Shown here: one piece after another, positions 1 to 64,000 of the stretch
Position numbering within the stretch: position 1 is the stretch's first letter
Layout: each line of letters begins with the position of its first letter
Source of the DNA: Truepera radiovictrix DSM 17093
GTDB taxonomy: Bacteria > Deinococcota > Deinococci > Deinococcales > Trueperaceae
Reading direction: 5' to 3'
Length of the DNA stretch: 64,000 nt
Assembly: GCF_000092425.1 (NCBI RefSeq)
Contig: NC_014221.1
Coordinates: 2,733,001 to 2,797,000, forward strand
Notes under the pieces: model-generated
The model's input: only the letters and a program-made list of their open reading frames with translations
Databases searched by the model: none
Told to the model about the DNA's origin: nothing
Made by a program: the position numbers and the translations under genes

Positions 1-132
1 TTTCGGCGAAGGTTTCGGTACGTGTCTCGGCAGGTATCGCGCACCAGCTACCCCCTCGTGCACCCCAACACCACCCCGTGGGGCGTGCGCTTAGCCTACC
101 CCCGTAGGGTACTGCCGGGCTTCACCAAACCT

Positions 133-561
133 TCACCCTTCCGCCGAGACCCCGAACGCCTCTAGGATCGCCGCCGGCGCCCGCGTCGGTCGCCCGCGCG
201 CGGCGCTCACCCACACCCAGTCGGTCTCGACCTCGGCAAGGAGAGCGCGGTCGCGCTCGCGGTAGATGCGGGTGTGGCGGCCCGCGCGCGCCCCCGAAAA
301 CGCCTGTACCCGCGTCTCGACGCTGAGCGCGTCCCCCAAGACGGCCGATTGGAAGTAGGTGATGCGGTGCTGCCGCACCACCGGCACCACCCCGAGCGCC
401 TGATAGGCGGCGAGCGAGAGCCCCTGCCGCTCGGAGTGCGCCCGCGCCACCTCCTCGGCGTAGCGCAAGTAGACGGTGTTGTTGACGTGGCCGAGCTCGT
501 CGATGTCGGCGGGCGCTACGCTGACGGTGTGTGCGAAGCGGTTTTTGACGTTGCCTTCCAT
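133..561 (-). CDS. Acyl-CoA thioesterase, 4HBT hotdog family
   Basis: A 142-aa single hotdog-fold protein predicted to hydrolyse acyl-CoA thioesters in the cytoplasm. Near the N-terminus the motif DIDELGHVNNTVYLRYAEE (about residues 18-36) is the classic 4-hydroxybenzoyl-CoA thioesterase/YbgC active-site helix with the catalytic Asp and the HVNN loop. The reading frame stays open 39 codons further upstream, but the ATG at 561 is preferred: a TAGAGT box ends 7 nt before it, which fits a leaderless start, and the upstream residues are low-complexity. The substrate cannot be read from sequence. Divergent from the DUF2270 gene. Confidence 0.85.
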   Translation of the reverse strand: MEGNVKNRFAHTVSVAPADIDELGHVNNTVYLRYAEEVARAHSERQGLSLAAYQALGVVPVVRQHRITYFQSAVLGDALSVETRVQAFSGARAGRHTRIYRERDRALLAEVETDWVWVSAARGRPTRAPAAILEAFGVSAEG

Positions 562-568
562 CTCCCCC

Positions 569-574
569 ACTCTA
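569..574 (-). promoter_or_regulatory. -10 box TAGAGT, leaderless start of the thioesterase
   Basis: TAGAGT on the minus strand lies 7 nt upstream of ATG 561, so the transcript should begin at or very near the start codon. Confidence 0.5.
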
Positions 575-683
575 CGTTCTGGCGGTCGCCAAGCGCGTGT
601 CACGCGGCCGCGTGCCATACTACCCCTGTGGCGACCCGCTGCCGCATGGGCCGGCCCCACCCCGCTTAGTCCCCGCACCCGCT

Positions 684-1325
684 ATGACGCCTACCAAACC
701 CCCCAACCTCAGAGACACGAACACGGTCAACAGCCTTATCCACCTCTACCGCGGCGAGCTGGGCCGCATGGCGCTCTACCGCGTCCGCCTCGACACCACG
801 ACGAACTGGGCGATCGTGACAAACGCGGGCATCGTCACCTTCGTGCTCGGCAACGGCGCCTTATCGCACGCCGCCCTCCTTTTCGCGATGCTGCTGACGC
901 TCTTTTTCCTCACCCTGGAGGCGCGCCGCTTTCGCGTCTACGAGGTGTCGCACCAACGCGTGCGGCTCTTTGAACGGGGCTTTTTCGCCGAGCAGCTGGG
1001 CGCCACGTGGGTTACCGATTGGCCCACGCGGCTTCTGCAGAGCCTTGAAGAGCCGCAACCCCCGATCTCCTGGGCGAGCGCCCTCGGTTGGCGGCTGCGG
1101 CGCAACTACCTCTGGCTCTACGCGGCGCTCGTCGCCGCTTGGGTCGGCAAGTTGGCGATCACCTCGGGCGAGGCGGTGACGGGCGCTTTACAACCGCTTC
1201 TCGCCGCCGCGCGGGTTGGACCCCTCCCTGGGGGTGCGGTCTGGGCGGCGGTCGGAGCGTTCTACGTGGGCCTCGTGCTCCTCGCCCTGTTCGGCAGCCA
1301 GACCTACCCGCTCGAGGCGGACTAA
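684..1325 (+). CDS. DUF2270 family integral membrane protein
   Basis: 213 aa. An N-terminal conserved segment (LIHLYRGELGRMALYRVRLD, residues about 15-34) is followed by two closely spaced hydrophobic segments (about 40-72), a charged middle region and two further hydrophobic segments near residues 145-165 and 180-205. This resembles the DUF2270 family of predicted inner-membrane proteins; no function is known. The frame extends upstream to 597, but ATG 684 is where family-like sequence begins. Divergently transcribed from the thioesterase. Confidence 0.75.
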   Translation: MTPTKPPNLRDTNTVNSLIHLYRGELGRMALYRVRLDTTTNWAIVTNAGIVTFVLGNGALSHAALLFAMLLTLFFLTLEARRFRVYEVSHQRVRLFERGFFAEQLGATWVTDWPTRLLQSLEEPQPPISWASALGWRLRRNYLWLYAALVAAWVGKLAITSGEAVTGALQPLLAAARVGPLPGGAVWAAVGAFYVGLVLLALFGSQTYPLEAD

Positions 1326-1342
1326 AAGCGAGCGCGGGGGCG

Positions 1343-1591
1343 CTAGGCTTGTAACCCCGGCCCGGCAGCGCCGCTCTCTCGGGCGATGAGCCGCAGCAGC
1401 TCCGCCATGTCAAAAGCGTCTAGCGCGTCTTGCACCCCTTGGAGATACGCGTAGGTGAGCACGTCTGCCGCCTGGCCCTTGAGGGCGTCGCCCCGAAACG
1501 CCCGGAGACGTTCGGGGAGCCTGTCGCGCAACCGGTCAAAGAGGCGGAGCTTGTAGGCGTCTGCCAGTTCGACGATGTCTCGAGCGTCCAC
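1343..1591 (-). CDS. Small conserved-looking hypothetical protein
   Basis: 82 aa, acidic and helical-looking (MDARDIVELADAYKLRLFD..., then a second helix with YLQGVQDALDAFDMAELLRLI). No motif that I recognise. It starts with GTG 1591 behind AGGGTGAA and is convergent with the DUF2270 gene. Codon-position GC bias resembles its neighbours, so it is probably real. Function unknown. Confidence 0.6.
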   Translation of the reverse strand: MDARDIVELADAYKLRLFDRLRDRLPERLRAFRGDALKGQAADVLTYAYLQGVQDALDAFDMAELLRLIARESGAAGPGLQA

Positions 1592-1662
1592 ACTTCACCC
1601 TAGCGCGCCCTCTAACTGCGAGCAACGGCGGAGGCTACCGCACGCGCGTCCACGGCGTGCGG

Positions 1663-1668
1663 TACGAT
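1663..1668 (+). promoter_or_regulatory. -10 box TACGAT, leaderless start of the LOG gene
   Basis: TACGAT ends 5 nt before ATG 1674. Confidence 0.5.
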
Positions 1669-1673
1669 GCGCC

Positions 1674-2378
1674 ATGGACCGCATCGAGCAGGAGCGAGGC
1701 AAACCGGAGCAGCAGTACGTCATCGACGCGCTCGCGGCCGAATCGTGGCGCCTCTTTCGCATCATGGGGGAGTTTGTCCAGGGCTTTGAAGAGATGAGCG
1801 GGGTGCAAAAAGCCGTCACCATCTTCGGTTCGGCGCGGCTGGGACCCGAACACCCCTACTACCGCCAAGCCGAAAGCCTGGGGCGCGACCTCGCGCGCGC
1901 AGGGTACACGGTGATTACGGGGGGCGGCCCCGGCATCATGGAAGCGGGCAACAAAGGGGCCTTCGAGGCGCAGGGCAAGAGCGTCGGGCTCAATATCGAC
2001 CTGCCCTTTGAGCAGGGGCCCAACCCCTATCAGACCACCGAGCTTAAGTTCCGCTACTTTTTCGTCCGCAAGGTGATGTTGGTCAAGTACTCCTCGGCGT
2101 TTGTCGTCTTTCCCGGCGGCTTCGGCACCATCGACGAGCTCTTCGAGGCGCTCACCCTGGTGCAGACGCGCAAGATCCACCCCTTTCCGGTCTATCTGGT
2201 CGGGGTGAGCTACTGGCAGGGGCTGACGGACTGGCTGCGGGACACGCTGCTGGCGGCGGGCACGATCGCGGCGAAGGACTTAGACCTCCTCAAGCTGGTG
2301 GACGACACCGCCAACATCCCCGACGAGATCAGCGCCTACTACCAAAGCGCGTCGCACGCGGGGTTCGAGGTGCCTTAG
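1674..2378 (+). CDS. LOG family protein (TIGR00730; cytokinin riboside monophosphate phosphoribohydrolase-like)
   Basis: 234-aa Rossmann-fold protein. It shows GSAR near residue 50, GGGPGIMEAGNKGA near 80 and the signature PGGFGTIDE near 145, the nucleotide-binding and catalytic motifs of the LOG/'lysine decarboxylase-like' family, which releases free base from nucleoside 5'-monophosphates. The name lysine decarboxylase, often given to this family, is misleading. ATG 1674 is chosen over the longer frame (from 1575) because TACGAT sits 5 nt before it. Physiological substrate in bacteria of this kind is uncertain. Confidence 0.87.
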   Translation: MDRIEQERGKPEQQYVIDALAAESWRLFRIMGEFVQGFEEMSGVQKAVTIFGSARLGPEHPYYRQAESLGRDLARAGYTVITGGGPGIMEAGNKGAFEAQGKSVGLNIDLPFEQGPNPYQTTELKFRYFFVRKVMLVKYSSAFVVFPGGFGTIDELFEALTLVQTRKIHPFPVYLVGVSYWQGLTDWLRDTLLAAGTIAAKDLDLLKLVDDTANIPDEISAYYQSASHAGFEVP

Positions 2379-2409
2379 CACACGAGAACGTGTTCCAAAA
2401 ACACGCCAT

Positions 2410-2625
2410 GTCATTGCGAGCGTAAGCGGTGCCCACCTCTGGCGAAGCCGTTCCGCTAGCCTGCGGCTGAGAGCTGCTCGGACACTGCTTGCAATCTCTA
2501 CTTGCAACCTCTAGTGGTAGCGCAGCAAGACGAGACTGCTTCGGCCTACGGCCGAGGCTTCGCCCGACTTCGTACGCTTTACAATCTGGAGCTGCGCGAC
2601 CAACCTTCGGACAGAACGCAATGAC
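2410..2625. repeat. 216-bp element with 9-bp terminal inverted repeats, MITE-like
   Basis: The ends are GTCATTGCG (2410-2418) and CGCAATGAC (2617-2625), perfect inverted repeats. Inside are several fragments built on the same theme (TTGCAATCTC, GAGACTGCTTCGGCC, a CGGCCTACGGCCG palindrome). This layout is typical of dispersed intergenic palindromic repeats found in many bacteria. No ORF lies inside. It separates the LOG gene from the response regulator; copy number elsewhere cannot be judged from this window. Confidence 0.6.
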
Positions 2626-2654
2626 GTAAGCGGGTATGGCTCTAAGACAAACGC

Positions 2655-3287
2655 TTACACGTAACCCAGCTCGAGCGCCTTCAAGACCGCCCGCGTCCGG
2701 TCGCGCACGCCGAGCTTTGAAAGAACCGACGAGACATGGTTTTTGACCGTCCCCTGGCTTATATGAAGCGCGAGCGCGATCTCCCGGTTCGAGTAGCCCC
2801 CCGCCATGAGGCGCACGACCTCGCGCTCGCGGCCCGTCAGGGGGTCGGGGGTCTCCAAGCTGGGGTAGTCGCGCGGCACACCCGACAGCCCACGCAAGAC
2901 GCGCTCGGTGACGGCGGGCTGCACAAGCGTTCCGCCCGCCGCCAGGGTCCGCACCGCCGTGACGAGCTGCTCCAAGGACACGTCCTTGAGGAGGTAGCCC
3001 TTGGCACCGGCACGCAGGCCGTCAAGGACGAGCGCGTCGTCGTCAAAGGTGGTCAGGATCAGCGTGGGCGGCGGATGGGCAAGCGCGCGCAGCACCCCGA
3101 GGCCGTCCAGCTTGGGCATCCGCAGGTCGAGAAGCACCACGTCCGGGGCCGTTTCGGCGATGAGCCCCAACGCCGCCTCGCCGTCCGCCGCCTCACCGAC
3201 GACCTGCATCTCGGGGGACAGCTCTAAGAGGCTGCGGATGCCCTGCCGCACCAGCGTCTGGTCGTCTACCAAGAGCACGCGGATCAT
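2655..3287 (-). CDS. NarL/LuxR-type response regulator
   Basis: 210 aa. Receiver domain at residues 1-120 with acidic pair D8-D9, phospho-acceptor D54 ([11 protein letters not shown]), switch Thr (LILTTFDDD) and conserved Lys (GAKGYLLKD). It is followed by a LuxR-type helix-turn-helix at about 145-205 ([21 protein letters not shown]...[11 protein letters not shown]). Transcribed 6 nt after its cognate sensor kinase, so it is the output of a two-component system. The signal is unknown; the closest well-studied relatives are the DesR/LiaR-like regulators. Confidence 0.93.
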
Positions 3288-3293
3288 CGCGCC

Positions 3294-4451
3294 TCAACCC
3301 GTCAGGCCGAGCGGCAGCCACGCCTCGAGCGAAAACCCCCGGCCCGGATTCGGGTGCAGCTCGAGCCGCCCGCCCAGGCCTTCTAGGCGCTCCCCCATCC
3401 CCGTGAGGCCGTTGCCGCGGCCCAGCGCGTGCGCCCCCCCGCCGTCGTCGCGAGCCGAGAGGGTCAGCCCGCGCTCCGTGCGCGCGACCCTTACCCAGAG
3501 GTTCCGGGCGCCCGCGTGCCGCACGGTATTCGTCACGACCTCCTGAACGCAGCGCAGCACCACCTGCGCCCGCTGCGGGTCGTCCACGCTCAAGTCCTCG
3601 GGAACGTCTAAGTGGATGCGGAGGTCGGGGATGCCTTGAATCAGCGTGCGCAGCGCCCCGGCGAGGTCTAAGCTGCTGCCCGCGCGCACCTCGCTCACGA
3701 CCTCGCGCACGTCACCCAGGAGACCCTTAGCGAGCGACTGGGAGGTTCTCACGTGCGCCAAAGCCTTGCTCTCTCCCTGAGCTTCGAGCACAAAGCTGGC
3801 GACCTCGAGGTTGAGGCTTAAGGCCGTCAGGTGATGGCCGATGAGGTCGTGCAGCTCCCGCGCGATCCTGAGGCGCTCCGCGACGCGCGAGCTCTCGCTT
3901 AAGAGCGCCTGGGTGGCCCGCAGTTCGGCGTTGACCCGAGCGAGCGCCTCGCGGGCGCGGGCTTCGCTCAGCGCCGCGTGGCTGGTAAAGAGGGCGAAGG
4001 ACTGAAACCCTAGATAGAGCGCCGCCTGGACGAGCGCCGGGACGGTCTCACCCGTCGCCAGGAAAAGCGCCCCCATCGCCACGGTCTGCCCCAGCACCCA
4101 GAGCGCGGCGTGCGGCAAGGACAGAAGGTGCGCCGCGTAGCTCGCCACGATGATCAGTAAAATGCCGCCCAGCCAGTAACCGGGTCCGAAGCCGATCACC
4201 CCCAAGCTGCACAGCGTCATGAGCGAGAGGGGCAGGAGGTGGACGCGGTGAACCCACGGGTCGAGGCGCGGCGCGTTGATCAGCGCGAAAAGGGCGCCGA
4301 AACCCACGAAACAGCCCCCCCAGAGCACGGAGAGCCACGCTGGACCCTGGGCGGGCTCGAGCGCCATCGGCACCCCGACCGCAAGCCAGGTGATGTAGCC
4401 CGCAACCTGCGACAAAACCTCGACGGGGAGGGCGGAGCGCGCGCTGGGCAT
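3294..4451 (-). CDS. Membrane sensor histidine kinase, NarL-type (HisKA_3)
   Basis: 385 aa. About six hydrophobic segments fill the first 150 residues with no large extracellular loop, so the signal is probably sensed in the membrane. A short coiled coil follows, then the dimerisation/phospho-acceptor helix RIARELHDLIGHHLTALSLN (HisKA_3, His in ELHD) and a HATPase_c domain with ARDDGGG and GLTGMGERLEGLGG ATP-lid motifs. Topology resembles DesK-type kinases. The start is taken at ATG 4451 because TATACT lies 6 nt upstream; a GTG at 4484 would add 11 residues. First gene of a two-gene operon with the response regulator. Confidence 0.9.
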   Translation of the reverse strand: MPSARSALPVEVLSQVAGYITWLAVGVPMALEPAQGPAWLSVLWGGCFVGFGALFALINAPRLDPWVHRVHLLPLSLMTLCSLGVIGFGPGYWLGGILLIIVASYAAHLLSLPHAALWVLGQTVAMGALFLATGETVPALVQAALYLGFQSFALFTSHAALSEARAREALARVNAELRATQALLSESSRVAERLRIARELHDLIGHHLTALSLNLEVASFVLEAQGESKALAHVRTSQSLAKGLLGDVREVVSEVRAGSSLDLAGALRTLIQGIPDLRIHLDVPEDLSVDDPQRAQVVLRCVQEVVTNTVRHAGARNLWVRVARTERGLTLSARDDGGGAHALGRGNGLTGMGERLEGLGGRLELHPNPGRGFSLEAWLPLGLTG

Positions 4452-4457
4452 ACGCGC

Positions 4458-4463
4458 AGTATA
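4458..4463 (-). promoter_or_regulatory. -10 box TATACT, leaderless start of the sensor kinase operon
   Basis: TATACT on the minus strand, 6 nt before ATG 4451. Confidence 0.55.
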
Positions 4464-4573
4464 GAGGACGCCTTGCGGGGTCACCCCTGCCGAAAGTCAT
4501 GGCTTCTGGAGATGACCTTTCGCACATGCGCGCCGCCCGATCGCCCCGCTAGAGTCTCGTCCAGGAGGTTTCC

Positions 4574-5068
4574 ATGCTGCACGCCAAAGCTTGCGAAGTC
4601 GTGCCCATCGGCCTCGTGCTGATCGTCCTCGGCGTCTTCTTTCTGCTCGCTCGCCTTATGGATACCGGCGTACTTACCCTGCCCCTACTCAGCGCCCTGC
4701 TGATCGCCGTGGGTCTCCTGCGCCGCGAGTCGGCCTGGTTCATCCCCGGCGGCATCCTGGCCGGGATCGGGCTGGGCGCGTTTCTCGTGGAGGCTTTGCC
4801 GCTCGCACCGGTTTTATCCGACGAGGCCGAGGGGGGCGTCTTTCTGCTCTCGTTCGCGCTCGGGTGGGTAGGGGTGTTCGCCCTGTCCTCACGTTTCGGC
4901 GACGAGAAGCTCACCTGGGCGCTCATCCCCGCGCTGGTGATGACGGTGATCGGCGGCCTCCTCCTCAGCGCCGGGGTAGGGGCGCGCATCCTGGAGGGGC
5001 TCTCGTATGCGTGGCCGCTCGCGCTGGTCGGCTTCGGCGCGTACCTGCTCTTTAGAGGGGAACGGTGA
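4574..5068 (+). CDS. Small multi-pass membrane protein of unknown function
   Basis: 164 aa with about five hydrophobic segments (near residues 10-28, 35-48, 55-75, 90-108, 115-160). It resembles generic DUF5668-like membrane proteins but I do not recognise it firmly. Strong AGGAGG 5 nt before ATG 4574. Its TGA shares one base with the ATG of the next gene, so the two are translationally coupled. Confidence 0.7.
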   Translation: MLHAKACEVVPIGLVLIVLGVFFLLARLMDTGVLTLPLLSALLIAVGLLRRESAWFIPGGILAGIGLGAFLVEALPLAPVLSDEAEGGVFLLSFALGWVGVFALSSRFGDEKLTWALIPALVMTVIGGLLLSAGVGARILEGLSYAWPLALVGFGAYLLFRGER

Positions 5069-5769
5069 TGCTTGAGACAGCGCTCGTGCTCCTGCACGTC
5101 GTGGCAGGCATCTTCGCGCTCGTATTGGCACCCGTGGCGATGGCGACGCGCAAAGGGGGGCGTGCGCACCGGCTGGGGGGCCGGGTGTACTTCTGGGCGA
5201 TGGCCGTTCTTTTCGTCACCGCGCTCGGCCTCCTGGCGGTCCGCCCCAACGTGTTTCTGCTGATCATCTCCGTGCTGAGCTTCTACGGAGCGTTCTCCGG
5301 GTACCGCGTCCTCTCCCGCAAACGCCCCCAAGCCGAGCAAGGAGCGACCTGGCTCGATTGGGGCGGCGCGTGGGTCGCGCTCGCGGCGGGCGTCGGCTTT
5401 ATCGCCTGGGGTGCGCTGACGCTTCTAGACGTCTGGGAGAGCGCTATACCGACCGCCTTCTCGTTTCTGGGGGTCGGCTTCGGCACCCTTTTGGGGCGCG
5501 AAGCCTGGAGCGACCTGACGAGCTTCCGGCAGCCCCCTGCGGACCCGAACTGGTGGTGGTTCTACCACATGGACCGGATGCTGGGCTCGTACGTTGCGGC
5601 CGTCACGGCCTTTATGGTGCAGACCGTGGGTCCGAGGCTGCCTTCGGGGCTCGAGTGGACCGTCTGGATCGCTCCCGCGCTCGTAGGGGGGCCGCTCATC
5701 GGGGTGTGGATCGGGCACTACAAAAAGCGGTTCAGCGCCCGCCCCCGAGTTGGGAAGGCTAAGGCGTGA
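5068..5769 (+). CDS. DUF2306-like multi-pass membrane protein
   Basis: 233 aa, six to seven hydrophobic segments. A conserved-looking loop after TM1 (RKGGRAHRLGGRVYFWAMA, residues about 28-46) with an invariant-type H-R-x-G-R and the later WWWFYHMDRMLGSYVAAVTAF segment resemble the DUF2306/PepSY-like membrane family whose His residues may bind haem, which is an inference. A GTG lies one codon upstream of the chosen ATG 5068. Coupled to the preceding membrane gene. Confidence 0.7.
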   Translation: MLETALVLLHVVAGIFALVLAPVAMATRKGGRAHRLGGRVYFWAMAVLFVTALGLLAVRPNVFLLIISVLSFYGAFSGYRVLSRKRPQAEQGATWLDWGGAWVALAAGVGFIAWGALTLLDVWESAIPTAFSFLGVGFGTLLGREAWSDLTSFRQPPADPNWWWFYHMDRMLGSYVAAVTAFMVQTVGPRLPSGLEWTVWIAPALVGGPLIGVWIGHYKKRFSARPRVGKAKA

Positions 5770-5797
5770 ACCGCTCGAACGTTAAAGCTTGCAAAAG

Positions 5798-5818
5798 GGG
5801 GAGGGTTCGCCCCTCCCC
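5798..5818. terminator. Bidirectional terminator hairpin
   Basis: GGGGAGGG/CCCTCCCC stem (5798-5805, 5811-5818) between two convergent genes. On the minus strand it is followed by a short T-run (the complement of AAAA at 5793-5796). Confidence 0.65.
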
Positions 5819-5824
5819 TAGCGC

Positions 5825-7222
5825 TTAGCGCGCGGCGTTAAAGGCGTTGACGATCCCCGCGCCAAAGCCCTGCGGGTTGCCCACCCGGTCGGCGGTGCGC
5901 TTGAGGCGCGCCTCGACCTGGTTCGGGCTCAGGTTCGGATGCTGGTCCATCACCAACCCGGCTACCCCGGCGACGTGCGGCGCGGCCATGCTGGTGCCCG
6001 CCTTCCAACCGTAGCCGACCGCACAGCTCTCGGTCGCGGCGCAGGTGAGGTTGGGGGCGACCGTCGTGCTCAGCACCAGGTGCTCAAACCAGTCGGCCGG
6101 ACGGGTCGCCGGGTCGCAAGAACCGTCGATGCCGCAGTCGCCGCCGGGGGCGGCGAGGGTGATCGAGGCGCCGTAGTTGCTGTAGAAGGCCAGCACATCA
6201 AACGCGCCCGGCTGCGGAAAGCGCGGCTCGGGGCGGATACCCGTCGCGGACACGTTGACGATGCCGGGGATGCCGCCGGGGAGGTTGATCGGCTGGCCGT
6301 TGAGGTCGGTCGCCGAATTGCCCGCCGAGGCGATCATGATCGTCCCCTCGCGCTGCACAAAGCGCGCCACGCGGTTTTCCGCCCGGATAAAGGCGTTGAG
6401 GTCCTGCGTGCCCTGACCACCGCGCCGCCCCATGCTGCCCAGGCTCATGTTGATGACCTCGAAGCCGCGTTCGGCGGCGTCGATCATCGCGGCCCAGCGG
6501 GAGTCCGAAAAGGCGCAGACGCCGCAGCCGGGGATCGGTTCGAAGACGTTGTAGCCCGCCAGACCCAAGTTGGGTCCGACGCCGACCACCTCGCCCCCGT
6601 CAAACACAGCGGCGACCGTACCGGCAACGTGGGTACCGTGATCGCTGTAGGCGGGGTAGGCGGTGCACGCCCCCTCGGCTTTGCTCCCGGCCGAGGTGTG
6701 GCAGTCGGTGTAGACGATGTTCTCCTTCAGGTCGGGGTGGTTGGTCGCGATCCCGGTGTCGATCACCGCGACCACGGTGTCGTGCGAACCGGTGATCCCG
6801 GCTTCCCACGCCTGCGGCGCGTGAACGCGGTCGATCCCCCAGAGCAGCCCCTGGTTGTAGAGGGTGTCCGCTCCCGTGGGCGCCTCCTGCACGGCGGCGC
6901 TCGGCGTTTCGGGCACGGCGAAGGCGGGCGCAACCCCGACCTCCTGGACGTTACTCACACGCGACGCTTTGGCGACGAACGCTGGGTCGTCGGAGACCAT
7001 CACGGCGACACCTACCTGAGGCAGCGTGCGCACCACCTGGCCGTGCGCCTCGAGCGCCCGCAACGCACCTGCCGGCGTCTCGTTCTGCCGGAAGACGACC
7101 AAATAGCGCTCGCCTTGGGCCGCCTCGGCCTGCGGCTCGAGCATGGGCTGATCGGTGCTACACGCAGCGATCAGCAGCGCGAGCGCGAGTAGCGCTGGAT
7201 AAAGCGAAAAGCGTTTTATCAT
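5825..7222 (-). CDS. Subtilisin-like serine protease (S8), lipoprotein
   Basis: 465 aa. The N-terminus is a lipoprotein signal (LLALALLIAAC, lipobox Cys21), then an I9-like propeptide (about 38-100), then the S8 catalytic domain in the usual order: D155 (VVAVIDTG), H195 (SDHGTHVAG) and Ser about 411 (GTSMAAPHVAG), with the oxyanion Asn in ASAGNS. Expected to be anchored outside the cytoplasmic membrane and self-activating. ATG 7222 is chosen because the signal peptide begins there and GGAGAGGGA precedes it; the open frame extends 95 codons further without a signal peptide. A 7-bp stem (CAAGTGC 7251-7257 / GCACTTG 7268-7274) sits in its 5' leader. Confidence 0.92.
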   Translation of the reverse strand: MIKRFSLYPALLALALLIAACSTDQPMLEPQAEAAQGERYLVVFRQNETPAGALRALEAHGQVVRTLPQVGVAVMVSDDPAFVAKASRVSNVQEVGVAPAFAVPETPSAAVQEAPTGADTLYNQGLLWGIDRVHAPQAWEAGITGSHDTVVAVIDTGIATNHPDLKENIVYTDCHTSAGSKAEGACTAYPAYSDHGTHVAGTVAAVFDGGEVVGVGPNLGLAGYNVFEPIPGCGVCAFSDSRWAAMIDAAERGFEVINMSLGSMGRRGGQGTQDLNAFIRAENRVARFVQREGTIMIASAGNSATDLNGQPINLPGGIPGIVNVSATGIRPEPRFPQPGAFDVLAFYSNYGASITLAAPGGDCGIDGSCDPATRPADWFEHLVLSTTVAPNLTCAATESCAVGYGWKAGTSMAAPHVAGVAGLVMDQHPNLSPNQVEARLKRTADRVGNPQGFGAGIVNAFNAAR

Positions 7223-7546
7223 GTAGGGTCCCTCTCCTGGACGGTCTCTCCAAGTGCTACCCGGCAGGCACTTGAAGGTCATACCCTCACCGGACGAACG
7301 CGACCGCTTGCGAAGCTCATGCGGCCGGACGCGCGAGAGTGTAGGTGACCGTACCATCGGCTCTAAAACCGCTCTGGCACCAGGAAAAGTGTTGTACTTT
7401 AGTATGGGTAAATCATGAAAGCTAAGGAGATGGTAGGTAAGGCGAAAAGTCGACAGCAAAAGCTGTGTTCTCACCTTTACCTCATCCAAACGACAGCACT
7501 TTTTCAAAAGCTGGCACTGGTAACGCTAGAGATACTGTGATGAATG
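7223..7546. other. Gene-free region between the S8 protease and the IS110 transposase
   Basis: It holds the 5' leader of the protease (hairpin 7251-7274; a possible minus-strand -10 TACACT near 7336-7341) and, from about 7375, clearly lower-GC sequence. This includes ACAGC/GCTGT (7453-7466) and an imperfect inverted pair GAAAAGTGTTGT (7384-7395) / ACAGCACTTTTTC (7493-7505). The low-GC part is probably the end of the insertion sequence. No coding sequence supported. Confidence 0.5.
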
Positions 7547-8544
<998 letters not shown>

Positions 8545-8800
8545 CTTCCCTCCTCTGAGCTGAGGTTCCCTCCTTACCCTCCTGTAACCAGCCTTGCCGA
8601 TGCGACCTCGAAGGTCAGGATACTTGTTCGGTGTGACAGGCAGGGAGAAGGGGTGGGCCGATCTCTATGCACGAACTCGAGGTTCTGGGTCTATTGCGGC
8701 CTTACCCCGGCCCTCGTTCAACATACAAGGACCTGTTGCTGCTTTTTGAGCGTTACCCCCTCAACCGTACGGCCGCTGCTCATGGCAGGGTTAGTTCGGC
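8545..8800 (-). ncRNA. Candidate bridge RNA region of the IS110 element
   Basis: 256 nt between the transposase start and the next gene contain no ORF, and an IS110-group element would carry its bridge RNA here (established for IS621 and relatives). Position is the only evidence. I did not fold it or identify target- and donor-binding loops. Confidence 0.35.
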
Positions 8801-9286
8801 TTAGGCGACGAACTCGAGCTTGAGGGACGTCTCGTCGACCTCGCGCTCTTCGGAGGCGCACACGAGCCGCGCGTCGTCGCCGTAGCGGGTACGCATCATG
8901 GCGATGATGCTCTCCAAAGAGGCCTGCGTCCGGGTCAAGAAGTCGCCGTTCAGATAGACCTCCTTGGCCATCGCCACCTCGCCGCCGACGAGGCCAAAAG
9001 ACGCGTTGAGGTGCTCCAAAGCCGCTTGCGTCCGCGCCGCGAGGTCGCTCAGGTCGCGGTGCAGCACGAGAAACGCGATGAGCCGCTCGCGCTCCTCGGG
9101 GGTCATGTATTTTGCGCTGGTCGAACCCGTGAGGCGCTGCAACAAGCGCCGGTACTGCTGCGGGGTGAGCTCGAGCTCGTCGCGCAGCGCGTGGATCGCG
9201 CCGAGCTGGGAGAGGTAGTGCGGGTAGTCCTGGGGTTGGGTGCTGGAGGCGCCTTGCGGGGGGTGGTCCTGGAGGATCTGTGCCAT
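8801..9286 (-). CDS. GemA-like (DUF1018-related) protein of unknown role
   Basis: 161 aa. Residues about 28-68 (IHALRDELELTPQQYRRLL, then RLTGSTSAK and MTPEERERLIAFL) match the helical pattern of phage Mu GemA/regulatory GemA-domain proteins. The C-terminal half is not recognised. The start is ATG 9286 because TATACT lies 6 nt upstream; a GTG five codons earlier overlaps that box. A 15-bp palindrome overlaps the -35 region. Flanked by IS110 remains, it may be acquired, although its base composition is close to the host average. No other phage genes are present, so a domesticated or stress-responsive role is possible. Confidence 0.6.
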   Translation of the reverse strand: MAQILQDHPPQGASSTQPQDYPHYLSQLGAIHALRDELELTPQQYRRLLQRLTGSTSAKYMTPEERERLIAFLVLHRDLSDLAARTQAALEHLNASFGLVGGEVAMAKEVYLNGDFLTRTQASLESIIAMMRTRYGDDARLVCASEEREVDETSLKLEFVA

Positions 9287-9292
9287 GCCATT

Positions 9293-9298
9293 AGTATA
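9293..9298 (-). promoter_or_regulatory. -10 box TATACT, leaderless start of the GemA-like gene
   Basis: TATACT on the minus strand, 6 nt before ATG 9286. Confidence 0.55.
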
Positions 9299-9308
9299 CA
9301 CTAGAGTG

Positions 9309-9323
9309 CCTTAAATAATAAGG
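9309..9323. promoter_or_regulatory. Palindromic operator CCTTAAATAATAAGG
   Basis: A 15-bp palindrome with CCTTA/TAAGG arms lies over the -35 region of the GemA-like gene. It is preceded by TG and followed by TAT, exactly as at 33665-33679 upstream of DUF3072-uvrB. Probably a repressor site. Confidence 0.5.
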
Positions 9324-9407
9324 TATCAGGCGACATGAGCGCGGTGTGGGAGGCGTTTTCTGGGTGTTGGCGCGTGAGCGCCTCGCCACCCAAAAACGCC
9401 CGCCCCC
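9324..9407. other. Gene-free stretch with a long imperfect hairpin
   Basis: GGCGTTTTCTGGGTG (9350-9364) pairs with CACCCAAAAACGCC downstream (to about 9402), enclosing GGCGC/GCGCC. It may terminate transcription coming from glpK. With the remnant below it fills the interval between the GemA-like gene and glpK. Confidence 0.4.
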
Positions 9408-9605
9408 TCAGGATCTCGAGCGGTCCCTCGCCGCGCCCCGCAGCGCCGCGTTGACGCACCACAGCACGGGCGGTCTTTGCAGCGCGCCGCCATCCAACGG
9501 CTCGCTACTATGCACGCGCAAAACGGTTCGCTCACCGGGCAGGAGCGTCACGAGCTGATCGCTCACGGTGGCGCACGGGTCTAAGCGGTCGGCGAACGAG
9601 GGCAG
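9408..9605 (-). pseudogene. Remnant of a GH2 beta-mannosidase C-terminus
   Basis: About 60 residues (VSDQLVTLLPGERTVLRV, then PPVLWCVNAA) match the last Ig-like domain of GH2 beta-mannosidases, where a SDN-F-LLPGE pattern is typical. No catalytic domain is present; the sequence upstream runs straight into the end of glpK. It is best read as a decayed fragment left by a deletion or rearrangement next to the IS element. Confidence 0.45.
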
Positions 9606-9669
9606 AGACCAGCGCCGGGGGCACCCCGCGCAAGGTGTATCCGGCAACGCACTACACTGCTAACATCCT

Positions 9670-11184
<1,515 letters not shown>

Positions 11185-11521
11185 GATCTTGCCTCCTCGT
11201 GACGATCTTGTCGACCACGTAGCTCGTGAATCACGCGTAGAAAGCGCGACCTGTACGCAACATCGAGCGCTCCCCGCGGCCCCGTGTGCCATAAAACGCC
11301 TGTTCCATCGCCCTCGCCACCGGATCGCGCGTGATCTGGATCATATAGCAGACCGGAGTCGCCCCCGGGCCCGCCACCTAGATGGACGCGTAGAGGGACG
11401 CGCGCCTCGTGGTCGCCAACCCGCGGGCTGTTCTCGGCTGCCGCAGCCTCGAGCCGCGCCCCGTGTACCCCTACGCGCCGCCGCGACGCCTAGAGGGCGC
11501 GCCGTTTTGCTGTAATAGACC
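11185..11521. promoter_or_regulatory. Divergent glpK / trans-sulfuration enzyme intergenic region with a Crp-like site
   Basis: 337 bp without a gene. At 11332-11343 TGATCTGGATCA is a perfect inverted repeat; read as CGTGA-N6-TCATA (11330-11345) it matches the Crp consensus TGTGA-N6-TCACA at 8 of 10 positions. It lies about 150 bp upstream of glpK. A Crp/Fnr-family protein is encoded at 49033. No riboswitch seen. Confidence 0.4.
11511..11516 (+). promoter_or_regulatory. Extended -10 (TGC-TGTAAT), leaderless start
   Basis: TGTAAT with an extended TGC in front (11508-11516) ends 5 nt before ATG 11522. Confidence 0.45.
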
Positions 11522-12712
11522 ATGACCCAACGACGTTTTGCGACCCGTGCGGTCCATAGCGGTCACGAACCCGACCCCGTGACCGGCGCGCACGCCCCGC
11601 CTGTCTACCAGACCTCGACGTTTGCCTACGGTTCGTTCGCGCGCGGCCGGCGGCTCTTCGCAGGCGAGGAGGAGGGTTACCTGTACGGCCGCATCGCCAA
11701 CCCGACGACCCGCGCGTTTGAACGCAAGCTCGCCGACCTCGAGGGGGCCGAAGACGCCCTCGCGTTTTCGAGCGGGATGGCGGCAGTCGCCGCGCTCACG
11801 CTCACCTTTTTGCGCCCCGGCGACGAACTCCTCTTTATCGGCCCCCTCTATGGCGGCACCGAGGGGTTCTTCCACGACGTCCTGGCGCCCTTTGGCGTGC
11901 GCGTCACCGAGCTCGCGAGCGAGCGGGAGCTAGCGGCGGCTCTAAGCGAACGCACGCGCATGGTCTACCTCGAGACGCCGACCAACCCGACCCTGAAGCT
12001 TATCGACCTCGCCGAGGTCGCTCGCCTCACCGCCGGGCGCGAGGTGCTCACCGTCGCCGACAACACCTTCGCCACCCCCTACCTGACGCGGCCTTTGGAG
12101 CACGGCCTGACCTTCGCGCTCCACTCGGCCACCAAGTACCTGGGCGGTCACGGCGACGCCATCGGCGGCGTGCTCGCCGGCCCCGCCGCGCTGCTCGCCG
12201 AGGTGCGCAGCGAAGGCCTGCGGCACGTCGGCGGTTGTCTGGGGCCGTGGGAGAGCTTTTTGCTCCTGCGCGGCACCAAAACGCTCGCGCTCCGCATGGA
12301 GGCGCACTGCGCGGGCGCCGCGAGGGTCGCCGAGGCGCTCCGGGGGCATCCGGCCGTGGCGCGGGTCTTCTACCCCGGCCTCCCCGAGCACCCCGGTCAC
12401 GAGGTCGCCCGCAAGCAGATGCGCCACTTCGGCGGGATGGTGTCGCTCGAGCTGCGCGGGGGGCTGCAGGCGGCGGAGCGCTTTTTAGACGGCCTGACGC
12501 TCTTTACCCAGGCGGTGTCTTTGGGCGACGTCGAATCGCTCGCCACGCACCCCGCGAGCACCACGCACCAGCTTTTAGACGCCGAGACCCGCGAGCGCCA
12601 AGGGATCACGGACGGCTTGGTGCGGCTCTCGGTCGGTATCGAAGACCCGCGCGACCTCTGTGACGACCTCTTGAGGAGCCTCGACAAGCTCGCCGAAAGC
12701 GTCGCGGTCTAG
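11522..12712 (+). CDS. PLP-dependent trans-sulfuration enzyme (Cys/Met metabolism family)
   Basis: 396 aa, the usual length for the family. PLP-phosphate contacts YGRIANPT and SSGMAA, the motif VADNTFATP and the Schiff-base lysine in LHSATKYLGGHGD (about residue 205) are present. Members include cystathionine gamma-synthase, cystathionine gamma-lyase, O-acetylhomoserine sulfhydrylase and methionine gamma-lyase, which cannot be separated by eye. Its location just upstream of metF-metH favours a methionine or cysteine pathway role. Followed by a GC hairpin with TTTT, so it ends its own transcript. Confidence 0.88.
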   Translation: MTQRRFATRAVHSGHEPDPVTGAHAPPVYQTSTFAYGSFARGRRLFAGEEEGYLYGRIANPTTRAFERKLADLEGAEDALAFSSGMAAVAALTLTFLRPGDELLFIGPLYGGTEGFFHDVLAPFGVRVTELASERELAAALSERTRMVYLETPTNPTLKLIDLAEVARLTAGREVLTVADNTFATPYLTRPLEHGLTFALHSATKYLGGHGDAIGGVLAGPAALLAEVRSEGLRHVGGCLGPWESFLLLRGTKTLALRMEAHCAGAARVAEALRGHPAVARVFYPGLPEHPGHEVARKQMRHFGGMVSLELRGGLQAAERFLDGLTLFTQAVSLGDVESLATHPASTTHQLLDAETRERQGITDGLVRLSVGIEDPRDLCDDLLRSLDKLAESVAV

Positions 12713-12733
12713 CCCCCTCTTGAGCCCCCGCGG

Positions 12734-12749
12734 CGGGCGCGCCCGTTTT
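12734..12749 (+). terminator. Terminator CGGGCGCGCCCG + TTTT
   Basis: A self-complementary 12-mer (12734-12745) followed by TTTT, just after the trans-sulfuration gene. An outer GAGCCC/GGGCTC pair lengthens the stem. Confidence 0.6.
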
Positions 12750-13110
12750 GGGCTCACGGGTGTGAGGGCGGCGCAGCAGGTGACGCTAAAGCCGCCCTCT
12801 CGGCCGAACGCCGGGGTGGCGTTAGCCGACCCATTGACGCGCGCTCACGAGAGGGTGAGAATAGAGGCTCGAGCGCCCGCGCTCGAGCACCGCAACCGAG
12901 GGATCCGGCCCGAAACCCCGAGCCCACACCTACCCACCACACGGAGCGCCCGACCGAAGCGCCCCGCTTGCACGGGCTCGGTCAGAGGTTGCAGCGGCCC
13001 GCTTTCATCTAATCGGGCGCCCCTGCCGGCCAGCGCACGGCCACGATGACCCTGCTGGACTGATGAGAAGGGCGGGAAACCGCGCTTCTGCAGCTTTCGA
13101 GGAGGGCCTT
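12750..13110 (+). promoter_or_regulatory. Structured 5' leader of metF-metH, candidate cis-regulatory RNA
   Basis: About 360 nt without an ORF but full of helices. CCCTCTCG (12795-12802) can pair with CGAGAGGG (12848-12855), and the latter is also part of a local CTCAC/GTGAG hairpin (12844-12859). GCTCGAGCGC/GCGCTCGAGC (12867-12888) is a perfect 10-bp stem. CCGAGCCC (12918-12925) and GACCGA (12952-12957) compete for the same partner (12974-12983). Mutually exclusive pairings in front of methionine genes suggest a riboswitch-like element, but it does not match the SAM-I, SAH or cobalamin consensus that I know. Confidence 0.4.
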
Positions 13111-13901
13111 TTGTCTTACCTGCAACCCGACTACACCCCCCGCGTCTCCATCGAACTCGTCGCCCGCAGCCTCGAAGGCTTGGCCGCAGAGCTCGAGACC
13201 ATCCGGGCGCGCTTTCCCTTCGTGGACACCGTCAACATCCCCGACCTCACGCGCTTCGCGCTGCGCAGCACGGACGCCTGCGCGGCGGCCCAGCGGTGCG
13301 TGCGCCGCGCCATCCCGCACCTGCGGGCGGTCGCCACCGACCTCAAAGACCTCAGGCCCCTCCTGAGGCACCTCGACGAGGCCGAGCTCCACGAGGTGTT
13401 GGTGGTCGCGGGCGACCCCCCGGCCGACATGCGCTACGCGGTCTACCCCACGTCTAGCGTGCAGCTCATCCGAGCGATCAAGGCGGCGCTACCGCACGTC
13501 ACGGTCTACGCCGCCCTCGACCCCTACCGCCAGTCGTTCGTCAGAGAACGTGACTACGCGCTTGAAAAGCTCGAGGCCGGCGCGAGCGGCCTCTTTACCC
13601 AACCCTTTTTCGACCTCAGGCTCATGCACGTCTACCGCGAGCTGCTCCCCGGCGTCACCCTCTACTGGGGCGTGACGACGGTGACCACGGCGCGCTCGCT
13701 GGGGTACTGGCAGACCCGCAACCGCGCGATCTTCCCCGCCGACTTCGCGCCGACGCTCGCCTGGAGCCGCGACTTCGCGGCGCGGGCGCTCGAGTTTGCG
13801 CGGCAGACCCGCAGCAACCTCTACTTCATGCCGATTAAAAGCCGTTTGGAGGACTTTTTGGGGGGCGTGCTGACGCCGCAGCGCCTGGGCGTGGGGGCGG
13901 T

Positions 13902-13905
<4 letters not shown>
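13111..13905 (+). CDS. metF: Methylenetetrahydrofolate reductase family protein (short MetF)
   Basis: 264 aa. Members reduce 5,10-methylene-THF to 5-methyl-THF, the methyl donor for MetH. Family-type features seen are VVAGDPP near residue 115, ELHEVLVV before it and [12 protein letters not shown] near 168 (TQ-FFD). It is shorter and more divergent than E. coli MetF (about 296 aa). TTG 13111 is taken as start because GAGGAGG lies 5 nt upstream and the beta-strand VSIELV follows soon after; the frame is open further upstream without a better signal. Its TGA overlaps the ATG of metH (ATGA), so the two are co-translated. Confidence 0.75.
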
Positions 13906-17598
<3,693 letters not shown>

Positions 17599-17609
<11 letters not shown>

Positions 17610-18852
17610 CCCGGACGGGTTGCTGCGGCTTTGCTAACGGCAACCGCACGAGCGCCAAAAGCGCCGCGAGGAGGAAAAAGCCGCTGGTGACCACAAAGAT
17701 GCTGCGGTAGGCGTCGTCGAAACTTAGCCCCCACCCCAAACGCGGCCCCCCGACGCGCACGAGCTCGACCACGGCCGCCCCCAAGAGCGGCGCGACGGTG
17801 CGCGAGGCCGAGACGATGGCGTTGTCGAGCCCGTAGACCACCCCTTCGGCGCCCGGCTCGGTGTAGCGGGCCAAAAGCGCCGCGATCGCCGGGGTCATCC
17901 CGCCGACCGCGACGCCCGTCAAGGCCTGCAACACCAAGAGCTGCCACACCTGCGTCACCAGGCTCTGCGGCAGGTAGAGCAGCGCCGCCGCCGAGGCGCA
18001 GAGGATGAGGATCCAGCGGTGCCCGAGCCGGTCGCCGAGGCGCCCCAGATAGATGGCGCTTACCGTCCCCGTCGCCGCCGCGACGCCCACGATAAGGCCG
18101 ATGGTGGTGTTTGCCCCGCCCGCCGCGAGGGGGAGCGTGGCGATAAAGAGCGGCAGGATAGGGGTCAGCATGTTGCGGCCGAGCCAGTTGAGAAAGCTCA
18201 GGCTGTAGAGCGTCCCCACCTGCGGCGCGCGCAGGATGCGCCCCCAACCGCGGAGGACGCCGCTTCTAGCCTTTTTAGGGGGGCGCACGAAGGTTTCGCG
18301 CACCCCGAAGGTGACCAAGAGCCCGGAGAGCGCGAGCAGCGCGGCGGTCACTAGAAACGCCGTGCGGTAGCCAAAAGCGTCCGAGAGCAGCCCGCCGATA
18401 AAGGGGCCGATCGCGACGCCGCTCCCGAGCCCGAGCTGCAAAAGCCCCATGGCGTAGCCCACCCGTTCGCGGGGGGCGCTCGCGGCGACCAGCGCGTTGC
18501 CCGCCGAGACGGTGCCGGTCAAAAAGCCCTGCAGCGCCCGCAGCAGCACCAAGGCTTCGGCGTTCGGCACGAACGCCATCAGCGCGAGCGTCACGGCGCC
18601 GCTATAGGCCGCGCGCTCGACCATCGGTTTGCGCCCGACGCGGTCTGAGACCGCCCCCCAGATGGGCGAGGCGATGGTCATGGTGAGCGCCTGGGCGGAA
18701 AAGACGAGCGCCGCCAGAAGCTCGAGACTCAGCCCCGTGCTCGAGCCCAAAAACGCCACGTAGCGGGGCAGAAAGGGGAACATGATGGAGAACCCGACCG
18801 ACGAGGTGAGCTGCGCGAAGACCATGATGTAGAGGGTGCGCTGCCACGACAT
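17599..18852 (-). CDS. MFS transporter, drug/H+ antiporter type
   Basis: 417 aa, about 12 transmembrane segments. The loop 2-3 motif [12 protein letters not shown] (family motif A, G-x-x-x-D-R-x-G-R-K) is intact near residue 65, and a second copy-like [10 protein letters not shown] appears in the C-terminal half. Predicted proton-driven exporter in the cytoplasmic membrane; substrate unknown. ATG 18852 is preferred because TATGCT ends 7 nt upstream; an ATG four codons earlier lies within that box. Convergent with metH. Confidence 0.88.
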
Positions 18853-18859
18853 AGAGCCG

Positions 18860-18865
18860 AGCATA
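18860..18865 (-). promoter_or_regulatory. -10 box TATGCT, leaderless start of the MFS gene
   Basis: TATGCT on the minus strand, 7 nt before ATG 18852. Confidence 0.45.
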
Positions 18866-19179
18866 CCGCCGCAGCGCGCCCACGATGTCGCGCGCGAGCC
18901 CCTGCAGACTTAGGGGAATGGGCGGGGTGGGCGCGGAAAGCGCCCCGCCTGACGGCAGGGGGGCTCGGCGTTCGGTCGCCGCCCCCGAGAGCTGTGTACG
19001 TTTTGCGTACCAGCACACGCCGCCGCGCGGCGAGCCGCGCTATCCTAAAGGCCTAAACAACAAGGAGCGCCCCGACTCGTTGCGGGTAGTCGCAGTGCCG
19101 CGCTTCCGGTAGGCGCGCCGCTCGCGGCGCACCCCCAGCGGCGAGGGGCACACGACACGTCACCCTAGAGGAGGTCACG
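18866..19179. other. Gene-free region upstream of a small basic protein gene
   Basis: About 310 bp. It contains an imperfect GC hairpin near 18957-18988 (GGGGG-CTCGGCG / CGCCG-CCCCC) and a plus-strand -10-like TATCCT at 19041-19046. That box could drive the 19180 gene with a leader of about 130 nt. Nothing else supported. Confidence 0.4.
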
Positions 19180-19344
19180 GTGAACTTTCGAGAGGTCGCG
19201 AGAACGGGTTTTGAGGCGTACCGCGCCCACCGCGCCGTACGCGGCGACCGGCGCGCGTACGGACCGCTCGGTCAAGCGAGGACGCGGGAGCAAGACGTCG
19301 TGTACCGGTTTAGGCGGCGCTTTCGCAGAACCCTGGAGCGTTAG
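19180..19344 (+). CDS. Small basic hypothetical protein, 54 aa
   Basis: GTG start at 19180 behind a strong GAGGAGG (spacing 5). The product begins MNFREVARTGFEAYRAHRAV and ends in an Arg-rich tail (YRFRRRFRRTLER); 17 of 54 residues are Arg. No known motif. The perfect ribosome-binding site and in-frame stop before a terminator hairpin support a real gene. It could bind nucleic acid, which is only an inference from charge. Confidence 0.5.
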   Translation: MNFREVARTGFEAYRAHRAVRGDRRAYGPLGQARTREQDVVYRFRRRFRRTLER

Positions 19345-19377
19345 CTGGCCGTCCTAGCTAGCGGCACCGCGAGGCTC

Positions 19378-19412
19378 GAGCGGGGGGCGCGTCGTCATCG
19401 CGCCCCCCGCTC
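19378..19412. terminator. Bidirectional terminator, 14-bp perfect stem
   Basis: GAGCGGGGGGCGCG (19378-19391) / CGCGCCCCCCGCTC (19399-19412) with a 7-nt loop, between the convergent 54-aa gene and the HNH gene; it covers the HNH stop codon. Confidence 0.65.
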
Positions 19413-19710
19413 AACGCTGCTTTCTGGCCCACGCCAAAAACCGCTGCACCTCGGGGTGCTCGAGGATCGCCTCTTTGGTGTTGAGCGTCAAACCGAGCTC
19501 GCGCTCCGAGAAGGTCTTATGCAGCTGACGGTGGCACAAGCGGCAGAGCATCAACCCGCGCCGCCGCATCTCCTCTTTGGAGAAGCGCCGCTGAAACGCC
19601 CCCTTGCGGTGGTTGCGCTTGGGGATGAGGTGGTGGAAGGTGAGCGGCTGCTCCCTGCCGCACAGCTCGCAGCGCGCCCCCCCTTCGCCCTGTTTCGGCG
19701 CTGGGCTCAT
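19411..19710 (-). CDS. HNH endonuclease-domain protein
   Basis: 99 aa. C14-x2-C17 (CELCGRE), then FHHLIPK with the HH of the betabeta-alpha-metal fold, then CRLCHRQLHKTFS giving the second Cys pair and the metal-binding His. This is a compact stand-alone HNH protein of the type common in bacterial chromosomes. A role as DNase is inferred from the fold, and cellular function is not known. ATG 19710, with AGGTGAG somewhat distant upstream. Confidence 0.8.
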   Translation of the reverse strand: MSPAPKQGEGGARCELCGREQPLTFHHLIPKRNHRKGAFQRRFSKEEMRRRGLMLCRLCHRQLHKTFSERELGLTLNTKEAILEHPEVQRFLAWARKQR

Positions 19711-19879
19711 GTCGGCGACGCGCTCACCTTAAAAAGCGCCAGTGAGCACGCACGTCCCGAGAGGGTACCGGCGATCATGCGCCGCGCTGCTGTAGGTCGC
19801 GCCGCAGCGCCCTAGAGGCGCGCGTCTAGCGTAGAGTGTCGCCATAGGCCAAGCCTACGCAAAGCCCTTAGGAGGCACG

Positions 19880-20029
19880 GTGAAGCTCAACCGCTTTTTA
19901 CGAACCGCTCTCAAACTCTTTGTCCTCACCCGCGGCTTTCGCGCCGCGCGGCGCGGCGTCGGGCGCTACGGTGGGCGGCGCGTCCGCGGAGGGGTCGTGC
20001 AGCAGCTTATGCGGCGCCTCCTGAGGTAA
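19880..20029 (+). CDS. Small basic hypothetical protein, 49 aa
   Basis: GTG 19880 behind TTAGGAGG (spacing 5), with a plausible -10 TAGAGT near 19832. The product starts MKLNRFLRTALKLFVLTRGF, an amphipathic or short hydrophobic helix, and ends in an Arg/Gly-rich segment. Its ribosome-binding site and start context (GAGG-CACG-GTGAA) closely resemble the 54-aa gene at 19180. The 3' end overlaps the convergent GAF-LuxR gene by 23 bp. Unknown function; membrane-associated peptide possible. Confidence 0.5.
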   Translation: MKLNRFLRTALKLFVLTRGFRAARRGVGRYGGRRVRGGVVQQLMRRLLR

Positions 20030-20761
20030 CGCACGCCGGCACTCTCGGTTGTAGGCGCCGCGACCGCGCGTAGAGCGCCGCCTGCACGCGGTCACGCCAC
20101 CCCAACTTGCTGAGCACGCTGCTCGCGTGCGTCTTGACCGTTTTCTCGGCGACGCCAAGGCGGGCGGCGATGGCTTTGTTGACAAGCCCTTCGGCGAGCA
20201 GGCCGAGCACCTCGCGCGCGCGCAGCAGGGCGGCGCGCGCGAAAGCCGTGCCGAGCTGCCGCCCCACGGCCGTCAAGAAGGCGAGCGTCTGCGGGTCGAA
20301 GCGCTCGCTCCCGGGGGCGGCGAGGTTGAGGACGCCGACCGGCCCTACGCGGCCCAAGAGCGGGATGCTGGCGTGCAGCTCGAGCCCCGCCTTGTCCCCC
20401 GTGGCCGCCTCTAGACGGCTGCAGTGCACGATGTTGACCCCCGCGTCGAGCCGCCCCTCCCGAAACCGCCACTGGCAGTCGCAACCGCCGCGGCAGAGCG
20501 GGGCGCTGTTCTCCCTCGCCAAAGCGGGTGGGAGCCCCGTGGCGGCGGCCAGCGAAAAGCCCCCGCGGTGACGGTCGCCCTGCGAAACGCACGACAAAAA
20601 ACCCACCCCGCGCTCAAACCGAGCAGCGCGACGAGCTCGCGGAGCGCTTCGGAGAGCGCCCGCTCAAAGTCCGGCTCCCGGTTGAGCACCTCGCCGATGG
20701 CGTTAAGGGTCGAGAGTTCGCCCAAGCGGCGCTCGAGGGGCATCTCTCTTACGGCCTCCAT
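20007..20761 (-). pseudogene. GAF-domain LuxR-type regulator with a -1 frameshift at a T6 run
   Basis: Two overlapping frames make one coherent protein of about 250 aa. Frame A (from ATG 20761) gives MEAVREMPLERRLGELSTLN and the first GAF strand (ALLGLSAGWVF). At TTTTTT (20586-20591) the meaning continues in the -1 frame with GFSLAAATGLPPALARE, GVLNLAAPGSERFDPQTLAFL and a LuxR helix-turn-helix (VLGLLAEGLVNKAIAARLGV...[15 protein letters not shown]). Either a one-base insertion, a sequence error, or slippage at the T6 run explains it. TACACT ends 7 nt before ATG 20761 (leaderless). Confidence 0.65.
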
Positions 20762-20768
20762 GTGGTGC

Positions 20769-20774
20769 AGTGTA
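20769..20774 (-). promoter_or_regulatory. -10 box TACACT, leaderless start of the GAF-LuxR gene
   Basis: TACACT on the minus strand, 7 nt before ATG 20761. Confidence 0.5.
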
Positions 20775-20826
20775 GCGCCCCTAGATGCGCTTCTGGGTCG
20801 CTCGAAAGGTCACAGCTCCTCAAACG

Positions 20827-21221
20827 TCAGCCTGCTTGCGCCCCCTGGCCACGCGCCGCGTTATACCGGAAGATCTTGACGCGGTAGCCGCTGGGGTCCA
20901 GCACGAAAAACCCGTGAGGGCCCCCTGCATTGCGGTACGCCTCCCTCAGGTCGCGCTCGATGGGCACCCGAGGGCTCAGCTGGCGGTGCATCCGGTCACG
21001 GCCCCGAAGCTCCCCAGCTCGAGCCCCAGGTACCGCACCGCCGTAGGGTCTACCGCTTCATGGGTGCGGTCGAAACGCAGCACGAAACCGTCCGCGAAGG
21101 TTACCCACAGGTGCCCGGACGCGGCGTCGCAACGTGCCGGAAGCTCGAGCCACTCCAAGTAGAAGGTGCGCGCCGCCTCTAAGGCGCTTGCCTTAAGCGC
21201 AAGGTGCTGAAGCCGAGTCAC
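20827..21221 (-). pseudogene. Glyoxalase/VOC-fold protein, frameshifted
   Basis: The first 81 codons (MTRLQHLALKASALEAARTF, then GHLWVTFADGFVLRF) are a VOC-fold N-terminus and end prematurely. In the next frame the text continues MHRQLSPRVPIERDLREAY, then GPHGFFVLDPSGYRVKIFRY, which is the standard end of such proteins. A one-base change near 20990-21005 would rejoin them. The start GTG 21221 overlaps the stop of the luciferase-family gene (GTGA). Substrate unknown. Confidence 0.7.
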
Positions 21222-21604
21222 CTCGTCTCTCCTCCACGCGCGGCTCGCCGCTCGGCCTGCGCGGTCGCCAGCTCATAGGCGCGGCGCAGCAAGGCGACCG
21301 CTCGCCCGACGTCTTCCGGCCTACGCAGATAGATGCTTACCCACCCACTTTCAGTCAGCACGTGGTGCGCCTGCGCTGCCCCACGGTCAGCGCCACTGGG
21401 CGCACGGGCTGGGCCCGTAACCGAGCTCGCCAAAAGCCCATCGCGCACCCGTTTGGGAAAGGGGATGTCGACCAGGTGCTCGCCGTGGTGGTACCCCAGC
21501 TCGCGCGTACCCAAGCGGTATGCGGTGCCACCGAAGCGGTGCGGGTGCGCCGTGACCCCTTTCCAACGGCTCACGGCGCTGTCGATGCGTTCGCTGCTTT
21601 TCAC
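21218..21604 (-). CDS. Luciferase family protein, DUF5519-like
   Basis: 128 aa. Features include WKGVTAHPHRFGGTAYRLG, ELGYHHGEHLVDIPFPKRVRD and WVSIYLRR, a small family annotated as luciferase domain/DUF5519 and unrelated in mechanism to bacterial luciferase. GTG 21604 has GGAGGGG upstream and overlaps the TGA of the QueA-like gene (GTGA); its own stop overlaps the next gene in the same way. Function unknown; co-translation suggests a common pathway with its neighbours. Confidence 0.72.
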   Translation of the reverse strand: MKSSERIDSAVSRWKGVTAHPHRFGGTAYRLGTRELGYHHGEHLVDIPFPKRVRDGLLASSVTGPARAPSGADRGAAQAHHVLTESGWVSIYLRRPEDVGRAVALLRRAYELATAQAERRAARGGETR

Positions 21605-22695
21605 GCTGGCCCCTCCGATGGACGCAACATGGACGGGTGCTCGCCTGAGCGGGGCAGGATCAGGTGGCTGTCGCCGAACTCGTGCCACAAGTACCCCTCC
21701 CGCACCGCTTCGGCGTAGGCACCCCGCACCAGCGCCTGACCCGCAACGGCGTAGAGCATGGCGAGGTGGCTCGCTTTAGGGTCGTGAAAGCCGGTCAGAA
21801 GCCCATCCACAACGTTTACGGCGCGACCCGGATGGAGGTAGAGGCGCGTAAAGCCCCGCGCGGGCTTCATCGTGCCGTCCCAGGCCGACTCCAAAGCCCT
21901 CACCACGGTCGTACCCACGGCGATCACCCGCCCCCCCGCCGCCTTCGTTTCACGCACGGCGTCGGCGGTCTCCGGGGGCACCTCGAAGGGTTCGGGGGGC
22001 AGCGGGTGCCGAGCAGCCTTATACTCGGTGACCTCGAGGCTGCTTACGCCCGTGTGCAGCGTGATGCGCGCCACCCCGACCCCTCTGGCCGCCAAGCAGC
22101 GCAGCACCCGCTTGGAGAAGGGCCGCGCGGCCGAGGGCATCTCGGCGCTGCCGGGGGCGTCGGCGAAGAGGGTCTGATAGGTGGCGAGCGGGTACGCCCT
22201 CGCCACGTAGCCGTAGCGGATGGGGGCGCCGAGGCGCTGCATCGCCGCCCCTACGTCCCCGTCGAAGCGCACGAACCAGAGCCTAGGCAGACCGGGATAG
22301 GGGTGCACGAGGGTAGCGCGGAGCCCGCCGGCCGTCACCACGTCCCCTAGCGCCAGCGGCAGCGGTCCAGGTTCGGCGAAGCTCCAGCGCGGTTCGGCGA
22401 GCCACGTCTCAGCGTTTGGACCGCGGCCATAGCGCGTCGCGAGGTTCAGCACGAAGGAGCCGAAGCCCCCTTCCGCGGGGAGGCTCGCGGGCAAGGTGGC
22501 GCTACGGTTGACGACCAGCAGGTCGCCCGGCTCCAAGAAGTTGGCGAGGTTGGCGAAGCAGCTGCCGTGATGCCCCTCGGGGGTGCTGACGAGAAGGCGC
22601 ACGGCGTCCCGGGGGACCCCCCTTTGCTCCGGCGGTTCGGTCGCCTGGAGGTGCTCCGGGCGCTCAAAGGTAAGGTCGCTTAAGGTGAGGCTCAT
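21601..22695 (-). CDS. QueA-family protein (S-adenosylmethionine:tRNA ribosyltransferase-isomerase-like)
   Basis: 364 aa. QueA transfers and isomerises the ribose of AdoMet onto 7-aminomethyl-deazaguanine in tRNA. Family features are PEGHHGSCFANLANFLEPGDLLVVN, THTGVSSLEVTEYKA and the C-terminal VNVVDGLLTGFHDPKASHLAML. Compared with canonical QueA the N-terminus has NRSATLPASLPA in place of NDTRVIPARL, as in the diverged paralogues seen in actinobacteria. Queuosine activity is therefore not certain. Overlaps the SDR stop (ATGA) and is the second gene of a four-gene operon. Confidence 0.8.
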   Translation of the reverse strand: MSLTLSDLTFERPEHLQATEPPEQRGVPRDAVRLLVSTPEGHHGSCFANLANFLEPGDLLVVNRSATLPASLPAEGGFGSFVLNLATRYGRGPNAETWLAEPRWSFAEPGPLPLALGDVVTAGGLRATLVHPYPGLPRLWFVRFDGDVGAAMQRLGAPIRYGYVARAYPLATYQTLFADAPGSAEMPSAARPFSKRVLRCLAARGVGVARITLHTGVSSLEVTEYKAARHPLPPEPFEVPPETADAVRETKAAGGRVIAVGTTVVRALESAWDGTMKPARGFTRLYLHPGRAVNVVDGLLTGFHDPKASHLAMLYAVAGQALVRGAYAEAVREGYLWHEFGDSHLILPRSGEHPSMLRPSEGPA

Positions 22696-23612
22696 ACGGC
22701 CTCCCGAAGGGCTTTCTGGGCGCGCTCCGGCGAGGTCAGCGCCTCCGGGCGCCCCGGCGATGCCGGTAACCTTGAGGTCAGCGCCTCCGGGCGCCCCGGC
22801 GATGCCGGTAACCTTGAGGTCAGCGCCTCCGGGCGCCCCGGCTGGGCCGGCAACCTAAGCGTCCAGGTGTCCCCCTGCGCCAGAAAGCGTTCGCCGGAGA
22901 CCGAAAGCGGGTCCTGCCCTAAGAGCCACGCCCAAAAGGGCAGCGTCACCTCGGGGAGCGGACGGCCCGAAATGTCCTCGCCGGGAAAGGCGCGCTCGTG
23001 CATCTGCGTGCGCATGTCGCCGGGGTCGACGCTCACCGCGCCCACGCCCCTGCCTCGCAGCTCCGCCGCGAGCGTGCGGGTCAGCAGGTCCAACGCCGCT
23101 TTCGCAGCGCCGTAGCCGCCCCACCCCGGATAACCGCCCACGGCCGCGTCCGACGAAAGGTTGATGATGAGGCCACCCCGCATAAGCCGCGGCAGCGCCT
23201 CCTGAATGAGCCCTAGGGGCGCACACACGTTCGTCTTGAAAACCGCCTCCAACGCCTCCAAAGGGTAGTGCGCCAGCTCCGGCAGCGGACTGGGGCCCAA
23301 GTCGGAGGCGTTGTTGATGAGCAGGTTTAGACCGCCGTGCGCCGCCCCCACCAGGGCGCGGCGGTGACGTGGGTCGTTCACATCGCCGGGGATGGCGGTG
23401 ACGGGATGGCCGTGGCGCCGTACGTGCGCGGCGACCTCCGCTAAAGCTTCGGGGCCGCGCGCGGTCAGGACGAGCGCGTAACCCTGCGCGGCCAGAAACT
23501 CGGCCAAAGTCGCCCCCAAACCGCGGCTAGCGCCGGTGACGAGGGCAGTTTGGGTCGCCGCCTGGTGGGACGCTATCCCTGAGCCAGTAGTTACATTGTT
23601 CATAGGGGTCAT
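22692..23612 (-). CDS. Short-chain dehydrogenase/reductase with a repeat tail
   Basis: 306 aa. Rossmann nucleotide site TGASRGLGATLAEFLA (about 26-41), NNAS (about 99-102), catalytic Ser in NLSSDAAVG and Y-x3-K in GGYGAAKAALDLL. After the usual end of the fold (about residue 245) the tail consists of three near-identical copies of a 14-residue unit (LPASPGRPEALTSR), encoded by a 42-bp tandem repeat. ATG 23612 has AAAGGAG upstream. First gene of the SDR-QueA-DUF5519-glyoxalase operon. Substrate unknown. Confidence 0.85.
   Translation of the reverse strand: MTPMNNVTTGSGIASHQAATQTALVTGASRGLGATLAEFLAAQGYALVLTARGPEALAEVAAHVRRHGHPVTAIPGDVNDPRHRRALVGAAHGGLNLLINNASDLGPSPLPELAHYPLEALEAVFKTNVCAPLGLIQEALPRLMRGGLIINLSSDAAVGGYPGWGGYGAAKAALDLLTRTLAAELRGRGVGAVSVDPGDMRTQMHERAFPGEDISGRPLPEVTLPFWAWLLGQDPLSVSGERFLAQGDTWTLRLPAQPGRPEALTSRLPASPGRPEALTSRLPASPGRPEALTSPERAQKALREAV
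22732..22856. repeat. 42-bp tandem repeat, about 3 copies, inside the SDR gene
   Basis: Units at 22732-22773, 22774-22815 and 22816-22856 (last one slightly diverged). The first two copies are identical, so the array is recent or homogenised. Each unit is 14 codons, so copy-number change would keep the frame. Confidence 0.85.
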
Positions 23613-24138
23613 GCGGTCTCGTCTCCTTTGACGTGTAGGTTGGACGTGTAGCTCTGACGCACAGGTTCTGCGCGACAGAGGGGCGGTAGCGCGCACACCC
23701 CCGCGGGCCCCCTGCGCTTCCCTGCGCAGCTCGTCAACGTGGAGGCGGGCGAGAAAGTACTCGAGCATGACGTGACAGGTAGCTCACACCAGCGGATCTT
23801 TCTGCGGCTGCAAAGCGTTGACGCGCACGCTACCTGTCATCACCTCCTCAATGCACCAGCGGCCGCCGCTTCCCGGTTACGGGCCCAGCCCCGGAGTGCT
23901 TCGCGCTACTCGTGGTGCTGAGTGCCGACCCGCTGCCTCGCCTTAGCCTTCAGGTTAGGGGCGCTGCCGCCCCGAGGCATCGGTCCAAAGACCTAGAGGT
24001 GTGTAGAGGTGTGTTGCCCCTAAGAAACGCTTGAGAACCGCTCGACGTCAGGTGCTACCGGCCCCGCCCAAAAGCGACGCCGCACGCTATCTGCGCTTCG
24101 GGTGCATCTGCTAAGCTTCGGCATGAAAGGGGGAGCGT
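23613..24138. other. 526-bp region without a confident gene, upstream of the SDR operon
   Basis: It contains an 11-bp perfect inverted repeat, TGACAGGTAGC (23773-23783) / GCTACCTGTCA (23829-23839), and a minus-strand mini-ORF of 18 codons (ATG at 23840, directly after GAGGAGGTG). Also present are a tandem TAGAGGTGTG pair (23994-24013) and a GGGGCG/CGCCCC hairpin (23957-23972). The SDR frame stays open back to 23768 (LEYFLARLHVDELRREAQG), which may be the end of a lost small gene. Confidence 0.4.
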
Positions 24139-24498
24139 GTGGCCACCATTATCTTTCGCCGGGTCGTGCAGGACGCCGTGGAGTTTGGTAGCGACGACGA
24201 GCGTTCGGTCTCGAGGGTCTACTTCGACCTCGAGGCGGACGGCGAAACCCACAAAGACCTCTACGTGAACGTCGAGGAACCCGCCCACGGCACGCACCAG
24301 ACCGACGAGATCACCGTCGGGGCACTGGCCTTTCACGGCGAACCGGTCAAGCTCGACCGGCAGGCGTTCGAGGCGGCGGTCAAAAGCTACTACCAGAGCC
24401 TGGTGGCCTCGGCAGGTTACGGCAAGCACCTCGCCAAGGACAAGGGCTTTCGCACCCACGGCGACGAGTTGGGCCGCACCCAGGTCGTCGAGCTTTAA
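24139..24498 (+). CDS. Hypothetical protein, 119 aa
   Basis: GTG 24139 behind AAGGGGGAG. The sequence starts MATIIFRRVVQDAVEFGSDD and alternates beta-like stretches (SVSRVYFDLEADGE, KDLYVNVEEPAHG) with a helix near the C-terminus (FEAAVKSYYQSLVASAG). Acidic, soluble, no family that I recognise. It ends just before a strong terminator, so it is a single-gene unit. Confidence 0.7.
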   Translation: MATIIFRRVVQDAVEFGSDDERSVSRVYFDLEADGETHKDLYVNVEEPAHGTHQTDEITVGALAFHGEPVKLDRQAFEAAVKSYYQSLVASAGYGKHLAKDKGFRTHGDELGRTQVVEL

Positions 24499-24505
24499 AG
24501 AGACC

Positions 24506-24539
24506 GCGCGCCGAGGTGCAGGCTTCGGCGCGCTTTTTT
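24506..24539 (+). terminator. Rho-independent terminator
   Basis: GCGCGCCGA (24506-24514) / TCGGCGCGC (24525-24533) followed by six T. Confidence 0.85.
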
Positions 24540-24584
24540 GGGGTGCCGCACGCCCACACGCTCACTCGCCATGAAGGAGGCGCG

Positions 24585-25571
24585 ATGCACTACCACAGGC
24601 TTGGCAAAACGGGCTGGCAGGTCTCCGCGATCAGCTTCGGGGCTTGGGCCATCGGGGCGGATTGGGGTGAGGTCGCCGAAGAGGACGCCATGGCGGCGCT
24701 GCACCGCGCGGTCGACGAGGGGATCAACTTTTTCGACACCGCCGACGTCTACGGCGACGGGCGCAGCGAGCGCCTCTTGGCCCGCCTCAAACGCGAACGG
24801 GGCGACGGGGAGCTCTACATCGCCACCAAAGCGGGGCGGCGCCTGCATCCTCACACCGCGGACGGTTACACGAAGGAGAACCTGCGGGGGTTTATCGAGC
24901 GGAGCCTTCAAAACCTGGAGACCGACGCGCTCGACCTCGTGCAGCTTCACTGCCCGCCGACCGAGGTGTACTACCGCCCGGAGGTCTTCGGGGCGCTCGA
25001 CGAGCTAAAGCGTGAGGGGCTGATCCGGCACTACGGCGTCTCGGTTGAAAAGGTCGAGGAGGCGCTGAAAGCCATCCTCTACCCCGGTGTGGCCACGGTG
25101 CAGATCATCTTCAACGTCTTTCGCCAGCGCCCCGCCGAGCTGTTTTTCCGCGAGGCGCAAGCGAGAGACGTCGGCGTCCTCGCGCGCGTGCCCTTGGCGA
25201 GCGGGCTCCTCAGCGGCAAGATGACCCGGGAGCGCAGCTTTAGCGCCAGCGACCACCGTCAGTACAACCGCCACGGCGAGGCGTTCGACCGCGGCGAGAC
25301 CTTTTCGGGGGTGGACTTTGACACCGGGCTGCAGGCCGTGGACGAACTTCGGCCGCTCGTCCCCGAAGGCGCTACGATGGCCCAGTTTGCCCTGCGCTGG
25401 ATTCTCATGTTTGACGCGGTGAGCTGCGCGATCCCCGGCGGCAAAAACCCCGAGCAGGTGGCCGACAACGCGGCAGCGGCCACCCTCGCACCCCTACCCG
25501 AGGACGTGATGCGGCGCGCCAGGGAGGTCTACGACCGCTACCTCTACGATCAGGTCCACCACCGCTGGTGA
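24585..25571 (+). CDS. Aldo/keto reductase
   Basis: 328-aa TIM-barrel NADPH oxidoreductase. Catalytic tetrad visible: Asp and Tyr in FFDTADVYGDG (about 49-59), Lys in IATKAGRR and His in LVQLHCPP. NADPH-site elements GGKNPEQVADN lie near the C-terminus. AAGGAGG precedes ATG 24585. It resembles the YajO/general stress type (AKR11-like); substrate unknown. The HAD gene follows after 6 nt, so they form an operon. Confidence 0.9.
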   Translation: MHYHRLGKTGWQVSAISFGAWAIGADWGEVAEEDAMAALHRAVDEGINFFDTADVYGDGRSERLLARLKRERGDGELYIATKAGRRLHPHTADGYTKENLRGFIERSLQNLETDALDLVQLHCPPTEVYYRPEVFGALDELKREGLIRHYGVSVEKVEEALKAILYPGVATVQIIFNVFRQRPAELFFREAQARDVGVLARVPLASGLLSGKMTRERSFSASDHRQYNRHGEAFDRGETFSGVDFDTGLQAVDELRPLVPEGATMAQFALRWILMFDAVSCAIPGGKNPEQVADNAAAATLAPLPEDVMRRAREVYDRYLYDQVHHRW

Positions 25572-25577
25572 AAGCTC

Positions 25578-26249
25578 GTGACAAGGGCGATCTGCTTCGA
25601 CTTTGACGGGACGCTCGCGCACTACACGGGGGACTTCGCGGCCTTCGTGGCGGGGCTGCGCGCAGAGCTAAGCTTGACGCAGTGCGACATGCGCGGCTTC
25701 GGGGAGAGCCTGTCGCAGCACCTGCGCGCCGAGGGGGCGGTAACGCTTCGCAGCGCCCTTGAGGCGACCCTAGCGGGGCTCGAGCAGCGCCCTCCGCCAG
25801 ACATCGAGGAGGTCGCCACGCGGGCGGTAGCGGCGTACGCCGCCCAGGTGGCGCTGCGGCCGGGTGCCCGCGAGGTGCTCGCCATGTGCGCGCAGCGCGT
25901 CCCCTTGGCGCTCGTTACCAACGGTCCCGAAGACATGCAGCGCGCGGCGGTGCGAGCGGTTGGGCTCGAGGCGTTTTTTCGTACCATCCTGATCTCAGGC
26001 GACCGTGACGTGGGGGTGCGCAAACCGCACCCGCGCCTCTTCGACCTCGCGTGTACGGGGTTGGAGCGTCGACCCGAGGAAACCCTGATGGTCGGCGACG
26101 ATCTGCACGCGGATATCGAGGGGGCGCTCGTTTACGGCATGCGGGCGGTTTACGTGGGGGGTGATGGGGGTGAGGGCTTCGACGCCGTGCCCGATCTTTT
26201 CGCCTTGCACAAGTTTTTAGAAGCGCCCACGACACGTCTCGAAGGGTGA
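25578..26249 (+). CDS. HAD-superfamily hydrolase (phosphoglycolate phosphatase-like)
   Basis: 223 aa. Motif I FDFDGTL (residues 7-13) with the nucleophilic Asp, a helical C1 cap (about 20-95), motif II TNGPED, motif III Lys in KPHPRLF and motif IV GDDLHADIEGA. Small-molecule phosphatase of subclass I, substrate not predictable. It starts with GTG 25578, 6 nt after the aldo/keto reductase stop. Confidence 0.88.
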   Translation: MTRAICFDFDGTLAHYTGDFAAFVAGLRAELSLTQCDMRGFGESLSQHLRAEGAVTLRSALEATLAGLEQRPPPDIEEVATRAVAAYAAQVALRPGAREVLAMCAQRVPLALVTNGPEDMQRAAVRAVGLEAFFRTILISGDRDVGVRKPHPRLFDLACTGLERRPEETLMVGDDLHADIEGALVYGMRAVYVGGDGGEGFDAVPDLFALHKFLEAPTTRLEG

Positions 26250-26444
26250 GGGCGCGCCGGCACTCTGCTCTTTGCTGCGAGCACCAACACTTCACGGCGT
26301 CCACCCGTCTGCACCCCCCGTCTACGCCCACGGCGGCCCGCACAGCCCGTTCCACGAACCTTTAGGGCCACCGCTCGGGAGTTTGCAGCGCTGCTTGCGG
26401 CCTAAGGCTAAACTACTACCATAGTCTCTTTGGAGGAGGTCACG

Positions 26445-26810
26445 ATGGGTATCATTCTCGCCACGCTGCTTTTCCTGTTTCTCTGCTTTATCGGCTTTTT
26501 GCTGGTCGAACGCTTTGTCAAACCGTGGGTGCCCACCCGGGTGCTCGCGTCCTACTGGAGCGTGCGCACGATCAGCTTTCTTTTCATCTTGCTGGGCGCC
26601 TACTTCATTATGGCGTGGGGGTACAACCCAACGGTCATCACGCTCGGCATGAACCAGCTCATCCTCAACCCGCTGCGGTGGGTGAGCTGGACGGTGAGCG
26701 CCCTCTTCTTGGGTGCGAGTCAGGCGTTTTTGGTGGAGATCTTGCGCGAGGTGCGCCCCCGCAGGCAGCACCAGCTGCAGGACGTGCGCCAACCGCCCCC
26801 AGCGCCGTAA
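26445..26810 (+). CDS. Small membrane protein, 121 aa
   Basis: About three hydrophobic segments (residues 1-22, 40-60, 72-98), then a polar tail rich in Arg, Gln and Pro. Strong GGAGGAGG 5 nt before ATG 26445; a CATAGT box near 26420 may be the -10. No family recognised. Confidence 0.7.
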   Translation: MGIILATLLFLFLCFIGFLLVERFVKPWVPTRVLASYWSVRTISFLFILLGAYFIMAWGYNPTVITLGMNQLILNPLRWVSWTVSALFLGASQAFLVEILREVRPRRQHQLQDVRQPPPAP

Positions 26811-26920
26811 CGCCGTCTCGGGGCGCCGCAGCGCGCCCCCGCCACGAGCACCGGCGTACCAACGTCTAGCGGCCCGAACACCGAGCAGCCCCTAAGAGCC
26901 TAGGGCGCGCCGTCAGGTTC

Positions 26921-26926
26921 TAAAGT
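26921..26926 (+). promoter_or_regulatory. -10 box TAAAGT, leaderless start of the P450
   Basis: TAAAGT ends 5 nt before ATG 26932. Confidence 0.5.
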
Positions 26927-26931
26927 GGGGT

Positions 26932-28128
26932 ATGACGCCCCACTTCAACCCGACCGACGCCACTTTTCTGGACAACCCCTACCCCACCTACGCGCGGCTC
27001 CGTGAGGAGGCGCCGATCTTTTTTTACGAGCCCTGGGGCAAGTGGGTGCTCACCCGCTACGAGGACGTCAGCGCCCTCCTGCGCGACCGGCGTTTGGGGC
27101 GGGTGCTCGACAACGTGCGGGTGAGCGTCAACCCCGCTCACGCCCCCTTCGACGCGGTGCAGCAGGGTTCGCTCTTAGAGCTCGAGCCCCCCGACCACAC
27201 CCGCATCCGCACCGCCGTCCAAGATGTCTTTACCCCCAAACACGTGCGGGCCTTGGAGGGCCGCATCGCGGCGCTCGCAGGCGCGCTCGCAGACGCGCTC
27301 GCGGCGCGCCCAGAGGGCGAAGCCGATCTGCTCACCGACTTTGCCGAACCGCTCCCGGTCACCGTCATCGCCGAGCTTCTGGGCGTCCCCGAAGCCGACC
27401 GCCATCACCTGGTGCCCTGGTCAAAGGCGATCATCGGCATGTTCGAGCCCGAGCGCACGCCGGCGATGGAGGCGGCGGCGGTGGCGGCGGCGCAGGCGTT
27501 CGCCGACTACGTGCGCTCTCTCATCGCGCAACGCAGGGGGCGCGCCCAGGAGGGTGACCTGATCAGCCGGATGGTGGCGCTCCACGAGCGCGACCCCGAA
27601 CGCCTCAGCGAGAGCGAAATCGTCGCCAACGCGATTCTCTTTCTCGACGCCGGTCACGAGGCGGTCGTCAACGTCATCGGCAACGCGATGGTCGCGCTTC
27701 TGCAGCGCCCGGCCCTCTGGGAGCGGCTGCGGGCCGACCCCGCGCTTATCGCGGGCGCCGCCGAGGAGGCGATGCGCTTCGACACGCCGCTGCAGTTTTT
27801 CGAGCGCGTCGTCCGCCAAGACCTTCGCTACAAGGGGTTCAGCTGGCCCCGCGGTACGCGGCTCTGCCTCTTTTACGCCGCGGCCAACCGCGACCCGGCG
27901 GTGTTTCGCGACCCCGAGCGCTTCGACCTCACGCGGCACCCGAACCCGCACCTCGCGTTCGGTCTAGGGCTGCACTTTTGCATCGGGGCGCCCTTGGCGC
28001 GGCTCGAGCTCAAACACGCGCTGCGCGCCCTCACGCGCCTTCCCGGCCTGACGCTGGCTACCCCGCCCAGCTACCACCCCAAAAACGTCTTTCGCTACCC
28101 CAAGGCGGTGCGGGTGACGTTCGCGTAG
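26932..28128 (+). CDS. Cytochrome P450 (CYP107/BioI-like bacterial class)
   Basis: 398 aa, usual length for a soluble bacterial P450. The K-helix ExxR (EEAMRFD), the haem loop FGLGLHFCIGAPLARLE with thiolate ligand C350, and the PPDHTRIR-like substrate region (LEPPDHTRIRTAVQDVF) are intact. The I-helix reads FLDAGHEAV in place of the common AGxD/ET; the Glu is kept but the Thr is replaced. No ferredoxin or reductase gene is adjacent, so electrons must come from elsewhere. Leaderless promoter TAAAGT. Confidence 0.93.
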   Translation: MTPHFNPTDATFLDNPYPTYARLREEAPIFFYEPWGKWVLTRYEDVSALLRDRRLGRVLDNVRVSVNPAHAPFDAVQQGSLLELEPPDHTRIRTAVQDVFTPKHVRALEGRIAALAGALADALAARPEGEADLLTDFAEPLPVTVIAELLGVPEADRHHLVPWSKAIIGMFEPERTPAMEAAAVAAAQAFADYVRSLIAQRRGRAQEGDLISRMVALHERDPERLSESEIVANAILFLDAGHEAVVNVIGNAMVALLQRPALWERLRADPALIAGAAEEAMRFDTPLQFFERVVRQDLRYKGFSWPRGTRLCLFYAAANRDPAVFRDPERFDLTRHPNPHLAFGLGLHFCIGAPLARLELKHALRALTRLPGLTLATPPSYHPKNVFRYPKAVRVTFA

Positions 28129-28154
28129 ACGGTTGCGGGGCGGGCTCGTGGTTC

Positions 28155-28220
28155 GTGGCTTGTGGGTAGGTGGCTTGTGGGTAGGTGGCTTGTGGTCGGT
28201 GGCTAGTGGGTGGCTTGTAG
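28155..28220. repeat. Degenerate 15-bp tandem repeat
   Basis: Two exact copies of GTGGCTTGTGGGTAG (28155-28184) followed by shorter, diverged copies to 28220, just after the P450. Non-coding and strongly strand-asymmetric (G/T only). Confidence 0.8.
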
Positions 28221-28274
28221 CGCCTAGACCACCGGCTACGAACCGTCACCAGTTAGACACAACGCGCAAAGAAC

Positions 28275-28595
28275 CTAGTGGCCCCCCTCGGTCCCCTGCG
28301 CCGGCGCTTCGTGACCTTGCTCTTGACCGGTGTGCGCTGCGCCCTGCGCCCCGCCGTGGCTCTCTCCCTGCCCACCGGTGGGCGCGGCATCTTCGCCGTG
28401 AGCCGGCGTCTCGCCGTGCGCTTCACCGTCGGTTTCCCCGTGCGACGCGTCGTGCGCTTCGCTATGCGTGATCACCGGGACAAACGTCTTCGGCTCCCCC
28501 TGCTGGCGGTCCCAGGGGTCGTTACAGGCGACCAAGGCGAGCAAGGCGAGCGGGGCGAGGGGGACGAGGTAACGTTTCAAGGGCGAGTGGGTCAT
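28275..28595 (-). CDS. His/Glu/Gly-rich lipoprotein
   Basis: 106 aa. Signal peptide with lipobox (LALLALVAC, Cys about 24), then a mature part that is almost entirely His-Gly-Glu-Ala low complexity (HSEAHDASHGETDGEAHG and so on), with 13 His. This is a plausible divalent metal-binding surface lipoprotein, by inference from composition only. ATG 28595 is set by TACAAT 7 nt upstream. Divergent from the 28762 gene. Confidence 0.7.
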   Translation of the reverse strand: MTHSPLKRYLVPLAPLALLALVACNDPWDRQQGEPKTFVPVITHSEAHDASHGETDGEAHGETPAHGEDAAPTGGQGESHGGAQGAAHTGQEQGHEAPAQGTEGGH

Positions 28596-28602
28596 GGCTC
28601 GC

Positions 28603-28608
28603 ATTGTA
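28603..28608 (-). promoter_or_regulatory. -10 box TACAAT, leaderless start of the His-rich lipoprotein
   Basis: TACAAT on the minus strand, 7 nt before ATG 28595. Confidence 0.55.
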
Positions 28609-28749
28609 GCAGGGTAGGGCTCCGCGGACACCGCTGGCGGCGCACGGCTCAGCGGACCCGCTCCAGGGACGAGGATCACGCCGCTGACGCTCGCCAAGTA
28701 GCGCGAGGGCGACCCGGCACGAGGGCACGTTGGCAGGGAAGCCAAAAGG

Positions 28750-28755
28750 TAAACT
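28750..28755 (+). promoter_or_regulatory. -10 box TAAACT, leaderless start
   Basis: TAAACT ends 6 nt before ATG 28762. Confidence 0.5.
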
Positions 28756-28761
28756 AGCCCC

Positions 28762-29280
28762 ATGAACGAGCGCGACTCGAGCCGCCACAGCCCCGAAAAC
28801 CCCTACGCCCCTTCTCGCCCCTCCAAACCGGCGAGCGTCCCGAGCGAGAGCCCGACGCACGTGCAGGAGGGGGCGCCGCAACCCGAGGGCCAAGACGCCG
28901 CCTTCTACCGAGCGTGGAACGACCTACTGGGGTGGATGCGCGAGTACGCCGACGCGCACGACGGCGCCATCTTCGAAAAAGAGGCCGACTTTCCGGACTA
29001 CATCTACCGCATGGAGCGCCCCTACGACCTCCCGACGACGATCATGTCCGCGAGCCTCTCCGACCCCAAGGGGCGCCCCGTGCTCTTGGTCAACGCGAGC
29101 CCGCGCCACGCGGTCTTTAAGGAGGTCGTCTTGCACCCCTTTGAGTCGCACACCTACCGCAAGCTGACCTACAACCCGCAAAAAGGCGCCCTCGCCGAGG
29201 GGAAGCGCCCCTTTACCAAGGCGATGCTCTTCGAGCTCGCGGACGCGCTCTTTCATAGTGACGCCCAAGTCCCCGAGTGA
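28762..29280 (+). CDS. Hypothetical protein, 172 aa
   Basis: A disordered Pro/Ser-rich N-terminus (1-45) precedes a folded part (AFYRAWNDLLGWMREYADAH, then beta-rich IMSASLSDPKGRPVLLVNAS and ESHTYRKLTYNP). Acidic, soluble, no recognised family. Its 3' end overlaps the start of the Cys-rich protein gene by 23 bp, so they form one transcription unit. Confidence 0.7.
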   Translation: MNERDSSRHSPENPYAPSRPSKPASVPSESPTHVQEGAPQPEGQDAAFYRAWNDLLGWMREYADAHDGAIFEKEADFPDYIYRMERPYDLPTTIMSASLSDPKGRPVLLVNASPRHAVFKEVVLHPFESHTYRKLTYNPQKGALAEGKRPFTKAMLFELADALFHSDAQVPE

Positions 29281-29455
29281 GGGCCGCGAGGAGCTGCAGC
29301 GTGCGGCGCTAGGGGGGCTCTGCGGCGCGTGCGCGCACGCGCGGCTCGTGCGCAGCAGCCGCGGCAGCCGCTTTGTGCGCTGCGCCCACCCCGACACCCC
29401 CAAGTATCCGGGGCTGCCGGTCGTGCGCTGCGCGGCTTTCGCGGGCACCCCTTGA
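29258..29455 (+). CDS. Small Cys-rich, probably zinc-binding protein
   Basis: 65 aa, GTG 29258 inside the end of the preceding gene. Four Cys in the pattern LCGACAHARLV...RFVRCAHPD...PVVRCAAF, with nearby His, look like a single zinc site. Similar short proteins occur in Deinococcota and actinobacteria, without known function. Overlap with its neighbour suggests translational coupling. Confidence 0.6.
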   Translation: MTPKSPSEGREELQRAALGGLCGACAHARLVRSSRGSRFVRCAHPDTPKYPGLPVVRCAAFAGTP

Positions 29456-29545
29456 GCAACTCGGCTCACCACCAAGCGAGCGGCGCGCCTTCGGTAGCGA
29501 AGCGCGCCGCTTAGACGCTGGAACGACAAGGAGACGTGAGACGTG

Positions 29546-29977
29546 ATGCGTCGTCACCCCCTCTACCCCCTCTGCTGGACGCTGCTAGCGCTTCTGGCGC
29601 CCCTTGCAAAGGCCGCGCCCGAGGCGCTCCACACGCTCGAGGTCACCCTCACGGCGTACGCCTCGACCCCCGACCAGACCGAAGGCGACCCCACGGTGAC
29701 CGCCACGGGACAGCGCGTGCGGCCCGGCATCGTGGCGGTGAGCCGCGACCTGTTAAAGACGCAGCTCCCCTACGGCACCCAGGTGCGCGTCGTGGAGATT
29801 CGCACGGACGACGAGGGCTGCGGCGGCTACCCCACGAGCACGGTCTTCGAGGTGCAAGACACCATGGCCCCCGAGCGCGTCAACGAGGTCGACATCTGGA
29901 TGCCGACGCGCGAGGAGGCGCTGTCGTGGGGCCGGTGCGTGGCGACCCTCGAGGTCGTCGCCTACCCGGCGCGCTAG
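29546..29977 (+). CDS. Exported 3D-domain protein (RlpA/MltA-like double-psi barrel)
   Basis: 143 aa. Signal peptide with AKAAPEA cleavage region (about residue 24), then a 3D domain: LTAYASTPDQTEGDPTVTATG, VAVSRDLL, YGTQVRVV and FEVQDTMAPERVNEVDIWM, which supplies the conserved Asp residues of the family. Related domains cut or bind peptidoglycan glycan strands; here it stands alone. AAGGAGA precedes either GTG 29543 or ATG 29546. Confidence 0.82.
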   Translation: MRRHPLYPLCWTLLALLAPLAKAAPEALHTLEVTLTAYASTPDQTEGDPTVTATGQRVRPGIVAVSRDLLKTQLPYGTQVRVVEIRTDDEGCGGYPTSTVFEVQDTMAPERVNEVDIWMPTREEALSWGRCVATLEVVAYPAR

Positions 29978-29996
29978 CGCTCGCCCGCTGCGGGCC

Positions 29997-30776
29997 TCAG
30001 CCCCAGAACTTCCAGCGGGGGCGCGTCTTGAGCGCCGCGAGCTCCCCTTCGAGCTGCGCGACGGTCTCCAAGAGCCGCTCGACCTCCGCTCTGGCCTTGG
30101 CTTTAAAGCGGCGCGCGCGCTCGAGGCGCGCCTCGCGCTCTTGCAGGGCCGCCTCGAGCTCACGCGCCCGCGCGGCCTCCCCCTGCGCCTGCGCGAGCGC
30201 CGCCCCGAGCCGCTGCACCTCGCGCTGGAGCGCCTCGAAGCGCCCCTGCTCCGCCCGCTGCGCGTCGATGGTCTCTTGCAGCCGGGCGAGCTGGTGCAGC
30301 TCCTCTATGTGCCGCTGCCGCTCCTCCTCGAGCTGCGCGACGCGCGCCCGTAGCACCACGACCTCCTCGCAAGCGGCGTGCAGCGCGTCCGCGTCGACCC
30401 CTGCCGCCCCCTTGCCCCAAACGGGGTTCGCTTCGGGGGGCGCGGCTGCTGGTGGCGGCGCAAGGTCGAAGACCAAGGCTTGCGGGGGCGGCTCCTGCAC
30501 CTCCACCGCGTCGTCATCGGGCGCAGCGTCGAGCCGCCACGGGCTCGCCTCCGGCGCACCCCCCGCTAGCTCCTCGGGCCACGCCGAAAGCCCCTCCGGC
30601 AGCGGTTCGGGGGTCGGGTCGACAGGCGCCTCCCCCCGCATCACCTGCGCCAGGTAGGCGAGCACGTCGCGCTCCAAAACGCAGCCCCCGTCGCCGCTCC
30701 CCTTAAGACGGCGCCAGTCGACGTTGTTCTCTTCGGCTAAGCGCCGAGCGAGGGACCCAATGGGCGGTGCTGACAT
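29997..30776 (-). CDS. E3-binding domain (PSBD) plus coiled-coil protein
   Basis: 259 aa. Residues 6-42 (IGSLARRLAEENNVDWRRLKG, then GDGGCVLERDVLAYL) match the peripheral subunit-binding domain that normally holds E3 in 2-oxoacid dehydrogenase complexes. A Pro/Ala-rich linker (50-130) and a long coiled coil (about 135-250, LEEERQRHIEELHQLARLQE and onward) follow, ending in RPRWKFWG. There is no lipoyl or acyltransferase domain. It may be a scaffold, but the partner is unknown. CATAGT lies 7 nt before ATG 30776. The longer frame runs antisense through tRNA-Pro and is rejected. Confidence 0.72.
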   Translation of the reverse strand: MSAPPIGSLARRLAEENNVDWRRLKGSGDGGCVLERDVLAYLAQVMRGEAPVDPTPEPLPEGLSAWPEELAGGAPEASPWRLDAAPDDDAVEVQEPPPQALVFDLAPPPAAAPPEANPVWGKGAAGVDADALHAACEEVVVLRARVAQLEEERQRHIEELHQLARLQETIDAQRAEQGRFEALQREVQRLGAALAQAQGEAARARELEAALQEREARLERARRFKAKARAEVERLLETVAQLEGELAALKTRPRWKFWG

Positions 30777-30783
30777 GCGTTTT

Positions 30784-30789
30784 ACTATG
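30784..30789 (-). promoter_or_regulatory. -10 box CATAGT, possible leaderless start
   Basis: CATAGT on the minus strand, 7 nt before ATG 30776; one mismatch to TANNNT. Confidence 0.35.
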
Positions 30790-30917
30790 GCTACGCCCCC
30801 GGGGCCGCTGCTATCTAAAACCGCACAGCCGCCCTGCCCCACCGCGCGCCGACCAGTAGAGGCGCTCACACCTTGTTCCGCAGCGCTCCCGTGCGGTATA
30901 CTCTGGGCTGCTGCCGT

Positions 30918-30994
30918 CGGGGCGTAGCGCAGTCTGGTAGCGCACCTGGTTTGGGACCAGGGGGTCGTAAGTTCGAATCTTGCCGCCCCGACCA
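30918..30994 (+). tRNA. tRNA-Pro (TGG)
   Basis: 77 nt, CCA encoded. Acceptor CGGGGCG / CGCCCCG, anticodon stem CCTGG/CCAGG with loop TTTGGGA (anticodon TGG), T-loop GTTCGAATC. Confidence 0.97.
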
Positions 30995-31041
30995 AGGTGA
31001 GGGGTGTTATCCCCCGTTGTTGGGGACAGTGCCCCTAAGAC

Positions 31042-31117
<76 letters not shown>

Positions 31118-31123
31118 GAGAGA

Positions 31124-31151
31124 GGGGCCGGCTGAACGTTCAGCCGGCCCC
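31124..31151 (+). terminator. Terminator after the tRNA pair
   Basis: A perfect 14-bp inverted repeat (GGGGCCGGCTGAAC / GTTCAGCCGGCCCC) followed by TTCG; no long T-run. Confidence 0.65.
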
Positions 31152-31194
31152 TTCGTGATAGCCGAGCAAAACGCCCCCCGCGAGCCCTCGGGGG

Positions 31195-31200
31195 TAGACT
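31195..31200 (+). promoter_or_regulatory. -10 box TAGACT, leaderless start of the ABC exporter
   Basis: TAGACT ends 6 nt before ATG 31207. Confidence 0.5.
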
Positions 31201-31206
31201 TGGGGC

Positions 31207-33081
31207 ATGTCACGCTATCTGCGGCGCTCGTCGGTGGCGCCGCCTCCCTCCAAACGGTCCGCGCGCAGTGCTACCTTGAGCGACGCGGCGCAGCTCCGGC
31301 GGCTTTTCGCCTTTACCCGCCCCTACCGCAAACAGCTCGCGCTCGGCATCTTGGCCGTGATGGTCTCGAGCGCCCTGACGCTCGCGGTGCCGCAGATCGT
31401 GCGGCGCTTTTTCGACACCTTCGTAGCGTCGCTAGAGGGCTCCGCGGTCAGCCTCAACCTCATCGTGCTCGCCCTCGTGGGGCTCTTTTTGGTGCAGGCG
31501 GGGTTTAACTTTCTGCGCACCTACATGATCGCGCAGGTCGGCGAGGGGGTCGTGGCCGACCTGCGCAAGGCGCTCTACCGCCACCTCTTGGGGCTCTCGG
31601 TGCGCTTTTTCGAGACGCGCAAAGTCGGCGAGATCACCTCGCGGCTCACCTCCGACGCCGCCGTCGTGCAGGGCGCGGTGTCGCAGGCGCTCGCGCAGCT
31701 CGTCAACCAGGTCGCGCTCCTTGTCGGCAGCGTCGTGCTGCTTTTCGTCACCAACTTGCAGCTCACCTTGCTCATGCTCGCCGTCGTCCCCGTGGTGGTG
31801 CTAGGGGCGCGCCTCTTCGGCGGCAAGCTGCGGCGCATCAGCACCGCGTTTCAAGACCTCGTCGCCGAGGCCAACGCGGGGGCCGAGGAGGCGCTCGTCG
31901 GGATGCGGGTCGTCAAAGCCTTTACCGCCGAGGAGCTCGAGGCCGAGCGTTACAGCGAGCGCATCGGCCGCGCCTACCGGGTGGCGCTGCGGCGCGCGGC
32001 CTTTCGGGCGGCCTTTTTCGCGGGCATCTTGTTCGCCATGTTTAGCGCGATCGGCGTGGTGCTCTGGATGGGGGGGCGGCTGGTGGTCGCGGGCGCGCTG
32101 AGCCCCGGCGCGCTGGTGCAGTTTCTCCTCTATACCCTCTTTGTGGCGGGGGCCGTGGGCGCCCTGACGGGGCTCTACAGCCAGTTTCAAGAGGCGCTCG
32201 GCGCGTCGCGGCGCATCTTCGAACTTCTCGACGAACGCAGCGACCTCCCCGCCCCGCAGGTGCCGCGGCCGCTCGTGTGGGTCAAAGGGCGCGTCGCGTT
32301 CGAAGGGGTGTCGTTTTGCTACGGCGCCGCTCACGGCGCGCCCGGCCTGGGGGCTAGCCCCACCTCCTCCGACCGGCGGGGAGAGACGGTGGTGCTGCGC
32401 GACCTCTCGTTCGTCGTGCAACCCGGTGAGGTGGTCGCCCTCGTCGGCCCTTCGGGCGCCGGCAAGAGCACGCTGGTGAGCCTTATCCCGCGTTTTTACG
32501 ACCCGACCGAGGGCCGCATCACCCTCGACGGCACCGACCTACGCGCTTTTGACGAGCGCTCCTTGCGCGCCCAGATCGGCCTGGTACCGCAGGAGACGCA
32601 GCTCTTCTCGGGCACCGTGCGCGAGAACATCCGCTACGGCCGCCCCACGGCCAGCGACGACGAGGTCGAAGCGGCGGCGCGCTCAGCCAACGCGCACGAT
32701 TTTATCGTGAGTTTCCCCGACGGCTACGACACGGTGGTCGGCGAACGCGGCGTCAAGCTCTCCGGGGGGCAGCGCCAACGCGTCGCCATCGCCCGCGCCC
32801 TCCTCAAGGGTCCCAGGATCTTGGTACTCGACGAGGCGACGAGCTCGCTCGACGCGGAGTCCGAGGCGCTCGTGCAGCAAGCTCTAGAGGTCCTGATGCG
32901 GGGGCGCACGGTGTTCGTCATCGCGCACCGCCTCTCGACCATCCGCAACGCCGACCGCATCTTCGTCCTGGACGAAGGGCGCATCGTGCAAGAGGGGACG
33001 CACGAGGTGCTCTTGGCCCAGGGGGGGCTCTACGCGGAGCTCTACCACAAGCAGTTTCGGGAGCGGACACCGGCGCGCTAG
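31207..33081 (+). CDS. ABC transporter, fused permease-ATPase (multidrug/lipid exporter type)
   Basis: 624 aa half-transporter that should act as a dimer. Six transmembrane helices in residues about 35-320 (ABC_membrane), then the nucleotide-binding domain: Walker A GPSGAGKST (about 416), Q-loop LVPQETQLFSG, signature LSGGQRQRVAIARAL, Walker B ILVLDEATSSLD and H-loop VIAHRLST. MsbA/LmrA-like; substrate unknown. An insert between the A-loop strand and Walker A (HGAPGLGASPTSSDRRG) is unusual. Leaderless promoter. Confidence 0.94.
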   Translation: MSRYLRRSSVAPPPSKRSARSATLSDAAQLRRLFAFTRPYRKQLALGILAVMVSSALTLAVPQIVRRFFDTFVASLEGSAVSLNLIVLALVGLFLVQAGFNFLRTYMIAQVGEGVVADLRKALYRHLLGLSVRFFETRKVGEITSRLTSDAAVVQGAVSQALAQLVNQVALLVGSVVLLFVTNLQLTLLMLAVVPVVVLGARLFGGKLRRISTAFQDLVAEANAGAEEALVGMRVVKAFTAEELEAERYSERIGRAYRVALRRAAFRAAFFAGILFAMFSAIGVVLWMGGRLVVAGALSPGALVQFLLYTLFVAGAVGALTGLYSQFQEALGASRRIFELLDERSDLPAPQVPRPLVWVKGRVAFEGVSFCYGAAHGAPGLGASPTSSDRRGETVVLRDLSFVVQPGEVVALVGPSGAGKSTLVSLIPRFYDPTEGRITLDGTDLRAFDERSLRAQIGLVPQETQLFSGTVRENIRYGRPTASDDEVEAAARSANAHDFIVSFPDGYDTVVGERGVKLSGGQRQRVAIARALLKGPRILVLDEATSSLDAESEALVQQALEVLMRGRTVFVIAHRLSTIRNADRIFVLDEGRIVQEGTHEVLLAQGGLYAELYHKQFRERTPAR

Positions 33082-33110
33082 GGTCTTGCCAACCCCACGC
33101 GAAAGGCCAA

Positions 33111-33127
33111 AGGCCCCCGGGGGGCCT
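33111..33127. terminator. Convergent GC hairpin between the ABC exporter and osmC
   Basis: AGGCCCC (33111-33117) / GGGGCCT (33121-33127), flanked by CCAA/TCTGG that extend the pairing; no T-run on either strand. Confidence 0.5.
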
Positions 33128-33157
33128 CTGGTGGTCAGCGGTAGGGGCCTAGACGTT

Positions 33158-33574
33158 CTAGGCGAGCTTGGCCTCGAGCTGGATCTCCACTGCGGCCAAA
33201 GCTTGCGACACCGGGCAGTGTTGCTTGGCGTTCTCCGCGTGCTCCAAAAAGCGCGCTTCGTCGAGCCCGGGCACGCGGCCCTCGGTGTGCAGCGTGATCT
33301 TGGTGATCTTGAGCCCCTGCATCTCGACCTTGGCCGTCGTGGCGATGCTCTCGGGGGTGTGCCCCGCTTCTGCGAGCATGTTCGCGAGCGCCATCGAAAA
33401 GCAGCCCGCGTGCGCCGCTGCGATCAGCTCTTCGGGGTTGGTCCCGGTCCCCTCCTCGAAGCGCGAGGTGTACGAGTACCGCCCCTCGTAGCCGCCTTTC
33501 GGGAGCGTGAGCGTCCCTTGGCCCCCTTTGAGGTCGCCTTGCCAGACTGCGTTTGCAGAACGAACGAGTGCCAC
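33158..33574 (-). CDS. osmC: OsmC-type organic hydroperoxide peroxidase
   Basis: 138 aa, usual length. Thiol peroxidase that reduces organic hydroperoxides. The two redox cysteines are in AAHAGCFSMAL (about 58) and KQHCPVSQAL (about 122), and the conserved Glu is in TNPEELIAAAHAGC. GTG 33574 follows GGAGGAG. A perfect 7-bp hairpin (33589-33608) sits directly before the ribosome-binding site. TAAACT at 33628-33633 is the likely -10. It shares its upstream region with the DUF3072 gene and the 33665 operator. Confidence 0.9.
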   Translation of the reverse strand: MALVRSANAVWQGDLKGGQGTLTLPKGGYEGRYSYTSRFEEGTGTNPEELIAAAHAGCFSMALANMLAEAGHTPESIATTAKVEMQGLKITKITLHTEGRVPGLDEARFLEHAENAKQHCPVSQALAAVEIQLEAKLA

Positions 33575-33588
33575 CGTCTCCTCCTTTT

Positions 33589-33608
33589 CCCCCGCAGCTT
33601 AGCGGGGG
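33589..33608 (-). promoter_or_regulatory. Hairpin adjoining the osmC ribosome-binding site
   Basis: On the minus strand CCCCCGC - TAAGCT - GCGGGGG is followed by AAAAGGAGGAG. It could attenuate the transcript or affect ribosome access. Confidence 0.4.
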
Positions 33609-33664
33609 CCCCGTAAAGCGCACTGTAAGTTTAGCGGCCGTTCGTGAGGGGTGCTACACGTATG

Positions 33665-33679
33665 CCTTAATTTTTAAGG
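33665..33679. promoter_or_regulatory. Palindromic operator CCTTAATTTTTAAGG
   Basis: A 15-bp palindrome with CCTTAA/TTAAGG arms directly abuts the -10 of the DUF3072 gene and lies between it and osmC. Flanks (TG before, TAT after) and arms match the 9309-9323 site. Confidence 0.5.
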
Positions 33680-33685
33680 TATTCT
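33680..33685 (+). promoter_or_regulatory. -10 box TATTCT, leaderless start of the DUF3072 gene
   Basis: TATTCT ends 6 nt before ATG 33692 and touches the operator. Confidence 0.5.
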
Positions 33686-33691
33686 CCCCCC

Positions 33692-33946
33692 ATGAGCGAC
33701 AACCCTAAACGCCAAGACGAACCCCAAAGCGACGCGCTCGACAACACCATCAAAGACCCCAGCGAGTGGGTGACGGGTGACGAACCCGCGACGGGCGCGC
33801 AGCGCTCCTACCTCCACACGCTCGCCGAGGCCGCCGGCGAAAGGGTGCCCGAGGGGCTCACCAAAGCGCAGGCGTCCGAACTTATCGAGGCGCTGCAGGC
33901 CAAGACCGGGCGGGGCCAGCGCGCGCCGCACCAAAGCGAGCGGTAG
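33692..33946 (+). CDS. DUF3072 family protein
   Basis: 84 aa. The conserved block KDPSEWVTGDEPATGAQRSY is followed by LHTLAEAAGE and LTKAQASELIEALQAKTGRG, the full DUF3072 domain, found widely in bacteria with no assigned function. It resembles a short helical SAP-like element (LTKAQASELIEAL), so DNA association is conceivable but unproven. Leaderless, with the palindromic operator at its promoter. uvrB follows after an 11-bp hairpin. Confidence 0.82.
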   Translation: MSDNPKRQDEPQSDALDNTIKDPSEWVTGDEPATGAQRSYLHTLAEAAGERVPEGLTKAQASELIEALQAKTGRGQRAPHQSER

Positions 33947-33967
33947 CTGCCAAGAGGACGTTCTAGG

Positions 33968-33995
33968 CGGTGTCGGGCGCAGCTGCCCGACACCG
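33968..33995 (+). terminator. Hairpin between DUF3072 and uvrB
   Basis: A perfect 11-bp stem (CGGTGTCGGGC / GCCCGACACCG, loop 6) without a T-run; may only partly terminate. Confidence 0.45.
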
Positions 33996-34013
33996 CTATC
34001 GACGCTTGCGACG

Positions 34014-34019
34014 TACGAT
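34014..34019 (+). promoter_or_regulatory. -10 box TACGAT before uvrB
   Basis: TACGAT ends 8 nt before ATG 34028; AGGA lies in between, so the start may be leaderless or have a very short leader. Confidence 0.4.
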
Positions 34020-34027
34020 AGGAACCT

Positions 34028-36076
34028 ATGGCGTTACGTGTCGAATCCCCCTTCTCCCCTAGAGGCGACCAGCCCCAAGCGATCGCCGAGCTCGTCGAGG
34101 GGTTGGGGGACGGTCTGCGCTTTCAAACCCTGCTGGGCGCCACGGGCACCGGTAAAACGTTCACCATGGCCAAGATTATCGAGGCGGCGCAGCGACCCGC
34201 CTTGATCCTCGCGCCCAACAAGATCCTCACCGCGCAGCTCGCGGCTGAGTTCCGCGACTTCTTCCCCGGCGCGGCGGTCGAGTTTTTCATCTCCTACTAC
34301 GACTACTACCAGCCCGAAGCGTACGTCCCCGCGCGCGACCTCTTCATCGAAAAAGACGCCAACATCAACGCGGAGTTGGAGCGGTTGCGCCACTCCACGA
34401 CCCGCAACCTCCTGACGCGGCGCGACACCATCGTGGTGGCGTCTGTCTCCGCCATCTACGGCCTCGGTTCGCCGGACACCTATCAGCAGCTCAACCTCAT
34501 CTTGCGCGTCGGGATGCGCCGGAACCGCGACGAGATCTTGGAGCAGCTCGTCACGCAGCAGTACGAACGCAACGACGTCGAGCTCGCCGCCGGGCGCTTT
34601 CGGGTCAAGGGCGACGTCGTCGAGGTCTGGGCCGCCTACGACGAGGCACCCCTCAGGATCGAGCTCTTCGGCGACGAGATCGACCGCCTGACGATGACCG
34701 ACCCCGTGACGGGGGCCGAGCTGGCCGAGCTCGAGACCACCACCGTCTTCCCCGCCAAGCACTACGTCACCCCCTACGAGCAGCTCGCCCCCGCCATTGC
34801 GCAGATCGAGCGCGACCTAGAGGCGCGGCTCGAGTTTTTCGAGCGCGCCGGCAAACTCTTGGAGAAGCAGCGGCTCAAAGAGCGCACGCTCTATGACCTC
34901 GAGATGCTTAAAACCCTCGGTTACTGCTCCGGCATCGAAAACTACTCGCGCTACCTCGACGGCCGCCAACCGGGGGAGCCGCCCCACACGCTCTTGGACT
35001 ACTTCCCGGACGACTTCATCACCTTTTTAGACGAGTCGCACGTGATGCTGCCGCAGATCCGCGGGATGTATAACGGCGACCGCGCCCGCAAACAGACGCT
35101 GGTCGACTACGGCTTCCGGCTCCCCGCCGCGCTCGACAACCGCCCCCTCAAAGAGGACGAGTTTCTCGCGCGCATCGGCCAAGCGATCTTCGTCTCGGCT
35201 ACCCCCGCCGACTGGGAGTACCGGCACTCGGACCGCGTCGCCGAGCAGATCATCCGGCCGACCGGTCTGGTCGACCCCAAGATCACCGTCAAACCCTCGA
35301 GGGGCCAGATCGACGACCTGGTGTTCGCCATCCGCGAGCGCGCAGCGCGGGGCGAGCGGGTGCTGGTGACGACCCTGACCAAAAAGATGGCCGAAGACCT
35401 CACCGAGTACTTCGCGCAGCAGGGCCTGCGGGTGCGCTACATGCACTCGGACATCGACGCGGTCGAGCGGCAGGTCATCATCCGCGACCTGCGGCTCGGG
35501 CACTTCGACGTGCTTATCGGCATCAACCTCCTGCGTGAGGGCCTCGACCTCCCCGAGGTCTCCTTGGTCGCTATCTTAGACGCCGACAAGACCGGCTTTT
35601 TGCGGAGCGGGAGAAGTCTCATCCAGACCATCGGGCGCGCCGCGCGCAACGTCAACGGCGAGGTCTTTTTGTACGCCGACGTGGTCTCCGAGGCGATGCA
35701 AGACGCCATCTCTGAGACCGAACGCCGCCGCGAAAAGCAGCTCGCTTACAACGCCGCGCACAACATCACCCCGGCGAGCGTGCAGAAAAGGATCCGCGAC
35801 GTTATCCGCGGCGACGAGGAGGGGGCCGAGGCCGACGCGCAGCTGAGCCCGTGGGAGCGCGAGCTGGCCCAAGACGACCTCAAGCAGGAGCTCGCCGCGC
35901 TCGAGGTCGAGATGTGGCGCGCCTCTGAAGCGCTCGACTTCGAACGGGCGGCCGCCGTGCGCGACCGCATCCGCGAGCTAGAGGCCAAGCTGCAGGGCAA
36001 AGAGGTGCAGCTCGTCAGCGTGCCGGGCAAAGAGCCGAAGCGGGCAAAGGCGGCCAAGGCCAGGGCGCGGCGCTAA
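34028..36076 (+). CDS. uvrB: Excinuclease ABC subunit B
   Basis: 682 aa, full length. It loads on damaged DNA with UvrA and recruits UvrC for nucleotide excision repair. Helicase motif [14 protein letters not shown] (about 38-50), the beta-hairpin [12 protein letters not shown] (about 92-103), DESHVMLPQ, motif [11 protein letters not shown] and the C-terminal UVR helix ([19 protein letters not shown]) are present. Own promoter close to the start. No SOS box recognised; the nearby palindromic operator belongs to the DUF3072 promoter but could affect readthrough into uvrB. Confidence 0.98.
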
Positions 36077-36084
36077 GCTGAGGG

Positions 36085-36945
36085 GTGAAAACGCTCGAGC
36101 AGGCCCGGAAGGAGGCCGACGCCCTCCTCGAGGGCCTACCCCTACCCGGCGATGCATGTTTCAGCGCCCTCCGCAAACGATGGAGGCAGCCCAGGGCGCG
36201 GGGACAGCCGACGCGGGGGTGGGGGGTGCTGGTCGAGGTTCGCACGCCCCGGACCCTTCTGGAAAAGGGGGTGGCTCAGGCAAGGTCGGCGTGGTTGAGG
36301 CTACGCCGCCGGGTGGTCGCGTACCTTTATGAAAGCTTGCCCCCGCTCTACGCGCCGCACCTCGTCAAGCCCCAACCGGGCGATCTTTCTCGCCACTGGG
36401 AGAAGCTGGCACGTTGCGCGGAAGCGGACCGGCTAGCGCGTGAAACCCTCTTCAAGGAGATGCGCGAGGACGACCCGACGTTAGCCGATGCTTGGTCTGA
36501 GTCGGGAGGGCTCGAGGACGAGGTGCGCGAGAGCTGGGAGCGGCTGCTCACGAGCTGCAGTGACCGCTACCTCTTCCCGCTGCGCTCGCGCCTGCAAAAC
36601 CGCGTCTACCTCATCGAGGTCTCGGCTGAAGCCGACGTTCACGCAACCGGCTGGACCTACGCGGAGACCTTCGTGGGGGAGCCTCAGGCGCGGGAGCGGC
36701 TTGGGGCAGCGGCAACGCTCGTCACGCTGCCGCCTTTCGGCACACCTTACTGGCTCGCCGGGACGGTTCTGCTGGACGTGTGTACGGGCGAGGCGTGGCG
36801 AGTTTTAGATCGGCAGAGTCGGCCACTCGAGCTGCTCAAAAACCCGCCCTCACCGACGGTTGAGATAGAACCGGGCGGTATTCAGCCCTACCCCGTACTG
36901 GTGTTACCCATCCAACTCGAGCGGCTCGCCGATAGGCACCCCTAG
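36085..36945 (+). CDS. Hypothetical protein, 286 aa
   Basis: GTG 36085, 8 nt after the uvrB stop, so it probably belongs to the uvrB transcript. The sequence has a basic N-terminal third, a helical middle (GDLSRHWEKLARCAEADRL, EVRESWERLLTSCSDRYLFP) and a beta-rich end (VLLDVCTGEAWRVLDRQSRP). It contains no motif that I know and no signal peptide or membrane segment. Codon use is slightly less GC-biased at third positions than the flanking genes. Confidence 0.7.
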   Translation: MKTLEQARKEADALLEGLPLPGDACFSALRKRWRQPRARGQPTRGWGVLVEVRTPRTLLEKGVAQARSAWLRLRRRVVAYLYESLPPLYAPHLVKPQPGDLSRHWEKLARCAEADRLARETLFKEMREDDPTLADAWSESGGLEDEVRESWERLLTSCSDRYLFPLRSRLQNRVYLIEVSAEADVHATGWTYAETFVGEPQARERLGAAATLVTLPPFGTPYWLAGTVLLDVCTGEAWRVLDRQSRPLELLKNPPSPTVEIEPGGIQPYPVLVLPIQLERLADRHP

Positions 36946-37000
36946 AGGGTCTTCCAGAGCTTAAGGGCTATGGTAGGCTCTAGGCGGAGGCCCAAGTGTG

Positions 37001-37498
37001 ATGTTTAAGGTCGGCGACAACGTGGTGTATCCCTCCCAGGGGGCGGGCCGGGTGGACGAGATCACCACGCGGGTGGTGCTCGGCGAACGGCACGAATACC
37101 TCAAGATCAGCTTTGTCCGCGGCGACATGGACGTGCTCGTACCCCTCAAAAAGGGGGAGGAGGTGGGGCTGCGCCACACCGTCGCTCTGGCCGAAGTCGG
37201 GGAGCTTCTAGCGGCGATCGCCCACTCCGACCTGTCGCTGCCGACCCAGTGGCCGCCCCGCCACCGCGCCGAGCAGGACATCCTCGCGGGCGGCGACGCC
37301 TACGCCCTCGCGCGCCTTATCGGGGTGCTCGCCCAACGCGACCTGGAAAAGGGCTTAGCGGCGACCGAGCGCGAGATGTTAGAGGGCGCCAAAGCGATGC
37401 TCGCGAGCGAGCTCGCCGTCGTGCAGAGCATCAGCCTCGAGGCCGCGCACGCGCAGATCGACGAGACCATCGCCACACAGCTAGGGGCGAGCGCCTGA
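37001..37498 (+). CDS. carD: CarD/CdnL-type RNA polymerase-binding regulator
   Basis: 165 aa. N-terminal RNA polymerase-interaction (RID) Tudor-like domain: MFKVGDNVVYPSQGAGRVDEI, HEYLKISFVRGDMDVLVPL (1-60). A helical DNA-binding domain follows (about 75-165: WPPRHRAEQDILAGG, LARLIGVLAQRDLEKGL, ATEREMLEGAKAMLASELA). CarD stabilises the open promoter complex at rRNA and other promoters in Thermus and mycobacteria. GGAGG lies upstream; a GTG one codon earlier (36998) is possible. Its stop overlaps the rsmA start. Confidence 0.92.
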   Translation: MFKVGDNVVYPSQGAGRVDEITTRVVLGERHEYLKISFVRGDMDVLVPLKKGEEVGLRHTVALAEVGELLAAIAHSDLSLPTQWPPRHRAEQDILAGGDAYALARLIGVLAQRDLEKGLAATEREMLEGAKAMLASELAVVQSISLEAAHAQIDETIATQLGASA

Positions 37499-38322
37499 GC
37501 GACCTGCCCCTTTATGCGCCGCGGCGGGTGCGCGAGCTTTTGGAGCGCCACGGCCTGCGCGCCGACAAGGGGTTCGGGCAGAACTTTCTCGTCGACGAAG
37601 GGGTGCTGCGGAGCATCGTCGCGGCCGCCGAGCTGGGCCCGCAGAGCACCGTGCTCGAGGTCGGCCCCGGGTTGGGCGTGCTCACCCGCGAGCTCGCCGC
37701 GCGCGCGGGGCGGGTCATCAGCGTCGAACTCGACCGGCGTCTGCTGCCGGTGTTGCAGGAGACGCTCGCCGGCCTCGGCAACGTCACGCTCGTGCACGGT
37801 GACGGGCTGACGTTTGACCTCAGCTGCTTGCCCGAGGGGAGCGCGATGGTCGCCAACTTGCCCTACAACGTCGGCACGCCCATCCTCGTGCGCGCCCTCG
37901 AGTCGGGGCGCTTTGCGCGGGTCGTGGTCCTGCTGCAGCGCGAGGTCGCCGAGCGCTTAAGCGCCACCCCCGGCACCCCCGCGTACGGCGCTCTTAGCGT
38001 CGTCGTCGCCCACTTCGGGCGGGCGCGCAGCGTGCGCCTCGTTAAACCGAGCGCCTTTAGCCCCCCCCCGGAGGTCACGAGCAGCGTGGTGCGGCTCGAC
38101 CTCACGCCGGGCAGGGCGCCCGACCCGGCGCTCTTCCGGCTCGTGCGTCACGCTTTCGCGCACCGCCGCAAAACCCTCAAGAAAAACCTCCTGATGGCGG
38201 GCTACCCCGCCGAGCGCGTGGCGCGCGCGCTCCAGACGCTCGGGCTCGAGGCGCAGGTGCGCGCCGAGCGGCTCAGCGTCGAACAGTTCAGGGCGCTCCG
38301 GCAGGAGCTCGAAGGTGGTTAA
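37495..38322 (+). CDS. rsmA: 16S rRNA (adenine1518-N6/1519-N6)-dimethyltransferase
   Basis: About 275 aa. It dimethylates two adenosines in helix 45 of 16S rRNA. GLRADKGFGQNFLVDEGVL, SAM motif I LEVGPGLGVLTREL and catalytic NLPYNVGTPIL are intact, with the C-terminal domain (RKTLKKNLLM). There is no ATG/GTG/TTG where the protein should begin. The best fit is CTG 37495, overlapping the carD TGA as CTGA, which gives an N-terminus (SDLPLYAPRRVRELLERHGL) of the expected length. GTG 37528 is the conservative alternative. Confidence 0.9.
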   Translation: MSDLPLYAPRRVRELLERHGLRADKGFGQNFLVDEGVLRSIVAAAELGPQSTVLEVGPGLGVLTRELAARAGRVISVELDRRLLPVLQETLAGLGNVTLVHGDGLTFDLSCLPEGSAMVANLPYNVGTPILVRALESGRFARVVVLLQREVAERLSATPGTPAYGALSVVVAHFGRARSVRLVKPSAFSPPPEVTSSVVRLDLTPGRAPDPALFRLVRHAFAHRRKTLKKNLLMAGYPAERVARALQTLGLEAQVRAERLSVEQFRALRQELEGG

Positions 38323-38624
38323 AGGTTGCAAACGGATGCGTGCGCGCCGCTGACGAGAGCCGCAGCGAAAGTTTCAGCGACGAAATGACCGGGTACCGGG
38401 CTAAAAGCCCCGCTTTTGTAAGCAAAGAGGCGTAACGTCCGCCTTTTCGGTGACACTAGGTCACCGGACGAACCTTTCGCCACACTTGCACGTGTATCGG
38501 CACGGTATGCAAGCGGGGCCGGATAGGCTATACTGCAGATTATTTTCAACGCTGCGCCACGCTGCGTGCGCGTTTAGAGGCGCGTGAGGGGTTCTGGTGT
38601 TGCAGGCATCGACGGAGCCAGGGA
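38323..38624 (+). promoter_or_regulatory. Gene-free region: rsmA terminator and structured leader of the PfkB kinase
   Basis: A short hairpin GGGCT/AGCCC with TTTT (38398-38417) probably ends rsmA. CGGTGAC/GTCACCG (38448-38466) is a perfect 7-bp stem. TATACT at 38529-38534 is a good -10, giving the kinase a leader of about 85 nt. No small ORF supported. Confidence 0.45.
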
Positions 38625-39572
38625 ATGACTAAGTTTTTTGTGGTGGGTGACGTGACCGTTGACCAGATGTACTTCGTCAACGCCCTGCCCGAGCCGGGCG
38701 GCGAAGTGACCGCGAGCCGCGCGGTGCTCGAGCCGGGGGGGGCGGGCGGTACCATCGCGGCGGCGCTCGCACGCCTCGGCAACGAGGTCGTGCTCGCCGC
38801 GCGCGTCGGCGAGGGGCCTTTCGCCGAACTGGCGCTTAAGCACGTGCGGCGCGCCGGCGTCGACCTCAGCCTGATCCAGACCGACCCCACCCACCAGACG
38901 AGCAGCGTCACGCTCCTTATCACCCCCGACACCCAGCGCACGATGATCGCGGGCGGGGGTGCGAGCCGCCACCTCGACGCTTCCAAGCTGCGCGACGAGC
39001 ACGTCGCGAGCTGCGACGCGCTGGTGGTGAGCGCCTACAGCCTGGTGGGTGGGATGCAGCGCGAGTACGCCGTGCGCGCCCTCGAGATCGCCAAGCGCGA
39101 ACGCCTCACGACCTTTATCGACATGGGTTCGGGGGCCGCCGACGCGCTGCGCGAACGCCTCCTAGCGACCATTCAAGACGTCGACTACCTGCTGATGAAC
39201 CGCCGCGAGCTCTTCGCGCTGACCGGGGAGAGCTCCATCTCGGCGGCGGTCGCAGGGCTCGCCGAACGGAGCATCCAGCGCGTGCTCGTCAAGCTCGGCG
39301 AGATGGGGTCGATGGTGATCACCCCCGAACTCACCGAGCTCGTCGAGGCGCTCGAGATCGACGGGGTCGTCGAGTCGACCGGCGCGGGCGACTACTACAC
39401 CGCCGCGTTCGCCCACGGCGTGATGGAGGGCTACGACCTGCACTACGCCGCGCGGCTCGGCAACGTCGCGGGCGCTTTAAACGTCACCGCCGTCGGCGCG
39501 CAGAGCTGCGAGATCGACGCGCCGACGCTCTACCGCTACGCCGAACAGATGCTCGCCGTCGAACCGGCGTAG
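38625..39572 (+). CDS. PfkB-family carbohydrate/nucleoside kinase
   Basis: 315 aa, ribokinase fold. PfkB signature 1 region GGAGGTIAAALARLGNEVVLAARVG (about 39-60, split here by the lid) and signature 2 STGAGDYYTAAFAHGV with the catalytic Asp (about 252). It could phosphorylate a sugar (ribokinase- or fructokinase-like) or a nucleoside; no neighbour gives the substrate. Preceded by CAGGGA at the ribosome-binding position and a leadered promoter. Confidence 0.87.
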   Translation: MTKFFVVGDVTVDQMYFVNALPEPGGEVTASRAVLEPGGAGGTIAAALARLGNEVVLAARVGEGPFAELALKHVRRAGVDLSLIQTDPTHQTSSVTLLITPDTQRTMIAGGGASRHLDASKLRDEHVASCDALVVSAYSLVGGMQREYAVRALEIAKRERLTTFIDMGSGAADALRERLLATIQDVDYLLMNRRELFALTGESSISAAVAGLAERSIQRVLVKLGEMGSMVITPELTELVEALEIDGVVESTGAGDYYTAAFAHGVMEGYDLHYAARLGNVAGALNVTAVGAQSCEIDAPTLYRYAEQMLAVEPA

Positions 39573-39585
39573 CCCGACCCACGCT

Positions 39586-39609
39586 GCGCGGCCCCTTAAG
39601 GGGCCGCGC
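39586..39609. terminator. 24-bp perfect palindrome between the PfkB kinase and the S41 gene
   Basis: GCGCGGCCCCTT / AAGGGGCCGCGC with no spacer. It ends next to the TAGACT -10 of the next gene, so it may terminate the kinase transcript and also lie over the -35 region as an operator. Confidence 0.55.
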
Positions 39610-39615
39610 TAGACT
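39610..39615 (+). promoter_or_regulatory. -10 box TAGACT, leaderless start of the S41 gene
   Basis: TAGACT ends 5 nt before ATG 39621. Confidence 0.5.
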
Positions 39616-39620
39616 AGGTC

Positions 39621-40622
39621 ATGCCCTTTTTGCCCACCACGCGCGCCCGCCTCGCTGCGGGCGCGTCGCTGCTCTTCGTCGTCGCAGCGTCCGCCCTCGG
39701 CGCCCCCGCGGAGGCCGCTTTTGCCGAACGCTTCGACACCGCCTGGCGCCTCGTCGCCGAGCGCTACTGGGACCCCGACTACGGCGGTACCGATTGGGAG
39801 GCCGTGGGCGAGCGCTTCCGGCCGCGCGCGCTCGCCGCCGACACCGAGGCGCGTTTTTACGAGGTGTTGCAGCGCATGTACGCCGAGCTCGGCGACGACC
39901 ACTCGGTGTTCGTACCGCCTTCTGAGGTCGCGCGTATCCGCCGCAGCTACGGCGACCTCCCCTGCTTGGGCGTCTTTGGCAGCCCCCCCGAGCTGCTGCA
40001 AGGCCCTTTGGAGCGCCACGGGGGGGTGCACTACCGGCTCGAGGGGGAGGTCGGCTACCTCGCGCTCCCCGACCTCGCGAGCCCCGGCGTCGCGGGCGAC
40101 CTGCGCGGCGCGGTGCGGACGCTCGAGGCCGCCGGCGCCAAAGCTTACGTCCTCGACCTGCGCGGCAACCCCGGGGGGCGCCTGGTCACGATGATGCAGG
40201 CCACGGGGGTGTTTCGGAGCGGGTTTTTGTGGCGCACCCTGACCCGTTGGACGCTCCCGTTGCCCTACCCCGCCCTCGGCCCGGTCGAGACCGAAAAGCC
40301 GCTCGCCGTGCTTATCGACCGCCACGTCCATAGCGCCGCCGAGGGGATGGCGGGGGCTTTGCAGAGCAGCGGCCGGGCGCGCGTGTTCGGCGAGCGGAGC
40401 GCGGGCAACGTCGAGGCGGTGCTCCCCTTTTGCCTGCGCGACGGCTCGCAGGCGTGGATCGCGACCGGCGTGCTCGCGCCGCTCCGGGGGGCGACCTGGG
40501 AGGGGCGCGGCGTCGAACCGGACGAGGCGGTCGCCCCCGAGCGTGCCCTGGGGGCGGCGCTGGCGTACCTCGAGAGCTATGGCGTGGACGTCGGGGCGGC
40601 GGCGGGCGCCGCAGGACCGTGA
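39621..40622 (+). CDS. Exported S41-family peptidase (tail-specific protease-like)
   Basis: 333 aa. Signal peptide (residues 1-32, ASALGAPAEA). N-terminal helical S41 region (FDTAWRLVAERYWDPDYGGTDW, YAELGDDHSVFVPP), then the catalytic fold VGYLALPD, VLDLRGNPGG and the Ser nucleophile region DRHVHSAAEGMAGALQSSGRA (canonical S-A-S-E is here S-A-A-E), with VFGERSAGN. A PDZ domain is not evident. The metallo-beta-lactamase gene follows with a GTGA overlap. Confidence 0.85.
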   Translation: MPFLPTTRARLAAGASLLFVVAASALGAPAEAAFAERFDTAWRLVAERYWDPDYGGTDWEAVGERFRPRALAADTEARFYEVLQRMYAELGDDHSVFVPPSEVARIRRSYGDLPCLGVFGSPPELLQGPLERHGGVHYRLEGEVGYLALPDLASPGVAGDLRGAVRTLEAAGAKAYVLDLRGNPGGRLVTMMQATGVFRSGFLWRTLTRWTLPLPYPALGPVETEKPLAVLIDRHVHSAAEGMAGALQSSGRARVFGERSAGNVEAVLPFCLRDGSQAWIATGVLAPLRGATWEGRGVEPDEAVAPERALGAALAYLESYGVDVGAAAGAAGP

Positions 40623-41467
40623 GCGCTCCGCTCGTCCCCGAGCGCGTCGCCGCGCACGTCTGGCGCCTCGCGCTGCCGAGCCGCACGCTCCCCCCCTTCG
40701 ACCACACCAACAGCTACGTGATCGCCGCAGGCGGCGAGGGGCTGCTCGTCGACCTCGGTTCGGACGACCCGGCGGTGCTCGCCGAGCTGCCGCAGCTGCT
40801 CGCCGGGCTCGGCGTGAAGGCCGTGAGCGCCCTTTTGCTGACCCACACCCACCCCGACCACTGCGTGGGCGTAGCGGCCTTTCGGGCGCGCTTCGGGGCG
40901 AGCGTCTACGTGCACCCGCTCGAGCAGCGGCGGCTGCCCGCTTGGGCGCAGCCCCTCGGGGACGCCCAAACGGTCGCGCTCGGCGCGCTGAGCGTGCGTG
41001 CGCTCCACACCCCCGGCCACTCCCCCGGCCACCTCGCCTTCTGGCTGCCGTGGGCGGAGGTGCTCCTCGTCGGCGACCTGCTGGCGGCGCGGGGCTCGAC
41101 CTGGGTGGGCGTCCCCGAGGGGGACGTGGCGGCCTACCTCGCGTCGCTTACGAGGTTGTCGGCGCTGCCGAGCCGCCTGCTGGCCCCCGGCCACGGCGAG
41201 CTGGTGCGCGACCCGGCGCGCCGCCTCGCCGAGGTGCGGCAGCACCGCCTCGAGCGCGAAGCGCAGGTGCTGACGGCTTTGGCTTCCGAAACCCTCCTCG
41301 TCGCCGAGCTGCGCGCGCGGGTCTACCCCGAGCTGCACCCCGAAGCGCACCCCGAGCTCGCCGAGATGGCCGAGCGCTCCTTGCAGGCGCACCTCATCAA
41401 GCTGCAGCGCGAAGGGCGCGTCCTGGAGCGCGGCGGGCGGTACGCGCGCGTTCAAGGGGTGCCTTAG
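40619..41467 (+). CDS. Metallo-beta-lactamase fold hydrolase (LACTB2-like)
   Basis: 282 aa. THTHPDH (about 75-81) is the HxHxDH metal motif, HTPGHSPGH gives the third ligand, GD in LVGDLLAARG and LAPGHGELV complete the dinuclear site. A C-terminal winged-helix-like extension (ALASETLLVAELRARVYPEL...LQREGRVLERGGRY) is as in LACTB2-type RNases. GTG 40619 overlaps the S41 stop (GTGA). It may act on RNA or on thioesters/lactones; not resolvable here. Confidence 0.87.
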   Translation: MSAPLVPERVAAHVWRLALPSRTLPPFDHTNSYVIAAGGEGLLVDLGSDDPAVLAELPQLLAGLGVKAVSALLLTHTHPDHCVGVAAFRARFGASVYVHPLEQRRLPAWAQPLGDAQTVALGALSVRALHTPGHSPGHLAFWLPWAEVLLVGDLLAARGSTWVGVPEGDVAAYLASLTRLSALPSRLLAPGHGELVRDPARRLAEVRQHRLEREAQVLTALASETLLVAELRARVYPELHPEAHPELAEMAERSLQAHLIKLQREGRVLERGGRYARVQGVP

Positions 41468-41487
41468 CGCCCGGGGCGCTTGTTTTG

Positions 41488-41630
41488 TTATAGTCACCTT
41501 GGGGCGCCCCAGCAGCCAACCCCTTCGTGCTGATCGGCCCGCGCCGCCGCGGGCGCTCTGGGTTCCGAGCGCCCCCGCCCCATAAGGCGCGTTTTAACGG
41601 GCTTTTAGGCGAGTTTTCCGACGAGGTGAC
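41488..41630 (+). promoter_or_regulatory. Promoter and leader of the antiporter gene
   Basis: TTATAGT (41488-41494) is the likely -10; the leader of about 130 nt holds a GGGCGCTC/GAGCGCCC hairpin (about 41549-41574). No known riboswitch recognised. Confidence 0.4.
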
Positions 41631-43097
41631 GTGGACGTCTTTATCATCATCGGCAGCGTGCTGGTCATCGCCGCGATCATCAGCACCCGCTTCGCGCAGC
41701 ACTTCGGCCTCCCCGCGTTGGTGCTCTTCGTGCTCATCGGGATGCTCGCGGGCAGCAGCGGCCCCGGCGGCCTCGAGTTCGCCGACTACCAGCTCAGCTT
41801 CTACGCGGGTCTGCTGGCGCTCGCCATCATCTTGTTTAGCGGGGGGCTCGACACGCGCTACCGGCTGTTTCGCGCCTCCTTGGTCCCCGGCGGGCTGCTC
41901 GCCACGCTAGGGATCTTTCTCACCATGCTCGTCGTGGGCCTTGTCGCGTGGGCGCTCACCCCGCTGAGCTTCCTCGAGGGGCTGCTCCTCGGCGCCGTCC
42001 TCGCGCCCACCGACGCCGCCGCCGTCTTTAGCGTGCTCAAGGGGCGCGGGCTGCCCTCGCGTTTGCGGGGGGTGCTCGAGACCGAATCGGGAACCAACGA
42101 CCCCATGGGCATCTACCTCACGCTCGCCCTCACAGCGACCCTGGTGAGCGGTCAGGTCGGCGTCGGCGGGCTCGTCGCGGGGGTGGTCGTCCAGCTCACG
42201 CTGGGGGGGCTTTTGGGGTACGCCTTCGCGCGCGCCCTCGCCTGGCTGATTAACCACGTGCGGATGGACGCGTTCGGGCTCTATCCGGTGCTCGCGCTCG
42301 CCGGCGCGCTCCTCGCCTACGCCGGCACCAACCTCCTCGGGGGCAACGGCTTTCTCGCCATCTACGTCGTCGGGCTCGTGCTCGGCAACCGGCCCCTGTC
42401 GCACCGGCAGAACATCCGCGACTTCATGGACAGCGCCGCGTGGGGCGCGCAGATCCTCATGTTCGTGCTGCTGGGGCTCCTTGTGTTTCCCGATCAGCTG
42501 CCGGGCATCTTGCCGGTCGCGCTCCTCATGACCTTTACGCTCGTCTTTCTCGCCCGCCCGCTCGCCGTCGCGCTCACCCTGCTGCCGCTACGCCGCGTGA
42601 CGCGGCACTACCACTTTAGCGGCAAAGAGCTCGCGCTGCTCTCGTGGGCGGGCCTCAAGGGGGCGGTGCCCATCATCTTGGCGCTGGTGCCGCTTTTAGA
42701 GCGCGCCCCCAACGGGCAGAGCCTCTTTAACATCGTCTTCGTGGTGGTGATCATCAGCACCGCCTTGCAGGGCTGGACAGTCGTCCCCATCGCACGCGCG
42801 CTGGGGCTCGCCAAAAAGGAGCCGCCGACGCCCCCCTTGCGGCTCGAGTTGGGCGGCGCCGCCCCCCCCGGCAGCGCCATCTACGACGTGTTTTTGGAAC
42901 CCGATCACCCCGCCGTGGGGCACAGCTTGGCCGAGTTCCGGCAACCCGAGGGGGTGGTGGTGGTGGCGATCTACCGCGACGGCGCGCTGATCGCACCGCG
43001 CGGTTCGACCGTCTTTAGGGCGGGCGACCACGTCTACCTGCTCTTGGGCAGCGAGTCGGGGAGCGTGTCGGCGTTTTTTGCCGGGCGCGAGGACTAG
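41631..43097 (+). CDS. CPA1-family K+(Na+):H+ antiporter with RCK_C domain (NhaP2/CvrA-like)
   Basis: 488 aa. About 12-13 transmembrane segments with the ND-type ion site ETESGTNDPMGIYL (about 150-163) and the assembly segment LSWAGLKGAVPIILA. The C-terminal 80 residues (DVFLEPDHPAVGHSLAEF, VVVVAIYRDG, FRAGDHVYLLL) are a TrkA-C/RCK_C ligand-binding domain, which in several bacteria binds c-di-AMP. Exchanges cytoplasmic K+ or Na+ for H+. GTG 41631 follows GAGGTGA. Convergent with thrC. Confidence 0.9.
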   Translation: MDVFIIIGSVLVIAAIISTRFAQHFGLPALVLFVLIGMLAGSSGPGGLEFADYQLSFYAGLLALAIILFSGGLDTRYRLFRASLVPGGLLATLGIFLTMLVVGLVAWALTPLSFLEGLLLGAVLAPTDAAAVFSVLKGRGLPSRLRGVLETESGTNDPMGIYLTLALTATLVSGQVGVGGLVAGVVVQLTLGGLLGYAFARALAWLINHVRMDAFGLYPVLALAGALLAYAGTNLLGGNGFLAIYVVGLVLGNRPLSHRQNIRDFMDSAAWGAQILMFVLLGLLVFPDQLPGILPVALLMTFTLVFLARPLAVALTLLPLRRVTRHYHFSGKELALLSWAGLKGAVPIILALVPLLERAPNGQSLFNIVFVVVIISTALQGWTVVPIARALGLAKKEPPTPPLRLELGGAAPPGSAIYDVFLEPDHPAVGHSLAEFRQPEGVVVVAIYRDGALIAPRGSTVFRAGDHVYLLLGSESGSVSAFFAGRED

Positions 43098-43107
43098 CCG
43101 CGAGCGG

Positions 43108-44409
43108 CTAGAACGGTGAGAGGAGCGCGCGCCGCAGCGCCCCAAGCTGCGGTGCGATGACCGGCGCCTGCGCGTCCGGCCCCTGCAGCGCCTCCAGTGC
43201 CGGCACCTTGGGGAGCGCCACGCCGAGCGCCCCCTCGACGGTGTCCACGAACTTCGCCGGGTGCGCGGTCGCCAGGACGATCACCGGCCGTTCGTCCCCC
43301 GACGCGGCGCGGTAGCGCGCGGCCGCCTCGAGCCCGACCGCCGTGTGCGGGCACGCCACGTACCCGTAGGCTTCGTAGGTCGCGCGCAGCCGTTCTAGCG
43401 TCGCCGCGTCCGAGACCGAGGTGCCCCAGATGCGCTCGCGCGCCCCCTCGCCGAGGAGCGCGTGGAGCCGCTCGAAGTTGCTCGGCGCGCCCACGTCCAT
43501 GGCGTTCGAGAGCGTCGCGACGGTCCTTTTAAAGGCGCTCGGGTCGTAGAGCAGCTGCAAGTAGCCGGGGAAAAAGTCGTTGGCGTTGTGCGCGGCGACA
43601 AACCGCCCGACCCCAAGGCCCATCTCGGCGGCCAAGACCCCCGCCGTGAGGTTGCCGAGGTTGCCGCTCGGCACGCAGAACACGGGGGGGGTGGTCTCGC
43701 CGTAACGCGACGCCAGGGAGAGCACAGCCCAGAAGTAGTACAGCATCTGCGGCAGCAGCCGCCCCAGGTTGATCGAGTTGGCCGACGAGAGCCCCAGCGC
43801 GCGCAGCTCGGGGTCGACGAACGCCGCCTTGACCAGGCGCTGGCAGTCGTCGAAGTCACCCGCGACGGCAAGGGCGCGCACGCCGGGGCGGGGGTGGACG
43901 AGCTGGCGCTCCTGCACCGCGCTCACCTTCCCTTTGGGGTAGAGGAGCACCACGCGGAGGTTCCCTAGCCCCGCGAACCCGTCGGCGACCGCGCTGCCGG
44001 TGTCCCCCGAGGTGGCCACCAAGATCGTGACCCTCTCCCCCCGACCGGCCAAAAAGGCGTTCATGAGGCGCGCCATGGTGCGCGCGCCGACGTCTTTAAA
44101 CGACAGCGTGGGGCCGTGGAAGAGCTCGAGCACGTACACGCCGTCCCCGAGCGCTCGCAGGGGCACCGGGAAGGTGAGCGCGTCCTCGGCGACCGCCCGC
44201 AGCTGCGCGGCGCCGAGTTCGCCCCCTAGCCACGGCCCCAACACCGGCAGCGCGAGCGCCGCAAGGGTCTGCGCCTCGCGCCACGCCGCCTCGGCGCGCG
44301 GGACGCGCTCCGGCAGGTAGAGGCCGCCGTCGGGGGCGAGGCCCGAGAGCAGCGCCTCCCGGAAGGGAACGGGGCAGCGGTTGGGGTCGCGGGTGCTGTA
44401 AAAGTGCAT
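43108..44409 (-). CDS. thrC: Threonine synthase
   Basis: 433 aa, the long class (E. coli/yeast type). It converts O-phospho-L-homoserine to threonine with PLP. The N-terminus MHFYSTRDPNRCPVPFREAL is typical of the family, the PLP lysine is in FHGPTLSFKDVGARTMARL, and the phosphate loop is FCVPSGNLGNL. ATG 44409 is preceded by GAGGAG. Transcribed 91 nt downstream of hom, forming the homoserine-to-threonine operon. Confidence 0.95.
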   Translation of the reverse strand: MHFYSTRDPNRCPVPFREALLSGLAPDGGLYLPERVPRAEAAWREAQTLAALALPVLGPWLGGELGAAQLRAVAEDALTFPVPLRALGDGVYVLELFHGPTLSFKDVGARTMARLMNAFLAGRGERVTILVATSGDTGSAVADGFAGLGNLRVVLLYPKGKVSAVQERQLVHPRPGVRALAVAGDFDDCQRLVKAAFVDPELRALGLSSANSINLGRLLPQMLYYFWAVLSLASRYGETTPPVFCVPSGNLGNLTAGVLAAEMGLGVGRFVAAHNANDFFPGYLQLLYDPSAFKRTVATLSNAMDVGAPSNFERLHALLGEGARERIWGTSVSDAATLERLRATYEAYGYVACPHTAVGLEAAARYRAASGDERPVIVLATAHPAKFVDTVEGALGVALPKVPALEALQGPDAQAPVIAPQLGALRRALLSPF

Positions 44410-44500
44410 CGGGGCTCCTCGTAGCGGTCTGCGGTGACGGCTCATCAGGCCAGAGGCGGCGCAGCGGAAGCGGCTGGGAGGCTGCCGCCCCGGGCACGCA

Positions 44501-45523
44501 CTACTTGATCTCTCCCAGGGGGTGCGCTTCGTAGCCGTCGGGTTGGGGGGCGGCCGCGCGCAAGGGGCTCGGGCCGGGGCGGGCGGCGAGCGCGTCGAGG
44601 AGGTCGGCCAAGACCGCGCTCGCCGTCGGCGCCGCGCCCGCTCCGGCACCCGTGATGAGCACCTCGCCGACCGCGTCCCCGCGAAACAGCAGGCCGTTGC
44701 GGTTGCTCGCCGACCCGGCCAGCGCGTGCGACGGCGGCAGGTAGACGGGGCGCACGGCGGCGCGCCAGGCGCCCCCCTCGGGGTAGACGGAGCCCACCAG
44801 GCGGATGCGCCCGCCATCCTCCATCGCCTCTTTGATCACCGCCGGGGTGAGGTGCCGGATCCCGCGCGTGTTCGCCCGCACCGCCTCCCAGGAGAGTTCG
44901 GGGTCGAACGCGAGCCGCGCCAAGAGGGTGAGCTTGTGCGCGGCGTCGACGCCGTCGACGTCCAAGCTCGGGTCGGCCTCGGCGTAGCCGAGCCGCTGCG
45001 CCTCGGCGAGCGCCGTCTCGAAGTCGGCGCCCGTCTCGAGCTCCCCCAAGATGTAGTTGCAGGTGCCGTTTAAAATCGCGTGCAGCTCCAGGGGCCGCGA
45101 GCCGCGCAGCACCCCCGCGAGGGGGGCGACCGCGGGGGTCCCGGCCATCACCGCCGCCTCGAAGTAGAGCGTACCCGCCGCCAAAGCGGGCGCAAAGGCG
45201 TCCCAGCGCTCGGCGAGCACCGCCTTGTTGGCCGTCACCACCCGCTTGCCCGCCGCGAGCGCCCGCAGCATCAGGTCGCCGGCGAGCCCCGTACCCCCCA
45301 TGAGCTCGACGATCACCTCGCTCCCCGCGAGCACCTCCTCGGGGTCGGTGGTTAGAGCGGCGGTCGGAACGCCCGCTGCGCGCGGTTTGTCGGGATCGCG
45401 CACCAGCACGTGCGCAACCTGCACGCCCAGTCGGCGCGCCGCGATGAGCTCGCATAGCGCGCCCCCTACCGTTCCCGCACCCAGGAGCCCAATCCGCGTC
45501 TGCCCTACGGCACCCCATGTCAT
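44501..45523 (-). CDS. hom: Homoserine dehydrogenase
   Basis: 340 aa. It reduces aspartate semialdehyde to homoserine, the branch point to methionine (metF/metH elsewhere in this window) and threonine (thrC next door). NAD(P) site IGLLGAGTVGGALC at the N-terminus, GGTGLAGDL, and the catalytic region ILNGTCNYILGELETGADF...LGYAEADPSLDVDGVDAAHKL. There is no C-terminal ACT domain, so it lacks the usual allosteric threonine module. TATTCT ends 6 nt before ATG 45523. Confidence 0.95.
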   Translation of the reverse strand: MTWGAVGQTRIGLLGAGTVGGALCELIAARRLGVQVAHVLVRDPDKPRAAGVPTAALTTDPEEVLAGSEVIVELMGGTGLAGDLMLRALAAGKRVVTANKAVLAERWDAFAPALAAGTLYFEAAVMAGTPAVAPLAGVLRGSRPLELHAILNGTCNYILGELETGADFETALAEAQRLGYAEADPSLDVDGVDAAHKLTLLARLAFDPELSWEAVRANTRGIRHLTPAVIKEAMEDGGRIRLVGSVYPEGGAWRAAVRPVYLPPSHALAGSASNRNGLLFRGDAVGEVLITGAGAGAAPTASAVLADLLDALAARPGPSPLRAAAPQPDGYEAHPLGEIK

Positions 45524-45529
45524 GGCTGG

Positions 45530-45535
45530 AGAATA
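45530..45535 (-). promoter_or_regulatory. -10 box TATTCT, leaderless start of hom-thrC
   Basis: TATTCT on the minus strand, 6 nt before ATG 45523. Confidence 0.5.
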
Positions 45536-45562
45536 TCACGTGTGGGGCTTGCGCCCGGCACC

Positions 45563-47014
45563 TCAGCGCCCCCCCCAGAGCTCGGCGTAGGCCGCCGAAC
45601 GCTTGAGGTTGGGCTGCGTGAGCAGGCTGACGGCGACGAGCACCGCCCCGCCGAGCACCACCGCGGGCACCACGGGGATCCACCCGAAGGTCCAGGCGAG
45701 CGGCAGCAGCCCCGTGAGCCACCCGAGGGTGAGCCCCACGGAGACCACCGTACCGGCCACCGCGCCCGCCGTCGTGCAGCGCGGCCAGTAAAGCCCCGCG
45801 ACGAGGAGCGGGAAAAACATCGCGCTCCCCTGAAAGCTCCAGGTCGCGATCTCGACGATGACCCCCGGGGGGTTGACCGCGATAGCAAACGACGCCACGG
45901 CGAGGACCACGACCGTCACGCGGCCGACGTAGGCCTCCCGATCAGGGGTTAGGTCGCGGCGCAACAGACGGGCGTAGAGGTCGCGGGTGACGAGCGCGCT
46001 CGAGGTGAGAAGCTGCGAATCCGCCGTCGACATAAGCGCGGCGATCGCCGCCGTTAACACCACCGCCGCCGCCACCGGTGGCAAAAAGGTGCTGAGCATC
46101 AGCGGCATCACCTGGTCGGCTTGCTCGAGCGCCGGGAACACTGCGCGCCCCCACACGCCGATAAGCGCCGCCGGGAAAAACAGCGCTAAGACCAAGGGGG
46201 GCCACACGACCATCATCTTTTTAAACACGTCGGCGTTTTTGGCGGCGAAAAAGCGCTGAAAGATCTGGGGAAAGAGCGGCACCGCCATAAAGATGAGCAG
46301 CTGATAGCCGACAAGCCCCCGCGCGCTCCAACGCCCCGTCGGCCCGGGGAGGCGCAGCCACGGCTCCAGCGCCGCGGTCTCACCAGGAGCGTTTAGCGCG
46401 ATCAGCACGAAGGCGAGCCCCATCCCCGCGAGCATGATGAGGCCTTGTAGGGTGTCCGTCCAGGCGACCGCCCGCATCCCGCCGACGAGCACGTAGAGCG
46501 TGATAATGAGCGCCATGATGACCGCCGCGGGCAAGTAGGCGACCGCGCCGCCGGTTAAAACCTCGAGCGCGCGCCCCCCGCCGATAATCTGAATGCTGAT
46601 GTAGGGCGCGGTAAACCCCAGCGCGCAGAGCGCGTAGAGCAGACCCAAAAAGGGGCTCTGAAAGCGGTGGCTGAAAAACTCCGAGGGGGTTACGAAGTCG
46701 AAGCGCTTCCCGGCGCGCCACAAGCGGTAGCCGAAAGCCAGAAAGAGCGCCGAGAGAAACGCGTCGGTAACGCCGACCCCCAAAAAGATGCCGAGCCCGT
46801 GCGTGTAGGCGTCGGCCGGAACGCCCAAAAAGGTAAAGGCGCTCATCAGCGTAGCGAGCAGGGTAAAGACCAACACGAGCGTGCCGAGCCCGCGGCTGGC
46901 TAAAAAGTAGCTCACCGGGTCCCGGCCGCTCCGCCCAAAGGTGTAGGCGCCGATGCCCACCAACACCAGCAGGTAGAGGCCGAGGACCGTGAGCTGCAAC
47001 GCCGCGTCAGTCAT
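45563..47014 (-). CDS. Sodium:solute symporter (SSS family)
   Basis: 483 aa, about 13 transmembrane segments. SSS features include GRSGRDPVSYFLASRGLG after TM1, the unwound TM1-like FTFLGVPADAY, LYVLVGGMRAVAWTDTLQGLIM and the Na2-site helix AAIAALMSTADSQLLTSSALVTRD. Solute not predictable (members carry proline, pantothenate, acetate, sugars). Its start ATG 47014 overlaps the end of the small partner gene by 8 bp. Confidence 0.92.
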   Translation of the reverse strand: MTDAALQLTVLGLYLLVLVGIGAYTFGRSGRDPVSYFLASRGLGTLVLVFTLLATLMSAFTFLGVPADAYTHGLGIFLGVGVTDAFLSALFLAFGYRLWRAGKRFDFVTPSEFFSHRFQSPFLGLLYALCALGFTAPYISIQIIGGGRALEVLTGGAVAYLPAAVIMALIITLYVLVGGMRAVAWTDTLQGLIMLAGMGLAFVLIALNAPGETAALEPWLRLPGPTGRWSARGLVGYQLLIFMAVPLFPQIFQRFFAAKNADVFKKMMVVWPPLVLALFFPAALIGVWGRAVFPALEQADQVMPLMLSTFLPPVAAAVVLTAAIAALMSTADSQLLTSSALVTRDLYARLLRRDLTPDREAYVGRVTVVVLAVASFAIAVNPPGVIVEIATWSFQGSAMFFPLLVAGLYWPRCTTAGAVAGTVVSVGLTLGWLTGLLPLAWTFGWIPVVPAVVLGGAVLVAVSLLTQPNLKRSAAYAELWGGR

Positions 47015-47219
47015 CGCGCGGCTCCGGCGGCCAGAGGCGCCGCACGACAAAGAGGTTGAGCGGTACAAGGGCGAGCACGCACGCGCTCGCCCAGAGGTAC
47101 CACCAGGGGACCCCCCAGAGCTGCGGTTCGGCGCGCGTGACGCCGACAAACGACAGCGCGTAGAGCGCGAGATAGGCTAGCGGCGTAGCGGCGCGCCAGC
47201 GGCGGTTGCGGTCGTGCAT
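47007..47219 (-). CDS. Small membrane partner of the SSS symporter (DUF3311-like)
   Basis: 70 aa, two transmembrane segments (about 12-28 and 40-60) with a W-rich loop (EPQLWGVPWWYLWAS). Such short proteins commonly precede SSS symporters and are thought to be an accessory subunit. ATG 47219 is chosen for GGAGG at spacing 5. It overlaps the symporter start, supporting coupled translation. Confidence 0.75.
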   Translation of the reverse strand: MHDRNRRWRAATPLAYLALYALSFVGVTRAEPQLWGVPWWYLWASACVLALVPLNLFVVRRLWPPEPRDD

Positions 47220-47719
47220 AAAAGCCTCCATCACGCCGACAAGGCCCGACACCACCGAGGCGTCAGCGCCCTCAGCGTCTCGTCGCGGAAGATACGAGCG
47301 TGCAGCGAGCACACCTGCTTTTAGGGGTTGCGCCTCTAAGCCTACGTTGTCGGGTACATGCTGACTCCCATTGTTGTAAGGTGCAACGGTTCGGGGCCGA
47401 TTGGGCAACGCCTCGGCCTGCTTTCTTGCACCAGTTGCTTTCTTGCACCGACAAGGTGGTGCTGGCGTAACGAGCAGGCGCTCCGAACCGAGGACACGAC
47501 GCGCGTGTGAGGCAGACTCTAACAGAGCTCCCCCCCGCTAAAGGTGCGTTTGGTCACGTTACGCCGCTGCCACAGCCGCTTGCGCGGCGTTGGCGCCGCA
47601 GGTCTAAGAGCCGGTATCCTGTTAAGGATGCGCTCGGCTAGCTGCGCCGAGCCCACGCAAGCCGGCCTCTCGTCGCTCACGTCCCTAGCGGCAAGGGGCG
47701 CGGCCCCTAAAGGAGTTTC
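47220..47719. promoter_or_regulatory. 500-bp divergent control region of the symporter operon and ychF
   Basis: Two exact direct repeats TGCTTTCTTGCACC (47419-47432, 47436-47449) lie 17 bp apart upstream of the symporter operon, and a GGTGCAA in opposite orientation lies near 47386. On the ychF side are TATCCT (about 47615-47620) and a leader hairpin GCTCGGC/GCCGAGC (47632-47652). No ORF supported. Confidence 0.5.
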
Positions 47720-48805
47720 ATGCTAGGAATCGGTATCGTCGGGTTGCCCAACGTCGGCAAGTCGACGCTCTTTAACGCCATCACCAAAGCGGGCGCCTTG
47801 GCCGCCAACTACCCGTTTGCTACCATCGACAAAAACGTCGGCGTCGTCGCCGTACCCGACGAACGCCTCGCGGCCTTGCGCGACCTCTACACCAAAGGCG
47901 AGCGCGTCCCCCCCGTGGTGCCGACGACGGTCGAGTTCGTCGACATCGCGGGCCTCGTCAAGGGGGCGAGCCAGGGGGAGGGGTTGGGCAACCAGTTTCT
48001 CGCCAACATCCGTGAGGTCTCGGCGATCGCCCACGTCGTCCGCTGCTTCGACGACCCCAACGTGGTGCACGTCGCGGGCGCCGTGGACCCCTTGAGCGAC
48101 ATCGAGACGATCGAGACCGAGCTGGCGCTGGCCGACCTCGCGAGCCTTGAAAAGCGCGCTGAGCGGCTGCGGCGCAGCGCCAAGGGGAGCCAAGAGGACG
48201 CCGAGACGCTCGAGCTCACGCGCGCCCTGATCACCAAGCTCGCAGAGGGCGTACCGGCGCGTCTAAGCGGCCTTACGGTCCCCAAAGACTTCAACTTGCT
48301 CACCGCCAAACCCGTCATCTACGTCTGCAACGTCGCCGAAGCCGACGCCGCGAGCGGCAACGCCCTCTCCGAGGCCGTCGCGCAACACGCTAGCGCGCAG
48401 GGGGCGCAGGCCGTTGTCATCTCCGCGCAGCTCGAGGGTGAACTCAGCGAGCTCGACGACGCCGAGGCCGCCGAGTTTTTGCAGAGCTACGGGCTGAGCG
48501 AACCCGGCCTCAACCGTCTCGTCCGGAGCGGTTACGAGGTCCTGGGGCTGCTCACCTTTTTGACCGCGGGCGAAAAAGAGGTGCGCGCCTGGACCGTCCC
48601 CAAAGGGAGCAGAGCGCCCCAAGCCGCCGGCGAGATCCACACCGACTTCGAACGCGGCTTTATCCGCGCCGAGGTCATCGCTTGGGACAAGCTCGTCGAA
48701 GCGGGGAGCCTGGCCGCGGCCAAGAGCAAGGGTTGGGTGCGCACCGAAGGCAAAGAGTACGTGGTGCGCGACGGCGACGTGATGCACTTTCTCTTTAACG
48801 TCTAA
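47720..48805 (+). CDS. ychF: Ribosome-associated ATPase/GTPase YchF (Obg family)
   Basis: 361 aa. G-domain with G1 [15 protein letters not shown]3 [20 protein letters not shown] and NKxD replaced by YVCNVAE as in YchF proteins, which prefer ATP. A coiled-coil insert (about 130-165) and a C-terminal TGS domain ([17 protein letters not shown]...[17 protein letters not shown]...[13 protein letters not shown]) follow. AAAGGAG before ATG 47720. Stress- and translation-linked, cytoplasmic. Confidence 0.96.
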
Positions 48806-48965
48806 CCCCTCTAGGCGCCCCGTCCGGCGCTTTCACCCCCCGAAGGGCGCACCGCCAAAGGCGCGCAGCGCGCGGCTGGAGGGTCAGCGAGCGTGCCCGA
48901 AGCGGTTTGTGGCGCGCCCTGTGATTTTCGTAACGTACGCGTTTATCTGCCCCGCGAGGCTCCCG

Positions 48966-48971
48966 TATAGT
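48966..48971 (+). promoter_or_regulatory. -10 box TATAGT upstream of the Crp/Fnr regulator
   Basis: TATAGT ends 11 nt before the ATG of a 17-codon upstream ORF. A TGTGA Crp-type half-site lies about 35 bp further upstream (near 48919-48923). Confidence 0.5.
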
Positions 48972-48982
48972 TTGTGTTAAGC

Positions 48983-49036
48983 ATGTCTGAGACGTTCCCC
49001 AGTACACCTACCGGCGGAAAGGAGGGGACCCCGTGA
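48983..49036 (+). CDS. Upstream ORF of 17 codons overlapping the Crp/Fnr gene
   Basis: ATG 48983 encodes a 17-residue peptide (MSETFPSTPTGGKEGTP) and its TGA overlaps the GTG start of the regulator as GTGA. The regulator's ribosome-binding site (AAAGGAGGGG) lies inside this ORF, so its translation would expose or mask that site. Confidence 0.4.
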   Translation: MSETFPSTPTGGKEGTP

Positions 49037-49671
49037 GCGGCAGACGCCCTTCTCAGACCGTGTCCAACGCCCCCGACGCAAAGGGCAACTTCACCGACGT
49101 GGTGACTTACGAAGCGGGTGAAGTCACCCTCTTCCCCGGCGCCCCCGACAGCCTCTACCGCGTTCAAGACGGCCTCATTCGCATCCACACGGTCGACGAT
49201 GAGGGCAACGGTCTAACGCTGCGCTACGTCAAACCGGGTGGCTACTACGGTGAGGAGTCGCTCGTCGGCTTGCCGCGCCGCTACTTCGCGGAGGCGGTCA
49301 CACCGAGCAGCGTCGAGGTCACGAGCCCCGCCACCTTGAGCCCCGAGGAGAACCTCGACCTCACCAATCACCTCGTCGAGGCGATTGAACGCCTTTACCG
49401 GTCGCTCTACAGGCTCTCGGGAAAACGGCTCAAAGCGCGCATCGCCGCCGAGCTCCTGGACCTACAAGACAGCGCTCTGGCCACCAGCGGCCCCAAGGGC
49501 GAGCGCATCGTGCACATCACCCACGACGACCTCGCCGCCGCCGTCGGGTCGGTCCGTGAAACCGTGACCAAGGTCGTCGGCGAGCTCGCCCGCCAAGGTG
49601 CGATCCAGGCGGGTTACGGCAAGATCGCGCTCATCGACCTCGAGCTCCTGCGCAGCATCGCGGGCGAGTAG
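49033..49671 (+). CDS. Crp/Fnr-family transcription regulator
   Basis: 212 aa. A short cNMP-binding-like beta-roll (about 20-95: LYRVQDGLIRIHTVDDEG, GGYYGEESLVG), a dimer helix (LVEAIERLYRSLYRLSGKRLK) and a C-terminal winged helix with ITHDDLAAAVGSVRETVTKVVGEL as recognition helix. The RxS/T cAMP pocket is not obvious, and the roll is shorter than in Crp, as in the SdrP/DdrI-like Deinococcus-Thermus regulators. GTG 49033 follows AAAGGAGGGG. A strong terminator follows. Confidence 0.88.
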   Translation: MSGRRPSQTVSNAPDAKGNFTDVVTYEAGEVTLFPGAPDSLYRVQDGLIRIHTVDDEGNGLTLRYVKPGGYYGEESLVGLPRRYFAEAVTPSSVEVTSPATLSPEENLDLTNHLVEAIERLYRSLYRLSGKRLKARIAAELLDLQDSALATSGPKGERIVHITHDDLAAAVGSVRETVTKVVGELARQGAIQAGYGKIALIDLELLRSIAGE

Positions 49672-49708
49672 GCGCCTTTCGCGTTGCGCCCCCCAAACCC
49701 CAAACAAC

Positions 49709-49738
49709 GAGCGGCGCGCCCACGCGGGCGCGCCGCTC
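49709..49738. terminator. Bidirectional terminator, 13-bp stem
   Basis: GAGCGGCGCGCCC (49709-49721) / GGGCGCGCCGCTC (49726-49738), loop ACGC, between the convergent regulator and bioY. Confidence 0.7.
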
Positions 49739-49752
49739 TCGCGACGGGGGCT

Positions 49753-50355
49753 CTAACGCCGGTAGCCGAGGAGGCGCCACGCCAGCGGCAACAGCGCCGC
49801 CGCCAAGGCGAGCTTGATGAGGTCGCCCGCGATAAAGGGGTAGAGCCCCACCGAGAGCGTCCAAGCGAGCGCCGAGGTCCCCGCGGGGGCGTAGCGCTCG
49901 GCGAAGGTGCTGAGCCACCACAGCCCCGGCAGGTAGATGAGCAGGTTGCCCAACGCCATCGCCAGGGCGGCGCTCGACACGCGGCGGTCTAGGCCGCGCT
50001 GCGCGAGGTAGCCGACAACCGCCGCGGCGACGGGAAAAGCGAGCAGATACCCCGCCGTGGTGCCGCTAAAGTGCGACCAACCGCTGCCGCCCCCCGCAAA
50101 GACGCCGACGCCAAAACCACCGGCGAGCAGGTAGAGGAGCATCGTAAGGGCGCCTAGCCGCAGACCGTAGGCCGCCCCGAGGAGCAAGACGCCGAGCGTC
50201 TGGCCGGTGATGGGCACGGGGCCGATCTCGAGACGAACTTGCGCGAGAAGCGCCATCAGGAGCACGCCGAGAGCGAGCTGCAGGGGCACGCGCAGCGCCG
50301 CGCGGCGCACCGGGACGAGGGCGTCGATCAGGGGGGGGGTGAGCGTCTGGGTCAT
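49753..50355 (-). CDS. bioY: Biotin transporter BioY (ECF S-component)
   Basis: 200 aa, six hydrophobic segments. The BioY signature region is visible: GPVPITGQTLGVLLLGAAYG, GGFGVGVFAGGGSG and TTAGYLLAFPVAA. It captures biotin in the membrane and works alone or with a shared EcfAT module, which is not in this window. ATG 50355 follows GGAGGAG. A palindrome CTCTATAGAG (50370-50379) lies just before the ribosome-binding site and TATACT (near 50391) upstream. No BirA operator recognised. Confidence 0.9.
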   Translation of the reverse strand: MTQTLTPPLIDALVPVRRAALRVPLQLALGVLLMALLAQVRLEIGPVPITGQTLGVLLLGAAYGLRLGALTMLLYLLAGGFGVGVFAGGGSGWSHFSGTTAGYLLAFPVAAAVVGYLAQRGLDRRVSSAALAMALGNLLIYLPGLWWLSTFAERYAPAGTSALAWTLSVGLYPFIAGDLIKLALAAALLPLAWRLLGYRR

Positions 50356-50588
50356 CATCTCCTCCAAACTCTATAGAGCAACGCCGGCAGTATACCGGAC
50401 GCCACCACGGGTGTGCGCTTGCGGGTGCGTGGCTGCGGGTGTGCGCCGTCACGGCCCTCCAAGCGTGATGAACTGGCCGCTTAGCCCCTCGCCGTCGTTT
50501 GCCGTTCGGTCTGTCATCCGCCACGCCAACGCTCGGGGGTAACCCGCGTAGGCTTAGGGCCACGGAGCTTTGTTCAAGGAGGCGTGTC

Positions 50589-51218
50589 ATGAGACGGTTT
50601 GGCCTGGCGCTACTTCTACTCACCCTCGTCGCGTGCGGACCACAGGGCACGGGCGGCCCGACCCCCGAACCCCCGCAACCGCCGACCCACGGTACCCCTC
50701 CCGCCCCCCCACCCGGCTCCCCGCCGGGCAACGGCCACGGGGACGGCGACTGCAGCTTTACGGGCGAGGTCATCGGCGACAACTTCGAGGTGCCTAGCGG
50801 GCAGACCTGCACGCTCACCGGCACCACGGTCGAGGGCAACCTCCTCCTCGCGAGCGGTTCCAGCCTGATCGCGAGCAACGTCGACGTCGACGGCAACCTC
50901 CAGGGGCAAGGGGCAGCTCAGGTGAACGTCTTTGGGTCGCAAGTCGGCGGCGACATCCAGCTCGAGGGGGGGAGCGGCGTCACCTTGGAGGGCAACAGCG
51001 TCGGGGGCAACCTCCAGCTTGAAGACCACAGCGGAGCGCTCAACGTCACCGGCAACACCGTCGACGGCGACCTCCAGGTGTTTCAAAACAGCGGCGGCGC
51101 CACCTTGACGGACAACACCGTAAACGGCAACCTCCAGTGCCAGGGCAACGACCCCGCCCCCACGGGCACGGGCAACGTCGTCAGCGGCAGCAAAGAGGGG
51201 CAGTGTAGCGCGCTCTAG
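50589..51218 (+). CDS. Lipoprotein with a repetitive beta-helix-like domain
   Basis: 209 aa. Lipobox LLTLVACGP (Cys about 16), a Pro-rich linker (20-50), then about six repeats of roughly 22 residues of the type G-N-L-x-L-x-x-x-S-G-x-x-x-x-x-G-N-x-V-x-G (for example GGNLQLEDHSGALNVTGNTV). Such N/G/V ladders predict a right-handed beta-helix or bactofilin-like strand stack. Surface-anchored, function unknown. AGGAGG precedes ATG 50589. Confidence 0.8.
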   Translation: MRRFGLALLLLTLVACGPQGTGGPTPEPPQPPTHGTPPAPPPGSPPGNGHGDGDCSFTGEVIGDNFEVPSGQTCTLTGTTVEGNLLLASGSSLIASNVDVDGNLQGQGAAQVNVFGSQVGGDIQLEGGSGVTLEGNSVGGNLQLEDHSGALNVTGNTVDGDLQVFQNSGGATLTDNTVNGNLQCQGNDPAPTGTGNVVSGSKEGQCSAL

Positions 51219-51285
51219 CCCGCAGCGCTGGCAGCCAGCCCCGCTGCGTTGAGGCAGCGAGGGACGCGGTCGGCGCCTCGCTGCC

Positions 51286-51291
51286 TATACT
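51286..51291 (+). promoter_or_regulatory. -10 box TATACT, leaderless start
   Basis: TATACT ends 7 nt before ATG 51299. Confidence 0.55.
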
Positions 51292-51298
51292 AGGCCCT

Positions 51299-51805
51299 AT
51301 GGGCGACTTTGCGACGGGCACCGCTTCGGCCAAAGAGCAGACGCGCATCTCCGAATGGATCACCACCTTCGACACGGTGTTCCCCAACCACGTCAACCCT
51401 TTGGGCACGCTTTTCGGGGGGCGCGTGCTCGAACTCATGGACGTCAACGCCTCGATCGCCTGCTGGCGTTTTTCGCGCCTCCCTGCGGTGACGGCCTCGA
51501 GCGAACCCGTGGACTTTCGCGCGCCCATCTTTTTAGGCGAGATCATCGAGCTCCGCAGCCGCGTCGCCTACGCCGGCCGCACCAGCATGATCGTGCGCTG
51601 CGAGGTCTTCGGCGAAAACCCCAGCACCGGCGAAAGGCGTCTTTGCACGGTCGGGCACATGAACTTCGTGGCCCTAGGCCCCGACAAGCGCCCGACCCCC
51701 GTGCCCAAGCTGCGGGTCGAGACGGAGCTCGAGCGCTACCACTGGGAGATCGCCAAAACCATCCGAGAGGGCATCGCCAAAAGGCGGGCGCAAGCGCCCT
51801 TTTAG
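51299..51805 (+). CDS. Acyl-CoA thioesterase, hotdog family (YciA/BFIT-like)
   Basis: 168 aa. The hotdog motif [21 protein letters not shown] (about 28-48), with Asn and Asp positions of the YciA/ACOT type, and [21 protein letters not shown] follow the family. Hydrolyses acyl-CoA, chain length unknown. Leaderless promoter. The transketolase gene follows after 95 nt. Confidence 0.9.
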
Positions 51806-51900
51806 GGGGCAGCGGGGTTCGCGATGCGGGCGAATGCAACCCACTTCAGTATGGGCCCTGCGCGGGCGGTTTAAAGTGGGACGGGTTAAAGGAGGCCGTT

Positions 51901-53898
51901 GTGTCACAGACCACTACCAAACAGTCGCTCGAAGTCCGCGCGATCAACGCCATTCGGGCGCTCACCATCGACGCGACCCAAGCGGCCGGCTCCGGTCACC
52001 CCGGGATGCCGATGGGCGCCGCGCCGATGGGGTACCTTCTTTTCACCAAGTTTCTCAAGTTCAACCCCGCCAACGACCGCTGGGTCAACCGCGACGTCTA
52101 CATCCAGTCGGCCGGGCACGGCTCGATGCTCCAGTACAGCCTCCTGCACCTAGTCGGGTACGACCTGCCGATGGAGGAGCTTAAACGCTACCGGCAGTGG
52201 AAGAGCAAGACGCCGGGGCACCCCGAGCACTTCGTCACCCCCGGCGTCGAGATCACCACGGGGCCGCTGGGGCAGGGGATCAGCACGGCCGTCGGGGTAG
52301 CGCTCGCCGAAGCGCACCTGGGCGCGACCTATAACCGCCCCGGGTTTAACATCATCGACCACTACACCTATGTGATCGCCTCGGACGGCGACCTCATGGA
52401 GGGGGTCTCCGCCGAAGCCTCCTCGCTGGCCGGTCACTGGGGTCTAGGCAAACTCATCGTCTTATACGACGACAACCAGATCACCATTGACGGAAAGACC
52501 GACATCGCTTTTACCGAGGACGTGCTGGGACGCTACGACGCCTACGGCTGGCACACCCAGCGCGTCGCGGACGGCAACGACCTCGAGGCTTTGGAGGCGG
52601 CCATTCGCGCCGCGCAAAGCGAGACAAACCGCCCCAGCCTGATCGCGGTGCGCACGGTTATCGGCTACGGCGCCCCCAACCGCCAGGGCACCCCCAAAGC
52701 GCACGGCTCACCCTTGGGCGACGAGGAGGCCAGAGCCGCCAAGGAGGCGCTCGGCATCGACTGGCCCGCTTTTACCGTACCCGAGGACGTGTTGGCGCAC
52801 TACCGCCAAGCGGTCCCCCGTGGGGCGCAGCTCGAGGCCGAGTGGCGCGAGCTCTTTGGGCGCTACAAAGCGGCGCACCCCGAACTCGCCAAACGGTTTG
52901 AAACGGCGCTGCAAGGCGAGGCCGAGCGCGACTTCGAGGAGCTCTTGCCGCGTTTTCCGGTCGGTGAAAAGATGGCGACGCGCAAGAGCTCGGGGAAGGT
53001 GCTTAACCTGCTGGCTAAAGAGCTGCCACAGCTCATCGGCGGCTCGGCCGACCTCGCCGAATCGAACAACACCACCCTAGAGGGGATCCCCTTTATCTCC
53101 AAAGACGACTACACGGGCCGCAACATCCACTTCGGCGTCCGCGAGCACGGCATGGCGGCGATCGCCAACGGGCTTTCACTCCACGGCGGCCTCAAACCCT
53201 ACGTCGCGACCTTTCTCATCTTTTCGGACTACCTGCGCCCCAGCCTGCGCCTCGCGGCGCTCATGGACCAGCCCGTCATCTACGTCTTTACCCACGACAG
53301 CATCGGGCTAGGCGGCGACGGGCCGACCCACCAACCGGTGTCGCAGCTCACGGCGCTGCGGGCGATTCCGAAGCTCACCGTGATCCGACCCGCCGACGCC
53401 AACGAGACCGCCCAGGCGTGGGCGCTCGCTGTGACCCACAAGTCCCCCGTGGCTCTGGCGCTGACGCGCCAGGACGTGCCGCACCTCGACGTCCCCAAGG
53501 GGAGCGTCAAACGCGGTGGGTACGTCCTCGCTGACTGTGAGGGGACGCCGGACGTGATCCTGATCGGCACCGGTTCGGAGGTGCACAAGTGCCTAGAGGC
53601 CAAGGCGCTTTTGGAGGAAGAAGGCACCAAGGTGCGCGTCGTCAGCCTTCCGTCGTTCGAGCTGTTCGAGGCGCAAGACGAGGCCTACCGCGAGTCGGTG
53701 CTCCCCAAAGCGGTCCGCGCGCGCGTCTCGGTCGAGGCCGGAGCGACCTTGGGCTGGTACAAGTACGTCGGCTTGGATGGCGCCACGGTCGGTTTGGACC
53801 GTTTCGGCGAGTCCGCCGACGGCGACGAGGTGATGGACAAGCTCGGCTTTAACGCCCGCAACATCGCCGACACGGCGCGCAAGCTCCTCGCACCGTAG
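51901..53898 (+). CDS. tkt: Transketolase
   Basis: 665 aa, full length. Transfers two-carbon units between ketoses and aldoses in the pentose phosphate pathway using thiamine diphosphate. [15 protein letters not shown] motif [13 protein letters not shown]...[10 protein letters not shown], catalytic Glu region [12 protein letters not shown] and C-terminal domain ([29 protein letters not shown]) present. GTG 51901 follows AAAGGAGG; the open frame upstream overlaps the thioesterase in another frame and is not coding. Confidence 0.97.
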
Positions 53899-53916
53899 CG
53901 CGCACGCACCCTCCGG

Positions 53917-53936
53917 GGGCCGGCTCGAGCCGGCCC
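53917..53936 (+). terminator. Terminator palindrome after tkt
   Basis: GGGCCGGCTC/GAGCCGGCCC, perfect and loop-less by sequence, followed by TTTCG. Confidence 0.65.
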
Positions 53937-54073
53937 TTTCGCGTGTCACCCTACGCCGCGCGTCGCCTCCGAGGTCGCTGTGACGCGCCGCGATCCTCTC
54001 GCGCCGCGCGTGTGCAGCATTTCTCAGCCACCGCGCCTGTAAGATACCTAAGGAGTTTAGACGAGGAGGCTCT

Positions 54074-55867
54074 ATGGCGCTCGGCAGACGTTTGACCCAC
54101 CCCCTAACGGCGTTCGCGCTGGCTTTCGGCGGCGCTGCGAGCGCCCAAGCGCTCGACGACCTGTTGCCCGCCGAAACGTTTTTCGCCCTCGGGATGCGCG
54201 ACCTAGCGGGCGCCTCGGCGTACCTCGAGGACTTCGGCGCGGCGTTTGAGCGCCTAGGCGTCGCCGACGCCCTCGTGGCCCTCGGCGCGAGCGGTGAGGC
54301 GGCCCTTAACGACATGACGGGCGGGGCCATGACGGGGGGGGAGGTGACGGGTTCCGCCGACTTCGGTGAGGCCGACCTCGACGAGGCCGAAAAGCGGCTG
54401 CGCGCGCTCGCGACCCTCGACGTCTTCGGGCAAGAGGCGTGGATCGGCCTCTCCGCGACGCCGTACAACCCCGTACCCGCCGCCGTGCTGCTGACGCGGC
54501 TCACCCCCGAGGGCGCCGAGGAGGTGCGCGCGCTTCTCGACGACCCCGAGCTCGGTAACGGGGCCGAGGTGCAGACCTTCGAGGAGAGCGGCTACACCTT
54601 TTCGCAGGTCACGCTGGGCACCGACGGCCCGGTACCGGTCCTCGCCTACGCGCTCGCCGACGACGTGCTCGCGCTCGCCACCAACCCCGACGAGCTGCGC
54701 GGGGTGCTGCGCCGCCTGAGCGGCGCCGACGAACCGAACTTCGCCGCCAGCGCGGGGTTTGAGAGCACCCTCGGGACGCTCGAGGCGGGGACCTTTTACG
54801 GCTACCTCGACTACGCCCGCATCGCCGAAGCGGTCGGCCCCTACAGCCAAGGGCTCGGCTTCGACCGCCTCGCTACGCGCCTTAGCGAGGCGCTCGCGAC
54901 CGCCGGGCGCGTCGGCGGCGTCGCACGGCTAACGGAGGCGGCGCTCGAAACGCAGAGCGTGCAGGTGCTCGACGAAGCGGGGGGCGACGCGCAGCTCTAC
55001 GCCCTTTTAAGCGACGACACACCGGCCCAAACGGACGTCTTGGTGCCGCCAGAGGCGCTGAGCGCCAGCGTGAGCGCGCGCGACCTCAGCGGGTGGTACG
55101 ACTACCTCAACGCGCTCGCGCTCAGCGTCCCCGAACTCGGCGGCGACCTCGACAGCCTGCTCCTCTCCATCGTCGGCGTCAACCTCCGCGACACCGTCTT
55201 CAACTGGACGGGGCGGCAAATCGTCACGATGAGCACCGGTTTCGGTGAGGTGATCCAACCGGGGGTGCCCAGCAACAACCTCCTCGGGGAGAGCGTCTAC
55301 TTGCTCGAGGCGACCAACGAGAACGCCGCCGAACGCGGCCTGGGCACGCTCCTCACCAATCTCTCGCAGACCCTGGCGGCCTTCAGCAACCCGCAGGGCG
55401 TCGGGACGAGCGAGGCGCAGACCGAAGAGATCGCGGGGGTCACGGTCACGCGCTACGAAATCGCCGACGGCATCACCCTGCTCTACGCGGTAGCGGGCGG
55501 CTACGCGATCGTCGCGACCTCCGAAGACGCCATGCAGAGGGCGCTCGCCGCGCAATCCGAGGGCGCGGGGGTGCCCCTCAGCGAGCTTCTCGGCGACGTC
55601 CCGGAGGGGGCGACCGCCGTCTCCTACGCCGACGGACGGCGCACCTTCGAGGGCCTAGCCGCGCAGCTCAGCAACCAACTGCAGCTCGCCGCGGGCATGG
55701 GCGGCGCCGGCACGCTCGACTTTGACGCCGTCGACGAGGCGAGCGAGGCGCTAGAGGCGTTTTTCGCCTTTGTCGCCGAGCGTTTGGGGCCGAGCACCGG
55801 CTACAGCGAGCGCGCGGAGGGCACCATCCGCTCCTTTAGCGAAGCCGAGGTGCGGTGGCGGCAGTAG
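54074..55867 (+). CDS. DUF3352-type exported protein
   Basis: 597 aa. Signal peptide (AFALAFGGAASAQA, cleavage about residue 25). The mature part starts LDDLLPAETFFALGMRDLAG, the usual opening of DUF3352 proteins, and is built of alternating alpha/beta units with two halves (YGYLDYARIAEAVG; GGYAIVATSEDAMQRALAAQS). Very low Lys and Cys content, acidic. Function unknown; secreted or periplasmic. GAGGAGG precedes ATG 54074. Confidence 0.8.
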   Translation: MALGRRLTHPLTAFALAFGGAASAQALDDLLPAETFFALGMRDLAGASAYLEDFGAAFERLGVADALVALGASGEAALNDMTGGAMTGGEVTGSADFGEADLDEAEKRLRALATLDVFGQEAWIGLSATPYNPVPAAVLLTRLTPEGAEEVRALLDDPELGNGAEVQTFEESGYTFSQVTLGTDGPVPVLAYALADDVLALATNPDELRGVLRRLSGADEPNFAASAGFESTLGTLEAGTFYGYLDYARIAEAVGPYSQGLGFDRLATRLSEALATAGRVGGVARLTEAALETQSVQVLDEAGGDAQLYALLSDDTPAQTDVLVPPEALSASVSARDLSGWYDYLNALALSVPELGGDLDSLLLSIVGVNLRDTVFNWTGRQIVTMSTGFGEVIQPGVPSNNLLGESVYLLEATNENAAERGLGTLLTNLSQTLAAFSNPQGVGTSEAQTEEIAGVTVTRYEIADGITLLYAVAGGYAIVATSEDAMQRALAAQSEGAGVPLSELLGDVPEGATAVSYADGRRTFEGLAAQLSNQLQLAAGMGGAGTLDFDAVDEASEALEAFFAFVAERLGPSTGYSERAEGTIRSFSEAEVRWRQ

Positions 55868-55883
55868 CGACCCAGGGCCCGTA

Positions 55884-55920
55884 ACCCCCGAGCGACACCT
55901 AACGGGCGCCGCTCGGGGGT
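55884..55920. terminator. Convergent terminator hairpin
   Basis: ACCCCCGAGCG (55884-55894) / CGCTCGGGGGT (55910-55920) between the DUF3352 gene and coaE. Confidence 0.6.
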
Positions 55921-55936
55921 GATCCACCGATGTTTG

Positions 55937-56554
55937 TCAGGGCGCGACCAGCACCTGCCACAGCGCCTCGACCTGCCGCTCGAGCGCCCCGCGGTCGCCG
56001 CTATTGTCGATCACCACATCCGCGCGCCGCACCTTTTCGGCGAGCGGCAGCTGCGCGGCGTCGCGCGCGCGCACCTCCTCTTCGCTGAGGCCGCTGCGGG
56101 CGGCGACGCGCCTGACGCGCAGCTCGAGGGGGGCGTCGACCACGACGACGGTGTCAAAAGCGCCTTCGAGCCCCACCTCGAAAAGCAGCGGGATGTCGTG
56201 GACGATCACCCGCGGCGGCTCCGGCTGCGCCAAGAGCGCGGCGACCCGGCGCTCCCGCTCGCGCTGCACCCAAGGGTGAACGAGGCCGTTGAGGACCGAG
56301 CGCGCCGCCGGGTCGCGAAACACCCGCGCGGCGAGCGCCGCCCGGTCTAGTGCCCCGTCCACGACGAGGTCGGGCCCGAACGCCGCGGCGATGCGCGCGA
56401 GCACCGCCGGGTCGCGGGTCGCGTCGCGTGCCAAGGCGTCGGCGTCGATCACCGCGGCGCCCCGAGCCTGCAGAAGGCGCGCCACGGCGCTTTTACCCGA
56501 CCCGATGTTGCCGGTCAGCCCCACCGAGCGCGGCTTGCTCCCCGAAAGGCTCAC
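55937..56554 (-). CDS. coaE: Dephospho-CoA kinase
   Basis: 205 aa. Last step of CoA biosynthesis: phosphorylates the 3'-hydroxyl of dephospho-CoA. P-loop GLTGNIGSGKSAVARLL (about 12-28), DADALARDATRDPAVL and LLFEVGLEGAFDTVVVVDAP, followed by the LID (QLPLAEKVRRADVVIDNSGD). GTG 56554. Divergent from the CCA-type gene with overlapping promoter region (TATAAT core at 56595-56600). Confidence 0.94.
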   Translation of the reverse strand: MSLSGSKPRSVGLTGNIGSGKSAVARLLQARGAAVIDADALARDATRDPAVLARIAAAFGPDLVVDGALDRAALAARVFRDPAARSVLNGLVHPWVQRERERRVAALLAQPEPPRVIVHDIPLLFEVGLEGAFDTVVVVDAPLELRVRRVAARSGLSEEEVRARDAAQLPLAEKVRRADVVIDNSGDRGALERQVEALWQVLVAP

Positions 56555-56594
56555 GGCACCCCCCCCGAGAACGTGAAAGGCACACGCGGGGTCA

Positions 56595-56600
56595 TATAAT
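56595..56600 (+). promoter_or_regulatory. -10 box TATAAT, leaderless start of the CCA-type gene
   Basis: Perfect consensus TATAAT, 7 nt before ATG 56608. Confidence 0.6.
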
Positions 56601-56607
56601 CACCCGC

Positions 56608-57954
56608 ATGGGTTGGTTCAGGCGGCGAACCGCGCGCGACATGGCCGTGCTCGACATGGGTCAGTTTACGCCGCTGCCGCGCGCCGGTTTCCTGGTCGGC
56701 GGCGCGGTGCGCGACACCCTCTTGGGGCGCGCGGTGCGCGACCTCGACTGGCTCGTACCGGACCCGGAGGAAGCGGCGGCGGCGGCGGCGGCCGCGCTCG
56801 GTACGCGCGCTTTCGCCCTCGACGCCACCCGCGGTCACTGGCGGGTCGCTGCTGGCGGGGTGACGCGCGACTACGCCCCCCTCGGCACCGACCTGGAGGC
56901 GAACTTACGCGCGCGCGACTTTTGCGCCAACGCGCTCGCCGCCGACCTTTCGGGGGCGCTCGTCGACCCCACCGGCGGTCGCGGCGACCTGCGCGCCAAA
57001 CGGTTGCGGATGGTCGATGCCGCCAACCTTTGGGCCGACCCGCTGCGCGGGCTGCGCGGGGCGCGGCTCGCCGCCGAGCTGGGGTTTGACCTAGAGGCCG
57101 AGACGGCCGCCGCCATCGGCGAGCATAGCGGCGCCGTGGCCCGCGGCGAGGTCCCGCCCCCCGCCGCGGAGCGCGTCGGGGTCGAACTCTCGCGCCTGCT
57201 GCTCAGCGAGCGCGCCGGACCGGGGGCGGCGCTTTTACACCGCCTCGGGCTGCTGCGCGCCTACCTGCCCGAGCTCGAGCGCGCCGCGGGCGTCGCCCAG
57301 GGCGGGTTTCACCACCTCGACGTCTTGGCGCACTCGCTCGAGGCCCTCAACCAGCTTACGCAGGGCTTTCCCGAAGCCGACCTCGCGCTGCGCTGGGCGA
57401 CGCTCCTACACGACGTCGGCAAACCGGACACCAAACGCTACGGCCCGTCGGGGCGTTTCCACTTCTACGGTCACGACACGCTGGGTGCTGAGATGACCAA
57501 GGACGTGTTGAAGCGCCTGCGTTTGCCGAGCGCCACGGTCGAGCGCGCGAGCGCCCTCGTGCGCCGCCACATGCTGCCCATCCCCAAAACGGCGCGCGAG
57601 GCGCGGCGCTTCGTCCACCGCCGCCGCGCCCTGTTGCCCGACCTTTTAAAGCTGATGATCGCCGACCGCGAGGCGGCGCGGGGGCCGCTGGCGAGCGAGG
57701 CCAACCGCCGGAGCTACCGGATCGCGCTCTCAAAGGTGCTCGAGATCCTCGCCGAGCCCCCCCCGAAAGCGCCCTTGCTCGATGGGCGCGCCGTGATGCG
57801 CCTTCTCGAGCTGCCGCCGGGACCGCGCGTCGGCGAGGCGGTGCGTTTCGTCCGGGAGGCCGAAGCGGTCGGCGACGTCAGCACCCCCGAGGAGGCGGCA
57901 GCCGCCCTTAAGCGTTACGCCGCCGCACGAGGATGGGGCGCCGGGGCGGGGTAG
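56608..57954 (+). CDS. CCA tRNA nucleotidyltransferase / poly(A) polymerase family with HD domain
   Basis: 448 aa. Class II nucleotidyltransferase head: FLVGGAVRDTLLGRAVRDLDWLV (about 31-53) with the two metal-binding Asp in DLD, then RDFCANALAADL and DPTGGRGDLRAKRLRMV, then RGLRGARLAAELGF. A C-terminal HD phosphohydrolase domain follows (WATLLHDVGKPDTK, about 262-275; YGHDTLGAEM). Both tRNAs in this window already encode CCA, so the enzyme may serve repair or poly(A)-like tailing. TATAAT 7 nt before ATG. Overlaps the AI-2E gene tail to tail by 47 bp. Confidence 0.9.
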   Translation: MGWFRRRTARDMAVLDMGQFTPLPRAGFLVGGAVRDTLLGRAVRDLDWLVPDPEEAAAAAAAALGTRAFALDATRGHWRVAAGGVTRDYAPLGTDLEANLRARDFCANALAADLSGALVDPTGGRGDLRAKRLRMVDAANLWADPLRGLRGARLAAELGFDLEAETAAAIGEHSGAVARGEVPPPAAERVGVELSRLLLSERAGPGAALLHRLGLLRAYLPELERAAGVAQGGFHHLDVLAHSLEALNQLTQGFPEADLALRWATLLHDVGKPDTKRYGPSGRFHFYGHDTLGAEMTKDVLKRLRLPSATVERASALVRRHMLPIPKTAREARRFVHRRRALLPDLLKLMIADREAARGPLASEANRRSYRIALSKVLEILAEPPPKAPLLDGRAVMRLLELPPGPRVGEAVRFVREAEAVGDVSTPEEAAAALKRYAAARGWGAGAG

Positions 57955-59065
57955 CGTCCTCGCCGGGCGCGTCGCCGAGGACGTCCTCGAGGTAGAGCTT
58001 GCGGACAAAGACCAAGAGCACCGCCATGAGCGGGGTCGACACCAAAAGCCCCCAGAGGCCGAAAAGTCCGCCGAAGCCGAAGATGGCGATCAGCGTCAGG
58101 ATCGGTGGGAGCTCGACGGCGCGCTGCTGCACCACCGGCGTCACCAGGTAGCTCTCGATCTGCTGCACCGCGGTGTATAGGAGCGCGACCCAGACAAACG
58201 TCCAGGGCCCGACCGTAAAGGCGAGCAGCAGCGCCGGCACCGAGGCGGCAAAGGGGCCGACGTAGGGGATAAAGTCGAGCAAAAAGGCCAAAAACCCCAA
58301 AAGCAGCGCGAGCGGCATGTCGAGCGCCCAGAGGCCGAGCGTCACCATCAGCCCAACGGCGACCATCGCCACAAAGCGCCCCAGGAGCCAGAACCAGAGC
58401 GTCTCGCCCGCTGCGCGCAGCACCTCGTCGAGGCGCGCGCGCCGCGCTTTGGGGAAGAGCGCGACCACCCCACCCCGGTAGAAGTCGGGGTGCAGGGCGA
58501 AAAAGAGCGCCGTGAAAAAGAGAAAGACGAGGTTGGTCACCACCCCGGCGGTCGCGGCGAAGGTACCGAAGAGCTGCACCACGAACTGCCCAGCGAAGTC
58601 AGTCAGGCGCGGGAGGAGAAGGTCCATGACGGTCTCCTGGTCGGTCATGTCGGGCATCTCTCGGCGCAGAGCGCGGCCGAGCGGCGTGGTGGTGAGCGTC
58701 CGCTCGAGCTCCTCCAAGGCTTCGGGTACGGCGGCCGCGAGCAGCTGCAGCTGCGTCACCAGGGGGGGCGCGAAAAACCACCCGAGGAGCCCCACGAGAA
58801 CCGTCAGCGACACGATCACCACCCCGACCGCCCAGGTCATGGGGAGCGGCGTCGAGCGCGCGAGCGGGCGCGCGAGGCCGCGCCAGAAAACCGCCAGCAG
58901 AATGCCCAAAAAGAGCAGAAAGACCACCGACTGCACCCGCCACGCCCCCAAGAGCAGGAGCACCGTGAGCGTGGTGAGGCCGATAACGATAAGCGCCCGC
59001 GCGACAAAGCCTCTGGTGTCCTGGACCCGGTCGCGCGGCGCCTTTGCCGCACCGTCTTGACTCAT
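57908..59065 (-). CDS. AI-2E family transporter (PerM-like permease)
   Basis: 385 aa, about eight transmembrane segments. Family signature VAMVAVGLMVTLGLWALDMPLALLLGFLAFLLDFIPYVGP and the late QQIESYLVTPVVQQRAVELPPILTL are clear. Members export AI-2 or act as Na+/H+ antiporters; the role here is open. ATG 59065 follows GGGGGAG. Confidence 0.9.
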   Translation of the reverse strand: MSQDGAAKAPRDRVQDTRGFVARALIVIGLTTLTVLLLLGAWRVQSVVFLLFLGILLAVFWRGLARPLARSTPLPMTWAVGVVIVSLTVLVGLLGWFFAPPLVTQLQLLAAAVPEALEELERTLTTTPLGRALRREMPDMTDQETVMDLLLPRLTDFAGQFVVQLFGTFAATAGVVTNLVFLFFTALFFALHPDFYRGGVVALFPKARRARLDEVLRAAGETLWFWLLGRFVAMVAVGLMVTLGLWALDMPLALLLGFLAFLLDFIPYVGPFAASVPALLLAFTVGPWTFVWVALLYTAVQQIESYLVTPVVQQRAVELPPILTLIAIFGFGGLFGLWGLLVSTPLMAVLLVFVRKLYLEDVLGDAPGEDATPPRRPILVRRRNA

Positions 59066-59196
59066 ACCGTCTCCCCCAGCGCAAGCTCGTTCATCCCAGC
59101 ACTCTACCCAACGCGGTCGCCGAAGAAGCTGGGCTCGCGTACCGAGGGACCGCTGCCACGGGGCGCGACACGCCGAGCGCACCGCCACCGACCGCG

Positions 59197-59202
59197 TACA
59201 CT
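59197..59202 (+). promoter_or_regulatory. -10 box TACACT, leaderless GTG start
   Basis: TACACT ends 6 nt before GTG 59209. Confidence 0.5.
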
Positions 59203-59208
59203 GAAGAG

Positions 59209-60105
59209 GTGTCGACGCTGCTGCTGACCCGCCACGAGGTTCGGGCGCTCCTCGAACCCACCGACGCGCTCGCTGCGCTCCTCGCCGACCTGCGCGCGGC
59301 TTTCGGGGCCACCCCGCAGACGCAGCACCCCACTGCCACGCCCCCCGCCCATCGGGTGAGCCTCGCGCCGGACCCCTCGAGCGACGAGAGAGACACCCTC
59401 GTGCTCCACGACCCCGCCACGGGCGTCCCGAGAGCCGTCATGGGCGCCTCCCCCTTGCGCGCGGCGCGCACCGCTGCCGCTGCCGCCCTCGCCGCGGCCC
59501 TTCTCAGCGAACCCGACGCTGCGCGCGTGGCGCTCGTCGGGACGGGGACCTTGGAGGCGTGGGTGCTCCGCCTCCTGCCGCTCGTGCGGCGCGTCCGGAC
59601 GGTGACGGTGTTCGATCCCACACCGCTTAGAAGCGGCCCTTTCGTGCGGCGCCTCGCCGAGGGGATAGACGCCGCGCTCGTGCCGACCGACTCGCTCGCC
59701 GAAGCGGTCTTGGAGGCCGAGATCGTGGTCTGCGCGACCGGTTCGCGTGAGCCCTTTTTGTACCCCGGGATGGTCGCGCCGGGGGCGCACCTGATGACGC
59801 TCGGTACGGGCGAGGGGCCGCGGTGCGAGCTCGCCGCCGCGCTGCTACGCGAGAGCCGCGTTATCTGCGACGACCGCACCCTAGCGGTCGAGCGGGGCGG
59901 GGTCGGCGGCGCGGGGCTCGGCCCGGCGGCGGTCCACGCCGAACTCGGCGAGGTACTTTCGGGGCGACGACCGGGGCGCGAGCACCCGGAGCAGGTGACG
60001 GTCTACGACGGGGTTGGGGCGCCGTGGATGGACCTCGTCGCGGCGCGGCGGGTGCTGAGGCGGGCGCAGGAGGCGGGTGTGGGGAGGTGGGTGGCGGCCC
60101 CCTAA
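59209..60105 (+). CDS. Ornithine cyclodeaminase / mu-crystallin family protein
   Basis: 298 aa. N-terminal LTRHEVRALLEPTDALAALLADLRAAF is the family dimerisation segment; a Rossmann domain follows (VALVGTGTLEAWVLRLLPLV, where the usual Q of GTGxQA is replaced by L-E), then CATGSREPFL. Members act on ornithine, alanine, proline derivatives or bind thyroid hormone; the altered dinucleotide loop and shortened length suggest a diverged substrate. GTG start chosen from TACACT 6 nt upstream. Confidence 0.82.
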   Translation: MSTLLLTRHEVRALLEPTDALAALLADLRAAFGATPQTQHPTATPPAHRVSLAPDPSSDERDTLVLHDPATGVPRAVMGASPLRAARTAAAAALAAALLSEPDAARVALVGTGTLEAWVLRLLPLVRRVRTVTVFDPTPLRSGPFVRRLAEGIDAALVPTDSLAEAVLEAEIVVCATGSREPFLYPGMVAPGAHLMTLGTGEGPRCELAAALLRESRVICDDRTLAVERGGVGGAGLGPAAVHAELGEVLSGRRPGREHPEQVTVYDGVGAPWMDLVAARRVLRRAQEAGVGRWVAAP

Positions 60106-60170
60106 CCCACCCCGCCGCGCCCTCGTCCCCACCTTCACCGCCGGCGTCTCCCCCACCCGAACGTCACGGG

Positions 60171-60176
60171 TATGAT
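60171..60176 (+). promoter_or_regulatory. -10 box TATGAT, leaderless start of the CPBP gene
   Basis: TATGAT ends 7 nt before ATG 60184. Confidence 0.5.
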
Positions 60177-60183
60177 GCCCTCC

Positions 60184-60711
60184 ATGCGCCGCTACCTGCC
60201 CTTCGTCCCGAGCGCGCTCACCGGCCTCGTCGGGGCGGTGTGGCTCCTGTTGAGGCCCTTTGAACTCCCCGCGCGCGCGGGACCCGGCGCCATCCTCCTC
60301 ACCGCCACCCTCCTCACACTCCTCTTGCTGGGCGCGGCGTGGCTTTTGGAGCGAACGCTGCCGTCGTTTCGCTTCGCCAGCGCGCTCCTCGAGCGCGCGC
60401 TCGCGTCTTACGGGTTCTCGCGGCTCGAGGCCCTCGCGCTCGCCACCCTGACCGCCACCGCCGAGGAGCTCTTTTTCCGCGGCGCGCTGCTCCCCGTGTT
60501 GGGGGTCTGGGGGCAGGCTTTGGTGTTTGGCCTCCTCCACCCGATGCCCAAGCGGGGCTGGAGCTACCCGCTCTACACCTTCGTCGCCGGCGCCGCCTTC
60601 GGCTACGCGGTGCTCGTCACGGGGAGCCTCTGGACGAGCCTCTTGGCGCACTTCGCGGTCAACCTCTGGGGGCTTTTGACGGTGAGCCGGCGCGTCCGCG
60701 CTTCGGGGTAG
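60184..60711 (+). CDS. CPBP-family intramembrane metalloprotease (CAAX/ABI type)
   Basis: 175 aa, about five transmembrane segments. The motif TAEELFFRGAL (EE-x3-R), the F-x3-H motif in FGLLHP and the last HFAVNLWGL give the catalytic Glu and His set of Rce1/CPBP proteases. In bacteria these often act in bacteriocin self-immunity or protein processing; no bacteriocin gene is seen nearby. Start set by TATGAT; an earlier ATG (60175) lies inside the box. Confidence 0.85.
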   Translation: MRRYLPFVPSALTGLVGAVWLLLRPFELPARAGPGAILLTATLLTLLLLGAAWLLERTLPSFRFASALLERALASYGFSRLEALALATLTATAEELFFRGALLPVLGVWGQALVFGLLHPMPKRGWSYPLYTFVAGAAFGYAVLVTGSLWTSLLAHFAVNLWGLLTVSRRVRASG

Positions 60712-60750
60712 ACGCTTGGCCGCGCGGTTGTGCCAGCTCACCGAGGGTTC

Positions 60751-61926
60751 TCAGCCACGCTCCTCCAAAAACGTCGCGAGGCGCGCGGCGGCGCGCGCCA
60801 ACACCGCCGCGTCGCGCACCAGCGCGAAGCGCACGTAGCCCTCGCCGCGCTCACCGAACGCCCGCCCCGGCGCCACGCAGACGCCCGTCTGCTCGGCTGC
60901 TGCGACGGCGAAGGCGAACGAATCGGTGCCCTTTGGTAGGGGCGCCCAGACGTACATGCTGGCCTGGGGCGTGGGAACCTCCCAACCCGCTCGCCGCAGC
61001 GCCCCCACGAGCGCGTCGCGCCGAGCTTCAAAGACGCGCGCGGCCTCCCGCGTCACCTCGGCGCCCGCCTCCAGAGCGGCCACCGCCATCGCCTGGATGC
61101 CGCGGTACTGGTTAAAGTCCACCGCCCCCTTGACCCGCGCGAGCGCCGCGATCGCCGCCGCGTTCCCCGCCGCCCAACCGATACGGAACCCGCCCATGTG
61201 AAAGCTTTTCGAGCAGCTGTAGAGCTCGACGGCCGTCTCCAACCCCCCGGGTTGCGCGAGCACCGAGGGGGCGCGGTAGTCGCCGTACACGGTGTCCACG
61301 TAGGGAAAGTCGTGGACGAGCAGGATGCGGTGCTCTCGGCAGAAGGCCACAGCCTCGCGCATCAGCTCGGGCGTCGCCACGGCGGCGGTCGGGTTGTTCG
61401 GGTACGAGAGGACGAGCACCTTGGCGCGGCGCGCGACCCGCTCGGGGATCGCCCCGAGCTCGGGCAAAAAACCGTTCTCGGCCTCGAGCGGGACAGCGTG
61501 CATCTCGAGCCCCGCGAGCGCCACCGCCCCGTAGTACGACGGGTAACCGGGGTCGGGGAGCAAGATGAGGTCGCCGGGGTCGGTCGTGGCCAAAAGCAGG
61601 TTGGCGAACCCCTCCTGCGAGCCAATCAGCGGGAGCACCTGCTCGTCGGCATCGAGAGAGACGCCGTAACGCGCCCCGAACCACGCCGCGACCGCGCGCC
61701 GCAGCGGCGCGGTCCCCGAAAAGAGGCAGTAGCCGTAGGTCTCGGGGTCATAGGTCGCGCGGCGCAGCGCCTCCAGGGCCACCGCGGGCGGGGCGAGGTC
61801 GGACGAACCGATGGAGAGGTCGATGAGTTCAAGCCCCTTGGCGCGCGCCCGCGCCTTGGCGGCGTCCATCGTCGCGAAGACGCTTCTAGGCATCGCCTGC
61901 GCCCGCCTCGAGGCCCACCCCGTCAC
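60751..61926 (-). CDS. Class I/II PLP aminotransferase (LL-diaminopimelate aminotransferase-like)
   Basis: 391 aa. [58 protein letters not shown] and the PLP lysine in [18 protein letters not shown] are fold-type I aminotransferase motifs with the pattern of the DapL/YugH group. The actual amino donor cannot be read out. GTG 61926 overlaps the TGA of the preceding small gene (GTGA), so it is translationally coupled. Confidence 0.88.
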
Positions 61927-62237
61927 GGCGCCCCCACCGCGGCCCCACCGGGTGGGGTCGCCGGCGACCGAGAGAGCCGGTTGGCGGCTTCGGTCCGGTT
62001 GACGGTGACGGCTCTTGCCGTGGGCGTAGCGCGCGTGTGCAGGGTTACAAGCCGCCGCAGGAGCGCCGCGCGGTGCGGCAAGAGCGCCCGCAGCAGCGCC
62101 TCCGAACCGGTGTGGGGGCGGTAAACGGCCTCTAGGAGCGCCTCGGCCGCCGCGCCCTCGTCGCCCAGCCGAAAGGCGTCCTCCAGAGCCGCCGTCAGCC
62201 CCGCGGAGCGGCGCGCGAGAAAGTCGTCTTGTGACAT
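61923..62237 (-). CDS. Small hypothetical protein coupled to the aminotransferase
   Basis: 104 aa. An Ala/Leu-rich helical protein ([39 protein letters not shown]) with a disordered tail. No family recognised. ATG 62237 is preceded by CACAAT 6 nt upstream, part of an 18-bp tandem repeat. First gene of the aminotransferase operon. Confidence 0.6.
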
Positions 62238-62286
62238 AGCGCCATTGTGACACCTCGCGCCGTTGTGACACCCCGTGTGACACCCC
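62238..62286. repeat. Direct repeats of GGTGTCAC in front of the aminotransferase operon
   Basis: On the minus strand GGTGTCAC occurs three times (62277-62284, 62265-62272, 62247-62254). The last two are parts of an 18-bp tandem unit (GGTGTCACAACGGCGCGA, then GGTGTCACAATGGCGCTA) that runs into the start codon and supplies the CACAAT -10. Likely regulator-binding sites. Confidence 0.55.
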
Positions 62287-62316
62287 GTGCGCGCTTGACG
62301 GCGTGAAAACCCCAAC

Positions 62317-62380
62317 GAGGCGCGCCCCAGAGAGCTCGGAGTGCCGGGGGTGCGATTCCGAGCCTCTGGGGCGGCGCCTC
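62317..62380. promoter_or_regulatory. Long interrupted hairpin between the aminotransferase operon and the LuxR-type gene
   Basis: Arms of about 24 nt: GAGGCGCGCCCCAGAG...CTCGGA (62317-62340) with TCCGAG-CTCTGGGGCG-CGCCTC (62357-62380), 16-nt loop, two small bulges. A perfect 12-bp palindrome TACTCTAGAGTA follows at 62387-62398. It may terminate the LuxR-type gene or form an operator region. Confidence 0.5.
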
Positions 62381-62468
62381 TTGAGCTACTCTAGAGTAAC
62401 GACAGCGGGCGGTGTTAGGGGCTTTTTCCAACGCGCGTCGGGACGCTTTCCCGAACTGTGGCGCGGGT

Positions 62469-63782
62469 TCAAGGGGGCTCCAAGGCCTCTAACCTGCCGA
62501 GGTAGCGCAGCGCCAGCGCGACGCGGCTGCTCAGGTGCAGCTTCTCCTGAAGGCTCGTGACGTAGTTGGCAACCGTCTTCTCGCGGACCCCCAAAGCGCC
62601 GGCGATCTGCGCGTTTGAGAGCCCGCGCGCGACGAGCCGCCACACCTCGCGCTCGCGGGGAAAGAGGCCGTCGTCGCCGAGCGTCGGCCCCTGGTAGAAA
62701 CGCTCACCAGCCGCGACGCGCTCGAGCGCGACCCTGACCTCCGCTTCGGTCACGCGCCCAGCGATAAGACCCTCGGGGGAGAGCGCGGCGAGGTCGCGCA
62801 GGTAGGGCTCGGACGCCCCCTCGGTGAGCACGAGCACAGGGCGTGCGGGCGCCCCCTCGCCGCTGAGGAGGTCAAAGGCGTAGCCGTGCGGCACGTCGAT
62901 GACGAGCGAGGCGGGTGCGGGAAGGGGCCGCACCCACGAGGTGTAGAGCGTTTGGAGCGCGCCGAAGCCGCAGCGGACGACCGGCGGCGTCGCAGGGGGC
63001 GCTGGCGGGGCGGCCTCGAGCGCGGCCGAGGCGCGCGCCACGAGCGCGGCGAGGTCATCGCCCGCGCCAGGGTGCGCCCAACCGCTTTTGATGCCCAACG
63101 CGTCGCGCCTTAGAGCGGCCTCGAGCGCGTCCCAAGAGGGCGCCGCGGCGCTGAGCAAGACGGTGATCTGAAAGGTGCCCGTGCGAAACGCGCGTGCGCC
63201 CGCCGGTAGGGCGCGCGCGAGCGCCTCGGCAAAGCGCCTCAGGAGCAGGTCGCCACGCGCTCCAGAGGCGTCGTGGCAGCACTCGAGCACGCCGAGCGCC
63301 CCGACCTCGCTCAGCAGAGCGCCTTGGGGTGCGCGCGCGAGCTCCTCGAACGAGCGCTGGTTGGGGAGCCCCGTCAGCCAGTCCGTATGGGCCTGGCGCT
63401 CGAGCGCCTCGCGGTAGCCCGCGGCTTCGAGCGCAGCGATCAGGTGCTCGCAAAAAAGCGCCGCCAAGCGGAACTCCCGCGGCTCGCCCAGCGCGAGCCC
63501 CGTCAACGCGAGGTAACAGGGCGCCGGCGGTCCCGCAAAGAGGGCCACGTAAGCCTCACCGTCACCGGGGAGCACGACCCGTCCGCGGGACACCAGGGGG
63601 GCTGGCTCGAGCTCTCCCACCTCGAACACCCGCAGGGCGGCGCCGTCGAACACCCAGCCGACGCCTGCAGCGGCGCGGCGCAAGACCTCCTCGACGCGCA
63701 GCTTGCTAAGTCCCACCATCAGCTCCTGCAGCAGCAAGAGCCGGTTGGAGAGCAGCGCCCAGTCGGTCGGCGGGGTCAGCAC
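62469..63782 (-). CDS. Regulator with degenerate GGDEF-like domain, pseudo-receiver and LuxR helix-turn-helix
   Basis: 437 aa. Residues about 30-120 look GAF-like (LRRAAAGVGWVFDGAALRVF). The next block starts like a GGDEF domain (HTDWLTGLPNQRSFEELA, about 131-148), but the site that should read GGDEF is FRTGTFQI, so it cannot make c-di-GMP. A receiver-like segment without a phosphorylatable Asp follows (about 290-365), then a LuxR helix-turn-helix (FPREREVWRLVARGLSNAQIA...KTVANYVTSLQEKL). Probably a one-component sensor that reads a nucleotide or other ligand. GTG 63782 with no clear ribosome-binding site. Confidence 0.75.
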   Translation of the reverse strand: MLTPPTDWALLSNRLLLLQELMVGLSKLRVEEVLRRAAAGVGWVFDGAALRVFEVGELEPAPLVSRGRVVLPGDGEAYVALFAGPPAPCYLALTGLALGEPREFRLAALFCEHLIAALEAAGYREALERQAHTDWLTGLPNQRSFEELARAPQGALLSEVGALGVLECCHDASGARGDLLLRRFAEALARALPAGARAFRTGTFQITVLLSAAAPSWDALEAALRRDALGIKSGWAHPGAGDDLAALVARASAALEAAPPAPPATPPVVRCGFGALQTLYTSWVRPLPAPASLVIDVPHGYAFDLLSGEGAPARPVLVLTEGASEPYLRDLAALSPEGLIAGRVTEAEVRVALERVAAGERFYQGPTLGDDGLFPREREVWRLVARGLSNAQIAGALGVREKTVANYVTSLQEKLHLSSRVALALRYLGRLEALEPP

Positions 63783-63809
63783 CGTCTTTGTACCTGCACC
63801 GCTCTGGGG

Positions 63810-64000
63810 TCAGAGCGCGTCGACGGGTACAGCCAGGAGGTCCGTCCAGCAGTTGATCATGCGAAACACCCCCACGACCGCGACCGCCTCGACAACCTCG
63901 GCTTCGGAGAGACGCTCACGAAGCCCTTGGACGAGGGTCGCGTCGTTCGGCCGACGGGTCGCCTCCTGCGCGAACCGGAGAAGCAGCGCCACCTTGCGCG
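63810..64000 (-). CDS. AhpD-like/carboxymuconolactone decarboxylase family protein, 3' part only
   Basis: The last 63 codons are in the window; the gene continues beyond the edge. RFAQEATRRPND...LRERLSEAEVVEAVAVVGVFRMINCWTDLL is the C-terminal helix pair of peroxidase-related AhpD-fold proteins. The catalytic C-x-x-C lies outside the window, so activity cannot be judged. Confidence 0.65.
   Translation of the reverse strand, partial: RKVALLLRFAQEATRRPNDATLVQGLRERLSEAEVVEAVAVVGVFRMINCWTDLLAVPVDAL

Follow-up and report, generated by a model that had tools for sequence, protein, structure and literature searches.

The leader of metF-metH in Truepera radiovictrix DSM 17093 is, judged from its sequence, a descendant of the SAM-I (S-box) riboswitch and homologous to the SAM-I elements of the Trueperaceae. 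On balance it seems to have lost SAM binding, so that we regard it as SAM-blind and probably retired. Three changes would have led to this state: (i) closure of the P3 pocket by A45G, A46G, and U57C, (ii) replacement of the P1 5' strand by a self-contained 10-bp hairpin, and (iii) growth of a third helix into the kink-turn bulge. Positions below are those of the window, the whole stretch of 64,000 nucleotides that was analyzed.

Homology to SAM-I riboswitches

Rfam finds no SAM match in the window or in locus L003; the gathering score of RF00162 (44.4 bits) is not reached. An earlier note on this DNA proposed a search with the SAM, SAH, cobalamin, and THF models, and this search turned out negative for the leader: in 12300-13300 none of these models, nor those for SAM-II, SAM-III, and SAM-IV, gives a match even at E up to 10. 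Of all Rfam families, none scores above its threshold in the leader; the matches CRISPR-DR29 (17.1 bits) and D12-methyl (17.0 bits) are at chance level. Cobalamin, SAH, SAM-II/III/IV, THF, and T-box elements were also weighed by eye, and Rfam gave no support to any of them.

The homology was recognized with family-specific models. R1, a covariance model built from 28 Trueperaceae SAM-I elements with the window left out, assigns 34.4 bits to the leader, its sole match in the 64 kb. Over the whole host genome (3,260,398 bases) R1 has two matches, the metY leader with 121.8 bits and the metF leader with 34.4 bits (E 1.3e-6). Over 39 genomes, the next scores down are 32.6 and 32.3 bits, from SAM-I elements in the genomes G073 and G101, followed by a drop to 17.5. 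The 3'-half model R2, built with both the window and L127 (see below) included, gives the leader 58.6 bits. When the leader serves as a DNA query against its own genome, a second place is retrieved at 77% identity, and this is the SAM-I element before metY; this metY leader is intact (70.0 bits with Rfam).

One other genome of the window's genus is present in the comparison set, G109 (uncultured Truepera sp. AVDCRST_MAG86). Its element L004 is a clear SAM-I (57.6 bits) that ends about 40 bases upstream of metF, at the same place as the leader studied here. The idea of a riboswitch-like leader tied to methionine, put forward in the earlier note, was right. The same note had stated that the leader lacks the consensus cores and may be a divergent or new RNA class. 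The former statement is wrong, as the SAM-I core is present, though interrupted and altered; of the latter, the divergence from the known consensus stands and the new class does not, because the family-specific models and the clear SAM-I at this site in G109 lead to SAM-I. Thus, as far as sequence comparison can tell, the leader is an altered SAM-I with a largely kept frame and not an unknown class.

With E up to 0.1, 33 of the 39 genomes of the family contain SAM-I elements (27 of 39 above the cut-off); a phylum-wide search finds them in 99 of 111 genomes. Among the 52 metF loci found, one belongs to the window's genus (L075, 73% MetF identity, on the same contig as L004); L077 and L078, titled Truepera sp. 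(G096 and G101), have MetF identities of 54% and 51% and are grouped outside this genus. R1 reveals no further leader element at 50 metF loci; its one strong match in this set, L088 (96.4 bits), corresponds to the contig that bears L068, the element with the metY remnant. At 57 metF and metH loci, R2 finds leader elements in L129 (the window), L130, L132, and L135. Weak R2 matches in the same loci are L021 (21.1 bits) and L143 (15.3 bits).

Anatomy of the leader

The anatomy of the leader (Table 1) was placed by alignment with three genus relatives (L004, L048, and L054). R1 initially put the 5' half into the insert (12931-12990). This placement was set aside for P2 at 12892-12992, whose letters agree with P2 in L004 and L048; in addition, R1 run without filters separately finds 12897-12917.

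Table 1. Features of the metF-metH leader and its surroundings in the window
Feature	Position	Strand	Remark
PLP-enzyme gene (Cys/Met metabolism)	11522-12712		function judged from sequence; 5' neighbor of the leader
Predicted promoter TTGACG-17-GAGAAT	12834..12862	+	sole sigma-70-type match in 12650-13130
Perfect 10-bp palindromic hairpin	12867..12888	+	stands at the site of the P1 5' strand
P2a 5' strand GCAAC	12892..12896	+	same letters as P2a of L004; complementary to 12988-12992
Kink-turn G2n A1n	12898..12899	+	alignment to L004, L048, L054
P2b GGG/CCC, loop AUCCGG	12900..12911	+	R1 with filters off: 12897-12917, 5.4 bits
Pseudoknot 5' strand CCGG	12905-12908	+	in the P2b loop
Insert in the kink-turn bulge	12912..12984	+	closed by the 8-bp P2c, 12918-12925/12974-12981; not in L004, L048
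Kink-turn G1b A2b, 3b (G12987), P2a 3' strand GTTGC	12985..12992	+	
P3 with the former SAM pocket	12994..13020	+	terminal loop TTTCATCTAA kept
J3/4 pseudoknot strand CCGG	13026..13029	+	complementary to 12905-12908
P4 CCAGC/GCTGG, family-specific apex ACGATG	13030..13058	+	
P1 3' strand GATGAG	13062..13067	+	without partner
Hairpin AGAAG..CTTCT 3' of the aptamer	13066..13089	+	site of the P1-competing hairpin in L004; pair probability 0.98-1.00
Ribosome-binding site GAGGAGGG and TTG start of metF	13099..13113	+	
metF, short type, 264 aa	13111..13905	+	
metH	13902..17609	+	

The kink-turn letters G19, A20, G35, and A36 are all kept, but a 73-nt insert splits them, and 3b.3n is G-C. The pseudoknot is CCGG/CCGG versus CUGG/CCAG in 28 of 28 rows of alignment A1, a comparison of complementarity only. 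Of the conserved positions named in the available part of PMC3764141, the leader retains the ones in the kink-turn, in P2b, and in the G-C pairs of P3, and it has lost A45, U57, and the letters of the P1 5' strand. A61 is C in the window, L048, and L004 alike. The SAM-I elements of Trueperaceae share the P3 loop YCAU and the P4 apex ACGAU (alignments A3 and A4), which are inconspicuous in the Rfam consensus.

Changes in P3, P1, and P2

The numbering of the pocket follows the T. tengcongensis structure and was mapped onto the leader by the present analysis. A45 is replaced by G (12996), A46 by G (12997), and U57 by C (13018); we take these three positions to be SAM contacts. The surroundings of the pocket are kept (C44 at 12995, C47 at 12998, G58 at 13019), with the pairs C44-G58, G43-C59, and C47-G56 in place. 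Thus, the AA/U internal loop becomes a continuous P3 helix with one bulged G. A45 and U57 of P3 are part of the conserved SAM-I pocket as presented in the accessible text of PMC3764141. In a 44-row alignment inspected by eye, L073 is the only other element without both A45 and U57; apart from it, A45 is missing only from L067 and U57 only from L068.

The P1 5' strand, CCTCATC in L004, corresponds, in an alignment without gaps, to CCCGCGC in the window, which falls within the loop and the 3' arm of the palindromic hairpin. This perfect 10-bp stem (2-nt loop) had been noticed from the letters as a feature of a switch; the stem exists, with a pair probability of 0.95-1.00 in a transcript from 12863, a stem of 10 bp being present in only 9 of 2000 mononucleotide shuffles, and it stands at the site expected for the P1 5' strand. 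Its 3' arm holds CTCGAGC, aligned with J1/2 (G11 A12 G13) of L004. The palindrome also scores terminator-like on the minus strand. Downstream of the promoter, no good 5' partner is found for GATGAG, and the four-way junction lacks its closure by P1. The best alternative, a long-range substitute for P1 at 12791-12802, was rejected: 11 of 300 shuffles reach an energy as good, it lies upstream of the promoter, and it also competes with a 9-bp local hairpin (12764-12772/12791-12799).

In P2, the strands CCGAGCCC and GGGCTCGG form P2c, by which P2 becomes a three-way junction; the P2 stretch folded alone yields P2a, P2b, and P2c. Mutually exclusive partners had been claimed for 12974-12983, and both pairings are present: an 8-bp helix of 12974-12981 with 12918-12925, and a 6-bp helix of 12978-12983 with 12952-12957. 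The 8-bp helix, however, is explained as the extra hairpin of P2 and not as part of a switch.

Promoter and transcript

The single promoter match in 12650-13130 compares with a mean of 0.0 in 50 shuffles. The related L004 also has TTGACG, about 60 nt upstream of its aptamer. The metF transcript probably begins near 12869, i.e., within the 10-bp hairpin, which would make the metF leader about 242 nt long, and helices upstream of 12862 are probably outside this transcript. The leader is indeed structured (folding z -2.72; 2 of 100 shuffles as good). The other alternative helix that had been proposed, 12848-12855 (CGAGAGGG) with 12795-12802 (CCCTCTCG), is perfectly complementary in its letters, but given the predicted promoter at 12834-12862, this pair is probably absent from the metF RNA unless there is read-through. 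Translation of metF probably starts with TTG at 13111, with GAGGAGGG immediately upstream. The 9-bp local hairpin at 12764-12799, with the strands GAGGGCGGC and GCCGCCCTC, lies between the PLP-enzyme gene and the metF promoter and has no T run.

Related elements and known systems

A second altered leader is L127 (1414-1590; genome G100 from another genus), also before metF-metH. It contains the 3' half of SAM-I, scored at 64.3 bits by R2, a model built with L127. Its pocket is replaced by fully paired GCAAC/GUUGC, P1 is intact (CUCAUC/GAUGAG), and P2 is rebuilt with an extra GCCGC hairpin. G100 also has an intact element, L046, before metY. The elements that lead metF or metH are those of the window, L004, L127, L071, L072, and L065, and the pocket is closed in two of these six. 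A CTCGAG hairpin occurs upstream in both the window and L127; it was rejected as a homologous feature, as its places differ relative to P1 and it may be due to chance. The L068 element (1712-1837) is a SAM-I that carries U57G; behind it lies a metY remnant (1893-2201) in which only residues 1-71 and 360-427 are matched, a case of decay elsewhere. In L061, L062, and L074, metY elements from three species of one genus, A46G and changes at C48 and G56 in the pocket were noted by eye. On a Deinococci bacterium contig (L008), two tandem c-di-GMP-II riboswitches are located near metF (1344-1261 and 1154-1069, minus strand).

The three-way P2 recurs in L159, L160, L161, L163, L063, and L064, where a hairpin follows directly after P2b on the P2 3' strand. 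It was checked pair by pair in the window and four of these six elements, and by eye and fold in L063 and L163. The six belong to three families of the order (f1, f2, and f3); L160 and L161 precede metY and L063 precedes metK. The hairpin after P2b is the likeness to the window, whereas GCAGCAACC, GGUGCU, P1, and a normal pocket are kept in these elements. The layout is not described for SAM-I in the available parts of PMC2258182, PMC3764141, PMC4005666, and PMC4316175. It resembles the k-junction of TPP riboswitches in that a kink-turn is elaborated to a three-way junction; however, according to the portions of PMC4005666 and PMC10573300 at hand, the third helix of k-junctions sits on the non-bulged strand, while in the window it is on the bulged strand, between P2b and G1b.

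With respect to RF00162, P2a, the kink-turn G.A letters, P2b, the pseudoknot, P3, P4, and the P1 3' strand can all be placed in the window, and the gene context is that of the SAM-I in the sister genome. The differences are that the window falls below Rfam detection, A45/A46/U57 are replaced, the P1 5' strand is missing, and P2 has an extra helix. A search of the literature on Truepera riboswitches gave nothing relevant, and none of the matches listed for degenerate or vestigial riboswitches concerns SAM-I.

Selection or decay

At columns identical in the three genus relatives, 38 of 40 G/C sites of the core are kept. In the P3 loop and P4 apex, 10 of 10 A/T sites are kept, compared with 4 of 12 in the core (Fisher p 0.0017 for loops versus core, with regions chosen after seeing the data). 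Retention of G/C sites is lower in P4, at 4 of 10 (p 0.0003 for core versus P4), where the alignment is doubtful. In the pseudoknot, both strands are altered and the pairing is preserved. These non-random changes, together with the two-sided recoding of the pseudoknot, suggest some structural selection.

Other observations point to retirement. Pair retention (16 of 17) is not significant versus random placement of the same changes (P 0.19; 0.07 without the loop), both changes in the pseudoknot are transitions from A/T to G/C, and A-to-G or T-to-C transitions account for six of the 10 changes at conserved core A/T and G/C columns. The kink-turn position 3b.3n is C.C in L004 and G-C in the window; a Watson-Crick pair at this position prevents kink-turn folding in ions alone (PMC4382518, in the part available). 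In the predicted ensemble of the whole leader, P2a and P4 have probabilities of only 0.00-0.02, and hence the placed frame rests more on homology than on folding. It is because of the non-significant pair retention, the transitions, the loss of P1, the Watson-Crick 3b.3n pair, and an ensemble without P2a and P4 that we favor a retired element.

The possible consequences can be seen by comparison with L004. There, the P1 3' strand runs on into AGAAGAG, a potential partner of CUCUUCU. With P1 forced in the fold, CUCUUCU is released and the ribosome-binding site is paired throughout, at an unpaired probability of 0.00-0.01 versus 0.00-0.44 in the free fold; in this model, the L004 leader looks like a translational OFF switch. 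In the window, the P1 5' strand is replaced by a hairpin of its own, so that SAM could no longer stabilize P1. The hairpin at 13066-13089 is predicted to be formed nearly always, and downstream of the promoter nothing competes well for GATGAG, so SAM could not act through P1. With the pocket closed as well, metF-metH would most likely be expressed without SAM feedback from the leader, while the metY leader keeps a normal SAM-I. Expression locked in the ON state was considered and dropped, as the window has no clear P1-dependent difference at the ribosome-binding site like that of L004. This site is predicted to be largely paired whether or not the aptamer is formed; constitutive ON expression is therefore unsupported, and we make no claim on the resting level.

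Alternative explanations

The signs of structural selection could also mean that the leader is a functional SAM-I variant, its frame selected and its rewritten P3 and J1/2 sensing another metabolite of methionine or one-carbon metabolism. The core G/C sites and loops are kept, the pseudoknot is recoded, and all three pocket positions are altered while C44-G58, G43-C59, and C47-G56 stay; L127 is a second metF-metH leader with a closed pocket. There is also a precedent: in the available text of PMC10853860, spermidine riboswitches are SAM-I variants in which J1/2 and the P3 internal loop are changed, i.e., SAM-I can be re-specified at these sites. The window shares with them the SAM-I frame and the changed regions, but they precede polyamine genes in Gram-positives (PMC10853860, same portion), and the window precedes metF-metH. 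Moreover, P1, the switching element of SAM-I, has no 5' strand here, the window's version is seen in one genome only, and the pocket-altered L067, L068, and L073 look like scattered decay. L127 differs in P2, without the CUGG pseudoknot strand there, and thus the two leaders define no single consensus. For this leader, a changed ligand seems rather unlikely, though it is the main rival of the retired switch. The wider idea that both leaders form a re-specified branch of Trueperaceae SAM-I, with closed P3, an extra P2 helix, and another ligand or none while metY in the same cell keeps a SAM-sensing element, is likewise doubtful.

Binding of SAM itself by a shifted pocket, with continued regulation of metF-metH, appears quite improbable. 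A46G does occur in well-scoring SAM-I elements, e.g., L069 (metY, G074; 79 bits with RF00162), and G11, C44, G58, and the G.A letters of the kink-turn are unaltered; but neither A45 nor U57 is retained, the 10-bp hairpin ties up J1/2, and P1 is missing. Hardly credible is an unrelated new RNA class, or a GC-rich chance fold with a coincidental likeness to SAM-I. It would fit the Rfam scores, all below threshold in the leader, and is strongly contradicted by the genome-wide E of 1.3e-6 with the window-free model R1 and by L004, the intact SAM-I that the sister genome carries at this place.

Implications

SAM-I is among the best-studied riboswitches, and in the literature surveyed, as far as its available text goes, spermidine is the sole natural change of ligand. 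The presence of an intact and a pocket-closed SAM-I in one genome offers a clean pair for the analysis of riboswitch retirement or re-tasking. The three-way P2, found in seven elements from three families, suggests that the bulge of a kink-turn can carry a whole helix, unlike the arrangement in k-junctions.
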